Origin: a virus | Length of the DNA: 34,557 nucleotides | IMG/VR virus record: IMGVR_UViG_3300042892_000080 | Coordinates: 1 to 34,557 of that record | Strand: one strand, 5' to 3' | In this document: in pieces, positions 1-34,557 of the stretch | Position numbering within the stretch: the first letter of the stretch is position 1 | How the letters are laid out: each line of letters begins with the position of its first letter | Position numbers and translations under genes: made by a program | Notes under the pieces: generated by a model | The model's database searches: none | Seen by the model: the letters and a program-made list of their open reading frames with translations, nothing else | What the model was told of the DNA's origin: nothing

Positions 1-794
1 CAGACGCTATCTTCCAAGATGGTGCTTCTTGTGGCTTTAATGCTTCTGGTTCTACTACCTTTACTCAACGTACTGTAACTCCTGGTAAAATTAAAGTAAA
101 CGAAGCTCTTTGTCCTAAAGACCTTGAGTCAAAGTACTTGCAAAAGGCTTTACCTACTGGTTCTATGTATGACAGTATTCCTTTTGAGCAAGAATATAGC
201 GAAAAGAAAGCTAAAACTATTGCTGCTCAATTAGAAACTGCGTTATGGACTGGCGACACTACAAGTGTGAATGTAAACCTTAACCGCTTTGACGGACTTG
301 TAAAATTAATAGGTGCTGCTTCAGGTGTTGTTGCTGCTAACGCTTCAACTTTTATTTCAGGTGCGCCTTTAAGCTCTATCACTGCTGCAAACGTAATCTC
401 TATCTTTGATGGTGTTTACCAAGCAATCCCTGCAAAAGTTGTAGCCGCTGACGATATGACTATCTTCTGCGGTCAAGATTTATTTAGAACTTACACTGTT
501 GCTCTTAAAAATAGCGGTAGCTTCAATTACCAAATTGATGTGAAAGCTGATAGCGAATTTGTACTTCCTGGTACTACAATCAAAGTTATTGCAGTTGCAG
601 GTCTTAACGGAACTAACAAAGTTTACGCTATGCGTTTAAGCAATATGTTCTTAGGAACTGACTTATTGAACGAAGAAGAAAAATTCGAAATCTTCTACGC
701 AAAAGAGGCAGACCAAGTACGCTTTGTAAGCGAATTCAAGATGGGCGTGAACATCGCGTTCCCTGACGAAGTAGTAAAGTTTATCCTTGCATAA
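1..794 (+). CDS. Major capsid protein, C-terminal part (gene continues from the window's right end)
   Basis: The reading frame is open from base 3 to the stop at 792-794 and has no start here. Joining it to the 5' part at 34218-34377 through the 127-base terminal overlap gives a 317-residue protein. Identification rests on place and size: it follows an XkdF-like protease and a coiled-coil scaffold, the usual protease-scaffold-capsid order, and a factor-independent terminator follows at once. The chain is rich in Ala, Ser, Thr and Val and ends with a beta-rich stretch and VKFILA. No enzymatic motif is visible. An ATG at 163 or another internal codon could be mistaken for a start, but the frame runs unbroken through the contig join. 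Fold family (HK97-like) is inferred from context only. Confidence 0.8.
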   Translation, partial: DAIFQDGASCGFNASGSTTFTQRTVTPGKIKVNEALCPKDLESKYLQKALPTGSMYDSIPFEQEYSEKKAKTIAAQLETALWTGDTTSVNVNLNRFDGLVKLIGAASGVVAANASTFISGAPLSSITAANVISIFDGVYQAIPAKVVAADDMTIFCGQDLFRTYTVALKNSGSFNYQIDVKADSEFVLPGTTIKVIAVAGLNGTNKVYAMRLSNMFLGTDLLNEEEKFEIFYAKEADQVRFVSEFKMGVNIAFPDEVVKFILA

Positions 795-800
795 TTTATC

Positions 801-832
801 GGGTAGGTTGAAATATACCTACCCACTTTTTT
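801..832 (+). terminator. Rho-independent terminator after the capsid gene
   Basis: Perfect 8-bp inverted repeat, GGGTAGGT (801-808) with ACCTACCC (817-824), 8-base loop, followed by T6 at 827-832. It starts seven bases after the capsid stop codon and separates it from the next structural gene. Confidence 0.85.
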
Positions 833-853
833 AAACTAATTAATTTCTAAAAT

Positions 854-1375
854 ATGCCTTGCGCTTTAACTCAAAATTATACCTTAGATTGTAAAGACAG
901 TTTAGGTGGTATAACCGAAGTTTATTTTGCAGCAGCAGCAGACGTTACCTCAACAACCGAAGCAAGTGGTGTTATTACCGCACTTGTTAAGGCAGCAGGT
1001 AAAAGGTTCTTTAAGTACGAACTTGTAAAAGGTACTTCTCAAATTGTTGAGAATATCAATGCAAACGTACAAAACGGAACTGTTTTCTATGCTCCAGAAT
1101 TAACAGTAGTATTAAACAAATTACAAGCTAATACAAGAAACGAAATCTTGTTGTTAGCTCAAAACACTTTAGTAGCAGTTGCCAAAGATAACAATGGCAA
1201 ATACTGGTACTTAGGTAAAACAAGAGGCTTAGACCTTACAGGCGGTAACGCAGGTACAGGTACGGCTGAAGGCGACAGAAGTGGTTACACTTTAACTTTC
1301 ACAGGTGCAGAAGCGGCTATGGCTCCAGAGGTTAACTCTACAGTTGCAGCAGCTTTAACTACTCCTGGTTCTTAG
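854..1375 (+). CDS. Putative major tail (tail tube) or other abundant virion protein
   Basis: A 173-residue protein with no signal peptide, membrane segment or enzyme motif. It begins MPCALTQNYTLDCKDSLGGI and is rich in small and beta-branched residues. Near the C-terminus a Gly-rich stretch precedes GYTLTFTGAE, a pattern I associate with a structural protein common in Bacteroidota phages. It stands alone between two strong terminators directly after the capsid gene, which suits a protein needed in many copies. Tail tube is the best guess, since each siphovirus needs one such small beta-rich protein and no other gene here fits better. A capsid decoration protein is the alternative. Virion role is fairly safe, the exact role is not. 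Confidence 0.5.
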   Translation: MPCALTQNYTLDCKDSLGGITEVYFAAAADVTSTTEASGVITALVKAAGKRFFKYELVKGTSQIVENINANVQNGTVFYAPELTVVLNKLQANTRNEILLLAQNTLVAVAKDNNGKYWYLGKTRGLDLTGGNAGTGTAEGDRSGYTLTFTGAEAAMAPEVNSTVAAALTTPGS

Positions 1376-1400
1376 GTTGTTTTGGTTTTGTATATAGATG

Positions 1401-1434
1401 CCCTCGGACTTAATTGTTCGGGGGTTTTTTATTT
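1401..1434 (+). terminator. Rho-independent terminator
   Basis: A 9-bp stem, CCCTCGGAC (1401-1409) with GTTCGGGGG (1416-1424, two G-T pairs), 6-base loop TTAATT, then T6 and, after one A, T4. It lies 26 bases downstream of the preceding stop codon. Confidence 0.9.
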
Positions 1435-1462
1435 TGCAAACAATCGTGATAGTTTATATTTA
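1434..1462 (+). promoter_or_regulatory. Candidate Bacteroidota-type promoter
   Basis: TTG at 1434-1436, an 18-base spacer and TATATTTA at 1455-1462, one base off TANNTTTG. It starts right after a terminator and ends five bases before the GTG start at 1468, so its transcript would have almost no leader. Similar sequence lies before the other GTG-start gene (26830-26837). Confidence 0.45.
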
Positions 1463-1467
1463 TAGTT

Positions 1468-1842
1468 GTGATAAGATTAATTAAGGGGCAAACCCAAAAC
1501 ATAATACTTACCTTGACTGAGAAGCAGCTTTTAACAAGCCCGAACTATCTATTTATATTTGAGAATAGATCAACAAATACGGACATCAAATTTGTAAGGC
1601 TTAACAATACAGACATAAGCGCATACAAGGAAAGGTACAACGAGTTCACTATTGTAGTTAATAGCTTCTTTAATACGGCTTTAAACGGGCAATACACCTA
1701 CACAATCTACGAGCAGACAAGTACTACCAACACAAACCCGACGGGCTTAAACTTGCTTGAAACAGGCATAATGGAACTTGAGGGTACAACTATATCATTC
1801 ACAGAATACGAAACAACAAGCACATTCACAATTAGACAATAA
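1468..1842 (+). CDS. Small virion-associated protein of unknown role
   Basis: A 124-residue protein with a GTG start; no ATG is available in the N-terminal part. It begins MIRLIKGQTQNIILTLTEKQ and continues with alternating hydrophobic/polar residues typical of a beta-sandwich; the middle part contains YKERYNEF and YTYTIYEQTS. There are no cysteines, membrane segments or enzyme motifs. The stop TAA at 1840-1842 shares its A with the ATG of the portal gene, so the two are translationally linked. I recognise the type from Bacteroidota prophage and phage structural regions, where its function is not known. Head decoration or a connector accessory is possible from position alone. Confidence 0.6.
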   Translation: MIRLIKGQTQNIILTLTEKQLLTSPNYLFIFENRSTNTDIKFVRLNNTDISAYKERYNEFTIVVNSFFNTALNGQYTYTIYEQTSTTNTNPTGLNLLETGIMELEGTTISFTEYETTSTFTIRQ

Positions 1843-3818
1843 TGGAAATACAAGTATTGACATTTGCCGAGGCAAAGCAACCGGAATATAAAGAAAAAAA
1901 AGGCGAAGGATATATGCAGTATGGTCAAAACAATGACTATCCGCAATACCTATTAGACCTTTTTAACAAGTCAGCAAAGCACAATGCTATCGTAAGAGGC
2001 AAAGTGAACTACATTGTTGGTAATGGTTGGGCAGGAGAGCAGCCTATTGTTAAGCAAGTTAATAGAGAGGAAACTTTAAATGATCTAACTAAAAAGGTAG
2101 CTTTAGATATTGAACTATTTGGCGGTGCTTATATCCAAGTTATTTGGTCTGTAATGGGCGAACAAATCGCTGAGTTATGGCATTGTGATTATACAAAGAT
2201 TAGAACAAACAAAGACAACACGCAGTTCTGGTATAAAGAAGATTGGAAGGCTACACGCAATCAAGAAAAAGCTGAGATATACAATGCGTTCAATCCTAAA
2301 AACCCTGTAGGTGTTCAAATACTTTATGTAAAAGAATACAGACCGGGTATGAATGTTTATAGCCTTCCGGGTTATTTCGGTGCGCTTAACTACATTGAAA
2401 GTGATGTTGAAGTTAGTAAGCACGTTTTAGGTAATGCTCAGACCGGGTTTTCTGCCAGTAAACTTATTACTTTACCAAACGGAGAGCCAAGCCCTGACGA
2501 GAAACGTGCAGTAAGCAGACAGTTTGACAATATGTACACGGGTGCAGACGGCAAAAAGTATTTACTTGCTTTTGTAAATGATGCAACAAGAAAGCCTATT
2601 GTAGATGATTTGGGTGCGAGTGATTTAACTAAAGAAGATTTTGGACGTGTAGATGAGTTAATTCAAACCAATATATTTTCTGGGCATCAAATTACGGCTG
2701 CAGAACTTTTTGGTATTGCCGTTCCTGGTCAGTTAGGGAATAGACAACAGATGCGCGATAGCTACGAAATCTTTAACAACACTTATATTCGTTACAAGCA
2801 AATGCAATTAGAAGGTGTATTTAATATGCTTGGACAATATGCAGGTGTAACCGAGGAATTGATGCTACAACCTACCGACCCAATCGGTATTGACTTTAGC
2901 GAAAGCATTATAAAGGAAGTAGCACCAAAAGAGTGGATATTAGAGAAGCTTGGTATTGACCCAACTAAATACGGAATGCCTATTGAAAGTGAGCAACCAA
3001 TGGCAGCAAGTCCTTTAAGTGTGAATGAGCATATTAAAGGTTTGAAAGGTCGCGAGTGGCAAAATATGCAGCGCATCATTAGAGATTTTAACAAGGGTAA
3101 GATTACGAGAGAACAAGCAAGTTCTATGCTTAAGGGCGGTTATGCTTTAAGCGACGAAGAGGTTGCTACTTGGTTAGGTGCTGAAGATTTAGAATTTAGC
3201 GAACAAGATTTTCAAGTGTTCTTTGAGTTCGGAGAAGACAGAAACAACTACGAGGTTCTTAAAAGCAAAACAAGATTTAGCGACGATGCTGACTTTGAAA
3301 TGTTTGCAGATGTAACACAATTACAATCTAACATCTTGGACTTAATTGTTAAGGATAAAAGAATTACCCCTGAAGTAATTGCTGACACTTTAAAAGAAGA
3401 TGTGGGTGCGGTTAAGCGTGTTATTGATTTATTAATCGAGAAGGGCTTTATTAAGATAAGCGAAGTAAAGCAAGGCAAAGGCATTGATAGTAACGTTATT
3501 ATTGAAAGGGAATTAACTGCGCCTATTGGTAAAATTGTTGAAGCTATTAAGCCACAAACTACGCAGATTTTAATTCGTTACACTTACGAGTGGAAAGCAG
3601 GTTTTAATGATAGCGATTTAGATACAAGCAGACCTTTTTGCAAATACTTAGTTACTGCTAATAAGTTTTATACTCGTAGCGATATAGAGCAAATGAGTGC
3701 AAGGCTTGGCTATTCTGTATGGGATAGGCGAGGCGGTTGGTACACTAAGCCGGGTACAAATACACATTCTCCAAGTTGCAGACACGAGTGGCGTTCAAAC
3801 ATAGTTAAAAGAAAATAA
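1842..3818 (+). CDS. Portal protein with winged-helix-like insert and Cys/His C-terminal tail
   Basis: The 658-residue product is longer than common portals (about 400-550). Residues 1-480 have the portal character: an N-terminal segment with YGQNNDYPQYLLDLFNKS followed by KHNAIVRGKVNYIVGNGW, and later the helical QLGNRQQMRDSYEIFNNTYI, typical of dodecameric portal proteins that form the DNA channel at the capsid vertex. Residues about 493-540 read like a winged-helix domain (ITPEVIADTLKEDVGAVKRV then LLIEKGFIKI). The last 60 residues carry RPFCKYL (Cys near 599) and SPSCRHEW (Cys near 646), recalling the C-terminal motif of Mu gpF/SPP1 gp7-like head morphogenesis proteins. Portal is well supported by length, order and sequence type; the fusion reading is inference. 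Confidence 0.8.
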   Translation: MEIQVLTFAEAKQPEYKEKKGEGYMQYGQNNDYPQYLLDLFNKSAKHNAIVRGKVNYIVGNGWAGEQPIVKQVNREETLNDLTKKVALDIELFGGAYIQVIWSVMGEQIAELWHCDYTKIRTNKDNTQFWYKEDWKATRNQEKAEIYNAFNPKNPVGVQILYVKEYRPGMNVYSLPGYFGALNYIESDVEVSKHVLGNAQTGFSASKLITLPNGEPSPDEKRAVSRQFDNMYTGADGKKYLLAFVNDATRKPIVDDLGASDLTKEDFGRVDELIQTNIFSGHQITAAELFGIAVPGQLGNRQQMRDSYEIFNNTYIRYKQMQLEGVFNMLGQYAGVTEELMLQPTDPIGIDFSESIIKEVAPKEWILEKLGIDPTKYGMPIESEQPMAASPLSVNEHIKGLKGREWQNMQRIIRDFNKGKITREQASSMLKGGYALSDEEVATWLGAEDLEFSEQDFQVFFEFGEDRNNYEVLKSKTRFSDDADFEMFADVTQLQSNILDLIVKDKRITPEVIADTLKEDVGAVKRVIDLLIEKGFIKISEVKQGKGIDSNVIIERELTAPIGKIVEAIKPQTTQILIRYTYEWKAGFNDSDLDTSRPFCKYLVTANKFYTRSDIEQMSARLGYSVWDRRGGWYTKPGTNTHSPSCRHEWRSNIVKRK

Positions 3819-3820
3819 AG

Positions 3821-4402
3821 ATGAGTTTAAACACATTATTCATAAGCGTACAGAATATTAAAGACCGCTCTGGCTTACACGCTAACGTAGACGAAAAACT
3901 TGTATTGCCTGAAATCAAAACGGCTCAAGATATTTTTATCCTACCGGCTTTAGGAAGTGCTTTATATAACCGACTTCAAGCAGGTATAACGGCTAACAAC
4001 TTAAACGCAAATGAGGTTTTATTGTTAGATAACTATATTGCAGATACTTTGGTACACTATGTACTTAGTGAGTTGCCTATGGGCTTATCGTACCAGTTCT
4101 ATAACAAAGGCTTGTTAAGGAAAGGTGGGGAAAATACCGAGAACCCTTCTATGCAAGATATGATTGACGTGGCTAATAGATATAAGACGCGTGCTGAGTT
4201 CTACAAGCAAAGAATGATTAAATACCTAAAAGAATATTCTACACTTTATCCTGAGTACTTGAACCCTGGTAGTGGCATTGATGCAATACACCCTGAGAAT
4301 GATGCTTACACAACGAGCGTTTGGTTAGGAGATTTTGATTGCTGCGCAGGTAAAAGCTTCGAGGAACTTTATCAAGGGAATAGAGGTTGTAGTGATTGCT
4401 AA
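3821..4402 (+). CDS. Head-tail connector (adaptor-like) protein
   Basis: A 193-residue, mostly helical protein starting two bases after the portal stop. The region IKTAQDIFILPALGSALYNRLQ followed by a helical domain resembles the DUF6712-type proteins placed next to portals in Bacteroidota phages, which by position act like gp6/gp15 adaptors that extend the portal ring. The C-terminus has a Cys-rich end (DCCAG and GCSDC) of unknown purpose. There is no membrane segment. Connector function is inferred from order (portal, this, tail terminator-like) and the helical character; the family assignment is from memory. Confidence 0.55.
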   Translation: MSLNTLFISVQNIKDRSGLHANVDEKLVLPEIKTAQDIFILPALGSALYNRLQAGITANNLNANEVLLLDNYIADTLVHYVLSELPMGLSYQFYNKGLLRKGGENTENPSMQDMIDVANRYKTRAEFYKQRMIKYLKEYSTLYPEYLNPGSGIDAIHPENDAYTTSVWLGDFDCCAGKSFEELYQGNRGCSDC

Positions 4403-4404
4403 TT

Positions 4405-4536
4405 ATGAGTAAAGTAACAACAATAAAAAACCAAAATAAGCTTCGTGTTTATTTAGAAAAAATTAAGAATGAGCCTGACGTTAAACCAAATAACAAAGCA
4501 GATAACAACACTCGGAAACGACCACGAACAAATTAA
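4405..4536 (+). CDS. Small basic protein, unknown function
   Basis: A 43-residue frame starting two bases after the connector stop. It is rich in Lys, Asn and Arg (ends NTRKRPRTN) with a short amphipathic helix RVYLEKIKNE in the middle. It overlaps the next gene by 68 bases in another frame, which makes it less certain, but the close spacing and protein-like N-terminal half favour a real gene. Tiny basic proteins at this spot occur in related phages. Confidence 0.45.
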   Translation: MSKVTTIKNQNKLRVYLEKIKNEPDVKPNNKADNNTRKRPRTN

Positions 4537-4918
4537 CTTTGTTTACTTCGGTGATGTGTGGGAACGTTTGTCTAATGGCGAGGTTACTTACCCTGCTATG
4601 TTCTACACTTTAACAGGTGCAACTATAAACGCTAAAAATATTACTTATAATTTTAGCCTTTATTTTATGGATCGTATGTTAATGGAAGAGACAAACGAAA
4701 CCGAGGTTTTATCGGATATGACTTTAGTAGGTCAAGACATAGTGGCGCAGTTACGTTATCCTAAAGCGATTTGGGATATTGGCGATACTGCACCATTGAC
4801 TTACTTTACTGAAAGCGACCCCGATTACTTAGCCGGAGTTAAGATTGATATTACAATGGAATTACCTTACTTAAATGACAGATGCCAGGTTCCCAGCATC
4901 TATAACTATACAGAATGA
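4469..4918 (+). CDS. Putative tail terminator / tail completion protein
   Basis: A 149-residue protein with alternating helix and strand. The first helix (MSLTLNQITKQITTLGNDHE) is followed by YPAMFYTLTGA and NFSLYFMDRM strands, the outline seen in lambda gpU-like tail terminator and neck proteins. It sits between the connector and the tail fibre gene. Its stop overlaps the ATG of the fibre gene (ATGA at 4915-4918). The start overlaps the 43-residue small frame; the N-terminal helix supports the ATG at 4469. The role is inferred from size, position and fold character, not from a recognised motif. Confidence 0.45.
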   Translation: MSLTLNQITKQITTLGNDHEQINFVYFGDVWERLSNGEVTYPAMFYTLTGATINAKNITYNFSLYFMDRMLMEETNETEVLSDMTLVGQDIVAQLRYPKAIWDIGDTAPLTYFTESDPDYLAGVKIDITMELPYLNDRCQVPSIYNYTE

Positions 4919-7878
4919 TAGGCAAAAAAATTAACCAATTAGCTACCGAGTTAGCGCCAGTTAGTACCGATTTAACTATTATAGGAGACCCGGATAGTGG
5001 AGTAAGTAAGAAGATTACACTTGCACAATTAGGGGCTATTTTTAGCGGTGCGGTTTCGTTTTATACTAACCTTGCAGGGTTCCCTGTTGTTGGCGATATT
5101 AACGTTATTTATTGCGCTAAAGACACGCAGAAACTTTATTTGTGGAGTGGTTCGGCTTATACCGAAGTTTTCCCTTCACAAGCTTTGTTAGATACTTATC
5201 AATTAAGAAGTGAAAAGGGTGTAAGTAATGGTTATGCTTCTTTGGATAGTGGCGGTAAAGTTCCTATAAGTCAGCTACCGAGTTCTATTATGGAATACAA
5301 AGGAACTTGGAACGCATCTACTAACACCCCTACACTTGCAAACGGAACGGGCGATACGGGAGATGTTTATATTTGTAACGTAGCAGGAACTGTAAACTTT
5401 GGCGCTGGTCCGATTACTTTTGCGGTTGGCGATTATGTGATCTATTCAGGTACTATCTGGCAGCGTTCAAGTGGTGCGGTGGGTACAGTTACAAGCGTAG
5501 CTTTAACAGTTGGTGGCGATGCGATAAGCGTATCGGGTAGTCCTTTAACAACAAGCGGGACTTTAGGTTTAACTTTCAACGGAACAACGGCTCAGTATAT
5601 TCGTGGAAATGGTACTTTAGAAACGTTCCCTACTTCTCTAATTAGCGGTACGGGTAATGTAAATGCTATCCCTAAATTTACTGCTAACACAGTTTTAGGC
5701 AATAGCGTTATGGAAGATGACGGAAACTTTGTTTCAATGCGTGGTTTAAAGATTAATGCAGTTACAGGTGTAGGCAACACAATTAACTTTCAACAAGCTT
5801 CAGGCATCACGGCTGCTGGTCTTGGTTATAGCACAATCGGTGCAGCAGGTTCAACGGGAATTAAATTTTACTTAGATCAAAATAGCACCACAAGAAGCTT
5901 TGTTTTAGACACTACAACTATTACAAGCGATACTGAGCGTACTTATAGTATGCCTAATTCAAGCGGTACTTTAGCACTTACTTCCGACATACCAAGTGTA
6001 ACGGGTTACGTTCCTTACACGGGCGCAACGGCTAACTTAGATTTAGGAACGCATACTTTAATTGCTGCTAAAGGTACTTTTTCAAGTTCTGGTAGTGGCG
6101 ATACTGTTGGCATAACACATTCAAGCGGTAGTGGTATTGCTTTAAATATTACAAAGGGTGGTAGTGGCGAAGGCTTATACATAAACAAAACAAGCGGTTC
6201 GGGTAACGCTGCTACAATCATAGGTACTTTAAACGCAACTACTTTAGTTAAGTCGGGCGGTACATCTTCTCAATTTTTAAAAGCCGATGGTAGTGTAGAT
6301 AGCACTTCTTATGGCACGGGTTCGGTAACATCGGTAGGCTTATCTTCTGCAACAAGCGGAGTAACTATTGGCTCTACACCTATTACAACAAGTGGAACTA
6401 TTACTTTAGCTATTGCAACTGCGAGTGGTTCTCAGCAAGGTTTATTATCAAGCACAGATTGGACTACGTTTAACAACAAGCAAAACGCTTTAACAAATCC
6501 AGTAACGGGTACAGGTACTACTAACTACCTACCTAAGTTTACAGGTGCAAGTACAATAGGAGATAGTCAAGTGTTTGATAATGGTACTAATGTTGGTATC
6601 GGAACTGCTACACCTTCTTATAAATTAGATGTTAGCGGTGCAATACAAACAAGTGTTGCAAGTGGTAATGGTTCTTTATATATAAACAACTCGTCTTTGT
6701 CAGGAAAGTTTTGGACTTTAATTCCTGAAACTTCAAGCGGAGAAACAAACTTACTTTGGTACTATGGTGGTGCAGGTGCAAGTGTTAAAATGAATTTAAC
6801 TAACTCAGGCAATTTAGGATTAGGAGTAAGCCCGAGCGCGTGGGACACAACACTAAGTAAAGCAATACAATTAAATGGTGGTTCATTATGGGGATATAGT
6901 ACCTCTCAAATTAATTTATTACAAAATGGCTTTTACAATACAAGTGGAGATATTGCTTATGTAAATACTGCATCAGCTTCAGCTTATAGACAAATTAGTG
7001 GAGTACATTCTTGGTACACCGCTCCTTCAGGAACGGCAGGTAACGCTATATCCTTTACCCAAGCTATGACGTTAGATGCGAGTGGGAATTTAATGGTGGG
7101 TACGACAAGTCCTGTAACCTTCAGCGGATATAAAACATTATCTGTAAATGGTTCAAGTGGTGCTTCTTTTGTTACAATGGCAAATGGTACTTCTGCTATT
7201 AGGCTTATTAGTAGTACTACCGATAGTGCAGTATGGGAGCCGAGAAATGTAGATATGTTATTTGCAACGAACAACACTACACGTCTTACTTTAGCCTCTA
7301 CAGGAGCAGCTACATTCTCAAGTAGTGTAACAACGGGTGGAAATGTTTTTATACCAAATGGCAATTACTATTATGCAAAAAGAAATACAAGCGGAGATAA
7401 TATTAATGTATTAGGTTTTGCAAGTGGTAGCGATACATTAACAATTAAAGGTGGTACAAGTGGAAGTGCTGCATCTATTCAGTTTGCTGATACAGGTGGT
7501 ACAATCGCTACGTTCTATAACTCTAACTTTGGTATAGGTACTACATCGCCAAGTAGAAATTTAACTGTAAAGCAAAGCGTAAATAGTTATTTAGGTGGTT
7601 TTTCAGTAGAGAGAAACGATAACAATAATTATTTAGGAATATTTAATGATGGTAGTATATGGAATATTGCAGCATCTTATCTTAGTGGTGGAAGCTATCA
7701 ACCAATAGGATTTTTTACAAGTGATGTAGAACGTATGCGCATAACAAGTGGGGGGAATGTAGGTATAGGTACAACCACACCGGGAAGTAAACTTTCAATA
7801 GTAGGATTACCTACATCTTCAAGTGGATTATCAAGTGGGGATATTTGGAATGATAGCGGAACATTAAAAATAGTATAA
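4915..7878 (+). CDS. Long tail fibre protein with repeated GIGTxxP motifs
   Basis: A 987-residue Gly/Ser/Thr-rich protein. The N-terminal 45 residues (GKKINQLATE to ITLAQLGAIFSG) look like a tail-attachment segment shared by many fibre proteins. The middle has collagen-free beta repeats with VTSVALTVGGDAISVSGSPL, VPYTGATANLDLGTHTL and SQFLKADGSVDSTSYGTG. The C-terminal half has at least five copies of an N-x-G-(I/L/V)-G-T-x-x-P unit followed by L-x-V/I-x-G: NVGIGTATP, NLGLGVSP, NLMVGTTSP, NFGIGTTSP, NVGIGTTTP. It ends GDIWNDSGTLKIV, without an S74 self-cleaving chaperone domain. It should form a trimeric shaft and receptor-binding tip that recognises the host surface. Translation is coupled to the upstream gene by ATGA. 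Confidence 0.8.
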   Translation: MIGKKINQLATELAPVSTDLTIIGDPDSGVSKKITLAQLGAIFSGAVSFYTNLAGFPVVGDINVIYCAKDTQKLYLWSGSAYTEVFPSQALLDTYQLRSEKGVSNGYASLDSGGKVPISQLPSSIMEYKGTWNASTNTPTLANGTGDTGDVYICNVAGTVNFGAGPITFAVGDYVIYSGTIWQRSSGAVGTVTSVALTVGGDAISVSGSPLTTSGTLGLTFNGTTAQYIRGNGTLETFPTSLISGTGNVNAIPKFTANTVLGNSVMEDDGNFVSMRGLKINAVTGVGNTINFQQASGITAAGLGYSTIGAAGSTGIKFYLDQNSTTRSFVLDTTTITSDTERTYSMPNSSGTLALTSDIPSVTGYVPYTGATANLDLGTHTLIAAKGTFSSSGSGDTVGITHSSGSGIALNITKGGSGEGLYINKTSGSGNAATIIGTLNATTLVKSGGTSSQFLKADGSVDSTSYGTGSVTSVGLSSATSGVTIGSTPITTSGTITLAIATASGSQQGLLSSTDWTTFNNKQNALTNPVTGTGTTNYLPKFTGASTIGDSQVFDNGTNVGIGTATPSYKLDVSGAIQTSVASGNGSLYINNSSLSGKFWTLIPETSSGETNLLWYYGGAGASVKMNLTNSGNLGLGVSPSAWDTTLSKAIQLNGGSLWGYSTSQINLLQNGFYNTSGDIAYVNTASASAYRQISGVHSWYTAPSGTAGNAISFTQAMTLDASGNLMVGTTSPVTFSGYKTLSVNGSSGASFVTMANGTSAIRLISSTTDSAVWEPRNVDMLFATNNTTRLTLASTGAATFSSSVTTGGNVFIPNGNYYYAKRNTSGDNINVLGFASGSDTLTIKGGTSGSAASIQFADTGGTIATFYNSNFGIGTTSPSRNLTVKQSVNSYLGGFSVERNDNNNYLGIFNDGSIWNIAASYLSGGSYQPIGFFTSDVERMRITSGGNVGIGTTTPGSKLSIVGLPTSSSGLSSGDIWNDSGTLKIV

Positions 7879-7896
7879 TAAATAAAATAAAATAAA

Positions 7897-8235
7897 ATGG
7901 CAACAACTTACAAATGGGTAGTTAGTTCTTTAGACAGTTACCCCAAAGACGCAGAAGGTTTAACAGACGTAATCTGCGTAATACATTGGAGATACCAAGC
8001 AGAGCAAGTAGAAAACGATAAAACATACTTTGCAGAAGTTTATGGTACTTTAAGCGTTCCGTCTCCTAACCCTGCGGACTTCGTACCTTATGACCAAGTT
8101 ACATACGAAATGGTATGCGGTTGGTTAGAAGCAGGACTTGACCAAGTATCTTTAGACGAGAACTTAGATATCCAGATTGCAGATCAAATCAATCCTAAGG
8201 TTATATCTTTGCCTTTGCCGTTTCAAAATCCTTAA
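7897..8235 (+). CDS. Fibre-linked accessory protein, unknown function
   Basis: A 112-residue acidic protein. It begins with a beta pattern (YKWVVSSLDSYPKDAEGLTD, then VICVIHWRYQAE) and has a second part YDQVTYEMVCGWLEAGL followed by QIADQINPKVISLPLPF. This layout of one beta-sandwich plus a short helical end is common in a small protein encoded just after tail fibres. It could be a fibre assembly helper or a minor tip protein; nothing in the sequence decides. The leader AAATAAAATAAAATGG is the same as that of the capsid gene and suggests strong translation. Confidence 0.55.
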   Translation: MATTYKWVVSSLDSYPKDAEGLTDVICVIHWRYQAEQVENDKTYFAEVYGTLSVPSPNPADFVPYDQVTYEMVCGWLEAGLDQVSLDENLDIQIADQINPKVISLPLPFQNP

Positions 8236-8262
8236 TATATCTTTACAAATAAAAAACAACGT

Positions 8263-8649
8263 ATGAAGTACAAACAACTATTACAATTAGTAAGCAGCAT
8301 CAATGTCGTTATCGGCAACCAGGACACAAAGACACAAAAGAAGCTTTTTAAAATCTACGAGAAGGTTAAAGCCTATCACGAGGACTATCAAGCAGAAGTT
8401 GAAATTTTGCGTTTAGACAATGCACAAACTGACGATAAGGACTGCTTACTATTAGATGACAAAGGAAATTACAAATTCTCAAAGGAAGGCATCAAGAAGC
8501 TGACTAAAGATATTGAAGCCTTAAATGATAAAGAATTTGATTTTCAAATAATTAACGTAGTCAATCCACAAGGCTTAGAGAATTTTACATTCTTACAAGA
8601 TTGGGTAACTGGCGTAGAATTTAACAAACAAGAAGAAGAAGAACTATAA
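8263..8649 (+). CDS. Small helical phage protein, unknown function
   Basis: A 128-residue, charged protein with long helices (residues 1-50 and 75-100) and an acidic tail ending KQEEEEL. It has no membrane segment or cysteine motif. It lies between the fibre accessory gene and the first lysis gene, overlapping the next start by one base (TAATG at 8647-8651). I do not recognise a function. A candidate -10-like TATCTTTG lies at about 8203-8210, but no TTG is well spaced. Confidence 0.55.
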   Translation: MKYKQLLQLVSSINVVIGNQDTKTQKKLFKIYEKVKAYHEDYQAEVEILRLDNAQTDDKDCLLLDDKGNYKFSKEGIKKLTKDIEALNDKEFDFQIINVVNPQGLENFTFLQDWVTGVEFNKQEEEEL

Positions 8650-8819
8650 TGGGAAATAACCACCAAGCAGACCAATCAACAATCGTTTCTTTAGTAAGTG
8701 CTACTATTAGCATTACAAATATTCAACCACTATTCACATTGATTGCGAGTTTGGTGGCTATTGTTTCTGGTGGTATGGCTATTAGATACTATTACAAAAT
8801 GACCAAAAAGCTTAAATGA
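8649..8819 (+). CDS. Holin-like small membrane protein
   Basis: A 56-residue protein with one membrane segment (about residues 26-46, PLFTLIASLVAIVSGGMAI) and a Lys-rich end (KMTKKLK), the outline of a small holin or antiholin. The start ATG overlaps the preceding stop (TAATG) and its TGA overlaps the next ATG (ATGA at 8816-8819). It is first in a run of envelope-protein genes that includes an endolysin, so a lysis role is likely. A second holin candidate lies at 10784, so it could also be a regulator. Confidence 0.6.
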   Translation: MGNNHQADQSTIVSLVSATISITNIQPLFTLIASLVAIVSGGMAIRYYYKMTKKLK

Positions 8820-9247
8820 GATTAATTCTTTTAGCCTTATTACTTACTTCGTGTGCTTCTGTAAAGAAGGCATCGGAGCGTTTAGATAGCACTGTAGTTA
8901 AGACCTTTGACTCGGTGCGTGTAGTCGTTTTAGATAGCGTAACTAAAATAGTAGAAAAGGAAGAGTATTTTACCAAAACCATTACTTACTACGATACTTT
9001 GTGGGTTACTAAGGATAGTATGATAACAATTCCTAAGTACACGGAAACCTACACAAGAGGCACAAAAGAGAAACAAACCGATAGTAAGCAGACCAAGACG
9101 GACTCAATGGCTCTAAATCGCACAGAAAGTACCCAAATTTCGAAGATAACTAAAACTAAGGATAAGTCCTTTAGCGAATTTTATAAGGCTTTAATCGCGC
9201 TTATATTGATAATTACGCTAATCTTATTCTTTTGGAGACGTAAATAA
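8816..9247 (+). CDS. Unimolecular spanin (u-spanin)-like lipoprotein
   Basis: The 143-residue product starts with a short lipoprotein signal (MRLILLALLLTSCAS, lipobox LTSC with Cys13) and ends with a membrane segment followed by basic residues (ALIALILIITLILFF, then WRRK). Between them lies a charged Thr/Ser/Lys-rich periplasmic stretch of about 105 residues. A lipidated N-terminus in the outer membrane and a C-terminal inner-membrane anchor is the architecture of phage T1 gp11, a u-spanin that fuses the two membranes in the last lysis step. Place in the cassette, coupled by ATGA to the small membrane protein and upstream of the endolysin, agrees. The sequence itself is not similar to T1 gp11 as far as I can see; topology is the evidence. 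Confidence 0.65.
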   Translation: MRLILLALLLTSCASVKKASERLDSTVVKTFDSVRVVVLDSVTKIVEKEEYFTKTITYYDTLWVTKDSMITIPKYTETYTRGTKEKQTDSKQTKTDSMALNRTESTQISKITKTKDKSFSEFYKALIALILIITLILFFWRRK

Positions 9248-9248
9248 T

Positions 9249-9521
9249 ATGGCAAAAGCAGCAAGAAGCGTAAACGTATCGACTAACCCGTTACCGATTT
9301 CATTCAAAGAGTTTAGCAAGAACCCTGTTGTTGGTATGCTATTTTTATGTATATGCGGTATTAGTTACTTGTATATAGACAATGCAAAGCGTAACGAAAA
9401 GCAAGACGATAAGATAGGGGCTTTGTATGAAATGGTGCGCAAAAGTGATAGCAGCAACGCAGCAAGTACGGCTCGTTTGGAAATGGCAGTAGACCTTAAG
9501 GCACTTAAAAGCTTTAAGTAA
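9249..9521 (+). CDS. Single-pass membrane protein with coiled-coil end (i-spanin-like)
   Basis: A 90-residue protein with a polar N-terminus, one membrane segment at about residues 28-45 (VVGMLFLCICGISYLYI) and a charged helical C-terminus likely to coil. This N-in/C-out layout is that of inner-membrane spanins or of holin-associated proteins. It starts one base after the u-spanin-like gene, and its stop shares a base with the next ATG (TAATG at 9519-9523), where a lipoprotein follows. The pair could be a two-component spanin. Function is inferred from topology and neighbours only. Confidence 0.55.
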   Translation: MAKAARSVNVSTNPLPISFKEFSKNPVVGMLFLCICGISYLYIDNAKRNEKQDDKIGALYEMVRKSDSSNAASTARLEMAVDLKALKSFK

Positions 9522-9811
9522 TGCGTTATTTATTATTGGTTGCTTTGATAGGTTGCGGAACTAAAACCGATAATAAAATCAAAGAGTTGCAAGACAAAGT
9601 AAAAGAAAGCCAGGTGCAAAGCGACTCGGTGCAAGTGATGGCGGCTGAGGATAACAAGAAGGTAATTACTAAGACAGTTAATACTATTGTTACTTTAAAG
9701 CAAGAAGTAAAAGAATTAAAAACGGAACTAAATGAAGTTAAGGCTAAATTGGACTCCGCTAATTCTGTTGATACTAATAGCACCAAGTTTCAGCTTCGCC
9801 CAATACGTTAA
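9521..9811 (+). CDS. Small coiled-coil lipoprotein (o-spanin-like)
   Basis: A 96-residue protein with a very short lipoprotein signal, MRYLLLVALIGC, lipobox LIGC with Cys12, followed by a heptad-rich coil (residues 20-80, KELQDKVKESQ and LKQEVKELKTELNEVKAKL). That is the design of an outer-membrane spanin subunit or another envelope-tethering lipoprotein. It overlaps the upstream membrane protein by one base and the downstream gene by 80 bases in a different frame. Positively charged signal start and hydrophobic core are clear. The name o-spanin is inferred. Confidence 0.6.
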   Translation: MRYLLLVALIGCGTKTDNKIKELQDKVKESQVQSDSVQVMAAEDNKKVITKTVNTIVTLKQEVKELKTELNEVKAKLDSANSVDTNSTKFQLRPIR

Positions 9812-10172
9812 GAAGATAGGTGGCGAAGATAAGATTGTTATTAGTAAAGCAGAAGGCGAAAAGATAAACGCTGCGTTTGATAGCGTGAGCAATTTAGTTA
9901 CATTAAGAGAAGCCCGTATTGATAGCTTACTAAGGGCAAACATCAAAACAAGGGATAGCCTTCGCATTGACTTACTTACTTTAAAAGACACCCTTACCCA
10001 ACGCAATAAAATAGTAAACGATACGTTAAACGATTATCGCAATAGGTATTATAAAAACATAGCTATTTACGAGAAGTACGAGAAGGCAGTAGATTTTGAA
10101 ATAAAACTTCACAGGCTTAACTCAGTTCTATTCGCTATGCTAACATTATTTTTATACTCTCAAATAAATTAA
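9732..10172 (+). CDS. Secreted coiled-coil protein with C-terminal hydrophobic end, unknown lysis-cassette role
   Basis: A 146-residue protein whose first 24 residues form a good Sec signal (TPLILLILIAPSFSFAQ, cleavage likely before Gln). A long charged helix follows (ARIDSLLRANIKTRDSLRID to DTLNDYRNRYYKNIAIYEKY), and a short hydrophobic stretch (SVLFAMLTLFLYS) sits at the end. It would span the periplasm with a C-terminal membrane contact, resembling a spanin without lipid. The signal peptide is encoded within the 3' end of the preceding lipoprotein gene in another frame, a nested layout recalling Rz/Rz1. The endolysin starts two bases after its stop. Confidence 0.6.
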   Translation: MKLRLNWTPLILLILIAPSFSFAQYVKKIGGEDKIVISKAEGEKINAAFDSVSNLVTLREARIDSLLRANIKTRDSLRIDLLTLKDTLTQRNKIVNDTLNDYRNRYYKNIAIYEKYEKAVDFEIKLHRLNSVLFAMLTLFLYSQIN

Positions 10173-10173
10173 A

Positions 10174-10773
10174 ATGAATTTAGAAGCAATTAAGACAAAG
10201 ATACCTGCAAATGTATTAGAACAAATACCAGATATTGAAGCAAAGTTTGGCTTGAATAGTAATATTAGGTTAGCACATTTTTTATCTCAATGCGCACACG
10301 AAAGCGGAAACTTTAAAGTATTTACGGAAAATCTTAACTATAGTGCTAAAGGTCTAAGGTCTATTTTTGGCAAGTATTTCAAAGACGATGCTTCTGCACT
10401 TGCTTTTGAAAGGAAGCCTGAGAAGATAGCCAATAGGGTTTACAGTTCAAGAATGGGTAACGGAGACGAAGCAAGTGGGGACGGGTGGAAATTTAGAGGC
10501 CGTGGCTATATTCAATTAACAGGCAAAGATAATTACAGTCAGTTTGACAAATCGGTTGAAGATGATATTTTAGCTAACCCAGATTTAGTAGCTACAAAAT
10601 TCCCTTTGATGTCGGCTGCATTCTTTTTTGAAAGGAACAACCTATGGAAAATTTGCGATGGCGGTGCTGACAAAGAAGATGTTATTGCTCTTACAAAGCG
10701 CATCAATGGGGGAACTCACGGACTTGAAGACAGATTAACAAAATTTGCTTTATTCAATTCTTTACTAAAATAA
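10174..10773 (+). CDS. Endolysin, glycoside hydrolase family 19
   Basis: A 199-residue GH19 (chitinase/lysozyme-like) enzyme that cleaves the glycan strands of peptidoglycan. The catalytic helix motif AHESGNF places the acid Glu at residue 43; a second Glu follows in FTENLNYS (52). Family landmarks are YSSRMGNGDEASGDGWKF, then RGRGYIQLTGKDNY, and the C-terminal LTKRINGG with LEDRL. There is no signal peptide, so export must rely on a holin. Length matches single-domain phage GH19 endolysins. It lies between spanin-like genes and a holin-like gene. Confidence 0.93.
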   Translation: MNLEAIKTKIPANVLEQIPDIEAKFGLNSNIRLAHFLSQCAHESGNFKVFTENLNYSAKGLRSIFGKYFKDDASALAFERKPEKIANRVYSSRMGNGDEASGDGWKFRGRGYIQLTGKDNYSQFDKSVEDDILANPDLVATKFPLMSAAFFFERNNLWKICDGGADKEDVIALTKRINGGTHGLEDRLTKFALFNSLLK

Positions 10774-10783
10774 AATATATACT

Positions 10784-11002
10784 ATGAAATGGTTAGCCAA
10801 TTTATTAGCAGACGAAAGGGGTTCGGTATCTACAAAGCGAGTAATTGCTTTACTATCGGCTTTATTTATCTGCATTACCTTATTAGCTAATAGCTTTACA
10901 CATCAAGAGATTGCCCCTTCGGATAAGCTTGTAGATGCCGTAATGGTTATTTGCATAGCTGCTATGGGTACTACAACTATAGATAAATTCAGCCAAAAAT
11001 AA
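10784..11002 (+). CDS. Putative holin, two membrane segments
   Basis: A 72-residue protein with membrane segments at about residues 20-38 (VIALLSALFICITLLANSF) and 47-64 (LVDAVMVICIAAMGTTTI), a basic N-terminal stretch and a charged end. It starts ten bases after the endolysin stop. Two helices, both ends likely cytoplasmic, match class II holins, which open the inner membrane for an endolysin lacking a signal. The 56-residue protein at 8649 competes for this role. Confidence 0.65.
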   Translation: MKWLANLLADERGSVSTKRVIALLSALFICITLLANSFTHQEIAPSDKLVDAVMVICIAAMGTTTIDKFSQK

Positions 11003-11005
11003 ACA

Positions 11006-11740
11006 ATGCTAAAATCAAAACGCAAACGCCTATTCTTTGACATTGAAACCTCTCCCAATGTTGGCTTTTTCTGGAGTGCCGGATATAAGTTAAACATCAC
11101 ACCGGATAGCATAATTCAGGAACGTGCAATTATTTGCATCTGTTATAAGTGGGAAGACGAAAAAGAAGTTTACCATTTGGAATGGGATAGTAAACAGAAT
11201 GACAAACGTATGCTGCAGAAGTTTATTGAAGTAGCAAACACGGCATCGGAGTTAGTAGGACACAATGGCGATAAGTTTGACTTAGCGTGGATAAGAACCA
11301 GGTGCTTATTTCATAAAATTGAGATGTTCCCTTCTTATGTTACTATTGACACGCTAAAGGTAGCAAGGCAAAAGTTTAGATTTAATAGCAACAAGCTTAA
11401 TTACATAGCTGACTATTTAGGAATTGGCACTAAAATCAAAACCGAATATAGTTTATGGAAGGACATTGTTCTGCATAAGGACAAAGTAGCTATGGCTAAA
11501 ATGATTAAGTACTGCCAAAAAGACGTTGTTTTATTAGAGCAAGTATTTAACGCACTTAAAAATCACATAGAACCTAAAACACATTACGGAGTTATCTTCG
11601 GACAAGACAGAGGCTCTTGCCCTGAATGTGGGAGCGACGATCTAATTATTTCACTTCGTAGAACAACCGCAACCGGAGTAAAGAAAATATCGTACAAGTG
11701 CAAAACTTGTTTTAAAATGCATAGCAAAACCGACAAATAA
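11006..11740 (+). CDS. DEDDy-type 3'-5' exonuclease with C-terminal zinc ribbon
   Basis: A 244-residue RNase H-fold nuclease. Exo I is RLFFDIETS (Asp12, Glu14), Exo II is VGHNGDKFDLAWI, and Exo III is KYCQKDVVLLEQV, with the Tyr-x-x-x-Asp spacing of DEDDy enzymes such as DNA polymerase B exonuclease domains and YprB. A C4 zinc ribbon closes the chain (CPECG, then CKTC about 30 residues later), probably for nucleic acid binding. There is no polymerase domain, so it is a stand-alone trimming or processing enzyme. It starts three bases after the holin-like gene and ends directly before the next ATG. Confidence 0.85.
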   Translation: MLKSKRKRLFFDIETSPNVGFFWSAGYKLNITPDSIIQERAIICICYKWEDEKEVYHLEWDSKQNDKRMLQKFIEVANTASELVGHNGDKFDLAWIRTRCLFHKIEMFPSYVTIDTLKVARQKFRFNSNKLNYIADYLGIGTKIKTEYSLWKDIVLHKDKVAMAKMIKYCQKDVVLLEQVFNALKNHIEPKTHYGVIFGQDRGSCPECGSDDLIISLRRTTATGVKKISYKCKTCFKMHSKTDK

Positions 11741-11944
11741 ATGGATAGTAAAATTCTTAGCTTAGTAATTGAAGATATGCGCAGCCGTGAGCAAGTAGGT
11801 AAAAAGAAGTACAACTGCACAATGGATCGTGAAGATTTAAGTACAGGCGAATGGATAACACATTTGAAGCAAGAACTACAAGATGCAATACTTTACCTTA
11901 CTAAACTTGAACAGATACACAATGCGCCTCAAAAAGATATTTAG
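11741..11944 (+). CDS. Small helical protein, possibly MazG-like
   Basis: A 67-residue protein with a charged first helix and a second part TMDREDLSTGEWITHLKQEL followed by DAILYLTKLEQ. The pattern of a small helical unit with E-W-x-x-H-x-x-x-E and an L-D-A-x-x-Y-L end resembles short phage proteins related to nucleotide pyrophosphohydrolases. A full MazG metal site cannot be seen, so activity is uncertain. It abuts the exonuclease gene without a gap and overlaps the acetyltransferase gene by 23 bases. Confidence 0.5.
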   Translation: MDSKILSLVIEDMRSREQVGKKKYNCTMDREDLSTGEWITHLKQELQDAILYLTKLEQIHNAPQKDI

Positions 11945-12350
11945 CTTCGGCAATATATTAGACCGAGATGTCTACGAGCAACTTAGGGAATTAGATTATA
12001 CTAACCCAAACTTTAAGGGTTGCGCTGACGAGTTCCAGTTTAACCGGGAGTGGTGGGTTATCTTAGATCAAGGGGAAATAGTTGCTTATTGCGGATCAAT
12101 TTATTCCAAAGGCATTTGCATATTTAATAGAGCGTGGGTTAAAAAATCACATCGAGGGCAGGGCATACAAAGACGAATGATTAAGACCAGGTTAAAGGCT
12201 GCATCTACTTTTTGCCATATAGCTATTACTTACACAACCTTAGACAACTTCCCTTCAGCTAATAACCTTATTTCGTGTGGGTTTAGGCTTTACCTACCGG
12301 AGTATTCATACGGGGGTTCTGACAAACTTTACTTCCAAAAGTTACTATAA
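11922..12350 (+). CDS. GNAT-family N-acetyltransferase
   Basis: A 142-residue protein with the GNAT acetyl-CoA loop at SHRGQGIQRRMIKTRLKAA and the following helix; the preceding strand CIFNRAWVKKS and the closing LISCGFRLYLPEY also match the fold. It should transfer acetyl from acetyl-CoA to an amine of unknown identity. The start at 11922 leaves a 23-base overlap with the previous gene; an earlier ATG at 11883 adds 13 residues and a 62-base overlap, which is less likely. It is the last gene before the non-coding control region. Phage GNATs sometimes modify DNA, tRNA or host proteins, but nothing here shows which. Confidence 0.75.
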   Translation: MRLKKIFSFGNILDRDVYEQLRELDYTNPNFKGCADEFQFNREWWVILDQGEIVAYCGSIYSKGICIFNRAWVKKSHRGQGIQRRMIKTRLKAASTFCHIAITYTTLDNFPSANNLISCGFRLYLPEYSYGGSDKLYFQKLL

Positions 12351-12374
12351 AAGGTAGTAATACTACTACTTTTG
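12349..12374 (+). terminator. Possible weak terminator or operator hairpin
   Basis: GTAGTA (12354-12359) and TACTAC (12361-12366) form a perfect inverted repeat around one base. A longer pairing of AAAAGGTAGT with ACTACTTTT (one bulge) is also possible. It lies directly on the stop codon of the last gene of this block. The T run is short, so termination is uncertain. Confidence 0.4.
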
Positions 12375-12510
12375 TCTGCATTTTACTTATGACTTTGGCA
12401 ACTTTTACCCTCACTTTTGTACGTATTTAAGTACAACTATACGTATAAATAGCACAATCTAAAGTGCAATTAAGTCGGTAATTACCATCATTACATACTA
12501 TTTTTTGACA

Positions 12511-12534
12511 TAATGTGCTATAAAATGCACATTA
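12511..12534 (+). repeat. 8-bp inverted repeat, probable operator
   Basis: TAATGTGC (12511-12518) and GCACATTA (12527-12534) are exact reverse complements around an 8-base AT spacer (TATAAAAT). The dyad spacing suits a dimeric DNA-binding protein. The candidate early promoter begins about 95 bases downstream. Confidence 0.55.
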
Positions 12535-12608
12535 ACTCGTGTTTTTGTCCTATGTAAAACCCATTATTTGCATCATTGTTGCAAAAATAATTTATATAAT
12601 TTTACACT

Positions 12609-12634
12609 TTGTATTGTTAATTGTAGTATATTTG
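12609..12634 (+). promoter_or_regulatory. Candidate early promoter
   Basis: TATATTTG at 12627-12634 is a perfect TANNTTTG element. The nearest upstream TTG (12609-12611) is only 15 bases away, shorter than the usual 17-23, so the -33 part is weak. The first early gene starts at 12651, 17 bases downstream, giving a leader of roughly 10 bases. Confidence 0.55.
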
Positions 12635-12650
12635 TTGAAACAAAACACAA

Positions 12651-12857
12651 ATGACACATTTAACCAACTACCAGAAGTTCCAATTCGAGAGATTTGGCAC
12701 TATCTTACTGCAAGACGGGAGCAGTACACAAAACCCGTATGATCCAAAATTACTGCCTAAAAACTACGATTACGAAGATGATGATTACACCTTCACTCGT
12801 TGGGTTGAAAACAATGCAGAACTTGAACTTTTAAAAAACGAATTATATGAAGATTGA
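12651..12857 (+). CDS. Small acidic early protein, unknown
   Basis: A 68-residue acidic protein with a central DYEDDDYTFTRWVENNAELE and a helical acidic end. It has no recognised motif. It is the first gene after the control region, directly downstream of a candidate promoter, so it is probably expressed very early and could interfere with a host function. A competing frame starting at 12539 runs through the promoter and was not accepted. It overlaps the next gene by 11 bases. Confidence 0.6.
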   Translation: MTHLTNYQKFQFERFGTILLQDGSSTQNPYDPKLLPKNYDYEDDDYTFTRWVENNAELELLKNELYED

Positions 12858-13044
12858 ATTTGTAAAAGAAACTAAGCCAGACGGCACAATTTTCTACTAC
12901 ACTTTAGTAGATAACAAATACGATAGCGCAAGTATGTACTTGGAATATTCTCAGGCTTACGAGTACTTTTTAAGCCTAAAGAAAAGACAAGAACCTATTA
13001 TCGAAATTTTAGAACACTATTCAATAGACACTCAAAACAAATAA
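12847..13044 (+). CDS. Small early protein, unknown
   Basis: A 65-residue protein with a beta start (MKIEFVKETKPDGTIFYYTL) and a helical second half with many Tyr residues (YLEYSQAYEYFLSLKK). No family is recognised. It overlaps the upstream gene by 11 bases and the next gene starts two bases after its stop, so it belongs to the same early transcript. Confidence 0.6.
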   Translation: MKIEFVKETKPDGTIFYYTLVDNKYDSASMYLEYSQAYEYFLSLKKRQEPIIEILEHYSIDTQNK

Positions 13045-13046
13045 CA

Positions 13047-13268
13047 ATGGATAATCAAATACAAAACTTATTAAACTTAGGTATAAATTTAAACAAATTT
13101 TATTCTATACAAGTTCAATCTTGCGACATAATACTACAAGGGTGGGTAACAAGTTCCTTAATGAATGATCTAAATGTATTAGGGTATGAGTTTGATTATG
13201 ATAAAGAAAATAATTGGTTTCTTTGTAGAAAAGGAAACGTAAGAATTGTCTTAACTTTAAACTATTAA
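13047..13268 (+). CDS. Small early protein, unknown
   Basis: A 73-residue protein with beta-hairpin-like strands (YSIQVQSCDIILQGWV, then NWFLCRKGNVRIVLTLNY) around a helix. No motif is recognised. It is AT-rich compared with the ERF gene that starts two bases after its stop. Spacing suggests co-transcription with the recombination protein. Confidence 0.6.
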   Translation: MDNQIQNLLNLGINLNKFYSIQVQSCDIILQGWVTSSLMNDLNVLGYEFDYDKENNWFLCRKGNVRIVLTLNY

Positions 13269-13270
13269 TT

Positions 13271-13804
13271 ATGAGCCTAATAAAAATACAACAGGAATTA
13301 AAAGCACCTAAGAACCAATTTAACGCTTTTGCTAAATACAAGTACCGAAGTGCAGAAGATATAATCGAAGCTGCAAAACCTATCTGCCATAAGTACGGCT
13401 ATGCTTTAATGTTAAGCGACGAGGTAATAGAAGTAGGCGGTCGAGTTTATGTAAAGGCTACGGCTTGTCTAAATAACGGAGAGGATAACATAACTTGTAC
13501 CGGGTTAGCGCGTGAAGAGGAAAACAAAAAAGGTATGGACGCTTCACAGATTACCGGAGCAGCAAGTAGCTACGCCAGGAAGTATGCTCTTAACGGACTC
13601 TTTGCCATAGACGATACCAAAGATGCAGATGCTACTAATGAGCATAAAGACGAAGTAAGCGAAGGACAAAAATCTTTCTTGATTGAAGCACTTGATAAGA
13701 CAAAGTTTACTCAGGAACAAAAGTATAAGGCTATCGAGAAAATCAAAGCTATCAAGACCTTAGACGAATTTAACAAGATTAAAGAAACAATAAAGAAAAG
13801 CTAA
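13271..13804 (+). CDS. ERF-family single-strand annealing protein
   Basis: A 177-residue protein. The first 120 residues match the ERF superfamily: an N-terminal FNAFAKYKYRSAEDIIEAAKP, a central strand VKATACLNN and the signature GMDASQITGAASSYARKYAL followed by GLFAIDDTKDAD. ERF proteins form rings on ssDNA and promote annealing for recombination-dependent repair or genome circularisation. The C-terminal 55 residues are a small helical domain. It lacks a partner exonuclease of the lambda type, but the DEDD exonuclease at 11006 and the VRR-NUC at 16488 could cooperate. Its stop shares a base with the next ATG. Confidence 0.9.
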   Translation: MSLIKIQQELKAPKNQFNAFAKYKYRSAEDIIEAAKPICHKYGYALMLSDEVIEVGGRVYVKATACLNNGEDNITCTGLAREEENKKGMDASQITGAASSYARKYALNGLFAIDDTKDADATNEHKDEVSEGQKSFLIEALDKTKFTQEQKYKAIEKIKAIKTLDEFNKIKETIKKS

Positions 13805-14043
13805 TGAGAGACCTGTTACCATTTGAAAGGCAGATGCTACTTGCTGAGATATATCACTACGCTTGGTATAACGAAGAGGCATACGCTGACCTTTTATTAT
13901 TCATAGAAAAATATCAAAACCTTTTAGACAAACCTGTATTTTTAACCCAAATCAATAACAATGACACAGAAACAACAAATCTTGAACCACTTGCTTACGG
14001 GCAAAACCTTGACACCAATCCAGGCTCTAACGAAATACAATAG
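13804..14043 (+). CDS. Small protein, unknown, 3' end nested with HTH gene
   Basis: A 79-residue protein whose first 50 residues look like two aromatic-rich helices (LPFERQMLLAEIYHYAWYNE, then DLLLFIEKYQNLLDKP). The remaining 28 residues overlap the next gene in another frame and look like low-complexity filler, so the useful part is the N-terminal half. It starts within the ERF stop codon (TAATG). Function unknown. Confidence 0.5.
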   Translation: MRDLLPFERQMLLAEIYHYAWYNEEAYADLLLFIEKYQNLLDKPVFLTQINNNDTETTNLEPLAYGQNLDTNPGSNEIQ

Positions 14044-14167
14044 CCTAAGATTAGCAGCCGTAGTGTTTGAATTAAAACGCAAAGGCTACAAAGTACAGAC
14101 GGAATTAATTAACGTAGGTACGAAAAAACAAAGTAAATTAGTAGCTAAATATTCAATTAAAAAGTAA
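13961..14167 (+). CDS. Helix-turn-helix protein (HTH_39-like)
   Basis: A 68-residue DNA-binding protein. TQKQQILNHLLTGKTLTPIQ followed by ALTKYNSLRLAAVVFELKRK and the wing GYKVQTEL match the small winged-helix domain that many phages encode near replication genes. It could be an early regulator acting on the dyads at 12351-12650, though no direct link is visible. It overlaps the previous gene by 83 bases in another frame and ends on a TAATG junction. Confidence 0.7.
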   Translation: MTQKQQILNHLLTGKTLTPIQALTKYNSLRLAAVVFELKRKGYKVQTELINVGTKKQSKLVAKYSIKK

Positions 14168-14403
14168 TGAATCTATATACAGAAGAACAATTAGTATATG
14201 CTATGTCATTAGCTGCAAGTGGTGATTATTATTTGTATTATGAAATATTACAAAAATTAAACCCAATAAAATTACCAAGTAATGAAGAAATTAATAATTT
14301 TGAATTTCATTATACAGATGGTGAAAATATAATAAAAGCTTGGAAAGAAGGGGTAGAATGGGCGCTTAATGAAATACTTAATCAAACAATTAAAAACAAA
14401 TAA
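14167..14403 (+). CDS. Small protein, unknown, AT-rich
   Basis: A 78-residue protein with helices at both ends (EEQLVYAMSLAASGDYYLYY and IIKAWKEGVEWALNEILNQ). No motif is recognised. Its base use is clearly more AT-rich than the neighbours, which suggests a more recent arrival. It is joined to the HTH gene by TAATG, and the next gene starts two bases after its stop. Confidence 0.6.
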   Translation: MNLYTEEQLVYAMSLAASGDYYLYYEILQKLNPIKLPSNEEINNFEFHYTDGENIIKAWKEGVEWALNEILNQTIKNK

Positions 14404-14405
14404 AA

Positions 14406-14600
14406 ATGGAACAAAAAAAATGGAGTGCAGGTGCTTGGAAAAAGCAAACCACTAAAGGAGAAGTAATTAATTTTACAATCAATGATGTTAAGTATTCAAT
14501 GTGGGTTAATGCTTACAAGACAGAGGATAAGCAACCAGATTACAAGATTTATGTAAATGATTTCAAACCTAAAGAAGACACGGAAGGATTGCCGTTTTAA
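14406..14600 (+). CDS. Small protein with SSB-like C-terminal tail
   Basis: A 64-residue protein. The first 50 residues form a strand-rich unit (KGEVINFTINDVKYSMWVNA, then YKIYVNDF) that could be a minimal OB-like fold. The last residues EDTEGLPF resemble the acidic tail ending in (D)LPF by which bacterial single-strand binding proteins recruit replication and repair partners. It sits between an HTH gene and a DnaA-like gene. It may bind ssDNA, or mimic the SSB tail to attract host proteins. The tail is visible; the function is inferred. Confidence 0.55.
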   Translation: MEQKKWSAGAWKKQTTKGEVINFTINDVKYSMWVNAYKTEDKQPDYKIYVNDFKPKEDTEGLPF

Positions 14601-14602
14601 TT

Positions 14603-15031
14603 ATGCTAACTAAAAATAGAGATGTTTCAATAAGACAACTAAAGGAGTTGTACTATGCTCAACGTAATACCCACGTTAAATTGCACGAAATGATGTCGCA
14701 GTTAGGGTTGTTAGGCATAGAAGACAACGAGCCTTTAGGTGCGGATATAGGTGCGAGAAGCATCGTTAAATTAGTTGAAGAGGTATTTGAATGCGATATA
14801 TCAAGAAGGGATAGATCATTAAGAACTACCTTTGGTCGCAAGGCTGCTGCATACTTACTCAGAAGGTACACTAAATTGAACCTAAAAGAGATAAGCGCAT
14901 ACACCGGCACTAAAGACCATACCACCGCAATTCACAATATCAAACAAGCAAACAACCTAATTGACACAGAAGATTGGTTTAAGGACAAATTAAAAAGAAT
15001 TTGCCAAAAGATTGAAATTACCGAAAATTAG
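14603..15031 (+). CDS. DnaA domain IV-like DNA-binding protein
   Basis: A 142-residue protein. Residues about 74-115 (SLRTTFGRKAAAYLLRRYTK, then LKEISAYTGTKDHTTAIHNI) match the C-terminal domain of DnaA, including the G-x-x-D-H-T-T signature that contacts DnaA boxes. There is no AAA+ ATPase domain and no room for one; the first 70 residues are a separate helical part. It may bind an origin and recruit or block host DnaA. It starts two bases after the SSB-tail gene and ends just before a strong promoter. Confidence 0.8.
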   Translation: MLTKNRDVSIRQLKELYYAQRNTHVKLHEMMSQLGLLGIEDNEPLGADIGARSIVKLVEEVFECDISRRDRSLRTTFGRKAAAYLLRRYTKLNLKEISAYTGTKDHTTAIHNIKQANNLIDTEDWFKDKLKRICQKIEITEN

Positions 15032-15041
15032 TTTATATTTG
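15012..15041 (+). promoter_or_regulatory. Strong Bacteroidota-type promoter
   Basis: TTG at 15012-15014, a 19-base spacer and TATATTTG at 15034-15041 match the consensus TTG-N19-TANNTTTG exactly. It overlaps the 3' end of the DnaA-like gene. Start of transcription is expected near 15046, about 100 bases before the next ATG, leaving room for the structured RNA. Confidence 0.75.
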
Positions 15042-15043
15042 CA

Positions 15044-15138
15044 AATATATAAAAATACATTAACGGAAGTCCAGACGATAATGTGTTTAGTGGTTAAATA
15101 ATAGCCCCTGGTAGCTGGACTCTATTGGGGGCTTTTTT
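15044..15138 (+). ncRNA. Structured leader or small RNA with pseudoknot-capable terminator
   Basis: Helix A pairs AGTCCAG (15068-15074) with CTGGACT (15115-15121), seven perfect pairs. Helix B pairs AGCCCCT (15103-15109) with GGGGGCT (15127-15133) and is followed by a T run at 15133-15138, so B is a terminator. The order A-B-A'-B' means both can form only as a pseudoknot, or else they compete. A small TTTA/TAAA hairpin lies between A and B. A strong promoter directly upstream makes this either a free small RNA of about 95 bases or an attenuator for the DUF1376-like gene at 15147. I do not recognise an established RNA family. Confidence 0.7.
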
Positions 15139-15146
15139 ATTTTATT

Positions 15147-15872
15147 ATGGCAAAAGACCCTGCATTCCTATTTTATAGCAGTGATTTCTTAAACGGAGTA
15201 GCTGACTTAACAATGGAAGAGAGAGGACAATTTATTACTCTCTTATGTTTACAACATCAAAAAGGTACACTTACAGACAAAACCATTAGGTTATCTTTAG
15301 GTTCGGTTTCGGTTGATGTTTTGAGCAAGTTTTTAAAAGACAAAGACGGAAATTTTTACAACGAACGGCTAAGTGAAGAGATTGAAAAACGCATTCAATT
15401 TACTGAAAGCCGTAGAAACAATGGCTCTAAAGGTGGTAGACCTAAAAATAACACAAAACCATTAGGTTTAGCTAAACATAACCTTATGGAAGATGTAAAT
15501 GAAAATGAAAATGAAAATATAATTATAAATAAAAGTAAATGTACTTTTGAGCAAGTTTACGAATATATGTCAATCCGGATAGGAACAGATCAAGCAAAGA
15601 TTGAAGCTGAAAAATTTGTAAATTACTATGAAAGTAATGGTTGGAAAGTAGGGAAAAACCCTATGAAAAGTTGGGGAGCAGCCGCAAATAATTGGATAAC
15701 AAACTCTAAACAATATGCAAAAGGAACTACAAACAATCAACGAAAGCTTGATAAAAACGAACTCGAGAACCTTAAAAACTACAACTATATCCACTCTACT
15801 TCCTATGGAGCAGGAGATTATGACCGCATTTTCGGGGGAACGAATGAGGAACATAAACTCTACCATATTTAA
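15147..15872 (+). CDS. DUF1376-like phage replication protein
   Basis: A 241-residue protein. The N-terminal 90 residues (AFLFYSSDFLNGVADLTMEE, then RGQFITLLCLQHQKGTL) match the DUF1376/YdaU domain found at the start of phage replication initiators. A Lys/Asn-rich linker with NNGSKGGRPKNN follows, and the C-terminal part has YYESNGWKVGKNPMKSWGAA with NNWI, a signature of DnaT/replisome organiser-like ends. It likely binds the origin and loads a host helicase. It is expressed downstream of the terminator RNA, so readthrough may set its level. Confidence 0.75.
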   Translation: MAKDPAFLFYSSDFLNGVADLTMEERGQFITLLCLQHQKGTLTDKTIRLSLGSVSVDVLSKFLKDKDGNFYNERLSEEIEKRIQFTESRRNNGSKGGRPKNNTKPLGLAKHNLMEDVNENENENIIINKSKCTFEQVYEYMSIRIGTDQAKIEAEKFVNYYESNGWKVGKNPMKSWGAAANNWITNSKQYAKGTTNNQRKLDKNELENLKNYNYIHSTSYGAGDYDRIFGGTNEEHKLYHI

Positions 15873-16473
15873 GCAGAACCTTATTTACCTTATGCAGCTT
15901 GTAGGTATTAACAATCCTGGAGATGTTAAGTTGGCCGTTTTAGAGGATTGGATAAGAACTGAGTACGGGAACTTTACAATAAACGAAGTTAAAGTAGCGT
16001 TTAAGCAAATGGTAGCAAATGACTTTATAGATCACTACCAGAACTTTAGCCCTGCATACTTTAGTCAGGTAATGGATAGGTACAAGAAAAAAGCAAACGA
16101 AGTAAGAAAAATGATGCCACAAGAACGAGTAGAAGCAATACCACACTTAACCGATTTAGAGATAATTGATTACTCTTACCAAGAATATAAGCTTTTAGAA
16201 AATAGAACTTTTGACAGGTTGTTTAACCCATTGAGCGTATTTACAAAGCTTAATAGTTCAGGCATCAAGGTATGGACTAAAGAAGATGGCGCACTTGCTA
16301 AAAAGAAACTTATGGAGATTATTACCTACAAAGCTAATAAAATGGACATCATAAGCGCAAAGCAGTACCGGGACGAATGGACTGAAAGTTGGCTTAAAAA
16401 CCAAGCAAGAGCAGTAGCCGTAGCTTTATTTTTTGAGGATCAAATAAAAATTGGCAAAGTTTCGTTTTCTTAA
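15820..16473 (+). CDS. Replication-region protein, possible helicase-loader partner
   Basis: A 217-residue helical protein with NPGDVKLAVLEDWIRTEYGN followed by FTINEVKVAFKQMV, NFSPAYFSQVMDRYKKKA and a C-terminal VAVALFFEDQIK. I know similar proteins beside replication initiators in Bacteroidota phages, without an assigned function. The start at 15820 overlaps the preceding gene by 53 bases. ATGs at 15805 or 15844 are also possible, and an upstream frame from 15715 adds residues that look non-coding. No Walker motif is present, so it is not an ATPase. Confidence 0.6.
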   Translation: MTAFSGERMRNINSTIFKQNLIYLMQLVGINNPGDVKLAVLEDWIRTEYGNFTINEVKVAFKQMVANDFIDHYQNFSPAYFSQVMDRYKKKANEVRKMMPQERVEAIPHLTDLEIIDYSYQEYKLLENRTFDRLFNPLSVFTKLNSSGIKVWTKEDGALAKKKLMEIITYKANKMDIISAKQYRDEWTESWLKNQARAVAVALFFEDQIKIGKVSFS

Positions 16474-16483
16474 TATAGTTTTG
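16451..16483 (+). promoter_or_regulatory. Candidate promoter before the nuclease gene
   Basis: TAGTTTTG (16476-16483) matches TANNTTTG, and TTG at 16451-16453 lies 22 bases upstream, within the known range. The next ATG is at 16488, so a transcript from here would be leaderless or nearly so. Confidence 0.4.
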
Positions 16484-16487
16484 TAAT

Positions 16488-16793
16488 ATGACCGCAAACG
16501 AATTAACCAAACAAGCAATCCAAACTCTAAATAAAAATGGGTGCTTTGTATGGCGCAATAACAATCTTGCGGTTAGAGGTCGAACCTTTATAGGTCTAAA
16601 AGGAGTTCCAGATATAGTAGGTTTTCACACTCAAACAGGAGTAGCGGTATATTGCGAAACAAAAGCTATAGGAGATAAACTTAGCAGCTACCAAATATCA
16701 TTCTTAAACTTAGCAAAAACGGCTAATTGTTTTTGTTACATAGCAACCGAAGATAACGGCAAACTAACCTTAAAAGAATATGAACAAGAATAG
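16488..16793 (+). CDS. VRR-NUC domain nuclease
   Basis: A 101-residue PD-(D/E)xK enzyme of the VRR-NUC type, related to Holliday-junction and flap nucleases. Active-site residues are Asp42 in GLKGVPDIVGF and Glu57/Lys59 in YCETKAIGDKLSSYQISFL, where the Gln also belongs to the family pattern. It is the length of stand-alone phage VRR-NUC proteins. It likely resolves branched intermediates made by ERF-driven recombination before packaging. It overlaps the next gene by 14 bases. Confidence 0.9.
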   Translation: MTANELTKQAIQTLNKNGCFVWRNNNLAVRGRTFIGLKGVPDIVGFHTQTGVAVYCETKAIGDKLSSYQISFLNLAKTANCFCYIATEDNGKLTLKEYEQE

Positions 16794-17256
16794 CATCATA
16801 TTAGAACTTTGGGAGAGCCGAGAACTAAAGGAAGCAATAGATAAAATGCAGCCTGAAGATTTACGAGAAGATTTAAGAAGCGAAATATTTAAGGTGCTAT
16901 GCGAAATGGAAGAGGAACGAATAATAGATATGCGCACCCGTAACGTATTAAAGTTCTACTTAGTTAGAACTATGATTAATATGATGCAAAGTAATACAAG
17001 CCAATTTTACAGGACATACCGCAAACCTTTAGAGGTTGAATTAATAGTACACGATAGGGACGAGGACTTACTTAACAAAGTAGAAGACGAACTATCCAAG
17101 ATGCACTGGTACAAAGCGGAACTATTGCGAGTGTATGCTATTAAGCACAACTGCAACGCTAAAGAACTTAGTAGGGTTACAGGAATACCTTATATGTCAA
17201 TACATAGGGAACTTAAATTAACTAAACGAGAACTTAAAAAACAATTACGCAAATGA
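16780..17256 (+). CDS. Sigma-factor-like HTH protein
   Basis: A 158-residue protein. The N-terminal half is acidic and helical (LREDLRSEIFKVLCEMEEER). The C-terminal 45 residues (ELLRVYAIKHNCNAKELSRV, then TGIPYMSIHRELKLTKREL) form a helix-turn-helix like sigma-70 region 4, and the middle part RNVLKFYLVRTMINMMQS recalls region 2 in short phage sigma-like proteins. It may redirect host RNA polymerase to late promoters. It overlaps the nuclease gene by 14 bases and the next gene by an ATGA. Confidence 0.65.
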   Translation: MNKNSIILELWESRELKEAIDKMQPEDLREDLRSEIFKVLCEMEEERIIDMRTRNVLKFYLVRTMINMMQSNTSQFYRTYRKPLEVELIVHDRDEDLLNKVEDELSKMHWYKAELLRVYAIKHNCNAKELSRVTGIPYMSIHRELKLTKRELKKQLRK

Positions 17257-17486
17257 TAATTATAGCAGCGATATGCTTTGCAATATTCTTTATAGAGATA
17301 CACCAATTCCATAGAAAATGGTATTTAGATTTTAAGCCTTTTAGTTGCACGAGTTGTTTAGCAGCTTGGACAGGTTTGATTTTATATTTACTACCTGCAA
17401 TATGTACTGACATCATAGCGTTTGTATTTATTCCGGGAGTGTTAGCACCTTTACTTTCAAAAATTATGTGGAACTTATGGAAATAG
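17253..17486 (+). CDS. Small membrane protein with CxxC, DUF1360-like
   Basis: A 77-residue protein with an N-terminal membrane segment (IIIAAICFAIFFIEI), the motif FKPFSCTSCLAAWTGLILY with a Cys-x-x-Cys pair, and a further hydrophobic part. The K-P-F-x-C-x-x-C-L-x-x-W-x-G pattern recurs in small phage membrane proteins and in DUF1360. Role unknown; thiol chemistry or metal binding is possible. Start overlaps the sigma-like gene stop by ATGA. Confidence 0.6.
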   Translation: MIIIAAICFAIFFIEIHQFHRKWYLDFKPFSCTSCLAAWTGLILYLLPAICTDIIAFVFIPGVLAPLLSKIMWNLWK

Positions 17487-17725
17487 AACACCGCAACTTT
17501 TTAGATCAACACATTGGTAATTGGCATACAGTACAGAATGGCTATGTGCGAAATATCGATTTGGACATCTTAAAAATGTATGAGCATATATATCGCAAGT
17601 ATATGAACCCAGATTTCATATTGACAGTATGGTGCAGCCATTGTATTTTCGATATGATTAAAAGGCTTTACGAATGGTACGATATACAACCACAACCAAA
17701 GAAAAAAAATGCAAAGGGTAATTAA
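17477..17725 (+). CDS. Small protein, unknown
   Basis: An 82-residue protein rich in aromatic residues (FLDQHIGNWHTVQNGYV, then WCSHCIFDMIKRLYEWYD) with one Cys-x-x-Cys pair. The ATG at 17477 gives a 10-base overlap with the gene before; a GTG at 17468 is an alternative. It overlaps the PP-loop enzyme gene by 17 bases. Function unknown. Confidence 0.6.
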   Translation: MEIEHRNFLDQHIGNWHTVQNGYVRNIDLDILKMYEHIYRKYMNPDFILTVWCSHCIFDMIKRLYEWYDIQPQPKKKNAKGN

Positions 17726-18413
17726 TTTTAGCGGTGGCAAAACTTCTGCTTATATGACTATCCAAGAATATAAGCCAGGAGACATAGTATTGTTCTGCGA
17801 TACTATGAGGGAACACCCTAAAACATATAAATTCATTAATGACTTTGAGGCCTTTGAAAATATACCAGTAACAAGAATAAGTTACGAAGGTGGCTTTGAC
17901 GGAATGTTAAAAAAGAATAAAGCATTACCTAATCAATTCAAAAGGTTTTGCACAATAGAACTAAAGATTAAAACGGCTAAAAGATATTTAAGAACCATAG
18001 GAGTAAGAGAATTTGAAAACCTGGTAGGCTTTAGATATGACGAACCAATGCGAGTTAGCAGACGTACTCAAAGATTTAAGAAGGTACACGATAAGTTCCC
18101 TTTGTTTGAAAGCAAAGTTACTAAGCAAATAGTAAATGAGTATTGGAGCAAAAAGCCTTACAATTTGGAAATACCTTCTATATTAGGTAATTGCACTTTG
18201 TGTTTTATGAAAGGTAAAAACGCTATCTTAGCAATATTAAGGGAGTTCCCAGAACTTGCAGACGAATGGATCAATGACGAAAAGAATAGCAAATACACTT
18301 ACTTTAATGGCGTAACAATAGAAACACTTAAAAGTATATCACAGAATAATTTGTTTAAGGAATTTGATTTAGATAACATTAACCCTGCGTATGACTGCGC
18401 TTGTACTACTTAA
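17709..18413 (+). CDS. PAPS reductase-like PP-loop enzyme
   Basis: A 234-residue protein with the N-type ATP-pyrophosphatase motif SGGKTSA at residues 8-14, followed by the typical IVLFCDTMREHPKTYKFI. Cysteines in RFCTIELK, NCTLCFMKG and the final CAC could hold a metal or iron-sulphur cluster. Members of this superfamily activate sulphur chemistry: PAPS reduction, tRNA thiolation, DNA phosphorothioation (DndC). Which applies here cannot be read off, and no Dnd partners are present. It is followed at once by sugar-modifying genes. Confidence 0.8.
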   Translation: MQRVINFSGGKTSAYMTIQEYKPGDIVLFCDTMREHPKTYKFINDFEAFENIPVTRISYEGGFDGMLKKNKALPNQFKRFCTIELKIKTAKRYLRTIGVREFENLVGFRYDEPMRVSRRTQRFKKVHDKFPLFESKVTKQIVNEYWSKKPYNLEIPSILGNCTLCFMKGKNAILAILREFPELADEWINDEKNSKYTYFNGVTIETLKSISQNNLFKEFDLDNINPAYDCACTT

Positions 18414-18415
18414 CT

Positions 18416-18895
18416 ATGGCAAACTTTATACACCCCACCGCTATTATTGGCGATAACGTAATTATCGGAGACGGAAACTACATTGGTGCTTATTGTATTA
18501 TCGGAGACAAAGCAGAGCATAAGAAGTTCTGGAATAAAGAAAAAGGAAAAGTATACATAGGCGATAACAATGTTATCACAGGACTTGTAACAATAGATGC
18601 AGGTACCGAAATAGATACCTTTATAGGCAATAATTGTTTCATAATGAAACACGCACACATAGGACACGATTGCACTATTTTAGACAATGTAACAATAAGT
18701 TGCGGAGCAAAAATAGGTGGGCATTCTATTGTAGATCAAGGTGCTAATATAGGACTTAACGCAGTTCTGCATCAATTTGCAAACGTAGGCGAAAATTGTA
18801 TGGTAGGAGCAAGTGCCTTCTTAAAAGGAGATGCAAAACCTAATACTAAATATGCAGGAGTACCGGCAAGGGAAATCGGCTCAAACATAAGATAA
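18416..18895 (+). CDS. Left-handed beta-helix acyltransferase (LpxA-like)
   Basis: A 159-residue hexapeptide-repeat protein: MANFIHPTAIIGDNVIIGDG followed by many I/V-G-x-x repeats and the closing HQFANVGENCMVGASAFLKG with KYAGVPAREIG. The fold binds acyl-CoA or acyl-ACP and acylates sugars. LpxA (about 260 residues) has a C-terminal helical domain that is missing here; PglD/WbbJ-type O- or N-acetyltransferases are closer in length. The ATG at 18416 follows the stop of the PP-loop gene by two bases; a TTG at 18401 would add five residues. It ends on a TAATG junction with a glycosyltransferase. Confidence 0.85.
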   Translation: MANFIHPTAIIGDNVIIGDGNYIGAYCIIGDKAEHKKFWNKEKGKVYIGDNNVITGLVTIDAGTEIDTFIGNNCFIMKHAHIGHDCTILDNVTISCGAKIGGHSIVDQGANIGLNAVLHQFANVGENCMVGASAFLKGDAKPNTKYAGVPAREIGSNIR

Positions 18896-19482
18896 TGAAT
18901 GCAATAGTATACTTAAACTATAAAGATAGGAACATCAATACATTGTTTGAGAATATCAAAAATGCTGGTAAGCATATTGATATAGTTACTATCATTAATG
19001 AAGAAGGCATAGCATTTGCAACTAATAAAGGCTTAAGGAATTTAAACTTTGATAATATAGATTATGTAACTATTATGGGTAACGATATATTAGAACCTGA
19101 TAATTGGTTGCAAATAAGAAATGACTTTTTACAAGACAAAACTATTGGTATTTGTTCTATTCCTTTAGATAGTATGAGTAATGACACGGCTGATTTAACT
19201 GGTAACTTTACTATCACAAAAGAAACTATAAATAAAGTTGGTGCATTTAATCAAGAACTTGACCCTTACGGAGCAATAGATTTAGATTATTGTACGAGAT
19301 GCAGAGCGGCAGGTTTGCATACAAAATATATTAAAGAATATACCGCTAATCATATTGAGCAAAATAGTATTGATGCTTATGGTTACAATAAAAATGAATT
19401 AGTACAAAAGACCTGGAGTTTGCATAGCAATAATGTATCTGCTTATACAAACGGCAATAAAACATATTATATAAATTTATGA
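18895..19482 (+). CDS. Short GT2-family glycosyltransferase
   Basis: A 195-residue protein with a GT-A outline: IVTIINEEGIAFATNKGLRN, then VTIMGNDILEPDNW (Gly-Asn-Asp at the usual D-x-D site), and FTITKETINKVGAFNQELDP with IDLDYCTRCRAAGLHTKY. It is near the short end for family 2 enzymes. It should move a sugar from a nucleotide donor to an unknown acceptor. The Gly-Asn-Asp variant could weaken metal binding. Both ends are coupled by stop/start overlaps. Confidence 0.75.
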   Translation: MNAIVYLNYKDRNINTLFENIKNAGKHIDIVTIINEEGIAFATNKGLRNLNFDNIDYVTIMGNDILEPDNWLQIRNDFLQDKTIGICSIPLDSMSNDTADLTGNFTITKETINKVGAFNQELDPYGAIDLDYCTRCRAAGLHTKYIKEYTANHIEQNSIDAYGYNKNELVQKTWSLHSNNVSAYTNGNKTYYINL

Positions 19483-20474
19483 GAATACTTTGTATAACTT
19501 CTGCCAACTCAGGCGTTGGACTGCATAGAATTATGATGCCGATAGTACACTTAGAAAAGGAGTACGCACTTATAACAGATGTACTTAATGACGAGTTATT
19601 AGAGCAGGGTTGGGATATTGTGCTAATGAATAGAATGCTTAACGAAATAGATGCAAAGCAAATGAACACCTGGCGCACTAAGTATGGCTTCAAGTTGGTA
19701 GTGGACAATGACGATTACTGGGAACTAAACGAAAGCCATTTATTGTATTTAAGATATAAGCTTAACAATATACCTAAACTAATTACCGACTACTTAAAGA
19801 TAGCTGACCTTTGTACCTGCACACACGAAAGGTTAGCAGGAGAGATAACCCCATTTAATAAGAACGTTCACATCTTACCAAACGCATTACCTTATGGGCA
19901 AGAGCAGTTCCAGGATAACAAGACAGAAGATTACAAGGTTAGATTGTTTTGGTCAGGAAGCGGAACGCACGAAAGGGATATTGAAATACTTAGGCAGCCT
20001 TTTAAAAGGTTACAAGGTATGAATATAAGAACTGTTATAGCAGGTTACAATGACGGGGAGAAACCTATATGGGATAAAATGATTGATGCCTTTACTTGCG
20101 GACTAAAGCTTAACCCTACGATCTATAATTATGCAAGGGTTACGGAATATATGGGTGCTTATACGGACTCAGACATTTCAGTTATCCCACTTGTAGATAA
20201 CAAGTTCAATGCTATGAAGTCCAATCTAAAGGTATTAGAAACGGCGGCTAAAAAGAACCCTGCCATAGTTAGCTATGTCAATCCGTACTTAGATATGCCG
20301 GTACACTACGTTAAAAGTCAGAAGGATTGGTACAAACACATCAAAGATTTAGTAAGCGATGCGGATATGCGAAAGGAAAGCGGACAGAAGTTATTTGAGT
20401 TCTGCCAAAAGAAGTATAACTTTGACGAGATAAATTTAGACCGAAAGTATATTTATAGTAAACTATGCCAGTAA
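19479..20474 (+). CDS. GT-B type glycosyltransferase (GT4-like)
   Basis: A 331-residue protein with two Rossmann-like halves. The N-terminal MRILCITSANSGVGLHRIMM and LVVDNDDYWELNESH are followed by the linker ICTCTHE-like CTCTHERLAGEI and VHILPNALP. The C-terminal half has RLFWSGSGTHERDIEILRQP, then DISVIPLVDNKFNAMKSNLK and VLETAAKKNPAIVS, where a donor-binding Glu is usual. It is retaining GT4-like by pattern. It forms one unit with the acyltransferase and the GT2 enzyme. Overlaps neighbours by 4 and 10 bases. Confidence 0.8.
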   Translation: MRILCITSANSGVGLHRIMMPIVHLEKEYALITDVLNDELLEQGWDIVLMNRMLNEIDAKQMNTWRTKYGFKLVVDNDDYWELNESHLLYLRYKLNNIPKLITDYLKIADLCTCTHERLAGEITPFNKNVHILPNALPYGQEQFQDNKTEDYKVRLFWSGSGTHERDIEILRQPFKRLQGMNIRTVIAGYNDGEKPIWDKMIDAFTCGLKLNPTIYNYARVTEYMGAYTDSDISVIPLVDNKFNAMKSNLKVLETAAKKNPAIVSYVNPYLDMPVHYVKSQKDWYKHIKDLVSDADMRKESGQKLFEFCQKKYNFDEINLDRKYIYSKLCQ

Positions 20475-20890
20475 TAAAGTGCGCCTCTAATGGCAAATAT
20501 CGGATTGGAAACGGGTCTTGCATCTACGATACCGAAGAGAAGGCTATGCAAGTATGGAAAGCTATTCTTGCAGGTGGTAAGTTCGCAGAAAGCTATACCG
20601 ACTATCCTGAGTCAGCTACTAACAATGCAAAGAGGGCAATAGAATGGGCTGAGAAAAATGGTTGGGGTTCGTGTGGAGAAGCAACTGGTAAGGCAAGGGC
20701 AAGACAGTTGGCAAATCGTGAGCCGATTAGTAGAGATACTATTGCTCGTATGGCTTCGTTTAAAAGACATCAGCAACATAAAGACGTTCCTTATAGCGAA
20801 GGTTGTGGCGGTTTAATGTGGGATGCTTGGGGTGGAACTTCTGGTGTTGAATGGGCGATTAATAAACTAAAGGAAATAGACAAAAAATAA
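20465..20890 (+). CDS. Small phage protein with YPE-NAKRA domain
   Basis: A 141-residue protein with a Cys-containing start (VIKCASNGKYRIGNGSCIYD) and a conserved-looking core, YPESATNNAKRAIEWAEKNG, then ARARQLANREPISRDTIARM with SFKRHQQH and a closing LMWDAWGGTSGVEWA. I know this core as a module found alone or attached to phage head proteases and other phage proteins. Its biochemical role is unknown to me. It overlaps the glycosyltransferase gene by 10 bases. Confidence 0.65.
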   Translation: MPVIKCASNGKYRIGNGSCIYDTEEKAMQVWKAILAGGKFAESYTDYPESATNNAKRAIEWAEKNGWGSCGEATGKARARQLANREPISRDTIARMASFKRHQQHKDVPYSEGCGGLMWDAWGGTSGVEWAINKLKEIDKK

Positions 20891-20899
20891 TTTGCATAC

Positions 20900-20935
20900 T
20901 TAAATTTTTTAATTATTAATCAACGGAAAATTTAA
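20900..20935 (+). repeat. Inverted repeat in short gap before HNH gene
   Basis: TTAAATTTT (20900-20908) and AAAATTTAA (20927-20935) are exact reverse complements with an 18-base AT-rich spacer that itself contains TTAATTATTAAT. It lies in a 55-base gap between genes and could be an operator or weak hairpin. Confidence 0.45.
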
Positions 20936-20945
20936 TGGGGAAACT

Positions 20946-21200
20946 ATGCAGAAACACACGCAAATCTACTTACAAGGAATGGGCTATGACGCTACATCGT
21001 TTGTTCCTTGTGAGGTTTGTGGTGGTGTAGGAACTGACATACATCACATAGAAGCAAGGGGAATGGGTGGCAACAAAAAGGCAGATGTAATAGAAAACCT
21101 AATTGGACTTTGTAGGAAGTGCCACATAGAATACGGAGACAAAAAACAATATAAAGAGTTTCTAAAAGACATACACGCAAAAAATTATGGCAAAGGGTAA
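20946..21200 (+). CDS. HNH endonuclease
   Basis: An 84-residue protein with the zinc and catalytic layout of HNH nucleases: CEVCG (Cys22, Cys25), DIHHIEARGMGG (His33, His34), ENLIGLCRKCH (Asn51, Cys56, Cys59, His60). Such small HNH proteins near terminase genes often support DNA packaging; here the terminase starts about 2 kb downstream. A homing or self-standing nicking role is the alternative. Confidence 0.88.
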   Translation: MQKHTQIYLQGMGYDATSFVPCEVCGGVGTDIHHIEARGMGGNKKADVIENLIGLCRKCHIEYGDKKQYKEFLKDIHAKNYGKG

Positions 21201-21309
21201 CGAGAATAAAAACAAAATTAGCTTTGGCAAACGCAAAAGAGGCTCTGCTAAGAAGTCCTTTAATAAGCACACGCCCAGAGAAAAAGCATATAGAGGTCAA
21301 GGCAGATGA
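21187..21309 (+). CDS. Tiny basic protein, unknown
   Basis: A 40-residue Lys/Arg-rich protein (contains FGKRKRGSAKKSFNK and ends KAYRGQGR). It overlaps the HNH gene by 14 bases and its TGA overlaps the next ATG (ATGA at 21306-21309), a coupling hard to get by chance. It may bind nucleic acid by charge. Short proteins with this K-Y/A-RGQGR ending are known to me from related phages. Confidence 0.6.
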   Translation: MAKGNENKNKISFGKRKRGSAKKSFNKHTPREKAYRGQGR

Positions 21310-21527
21310 GAAAACTAAACGCTATATGGCTACTCCTTACGCACAAAGCTTACTTCTTAGCAGTATGTAAGACAGGTAAAAATGGAGACGATATGACCAC
21401 GATAGGACACTACACTTATGCTATGGCAGAAACTTTAATCAATAAGCATATAGCAGACGTAGATACTTACCTCGACCAAGAAGACGCAATAGACGAAGCA
21501 AACGACATAATAAACGGCATACTATGA
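21306..21527 (+). CDS. Small protein, unknown
   Basis: A 73-residue protein with a hydrophobic first helix (LNAIWLLLTHKAYFLAVC), a polar middle GKNGDDMTTIGHYTYAMAE and an acidic helical end. No function is recognised. It is linked on both sides by ATGA overlaps, placing it in one operon with the ParB-like gene. Confidence 0.6.
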   Translation: MRKLNAIWLLLTHKAYFLAVCKTGKNGDDMTTIGHYTYAMAETLINKHIADVDTYLDQEDAIDEANDIINGIL

Positions 21528-22060
21528 TACAAAACGTACCAATCAACACAGTTAAAGCAAACCCGAACAATCCAAGGATAATTAAAGACGATAAGTTTGC
21601 AAAGCTTGTAAAGTCAATTAACGAGTTTCCACAAATGCTAAACCTTAGACCTATTGTAGTAAATGACGATATGGTTGTACTTGGTGGCAATATGCGACTT
21701 AAGGCTTGTAAGGAAGCAGGACTTAAAGATATACCTATTATCAAAGCAAGTGAACTAACCGAGCAGCAGCAAAAGGAATTTATAGTTAAAGACAACGTAG
21801 GCTATGGCGAGTGGGATTGGAGCGACCTTGCTAATAACTGGGATGCAGAGCAGCTACAAGATTGGGGTTTAGATATACCTGGATTTGATAATATAAGTTT
21901 TGAAGATAATAATAAAGAATTAACTTTAGATGATATTAGTGACTCAATGACTATAAATTTAAAATATACTGAAGAGGAATATTATATAGTTAAAGAAAGC
22001 TTATTAAAAATAGCACCTACACCAGAACAAGCAATTTGGAAATTATTAGGCAATGATTAA
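21524..22060 (+). CDS. ParB/Srx-fold protein
   Basis: A 178-residue protein with the ParB-like domain in residues 1-75: INTVKANPNNPRIIKDDKFA, then RPIVVNDDMVVLGGNMRLKA with the GGNxR motif at 54-58. In phages this domain is often next to or fused with DNA methyltransferases, and some members cut DNA or use nucleotides. The rest, from about residue 120, is encoded by much more AT-rich DNA than the first part. It overlaps the methyltransferase gene by eight bases. Confidence 0.85.
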   Translation: MIQNVPINTVKANPNNPRIIKDDKFAKLVKSINEFPQMLNLRPIVVNDDMVVLGGNMRLKACKEAGLKDIPIIKASELTEQQQKEFIVKDNVGYGEWDWSDLANNWDAEQLQDWGLDIPGFDNISFEDNNKELTLDDISDSMTINLKYTEEEYYIVKESLLKIAPTPEQAIWKLLGND

Positions 22061-23120
22061 ATACGAATACAATAATTATAAATTTCCTTATAAATGGAAT
22101 TTGACTGATAGCTACCCAGCAAAAGGTATAAAATCAAATGGTTTAAAAGTATTTGGAACTTTTATTTGTGGTGGAGGTTCAACTATGGGTTATAAGTTAG
22201 CAGGCTTTACACATTTAGGTGGTGTTGAAATTGACCCACAAGTAGCTGATATATATAAAACAAATCACAATCCAAAGTATTTATATAATCAAGATATAAG
22301 AGAATTTAATAAACTTATTGATTTACCTGAAGAGTTATATAATCTTGATTTATTAGACGGAAGCCCCCCTTGTTCTACATTTTCAATGGCAGGAAGTAGA
22401 GAAAAGGCTTGGGGCAAAGAAAAACAATTTAGGGAAGGGCAAGCTGTTCAAACATTAGATGACTTAGTATTTGAGTATTGTAATACAATTATAAAACTAA
22501 AGCCAAAGGTATTCTTATTAGAAAATGTAAAAGGTATTATTTTAGGTAATGCAAAAGCGTATTCTAAAAAGATTATACAAACAATGGAACAAGCAGGTTA
22601 CAATGTGCAAATATTTTTATTAAATGCGGCATCTATGGGAGTTCCACAAAGAAGAGAAAGGGTATTTTTTATTGGGCATAAAAAAGAATTAAACTTTAAA
22701 CCTTTAATATTAGATTTTAATGAAAAACCAATATTATTTAAATATCTTAAAAGTAGTAGTGATGGGAAACCTTTAACTGGAAAAGCTTTATTATTATGGA
22801 ATAATAAAAAACCAAATGAAAAAGATTTAGCAAATTCTTGTATTAGATTAACTGGTAAAAGAAATTATTTTGGTAGTAAAATAATTAATGATAATGAATC
22901 TTTATATACTATAGTAGCATCTGATTCAAGTCCATTAATACACGATAAAAAACCTTTTGAATTATCTAATGAAGAAATAATATTAGGTGGAAGTTATCCT
23001 TTAGATTATAATTTTAAGACATTAAAACCAAAATATTTAATAGGTATGAGCGTTCCCCCTATTATGACTGCACAAATAGCGCATCAAATTTATTTACAAT
23101 GGTTTAAAACAGAAGGATAA
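22053..23120 (+). CDS. DNA (cytosine-5) methyltransferase
   Basis: A 355-residue C5-MTase. Motif I is FGTFICGGGSTMGYKLAGF, motif IV is GSPPCSTFS with catalytic Cys107, motif VI is FLLENVKGI and motif VIII is QRRERVFFIG. Motif X lies near the C-terminus (LIGMSVPPIMTAQIAHQIY). It transfers methyl from SAM to C5 of cytosine, probably to shield phage DNA from host restriction; no cognate restriction enzyme is visible. The gene is strongly AT-rich against its neighbours, suggesting recent gain together with the 3' part of the ParB-like gene. Confidence 0.95.
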   Translation: MIKYEYNNYKFPYKWNLTDSYPAKGIKSNGLKVFGTFICGGGSTMGYKLAGFTHLGGVEIDPQVADIYKTNHNPKYLYNQDIREFNKLIDLPEELYNLDLLDGSPPCSTFSMAGSREKAWGKEKQFREGQAVQTLDDLVFEYCNTIIKLKPKVFLLENVKGIILGNAKAYSKKIIQTMEQAGYNVQIFLLNAASMGVPQRRERVFFIGHKKELNFKPLILDFNEKPILFKYLKSSSDGKPLTGKALLLWNNKKPNEKDLANSCIRLTGKRNYFGSKIINDNESLYTIVASDSSPLIHDKKPFELSNEEIILGGSYPLDYNFKTLKPKYLIGMSVPPIMTAQIAHQIYLQWFKTEG

Positions 23121-23124
23121 CAGA

Positions 23125-23484
23125 ATGAGCAAAGAACATTTAATACCATTTAAACCAGGTCAATCTGGTAACCCAAACGGCAGACCTCGTAAGTATGTAA
23201 GCCTACTCAAAGAGCAGGGATATAAACTTGCTGAGATAAACGATACTATACAAGCTATGATGTCAATGGACTTAGACGAACTTAAAACAGTATGGGATAA
23301 CCCAAAGGCAACGATACTTGAAAAGACGATTGCAGCAGCTATGCGTAAGAGCTTGGAGAAGGGCAGCCTTTATAGTTTAGAAACTTTGCTAACACGTGTT
23401 TATGGTAAGCCTAAAGAACAAATGGACATTCAGACAGATAACAGGATAGAGATAGTATTTGTAGACGGCAAGACAATTCTTTAA
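23125..23484 (+). CDS. Small terminase subunit-like protein (DUF5681-like start)
   Basis: A 119-residue protein that opens with FKPGQSGNPNGRPRK, the mark of the DUF5681 type, and continues with helices (LLKEQGYKLAEINDTIQAMM, then ATILEKTIAAAMRKSLEKGS). It lies directly before the large terminase, with its stop sharing a base with that gene's ATG (TAATG at 23482-23486). By place and size it is the DNA-recognising small subunit. Confidence 0.7.
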   Translation: MSKEHLIPFKPGQSGNPNGRPRKYVSLLKEQGYKLAEINDTIQAMMSMDLDELKTVWDNPKATILEKTIAAAMRKSLEKGSLYSLETLLTRVYGKPKEQMDIQTDNRIEIVFVDGKTIL

Positions 23485-24632
23485 TGCGGATAGAACTACC
23501 TAACGGACATATAAACCAAAAGAAGATACTTGACTGCGAAGCCAGGTACATAGTTGTGATGTGTGGGCGAAGGTTCGGCAAATCGGAGTTAAGCCAGATC
23601 AAATGTATTACAACCGCAATTAAAGGCGGTCAGGTTGCTTACATAACACCGACCTATAAATTGGCAAAGGTATTCTTTGAGAAGTTATGCAATAGCCTTC
23701 CCTTCCCTAATAACAAATCGGACTTAAACATTAGCTTCCCGAATGGTGGCAAGGTGGAGTTCTTTACAGGGGAACGCTTAGATAACCTGAGAGGGCGAAA
23801 GTTTAACCTGGTTATAATAGACGAGGCTTCTTTTATACCTAACCTTGAAGACGGGTGGCTAAACTCAATAAGACCTACCTTAACTGACTACAAGGGTAAA
23901 GCTATATTCTTAAGCACCCCTAAAGGTAAAAACTATTTCTTTAGTTTGTTTAGCAAAGCTGAACCCGATTGGCAAAGCTTTAAATTCACTACATACGATA
24001 ACCCTTACATTGACCCTAACGAAATAGACGATGCAAGGAAGCAACTGCCAGAGGTTGTATTTGAGCAGGAGTACATGGCAAACCCGGCTGAGAACGCAGC
24101 TAACCCTTTCGGAAGCCAACATATACGGAAGTGCTTACACCCAGTAACAACAATGCCGGTAGTAGCTTATGGGATTGACCTTGCCAAGTCAGTCGATTGG
24201 ACAGTAATCGTAGGTTTAGACGAAGACGGAAATGTGGCTTATTTTGACCGCTTTCAAATGGATTGGCATAATACCAAGCAAACTATCCTTAGGCTGCCTA
24301 AATGCCCTATCCTTGTCGATTCTACGGGGGTTGGCGACCCGATACTTGAAGACCTACAAAGAGAAGGGGTAATGATACAAGGCTTAAAGTTTACAAGTTC
24401 AAGTAAGCAGCAGCTAATGGAAGGCTTACAGGCTGCGATACATCAAGGTAAGATTGGCTACCCTGAGGGGATAATAAGCCAGGAGTTAGAAGTATTTGAG
24501 TATCAGTATACGGCAACCGGGGTTAAGTACTCAGCACCTTCAGGCTTTCATGACGATGCGGTTGTAGGCTTAGCTTTGGCTTGGCAGAACTTTAGCCTTA
24601 AACGTGGCACGGGCAGGTACGCCTTTCTATAA
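23484..24632 (+). CDS. terL: Large terminase subunit
   Basis: A 382-residue packaging motor. The ATPase has Walker A GRRFGKS (28-34) and Walker B LVIIDEAS (Asp113, Glu114), then a coupling motif around IFLSTPKG. The nuclease domain has YGIDLAKSVDW (Asp232), CPILVDSTGVGDP and GFHDDAVVGLALAW (Asp357, Asp358), the acidic residues of the RNase H-like fold. It translocates and cuts phage DNA at the portal. Length is short for the family (often 420-550) but all motifs are present. A clear promoter begins soon after its stop. Confidence 0.95.
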   Translation: MRIELPNGHINQKKILDCEARYIVVMCGRRFGKSELSQIKCITTAIKGGQVAYITPTYKLAKVFFEKLCNSLPFPNNKSDLNISFPNGGKVEFFTGERLDNLRGRKFNLVIIDEASFIPNLEDGWLNSIRPTLTDYKGKAIFLSTPKGKNYFFSLFSKAEPDWQSFKFTTYDNPYIDPNEIDDARKQLPEVVFEQEYMANPAENAANPFGSQHIRKCLHPVTTMPVVAYGIDLAKSVDWTVIVGLDEDGNVAYFDRFQMDWHNTKQTILRLPKCPILVDSTGVGDPILEDLQREGVMIQGLKFTSSSKQQLMEGLQAAIHQGKIGYPEGIISQELEVFEYQYTATGVKYSAPSGFHDDAVVGLALAWQNFSLKRGTGRYAFL

Positions 24633-24657
24633 TTGCAACAAGGTTACAAAAATAAAT

Positions 24658-24687
24658 TTGGTGGATTGTGTAGAACTTGTATATTTG
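24658..24687 (+). promoter_or_regulatory. Strong Bacteroidota-type promoter after terminase
   Basis: TTG at 24658-24660 (within TTTG), a 19-base spacer and TATATTTG at 24680-24687. The match to consensus is exact and the same spacing occurs at 15012. Transcription would begin near 24692, about 24 bases before the next ATG. Confidence 0.75.
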
Positions 24688-24715
24688 GTTATTATTTAAT
24701 CAAAACACAAACACA

Positions 24716-24802
24716 ATGAAAAAAGAAACCGCACAATTTTTAGCAGTATTAGTAGCAGCTTGTTACCTTATTGGACAACTTCAAGACATCTACTCAAAAT
24801 GA
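24716..24802 (+). CDS. Tiny membrane protein, unknown
   Basis: A 28-residue peptide, MKKETAQFLAVLVAACYLIG plus eight more residues, with one likely membrane segment. It is the first frame behind a strong promoter and its TGA overlaps the next ATG (ATGA at 24799-24802), which favours a true gene despite the length. Confidence 0.5.
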   Translation: MKKETAQFLAVLVAACYLIGQLQDIYSK

Positions 24803-24924
24803 TTTACGCTATTTGCCTTCTGCTAATTGCGACAGGTTTTGTAATGGCAGCATTAACCGACTATTTAATTAAACACAATGACACAAAGCGCAAAAGAATA
24901 CATAGACAAATATTACGAAAGTGA
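24799..24924 (+). CDS. Tiny membrane protein with basic tail, unknown
   Basis: A 41-residue protein with an N-terminal membrane segment (IYAICLLLIATGFVMAAL) and a very basic end (KRKRIHRQILRK). Its last 47 bases overlap the next gene in another frame. The start is coupled by ATGA to the gene before. Role unknown; single-helix proteins of this sort may regulate membrane or entry functions. Confidence 0.5.
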   Translation: MIYAICLLLIATGFVMAALTDYLIKHNDTKRKRIHRQILRK

Positions 24925-25090
24925 GCCGATAAGCATAATGATGAGTAACATTGATGCTACCTATCTGGAAATACTTACTTACTGCAACGAGAAGGGTTAC
25001 GAACCTGTTAAGCGTAGAATGAGAAGTCCAGAATATAAGTCAATAATCGGCTTTTTTGACATTGATAACTACAAACCCGAAACAATATAA
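24878..25090 (+). CDS. Small protein, unknown
   Basis: A 70-residue charged protein, SAKEYIDKYYESEPISIMMS followed by EILTYCNEKGYEPVKRRM. No motif is recognised. Its stop is one base before the next ATG. It overlaps the tiny membrane protein gene by 47 bases. Confidence 0.55.
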   Translation: MTQSAKEYIDKYYESEPISIMMSNIDATYLEILTYCNEKGYEPVKRRMRSPEYKSIIGFFDIDNYKPETI

Positions 25091-25091
25091 A

Positions 25092-25556
25092 ATGGAACTA
25101 CAACAAATCTTCGAAACAACAAAAGAACAAAGGACTGAGTTTACTTACCAATTAATTCAACGCTTAAACGCAGGGGAACTTGATCCGTTAAAAACACATC
25201 TCCAGGTTAAAGCCTTAGAGGATATGCTCGAAACCCTAAAGGCAAATAAGGACTACAAAGATGCCGTATTACAAGCAGCCGTACTTAATGGCAAGGACTT
25301 TGAGTATATGAGCGCAAAGTTTAACATTCGCGAGGTCGGTGTTAAATACGATTATACCAAATGCGAAAGCCCACAATACGAGGAAATTATGGCTGAGTAC
25401 AATAGCGCAGCTAAAGCCAAAAAGGATATGGAAGAGTTCCTTAAGAAAGTACCTCATTCTGGACTTGACATTATTAACGGAGTTACTGGCGAGGTTACAA
25501 AAGTTTACCCACCTGCCAAGAGTAGCACAACCTCAGTAGCCGTATCTCTAAAGTAA
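25092..25556 (+). CDS. Phage protein of unknown function
   Basis: A 154-residue, mostly helical protein (MELQQIFETTKEQRTEFTYQ, then KTHLQVKALEDMLETLKAN) with a middle section FNIREVGVKYDYTKCESPQY and a long charged helix. I have seen this outline in other Bacteroidota phages between terminase and tail genes, without known role. The ATG at 25092 is preferred; a TTG at 25056 would overlap the previous gene by 35 bases. Confidence 0.6.
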   Translation: MELQQIFETTKEQRTEFTYQLIQRLNAGELDPLKTHLQVKALEDMLETLKANKDYKDAVLQAAVLNGKDFEYMSAKFNIREVGVKYDYTKCESPQYEEIMAEYNSAAKAKKDMEEFLKKVPHSGLDIINGVTGEVTKVYPPAKSSTTSVAVSLK

Positions 25557-25651
25557 TAAAAATATTATACTTCTTTACAATTTGCTTACCTTTGTTTGCA
25601 GTAGCTTACATCGGTGGGCATCTTGTATATATTATAAAACAATTAAAATGA
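25556..25651 (+). pseudogene. Possible membrane peptide frame lacking a normal start
   Basis: From 25556 the frame is open and encodes a hydrophobic stretch (KILYFFTICLPLFAVAYIGG, then HLVYIIKQLK) that ends with TGA inside the next ATG (ATGA at 25648-25651), as for the other tiny genes here. No ATG or GTG begins it; only ATA codons or a late TTG (25592) are available. It may be a gene that lost its start, or one using a rare start. Confidence 0.3.
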
Positions 25652-25728
25652 TACTTTTACCATTCGCAATAATTATAGTAATTTTAGCTATAATTGAAGT
25701 TAGGGATATGTACAACCAAACGAAATGA
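25648..25728 (+). CDS. Tiny membrane protein, unknown
   Basis: A 26-residue peptide, MILLPFAIIIVILAIIEVRD plus six polar residues, almost wholly a membrane helix. Its TGA overlaps the next ATG (ATGA at 25725-25728). Chain of overlaps supports translation. Confidence 0.45.
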   Translation: MILLPFAIIIVILAIIEVRDMYNQTK

Positions 25729-25853
25729 TAGTAGCAATAATATGTTCTTTAATCTCAGCAACCCTTATATCAATAGTATGGGTTAGATTAATAGATCAAA
25801 GCAACAAGATATTAGAACAAGACAAAAAAAATGACACCAAAAGAAAAAGCTAA
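25725..25853 (+). CDS. Tiny membrane protein with charged tail, unknown
   Basis: A 42-residue protein with an N-terminal membrane segment (IVAIICSLISATLISIVWV) and a charged coil-like end. It overlaps the next gene by 23 bases. Third or fourth member of a row of one-helix proteins between terminase and tail genes. Confidence 0.5.
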   Translation: MIVAIICSLISATLISIVWVRLIDQSNKILEQDKKNDTKRKS

Positions 25854-26025
25854 TAAATTGTGTATGAGGTTTTTGATACAAACAACTACTGACATACCAT
25901 ACGCAATAAATAAAGCTATTGCTAAAGAATGCGCCTTAATAGCAGTTGACGAGATATTAAAAACTAATCCGTATAAAGCTAGAAATTACTGGCAAGAAGT
26001 TAAAACTGAAATAGAAAAATTATGA
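25831..26025 (+). CDS. Small helical phage protein, unknown
   Basis: A 64-residue protein with the pattern TPKEKANKLCMRFLI, then AKECALIAVDEILK and YWQEVKTEIEKL. This layout is frequent in phages of Bacteroidota, and I know no function for it. Its stop overlaps the chaperone start (ATGA at 26022-26025), so the two are co-translated. Confidence 0.65.
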   Translation: MTPKEKANKLCMRFLIQTTTDIPYAINKAIAKECALIAVDEILKTNPYKARNYWQEVKTEIEKL

Positions 26026-26714
26026 CTTGGAACGAATTAACGATTTGGCAGTACCAACAGATTTACCCAATAGTTACTAAGCCTGAAAAGGATTGGACTA
26101 ACTTAGACGTAGAGAGTAAGTTAGTAGGTATAATCTACAATTTAACCGACACCCAGGTTGATAGCCTATCTATTCAGCAATTCAATAATCTAAGGGCAAC
26201 ACTTAGCTTTTTAGACGATAAGATTGAAGGTAAGCCGGTTAAGTATACGGAAGTAAACGGCAAACGATACCGGTTTGTTTATGATGTGCAGCAGATCAAA
26301 GCAGCCAGATATATTGAAAGCAAGGTATTCAGCACCGATTTAATTAACAACTTGCATAAGTTAGCAGCCTCAATGGTTATGCCTCAGCGTAAAACTTGGT
26401 ATGGCAGATGGGTAGACGATACTTATGATGCAGCAAAGCATAGCGAGTATGCAGCCGACCTACAAGCCTCAAACTTTGTACACGTTTATCATTCGGTTGT
26501 TTTTTTTTATCAAGTATACAGAAACTGGATAGAGGTTTCTCAGGCTTATTTGATACAGGAAATGATGTCGAAGGGAATGAGTCCGGAGTCAGCGCAAGAG
26601 GCGGTTCAAATTTTATGCAGCACTTTGGATGGCAATATTGCGCCAAATCTGTTGCCGACCACGAAAATATCACAGTTGACCAAAGCTATGAACTTTCAAC
26701 AATCCAGTTCCTAA
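26022..26714 (+). CDS. Tail assembly chaperone, unshifted product
   Basis: The in-frame product has 230 residues. It starts MTWNELTIWQYQQIYPIVTK and is helical, followed by QVDSLSIQQFNNLRATLSFL and a core YRFVYDVQQIKAARYIESKV, a style seen in chaperones encoded ahead of tail genes. At 26501-26507 it crosses a run of T that permits a -1 shift into a second open frame ending at 26779. Such pairs (lambda gpG/gpGT) help assemble the tail tube around the tape measure. In the unshifted frame the last 68 residues remain protein-like, so both products may be real. Confidence 0.7.
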   Translation: MTWNELTIWQYQQIYPIVTKPEKDWTNLDVESKLVGIIYNLTDTQVDSLSIQQFNNLRATLSFLDDKIEGKPVKYTEVNGKRYRFVYDVQQIKAARYIESKVFSTDLINNLHKLAASMVMPQRKTWYGRWVDDTYDAAKHSEYAADLQASNFVHVYHSVVFFYQVYRNWIEVSQAYLIQEMMSKGMSPESAQEAVQILCSTLDGNIAPNLLPTTKISQLTKAMNFQQSSS

Positions 26715-26779
26715 ATACACTTAGTTACCTGAAGGCTAAAGCCGATTACGATAAAGAACAACATAGGAAACTTAAATAA
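26501..26779 (+). CDS. -1 frame extension of tail assembly chaperone (gpGT-like)
   Basis: The -1 frame is open from the T run to TAA at 26777-26779. A shift gives about 252 residues: 162 shared and about 90 new. The new part includes NFMQHFGWQYCAKSVADHEN, then ITVDQSYELSTIQFLNTLSY with LKAKADYDKEQ, which looks like the C-terminus of phage tail chaperones. The slip site is T TTT TTT in the reading frame (GTT TTT TTT TAT). A stem AGAAAC/GTTTCT (26520-26525 with 26535-26540) follows 12 bases later. An internal ATG at 26615 would allow a separate 54-residue protein, which is less likely. Confidence 0.7.
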   Translation, partial: FFLSSIQKLDRGFSGLFDTGNDVEGNESGVSARGGSNFMQHFGWQYCAKSVADHENITVDQSYELSTIQFLNTLSYLKAKADYDKEQHRKLK

Positions 26780-26787
26780 TAGACAAG

Positions 26788-26820
26788 CCCTGCCATTTTT
26801 GGTGGGGTTAGTTATTTTTA
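26788..26820 (+). terminator. Likely terminator after the chaperone
   Basis: CCCTGCCA (26788-26795) pairs with TGGTGGGG (26800-26807) with two G-T pairs and a 4-base loop. A broken T-rich run follows (TTAGTTATTTTT). It begins 9 bases after the stop of the shifted frame. Confidence 0.6.
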
Positions 26821-26842
26821 GCCCTTGCTTATATTTATTAGC

Positions 26843-27523
26843 GTGAGCATAGCAAAAGCACAAATAAGGGAACTTCAGCAAAGCTTTATACAAAGCATTG
26901 GAGATACAGAGTTTGACAAGGTCAATCCAAAGGACTTACCTATATTGGAAAGGGTACTTGCTATCTATGGACAAGCCTTTAATACAAGAATTACCGAAAT
27001 ATTAGACAAAGAAAATATTACAAGTTCTGGTAAGTTAGCAAACCCAGCAGAACCTATACTAACTAAATTCGGTACTGGCTACATTTTGAGCGTAGGTTAT
27101 GAGCAGGGAAGTGAACAAGACAAATACTTTAGATTTGTCAATAAAGGGGTTTTAGGTACAAGTAACGAAAAGGCAGACCCAAAAACACCATATAAATTTG
27201 ATAAGGCAAATAAATATGTCAATATTGGTGCAGTTGAAAAATGGTTAAGTTATAATAAACTTAAAACAGTAGCAGTTAAAAAATACACAAAGCTTGGAGT
27301 AGAAGCTAAAGCGATTGAAAGCAAAAAGTCCTTAGCTTTTGTTATAGCCAGAAGTATTCATAGAAAAGGTATTACCTCTACATATTACTTTGACAGAGCA
27401 GTTTCACAAATATTCAATAAAGATTTTGTAGCAGATGTTGCCCTTGCAGTTGGTGGCGATGTGCAAATACAAATAAAACAAATAGTAAACGAAGTTAAGA
27501 ATGGCAATAACAATAACAAGTAG
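26843..27523 (+). CDS. Putative minor tail / tail completion protein
   Basis: A 226-residue protein with a GTG start at 26843; a TTG at 26825 would add six hydrophobic residues. Helical N-terminus (IAKAQIRELQQSFIQSIGDT), a Gly-rich middle YILSVGYEQGSEQDKYF, and a late segment IARSIHRKGITSTYYFDRAV with a short helix. The late segment resembles HK97 gp10-like neck/tail completion proteins, which end with a similar R-x-I-x-x-x-G-I stretch. Placement between chaperone and tail tip genes supports a tail role. It overlaps the next gene by 23 bases. Confidence 0.5.
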   Translation: MSIAKAQIRELQQSFIQSIGDTEFDKVNPKDLPILERVLAIYGQAFNTRITEILDKENITSSGKLANPAEPILTKFGTGYILSVGYEQGSEQDKYFRFVNKGVLGTSNEKADPKTPYKFDKANKYVNIGAVEKWLSYNKLKTVAVKKYTKLGVEAKAIESKKSLAFVIARSIHRKGITSTYYFDRAVSQIFNKDFVADVALAVGGDVQIQIKQIVNEVKNGNNNNK

Positions 27524-28715
27524 CCCTGCACCTTATTCGTCAATGCACGATAACCTTTGGTTTGTGTCAAGTTCTACTAATAGCGGAACTACAAACTTTA
27601 AGTTCGTGTATGATGTATACATTAACGGAAGCCAAGTAATTAGATCAAAGGTATTCCCTGCGCCAAGTGCAGAAGGTAGCTATGGCGTGTTTAACGCATC
27701 TCCAATGGTAAGAAGTTTTGTAACTAACTATTTCGAGCCTTCAGGCAATTCAATACTTGTAGCTTCAAACGATAAGATTAAAGTAGATTACCAAGTAAGG
27801 ATAGGCGAAGAGGTTAGCGGTGTTACTACTACCAACTTAGCATCTGGCAGCTACTCAGCTTACAACTTTGTGCCGCCATTGTTTGCAGATGTATTCTTAA
27901 CAAAGAATAATACACCTTTAGTGTTATCTGACTATTACGATAATTTACTATTGGAAAACTTTACGGACGATTTCTTAACGGAGCGTGATACGGATAACAT
28001 TACGCTTGAATACGGAGATAACTTTTACATTACGTTCCTACGCATAGCAACGGGCGGTTACTCAGCTTGGGTTGAAGTATTAGGCGATGGCGATGTGGTT
28101 ACTAATACAGTATCGGGCAATATAACTTTAGGCGGTCAATTCAATATGTTTAACCTACAAGCAGGACACATAAACGATTGGGCATCTGGAACTATAATTA
28201 ACGAAAACACATACGGCTATAACTTCTATTTAAAAAGAGGTGGCGCACAAACAAGGGTAATTAAATTAAGACATAAGTGCTACCCTAAATACCAACAATT
28301 TAACTTAGAGTTCCTAAATAGATTAGGCGGTTGGGACACTAAAAAATTCGCTTTAGTAAATAGAAGGTCAAGCGAGTATCAAAGGGCATCATACAGGCGA
28401 AGCGACTGGCAGCTTGTAGGTGGGCAAATGACAAACATAGATGGATATAACAGATATAACGAAACAACTTTCAACTATGCTATTCAGCATAAAGATAAAT
28501 ATAGGCTTACTTCTGATTGGGTTAGCGAACAAGATTATTCGTGGTTGGCTCAACTTGTATCGAGTCCTATTGTGTATATGGAAGTACTTGGTGCTTACTT
28601 CCCTGTTACCATAAGTACAAGCAATTATGAGTACAAGTTAGAAAGTGCAGACAAACTATTTAACTTTGAAATTGAAATAGAAGTAGGCAAATATTTAACA
28701 AGCCAATTCAGATAA
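27501..28715 (+). CDS. Tail protein (distal tail or baseplate component)
   Basis: A 404-residue beta-rich protein, MAITITSSPAPYSSMHDNLW at the start, many aromatic and Asn/Thr residues, then LRHKCYPKYQQFNLEFLNRL and WLAQLVSSPIVYMEVLGAYF near the end. No enzyme motif, membrane segment or signal. It lies between a tail completion-like gene and a large tail hub-like gene upstream of the tape measure. Dit-like function is likely from order and composition. Its stop shares a base with the next ATG. Confidence 0.6.
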   Translation: MAITITSSPAPYSSMHDNLWFVSSSTNSGTTNFKFVYDVYINGSQVIRSKVFPAPSAEGSYGVFNASPMVRSFVTNYFEPSGNSILVASNDKIKVDYQVRIGEEVSGVTTTNLASGSYSAYNFVPPLFADVFLTKNNTPLVLSDYYDNLLLENFTDDFLTERDTDNITLEYGDNFYITFLRIATGGYSAWVEVLGDGDVVTNTVSGNITLGGQFNMFNLQAGHINDWASGTIINENTYGYNFYLKRGGAQTRVIKLRHKCYPKYQQFNLEFLNRLGGWDTKKFALVNRRSSEYQRASYRRSDWQLVGGQMTNIDGYNRYNETTFNYAIQHKDKYRLTSDWVSEQDYSWLAQLVSSPIVYMEVLGAYFPVTISTSNYEYKLESADKLFNFEIEIEVGKYLTSQFR

Positions 28716-30769
28716 TGATTAGTACAGAGATATACATTGAGGAACAAAAGATTGATCTATTGCAGGATATATCTACAGAGTTCACTTATGCCATTGACGA
28801 TGTGAGTGAGTTCGGTAGTCGCAATACTTCTTTTAGTAAGACAATAAGCATACCAGGAACGGCTAACAATAACTTGGTATTTGGTTACATCTTCGAACTT
28901 AACAACGCTAACTTTACGGATAACACCTTACCAAACGTAGGGTATAATTTTAACGTAACCAAACAAGCTAATTGCAAAATCTTTATTGATAAGGTGCAGA
29001 TATTTAAAGGCACTTTAAGAATATTAGAGATAGTAATAGACAAAGAAACTATTGAATACCAATGCAGCGTGTTTGGGGAATTAGGCGGTTTTATTAACCA
29101 GTTAGGAAATCAACGTTTAGAAGATTTAGATTTTAGTTCTTACAACCATACTTATAGCGTAGCCAATATTAGTGCGAGTTGGGATAACTCGGGCGGTTCT
29201 GGTTACTACTATCCGCTTATTGATTATGGTAATGTTAGTACCGGTACATACGGAGTTGCTAAAAAGGATTTTCAATATACAACTTTTAGACCTGCTTTGT
29301 ACGTTAAAGAATACATACAAAAGATATTTGCAGGTACAGATTATACTTTAGATTGCTCGTTCTTTAATAGTGCTTTATTTAATAGGCTTATTATTCCGCA
29401 TAATCAAACAAACATAACAACCCTAAATAATACAAGCCTTAAAGCAGCAGCAAAGCTGATAACCATAAACACTAATACAAGCCCTTATGTAGAATATACA
29501 TTGATTACGGCAGGTAGCTTTACACTTGACGGGTTAGGGCAGTTGTTTACATACACAAGCGGTGTAACAATTACAACAGATGTGCAAATTTTATTAAGAG
29601 GTAACGTAACTTTTTTTAACCCAAGTTTGCCAAGCTATTCTGTTATACTTAAAAAGAATAACACAGAGATAGGAAGACAAGATTTTGATGCAAGTGTTAG
29701 TACCTTTATGAACTGCGACTTCACTGTTAGTGGGGTTACTTTTGCTAACACCGATTATATGCAGGTCGAGATATTAGGTAACGGAATTATAATTGATATT
29801 ACTTTAGGAGAAATAGGTGTAACTACAAGCACCCCGACACAAGTCCAGGTTAACTTAGGAGAAACTATTAAGGTCAACGATACAATTCCTAAAGGTATAT
29901 TTCAGCGCGACTTCTTTATGAGCATTGTTAAAATGTTTAATCTTTACGTTTATGAGAATAAGTTTAATGACAAGGAACTTGTTATTAGTCCGTATGTGGA
30001 CTTCTATCCTACTACTTCAGCTACGGCAGAAGATTGGACTAACAAAGTAGATCGTGCAAAGCCTATAAGTATTAAGCCAATGAGTGAGGTAAACGCTCGA
30101 TACTATAACTATAAATTCAAAACCGATAATGACTTCTACGGGGAAAACTATCGAAAGAAGTATACCGAAGGTTATGGCGATTTTATATACGATACCGAAT
30201 TTGACTTTGTAAAAGAAACAGATGTTTTAGAAGTTATATTTGCTGCATCTACTTTATACCAAGCTACCGGACAAGACAAAGTATTCCCGGCAATTTATAA
30301 GAAGTCAAATACGAATAGCGCAGAGGATAGAATGGATAGCATCATACGAATTATGCAAACCAAAAAGATAACTGGCGTAGATTCTTGGAACATTATGAAT
30401 ACTACTACAAACTTAGCAACTTATACAAGCTATGGTTATGCAGGGCATTTAGACGACCCAATTAACCCTACAAACGATATTAACTTTGGAGCGCCTAAAG
30501 AGATACAATTTAGACCTAATAGCTATCCGACTACTAATGTATTCAACGCATTTCATAGTCCTTACCTTGCTGAGATAACAAGCAAAGATAGTAAGCTATT
30601 AACTTGCTTTGGTTTACTTGATATAGTAGACATTTTTAATTTAGATTTTAGTAAATACGTTTATATTGACGGGGTATTGTTTAGGCTCAATAAGGTCGAA
30701 AACTTTAACCCTATGGAATACAACACTACTAAACTATCATTCCTTAAAGTAATAGAAACATCATACTAA
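28715..30769 (+). CDS. Tail hub / tail-associated structural protein
   Basis: A 684-residue protein opening MISTEIYIEEQKIDLLQDIS then TEFTYAIDDVSEFGSRNTSF and SKTISIPGTANNNLVFGYIF, an N-terminal signature I know from large tail proteins of Bacteroidota phages. It continues with beta-rich domains that include Ser/Thr-rich repeats, a Tyr-rich region and a closing fold with LEITSK-like segments. It probably forms the baseplate hub that closes the tube and guides host contact. No lysozyme or peptidase motif is visible. It is coupled to the gene before and after by shared bases at TAATG junctions. Confidence 0.65.
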   Translation: MISTEIYIEEQKIDLLQDISTEFTYAIDDVSEFGSRNTSFSKTISIPGTANNNLVFGYIFELNNANFTDNTLPNVGYNFNVTKQANCKIFIDKVQIFKGTLRILEIVIDKETIEYQCSVFGELGGFINQLGNQRLEDLDFSSYNHTYSVANISASWDNSGGSGYYYPLIDYGNVSTGTYGVAKKDFQYTTFRPALYVKEYIQKIFAGTDYTLDCSFFNSALFNRLIIPHNQTNITTLNNTSLKAAAKLITINTNTSPYVEYTLITAGSFTLDGLGQLFTYTSGVTITTDVQILLRGNVTFFNPSLPSYSVILKKNNTEIGRQDFDASVSTFMNCDFTVSGVTFANTDYMQVEILGNGIIIDITLGEIGVTTSTPTQVQVNLGETIKVNDTIPKGIFQRDFFMSIVKMFNLYVYENKFNDKELVISPYVDFYPTTSATAEDWTNKVDRAKPISIKPMSEVNARYYNYKFKTDNDFYGENYRKKYTEGYGDFIYDTEFDFVKETDVLEVIFAASTLYQATGQDKVFPAIYKKSNTNSAEDRMDSIIRIMQTKKITGVDSWNIMNTTTNLATYTSYGYAGHLDDPINPTNDINFGAPKEIQFRPNSYPTTNVFNAFHSPYLAEITSKDSKLLTCFGLLDIVDIFNLDFSKYVYIDGVLFRLNKVENFNPMEYNTTKLSFLKVIETSY

Positions 30770-32958
30770 TGGCAGAAAATCAATTATCGTTTGATATAAA
30801 GGTAGGTGGTAACCAAGACCAAGCTATAGGCTCGTTAAAAAAGCAGTTAAGAGAAGCGCAGCAAGACGTACAAGCGTTATCCGATAAATTCGGTGCTACT
30901 TCAGAACAAGCGATTGAAGCAGCAAAAAGAGCTTCAGAATTAAAAGACAGGATAGGCGATGCAAAAGCTTTGACAGATGCTTTTAACCCAGATGCTAAGT
31001 TTAAAGCCTTAACCGCTTCGCTTAGTGGCGTAGCCGGTGGCTTTGCAGCAGCGCAAGGTGCAATCGGTTTGTTTGGTGCTGAGTCAGAAGCAGTAGAAAA
31101 AACTTTGTTAAAGGTGCAATCTGCTATGGCTTTATCTCAAGGCTTACAATCTGTTGGGGAAAGTATTGATAGCTTTAAGCAATTAGGAGCGGTTATTAAA
31201 AGTACAACTGCATTTCAAACTGCTTATAACTTTGTTATTGGCGAAAAAGCTGCAATTCAAAAGTCAGATGTTGCAACAACAATAGCATCAACTGTAGCAA
31301 CTAAGGCACAGGCTGCTGCAACTAATACGGCAACTGTAGCAACAACGGCTTCAAGTGTAGCTATGAAGGTATTGCGTGGAGCGATACTTGCAACGGGAAT
31401 AGGTGCTTTAGTAATTGGACTTATAGCCGTAGTTCAAAACTTTGGCAAAATAAAAACTGCGATACTTAATGCTATCCCAGGACTTGGCAAATTTGCATCT
31501 ACTGTTGGTAATGTTATTAATGCCTTTACTGATTTGATAGGCGTAACAAATGCAGCTTCAAGGGCAGAGCAACAAAGACAAGCAATCTTTACAAAAGCAG
31601 CTGCCGGTACTAAGATAATTAATGAAGGGATTGACAGACAAATTAAACTACTTCAAGCACAGGGTGCGCAACAAGAGAAAATAGATGAGCTTAGAAAAAA
31701 TCAAATTAAAAATGAATTAAACGATTTAAAAAAATTAGCAGATCAAAAAGGTATTTTAAGAGGCGAAGATGCTAAAAAATATAAAGACCTTCAAAATGAC
31801 TTGCAGGTAATTGATGCGACGGCACAAAAAACGAGAGAAGATGCAGCTAAACAAGCAGCACAAAGAGGTTCAGCTAATGCAAATAAATACGGGGAAAGCC
31901 AAAAGAAACAAGACGAGCAACTTGCAAAGGAAAGGTTAGAAGCACAAAAAGAAGCTTTATTAAAACTAAGCGAATTAAATAATGAAATATTCTTATCTAC
32001 TTTTAAAGACGAAAACGAAAAGAAAAGAGTAGAACTTAATCTTGCTTTTAATAAAGAAAAGGACGAAATTTTAGCTAATACTAAAATAACAGAAGAAACA
32101 AAAAATCAATTAATAGTTGCTTTAAGAACTAAACTTAATTTAGATTTAGATGCTATTAAACAAGCTGAAAAGGATAAACAAGCAGCAGCAGATGCAAAGA
32201 TGCTTGAAGATACGGCAACTCAAATGCAAAAAGAAGATGATTTAGAATTTGCTAATTTACAAAAAAAGTTTTCTAAAACACAAGACGATGATAAGAAACA
32301 AGCAGCAAAAGACCTTGCTGCACTTGATAAAAAGATTGCAAAAAATGAAACTGATTTACAATTAGAAAAAGATTTATTAGACCAAAGAGATGCTTTATTA
32401 GAAGAACAATTTGCTAATAGTTTAATTACTGAAGACCAATACACCGCAAATGTTGAAGCAAATGCAAAGGCAAGAGTAGATATAGCAAAAAAAGAAGCAG
32501 ATCAAAAGATAGCTTTAGCACAACAAAGTGCTGCTGCTTTAACTGCATTAAGCGATATAGTTGGTAAAGAAACGGCTGCCGGTAAAGCTTTAGCGGTATC
32601 TGCTGCATTGATTAATACTTACTTAGGTATTAGTGCTGGTGTTAAGTTAGGATTCCCTGCAGCTATTCCTGCGGTAACTATTGCAGCGGCAACGGGCTTT
32701 AGTGCGGTTAAAAACATTATAGCTACGAAAGTTCCAGGTGCATCAAGTTCTGGTGGTGTTGGTAATATGTCTACTCCAAATGTTTCGGCAGCAGCACCAA
32801 TAGCACCTGCACAACCTCAAGCACAAACAACAAGCCTTAATACTGAAACTATTAACGCTTTAGGCAATCAAGCTATTAGAAGCTATGTTGTGGAGAGCGA
32901 TGTAACAAGCAGCCAACAACGTATCGCAGCTATTCAGCAACGTGCAAGGTTTGGTTAA
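30769..32958 (+). CDS. Tape measure protein
   Basis: A 729-residue Ala/Lys/Gln-rich protein. It starts with a coiled coil (IGSLKKQLREAQQDVQALSD), has a hydrophobic segment near 199-222 (VLRGAILATGIGALVIGLIA), a long charged coil (about 260-580, rich in E, K, Q) and a second hydrophobic, Gly/Ala-rich region (about 590-650). It sets tail length; at about 0.15 nm per residue a tail near 110 nm would follow. The second hydrophobic region could assist membrane passage. It directly precedes head genes, which is not the usual direction. Confidence 0.9.
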   Translation: MAENQLSFDIKVGGNQDQAIGSLKKQLREAQQDVQALSDKFGATSEQAIEAAKRASELKDRIGDAKALTDAFNPDAKFKALTASLSGVAGGFAAAQGAIGLFGAESEAVEKTLLKVQSAMALSQGLQSVGESIDSFKQLGAVIKSTTAFQTAYNFVIGEKAAIQKSDVATTIASTVATKAQAAATNTATVATTASSVAMKVLRGAILATGIGALVIGLIAVVQNFGKIKTAILNAIPGLGKFASTVGNVINAFTDLIGVTNAASRAEQQRQAIFTKAAAGTKIINEGIDRQIKLLQAQGAQQEKIDELRKNQIKNELNDLKKLADQKGILRGEDAKKYKDLQNDLQVIDATAQKTREDAAKQAAQRGSANANKYGESQKKQDEQLAKERLEAQKEALLKLSELNNEIFLSTFKDENEKKRVELNLAFNKEKDEILANTKITEETKNQLIVALRTKLNLDLDAIKQAEKDKQAAADAKMLEDTATQMQKEDDLEFANLQKKFSKTQDDDKKQAAKDLAALDKKIAKNETDLQLEKDLLDQRDALLEEQFANSLITEDQYTANVEANAKARVDIAKKEADQKIALAQQSAAALTALSDIVGKETAAGKALAVSAALINTYLGISAGVKLGFPAAIPAVTIAAATGFSAVKNIIATKVPGASSSGGVGNMSTPNVSAAAPIAPAQPQAQTTSLNTETINALGNQAIRSYVVESDVTSSQQRIAAIQQRARFG

Positions 32959-32990
32959 ATGATAACAATTTAAAACACTTAATATTTAAA
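32953..32990 (+). promoter_or_regulatory. Paired-box motif before the protease gene, copy 1
   Basis: GGTTAAATGATAA (32953-32965), 13 unrelated bases, then TTAATATTTAAA (32979-32990). The same boxes at the same spacing recur at 33569-33606. The protease ATG is 3 bases downstream. The first box overlaps the tape measure stop codon. It could be a late promoter read by the phage sigma-like protein. Confidence 0.45.
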
Positions 32991-32993
32991 GAT

Positions 32994-33578
32994 ATGGACT
33001 TACCTGTTTATTTATTAGACATTAGCGAGGATATGAATGACGATGCCGAGGTCGATTATGTGGCACTCGTAGACAAACCTGCTATACAAAAGAATTGGAA
33101 TGCCTTTAAAAATCAACAACGCTTTGAAGTGGTTAGCGAAGATAAGCGTATTATCTCTGGTCCTCTTATGTTGGCTGATATGCCTATTTTTAGGAGTGAT
33201 GCTACTTATGGCGATTACTATGTGGTCTTTTCTAAAGACACTATATTCAAGATTGCGCAAAAGTTTTTCAAAAGAGGCTACCAATCAAACGTAAACTTAA
33301 TGCACTCTCCTGACCAACAAGTAGAAGGTGTTACTATGTTTGAAAGCTTTATTACAGATCAAAGCAGAGGCATACAACCAATGAAAGGTTTTGAAGATGC
33401 ACCGGACGGCTCTTGGTTTGGTTCTTTTAAAGTAGACAACGAAGGCGTTTGGAATGATGTTAAAGAGGGCAAATTTAAAGGCTTTAGCGTAGAAGGGTTG
33501 TTTACTTACAAGACAAAGCCGACCAAAGAACAAGAACTTATGAATGCAATAAAGGAAATATTGCAACGGGTTAAATGA
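32994..33578 (+). CDS. Prohead maturation protease, XkdF-like (S78_2)
   Basis: A 194-residue protein with the XkdF-type serine protease features: VDYVALVDKPAIQKNW at the start, NLMHSPDQQVEGVTMFESFI with a likely catalytic His104, and the closing GSWFGSFKVDNEGVWNDVKE then GKFKGFSVEGLF with likely Ser165. Such enzymes of herpesvirus assemblin-like fold cut scaffold and capsid N-termini during head maturation. The scaffold and capsid genes follow. Family length agrees. Confidence 0.88.
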   Translation: MDLPVYLLDISEDMNDDAEVDYVALVDKPAIQKNWNAFKNQQRFEVVSEDKRIISGPLMLADMPIFRSDATYGDYYVVFSKDTIFKIAQKFFKRGYQSNVNLMHSPDQQVEGVTMFESFITDQSRGIQPMKGFEDAPDGSWFGSFKVDNEGVWNDVKEGKFKGFSVEGLFTYKTKPTKEQELMNAIKEILQRVK

Positions 33579-33606
33579 TAAACAAAATCTTTTATTAATA
33601 TTTAAA
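33569..33606 (+). promoter_or_regulatory. Paired-box motif before the scaffold gene, copy 2
   Basis: GGTTAAATGATAA (33569-33581), 13 bases, TTAATATTTAAA (33595-33606). Identical boxes and spacing to 32953-32990 while the middle 13 bases differ. The first box overlaps the protease stop; the scaffold ATG is at 33615. Confidence 0.45.
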
Positions 33607-33614
33607 CAAAAAGA

Positions 33615-34205
33615 ATGATGAACGCAAAAGATGCAATTATGCAAATTAGGGCTTTATTCGAAGATATGCCACAAGTAGAGGCTCCGGCTCCTATTGAAGC
33701 ACCTATCGAAGAAGTACCTGTTACATTCGCGGAATATAGCCTTATGGACGGAACAAAGGTTATGATTAGCGAATTAGCTATCGGTGGCGAAGTTACTTTA
33801 GCAGACGGAAGTCCTGCTCCTGTTGGCGAACACCAATTAGCAGACGGCACTAAAATTGTTTTAGACGAAGCCGCTAAAATCTTATCTATTGAAACTCCAG
33901 AAGCAGAAGCTAAAGAAGCTGACGAAAACCCTGCTGAAATGGGTAAAAAGTATGATGAGAAAATGGCTGACGAAGTTAAAAACTTAGTAGCTGAAAACGA
34001 AAATTTAAAAACGCAAGTAGCACAATTAGAGGCAAAAGTTAAGAATGGCTTTAGTCAAGTAGCTGAATTAATAGAAGCACTTACAAAGACACCTAACGCT
34101 GAACCTATTGCGCAACCAAAAAACAACTTTAGTTCTAACGTAACTACTCACTCAATGAAGTACGATAGGATTGAAAAATTTAGAAACGCTTTATTAAACA
34201 AATAA
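33615..34205 (+). CDS. Capsid scaffolding protein
   Basis: A 196-residue acidic protein. The N-terminal half has Pro/Glu/Ala-rich and short beta repeats (EYSLMDGTKVMISELAIGGE, then LADGTKIVLDEAAKIL). A coiled coil follows (VKNLVAENENLKTQVAQLEA to VKNGFSQVAELIEALT) and a basic end with KYDRIEKFRNALLNK, the usual capsid-binding tail of scaffolds. Position between protease and capsid gene fits well. ATG codons at 33615 and 33618 are both possible; the first is given. Confidence 0.85.
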   Translation: MMNAKDAIMQIRALFEDMPQVEAPAPIEAPIEEVPVTFAEYSLMDGTKVMISELAIGGEVTLADGSPAPVGEHQLADGTKIVLDEAAKILSIETPEAEAKEADENPAEMGKKYDEKMADEVKNLVAENENLKTQVAQLEAKVKNGFSQVAELIEALTKTPNAEPIAQPKNNFSSNVTTHSMKYDRIEKFRNALLNK

Positions 34206-34217
34206 AAATAAAATAAA

Positions 34218-34557
34218 ATGGGATTTGATGTATCTGCATTGGCAAACTATACAAAAGAAAACGAAGCTCTACTTGTAACTTCATCTGTATTAGGTGCAAA
34301 AACTGCTTCTCTTATTAAGAGCGCAGGTAACGTAATGGTTGGCGTAAAGTCAAGCGAAAAAATCAACATTATGGAAACAGACGCTATCTTCCAAGATGGT
34401 GCTTCTTGTGGCTTTAATGCTTCTGGTTCTACTACCTTTACTCAACGTACTGTAACTCCTGGTAAAATTAAAGTAAACGAAGCTCTTTGTCCTAAAGACC
34501 TTGAAGCTAAGTATTTACAAAAAGCTTTACCTACTGGCTCTATGTACGATAGCGTAC
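34218..34557 (+). CDS. Major capsid protein, N-terminal part
   Basis: The first 113 codons of the capsid gene (MGFDVSALANYTKENEALLV then TSSVLGAKTASLIKSAGNVM) up to the window end. Bases 34378-34504 repeat 1-127 exactly, so the gene continues in the fragment at 1-794. The last 53 bases differ from 128-180 at 12 sites but change only two residues (Ser to Ala, Ile to Val), so they represent a variant allele. The leader AAATAAAATAAAATGG is A-rich, as preferred by Bacteroidota, and lies 12 bases after the scaffold stop. Confidence 0.85.
   Translation, partial: MGFDVSALANYTKENEALLVTSSVLGAKTASLIKSAGNVMVGVKSSEKINIMETDAIFQDGASCGFNASGSTTFTQRTVTPGKIKVNEALCPKDLEAKYLQKALPTGSMYDSV
34378..34557 (+). repeat. 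Terminal overlap with the window start
   Basis: 34378-34504 equals 1-127 base for base. The remaining 53 bases align with 128-180 without gaps at 41 of 53 positions. Removing the overlap leaves a 34,377-bp circle. An exact overlap of 127 fits a de Bruijn assembly with k=127. Confidence 0.9.

What the first reader, a model, noticed from the sequence alone, without database searches (positions are those of the whole stretch)
15012..15146. Promoter plus pseudoknot-capable terminator RNA before the replication protein
A consensus promoter is followed by about 95 bases with two perfect or near-perfect helices in the order A-B-A'-B'. B is a terminator with a T run and A' lies in its loop. The two helices either form a pseudoknot or compete, a layout of riboswitches and attenuators, and the ATG of the DUF1376-like gene lies only about 9 bases after the T run. 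It may control replication onset or be a free small RNA. I cannot match it to an established family.
Basis: partly seen in the sequence, partly recalled or inferred. Interest (0 to 1): 0.75.

Follow-up and report, generated by a model that had tools for sequence, protein, structure and literature searches.

The report
Kissing-loop terminator RNA in phages
Just before a replication gene, this phage encodes a short RNA whose first hairpin loop is built to pair with the loop of the stop-signal hairpin that follows it, and other phages of the same bacterial phylum carry the same design with different letters, which points to an undescribed kind of viral gene switch.

Summary
A Bacteroidota-type promoter (TTG-19-TATATTTG, expected start 15046) is followed by hairpin H1 (15054-15087), a conserved linker and a 12-bp intrinsic terminator H2 (15103-15133) whose T tail runs up to the ATG at 15147. 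In 91 of 92 distinct relatives the loops are 7/7 complementary although their sequence changes (six types); five of seven kissing pairs show changes on both sides. All 80 examined loci found through the downstream protein carry the RNA. Different genes can follow it (DUF1376-like, Lin1244-type, HNH, GIY-YIG), so it is not tied to one protein. Other Bacteroidota phages, cultured Polaribacter, Flavobacterium, Cellulophaga and Riemerella phages among them, show the same architecture in unrelated sequence, above shuffled, reversed and decoy-promoter controls (descriptor tuned, not blind). Rfam has no match. Best reading: a transcription-attenuating leader that also yields a ~93-nt RNA. Structure is strongly supported, function inferred; nothing supports a ligand. 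New variant of a known kind.

The parts
15012..15041 (+). Promoter: -33 TTG (15012-15014), 19 nt, -7 TATATTTG (15034-15041); expected +1 at 15046
   Evidence: consensus from PMC6847099 (passages); TATATT[TC]G 7-15 nt before H1 in 101 of 101 distinct relatives
15054..15087 (+). Hairpin H1 (9 + 2 pairs around one mismatch, 10-nt loop)
   Evidence: fold; 99.3% of cells paired, 3 pairs changed on both sides
15068..15074 (+). A, AGUCCAG, in the H1 loop
   Evidence: 7/7 complement to A' in 91 of 92 distinct relatives
15088..15102 (+). Single-stranded linker, part of the conserved stretch ATGTGTTTAGTGGTTAAAT
   Evidence: TTTAGTGGTTAA in 80 of 80 protein-found loci; one diverged copy known (L283); role unknown
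15103..15133 (+). Intrinsic terminator hairpin H2, 12 pairs, 7-nt loop
   Evidence: helix 98.3% paired
15115..15121 (+). A', CUGGACU, the whole terminator loop
   Evidence: kissing helix 99.8% paired, 5 of 7 pairs changed on both sides, no G-U
15134..15146 (+). T-rich tail, runs up to the ATG; expected RNA 3' end near 15138
   Evidence: sequence; 7-15 nt from stem to ATG in 69 relatives
15147..15872 (+). First gene behind the leader: DUF1376-like, primosomal-protein-like
   Evidence: Pfam below cut-off (20.1 against 30.1 bits); PHROG primosomal protein E about 1e-8
14603..15031 (+). Gene before the leader: 142 aa with DnaA domain IV
   Evidence: Bac_DnaA_C, 43.6 bits

Best explanation
It is a leader RNA that attenuates transcription, built as a kissing-loop terminator. 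SHOWN by sequence: a promoter at the end of the DnaA-like gene; an RNA that begins with hairpin H1 and ends in terminator H2; complementary loops that keep seven Watson-Crick pairs while their letters change; the ATG of the next gene right behind the T tail, with no recognisable promoter in between. INFERRED: transcripts from this promoter, and any arriving from upstream genes, must pass H2 to reach the next gene, so H2 limits its expression. Part of the transcripts stop near 15138 and leave a compact ~93-nt RNA; part read through. A' is made before the 3' arm of H2, so H1 can capture it during transcription; the kiss then changes when or how well H2 terminates (direction unknown). Each element has its own loop pair, so elements would not disturb each other. 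Most likely it times or limits expression of the replication operon during infection.
For: Covariation of the loop-loop helix and of both stems; 182 of 1468 stem cells are G-U, which would be A-C on the other strand, so the + strand is the RNA. Promoter kept in 101 of 101 distinct regions although its distance to H1 varies (7-15 nt). No TAnnTT[TC]G inside the RNA in 69 of 69, and 7-15 nt between stem and ATG, so the next gene seems to depend on readthrough. RNA in 80 of 80 loci found by the downstream protein, in 19 of 19 terminase-found loci that hold the DnaA-like gene. Same architecture in other phages: 16 further hits at score 14.5 or more against 1 (reversed) and 2.6 (shuffled); in cultured phages 7 at 16 or more against 0 and 0.1.
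Against: No transcript, termination or mutant data. No conserved antiterminator was found. A kiss need not disturb a terminator at all. An unrecognised promoter could express the next gene. Endonuclease genes sometimes follow directly, so the controlled gene is not always a replication gene. The descriptor behind the wider class was tuned on seen examples.
Confidence: 0.5

Rival explanations
1. A free small RNA acting in trans: A' in the terminator loop is the seed, the H1 loop A masks it until a target with an A-like sequence displaces it; the neighbouring gene is incidental.
For: Discrete promoter-to-terminator unit. In three Riemerella phage alleles an 11-12-nt copy of A starts at the G of the start codon and changes together with A and A'; in phage 6H a 7-nt copy does.
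Against: No such copy at the window's ATG nor, at 6 nt or more, in the 16 other hits tested. Pairing of the linker to start regions of the window's genes is not better than shuffled (25 of 100 shuffles as good). The T tail abuts the ATG in each aligned relative.
Confidence: 0.2
2. An unregulated, insulated terminator with a strengthened or nuclease-protected 3' end; the kiss only stabilises it.
For: Both hairpins are compatible with the kiss; loops drift freely as long as they pair.
Against: A strong terminator right before an ATG would silence the gene behind it; the linker is conserved without being needed for a terminator.
Confidence: 0.15
3. A riboswitch or protein-binding leader: the conserved linker is the sensor and the kiss the switch.
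For: Linker conserved in 80 of 80 although single-stranded in the fold.
Against: No ligand-related genes behind it; genes behind it are not homologous; no similarity to a known riboswitch. The linker is not conserved in the other phages with this architecture.
Confidence: 0.08
4. A DNA element (origin or operator) for the DnaA-like protein; the RNA fold is secondary.
For: It lies directly behind a DnaA domain IV gene and before replication-type genes; TTTAGTGGTTAAA has short inverted ends.
Against: 182 G-U cells on one strand; promoter, T tail and polarity; four DnaA-box-like sites with one mismatch in the window, none nearby.
Confidence: 0.04

Closest known systems
pT181 / pIP501 plasmid attenuators (passages of PMC5703833)
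   Same: A terminator immediately before a replication gene in an untranslated leader; control through RNA-RNA pairing; orthogonal loop codes are plausible.
   Different: There the partner is an antisense RNA from the opposite strand and the leader has a pre-emptor that pairs with the terminator's 5' arm; here both partners lie in the same RNA and no conserved pre-emptor was seen.
IsrK of Gifsy-1 and CI RNA / seqA of satellite phage P4 (passages of PMC4825925)
   Same: Phage leader with a short terminated RNA and a readthrough mRNA (IsrK); complementary RNA segments that control termination before replication genes (P4).
   Different: No loop-loop pair between the first hairpin and the terminator is described in the passages seen; no sequence relation was tested beyond Rfam.
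Kissing riboswitch aptamers (purine type; recalled)
   Same: Two hairpins of one RNA joined through their loops.
   Different: One of the two hairpins here is the intrinsic terminator, and there is no junction aptamer.
HK022 put RNA (recalled)
   Same: Phage leader with two hairpins near the promoter.
   Different: put is an antiterminator acting on RNA polymerase; here the second hairpin is itself a terminator. Not tested.

Membership tests
pT181-type attenuator | Terminator in the leader of a replication gene | tested here: met
   H2 15103-15133, ATG 15147; gene only similar to primosomal proteins
pT181-type attenuator | Pre-emptor segment pairing with the terminator's 5' arm | tested here: not met
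   By inspection of A1 no segment covaries with the three forms of the H2 5' arm; the linker stays constant while the arm changes. No dedicated search was run
pT181-type attenuator | Countertranscribed antisense RNA | tested here: inconclusive
   An opposite-strand TATATTTG exists in the window (15041-15048) but is absent in listed relatives such as L013; not tested further
Known Rfam family | Match at the gathering score | tested here: not met
   0 matches in the window and in 14 other sources; best sub-threshold match PyrR 22.2 against 54 bits, E 0.45
Riboswitch | Ligand-dependent structure change | not testable with these tools
   needs probing
Kissing-loop terminator leader (class proposed here) | 5' hairpin loop complementary to the terminator's interior, promoter before, T tail and ATG after | tested here: met
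Kissing-loop terminator leader (class proposed here) | A:A' pairing alters termination | not testable with these tools
   needs transcription assays

The most novel reading that the evidence does not exclude
Phages of Bacteroidota share a general regulatory RNA class defined by architecture and not by sequence: a start-site hairpin whose loop kisses the loop of the leader terminator, each copy with its own private 7-14-nt code, in some phages three-way with a copy of A at the start codon (A in the hairpin, A' in the terminator, A again at the AUG). It would be an insulated, easily recoded RNA switch that times phage operons, or an immunity-like code between coinfecting relatives.
Probability: 0.35. 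Interest if true: 0.9.

Novelty: new variant of a known kind. Interest (0 to 1): 0.72.

Why it matters
I found no description of RNA-level control of this kind in Bacteroidota phages (paper searches, open-licence papers only). A terminator whose own loop is complementary to the transcript's first hairpin is a compact design with a swappable code. It recurs in cultured phages, so the mechanism can be tested now, and it could supply orthogonal transcription switches for this phylum.

Tried and rejected
Trans seed in the linker: among chance hits of a linker pattern in viral contigs its complement often stood before a start codon (by eye), but in 295 genomes of one class the pattern with a following ATG gave 67 places against about 143 for the reversed control (my hand tally), and within the phage pairing to start regions was not better than shuffled. 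Dropped.

Looser relatives by linker pattern: of 31 stretches only L374 (same contig as L283) is a member by covariance model (51 sources searched). Family-2 linker pattern in 395 genomes: two hits that look like coding sequence by eye. Lin1244 genes in bacterial genomes: 22 places in 12 of 395 genomes; my listing did not turn minus-strand loci, so I drew no conclusion. tRNA: none. Sigma-70 promoter counts are at chance. First descriptors: one too strict (missed the window itself), one too loose (506 real against 460 reversed); the third was written after these and after examples had been seen by eye, so its controls are not blind. It misses L590 and L594. A script for RNA ends was wrong and replaced.

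Full report
WHAT IS THERE. The gap 15032-15146 lies between a 142-aa gene with a DnaA domain IV helix-turn-helix and a 241-aa gene with a sub-threshold DUF1376 match and primosomal-protein PHROG matches. One unit fills it. The promoter TTG-19-TATATTTG (15012-15041) fits the Bacteroidota -33/-7 consensus; with the last G at -5 (passages of PMC6847099; TAnnTTTG also in passages of PMC9723704) transcription should start at 15046. Hairpin H1 follows, then a linker, then a 12-bp terminator H2 with a T tail that runs to the ATG. The 10-nt loop of H1 holds AGUCCAG; the 7-nt loop of H2 is CUGGACU. The single-sequence fold gives both hairpins.

COVARIATION. The downstream protein found 459 relatives in viral contigs; the best 80 were kept and only those were examined. 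All 80 have the linker directly before the ATG. From 188 occurrences (a contig may count more than once), those with enough flank and a recognisable ATG gave 69 distinct RNAs; the others were dropped. Among 92 distinct 140-base stretches the two loops are 7/7 Watson-Crick complementary in 91 and 6/7 in one, with six kissing sequences. On alignment A1 with the pseudoknot written out, 99.1% of 1951 cells pair, 11 pairs change on both sides (shuffled 9.0), 225 cells do (73.7), the covariation score is 0.354 (shuffled 0.147, slid at most 0.086), while 'further pair types' is below the shuffles (23 against 26.6). The rows are related, so the shuffle counts are not probabilities. The kissing helix has no G-U cell; the stems have 182 of 1468, which marks the + strand as the RNA.

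GENOMIC BEHAVIOUR. The DnaA-like protein gave 205 relatives, best 80 kept: 76 contain the linker, three contigs end in or just behind the gene, and one (L283) has a diverged copy with a re-paired H1 stem (89.2 bits as L374). Among 101 distinct complete downstream proteins 75 are DUF1376-like, 11 start MAKRFTDTEK (no Pfam family over cut-off, but sharing phrog_15768 with the DUF1376-like ones), 6 are Lin1244-type, 8 HNH and 1 GIY-YIG-like. Kissing types are shared between these genes and between two allele groups of the upstream gene, but not freely: one DUF1376 kind occurs only with TTCGCAG, TTCGTAC or TTCGTAG (its 143 rows include overlapping loci).

BEYOND THE GROUP. A scan with a Lin1244 protein returned 78 loci; R1 hits 42 of them. 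Of the others I read a selection. Several show the same plan in unrelated sequence before the ATG: L582 GTCGGAT/ATCCGAC, L583 GTCGCAT/ATGCGAC, L584 and L616 GTCAGAT/ATCTGAC (these four share AACTTATT in the linker), L599, L613, and by eye L590 and L594. Taken singly most are not significant (shuffle p 0.04-0.18, L599 0 of 300). L591, L592, L595-L598, L601-L603, L606, L609, L614, L617, L622 and L632 have no such leader at that gene; L600, L611 and L612 are unclear. A scan of terminators before ATGs in held viral DNA found 17 outside the group, nine with a complement of 7 nt or more to the 75 nt upstream (expected 2.2; one element, in L155, counted twice).

A descriptor (promoter, 5' hairpin, complementary loop, terminator, T tail, ATG) on 1.71 Mb of non-redundant held viral DNA, which was collected partly through this RNA, gave 32 hits of the window group and 28 others; at 14.5 or more, 16 others against 1 in reversed and 2.6 in shuffled sequence; at 12, 28 against 8 and 8.8. 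Of the 16, L381, L359 and L136 look like chance and one L372 element is listed twice. L372 and L378 differ in both loops and stay complementary.

CULTURED PHAGES. I scanned 403 kb from ten Bacteroidota phages picked from memory and from earlier hits (Freya_1 16 of 44 kb, phi18:3 50 of 71 kb). At 16 or more: 7 hits against 0 reversed and 0.1 shuffled; at 14.5: 7, 3, 1.1; at 12: 16, 15, 7.4; the threshold was read off the table. The hits: Danklef_2 and Freya_1 share one element (98% identical) behind a DnaA-like and an NTP-PPase gene, before a 'transcriptional regulator' and, in Freya_1, a 'DNA replication protein'; a second one in Freya_1 before Freya1_46; Flavobacterium phages 11b and 6H; Cellulophaga phage phi18:3, before gp007 and gp006 'DNA replication protein'; Riemerella phage RAP44. 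That is six of ten phages and six distinct elements. FPSV-S1, P12024L and 1/32 had none at 13.5 or more; P2559S had two (14.2, fits by eye; 14.4, does not). Five decoy promoters of similar frequency gave 0, 2, 2, 0, 0 against 7; the two non-zero ones each include the 11b element. Flavobacterium phage morran9-1 shows the plan by eye upstream of a DUF1376 gene. In Riemerella phages three alleles keep a perfect 14-nt A:A' while the letters change, and an 11-12-nt copy of A begins at the G of the start codon and changes with it.

MECHANISM. Anatomy and conservation are shown. H2 lies between the only recognisable promoter and the start codon in each of the 69 aligned relatives, with no TAnnTT[TC]G inside the RNA; this makes it an attenuator unless an unrecognised promoter serves the gene. 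That H1 captures A' before H2 closes, and which way this moves termination, is inference. The Riemerella case suggests that A' may also cover the start codon in some phages. No ligand, protein partner or transcript is shown.

COMPARISON. It works like pT181/pIP501 attenuators (passages of PMC5703833) in placing a terminator before a replication gene with RNA-RNA pairing in play, and like IsrK and P4 CI RNA (passages of PMC4825925) in being a phage leader. It is not filed under pT181: no pre-emptor was seen. Rfam has no match. The paper searches (listings) showed no description of such a class; they cover open-licence papers only.

Noticed in passing
L667 (about 30570-30372, minus), L669, L670, L671 (415-640): Riemerella phages: A occurs a third time at the start codon (ATG read into A, 11-12 nt) and changes together with A and A'; phage 6H has a 7-nt copy of A there.
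   Followed up: partly
window 1-180 and 34378-34557: The two ends match at 168 of 180 positions, so the record may be a nearly complete, circularly closing genome with two variants joined.
   Followed up: partly
L117, L123, L112 and others, directly behind the RNA: HNH and GIY-YIG-type endonuclease genes stand between the RNA and the replication gene, as if homing genes insert exactly behind the T tail.
   Followed up: partly
L360, L361, L363, L367, L369, L372, L381, L385: A motif TTAATTAACCACTAAA stands shortly before a start codon in several unrelated viral contigs (by eye); not enriched as TTAACCACTAAA-ATG in 295 genomes.
   Followed up: partly
window 1400-1425: A second good intrinsic terminator (10 pairs) with the same TTTTTATTTT tail; the descriptor finds no loop partner for it.
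   Followed up: partly
record OQ791282: A record named Shigella phage Henu10 matches the 221-base Riemerella phage query at 100%; the host name may be wrong.
   Followed up: no
L633, L645, L654 (genome G074): Repeated stretches of the type TTCACCACGCTGA before Lin1244 genes look like iterons.
   Followed up: no
L582, L583, L584, L616: In the AACTTATT family the terminator has an internal loop with AG(A/C)TGAA on the 5' side between outer stem and kissing hairpin, perhaps a binding site.
   Followed up: no
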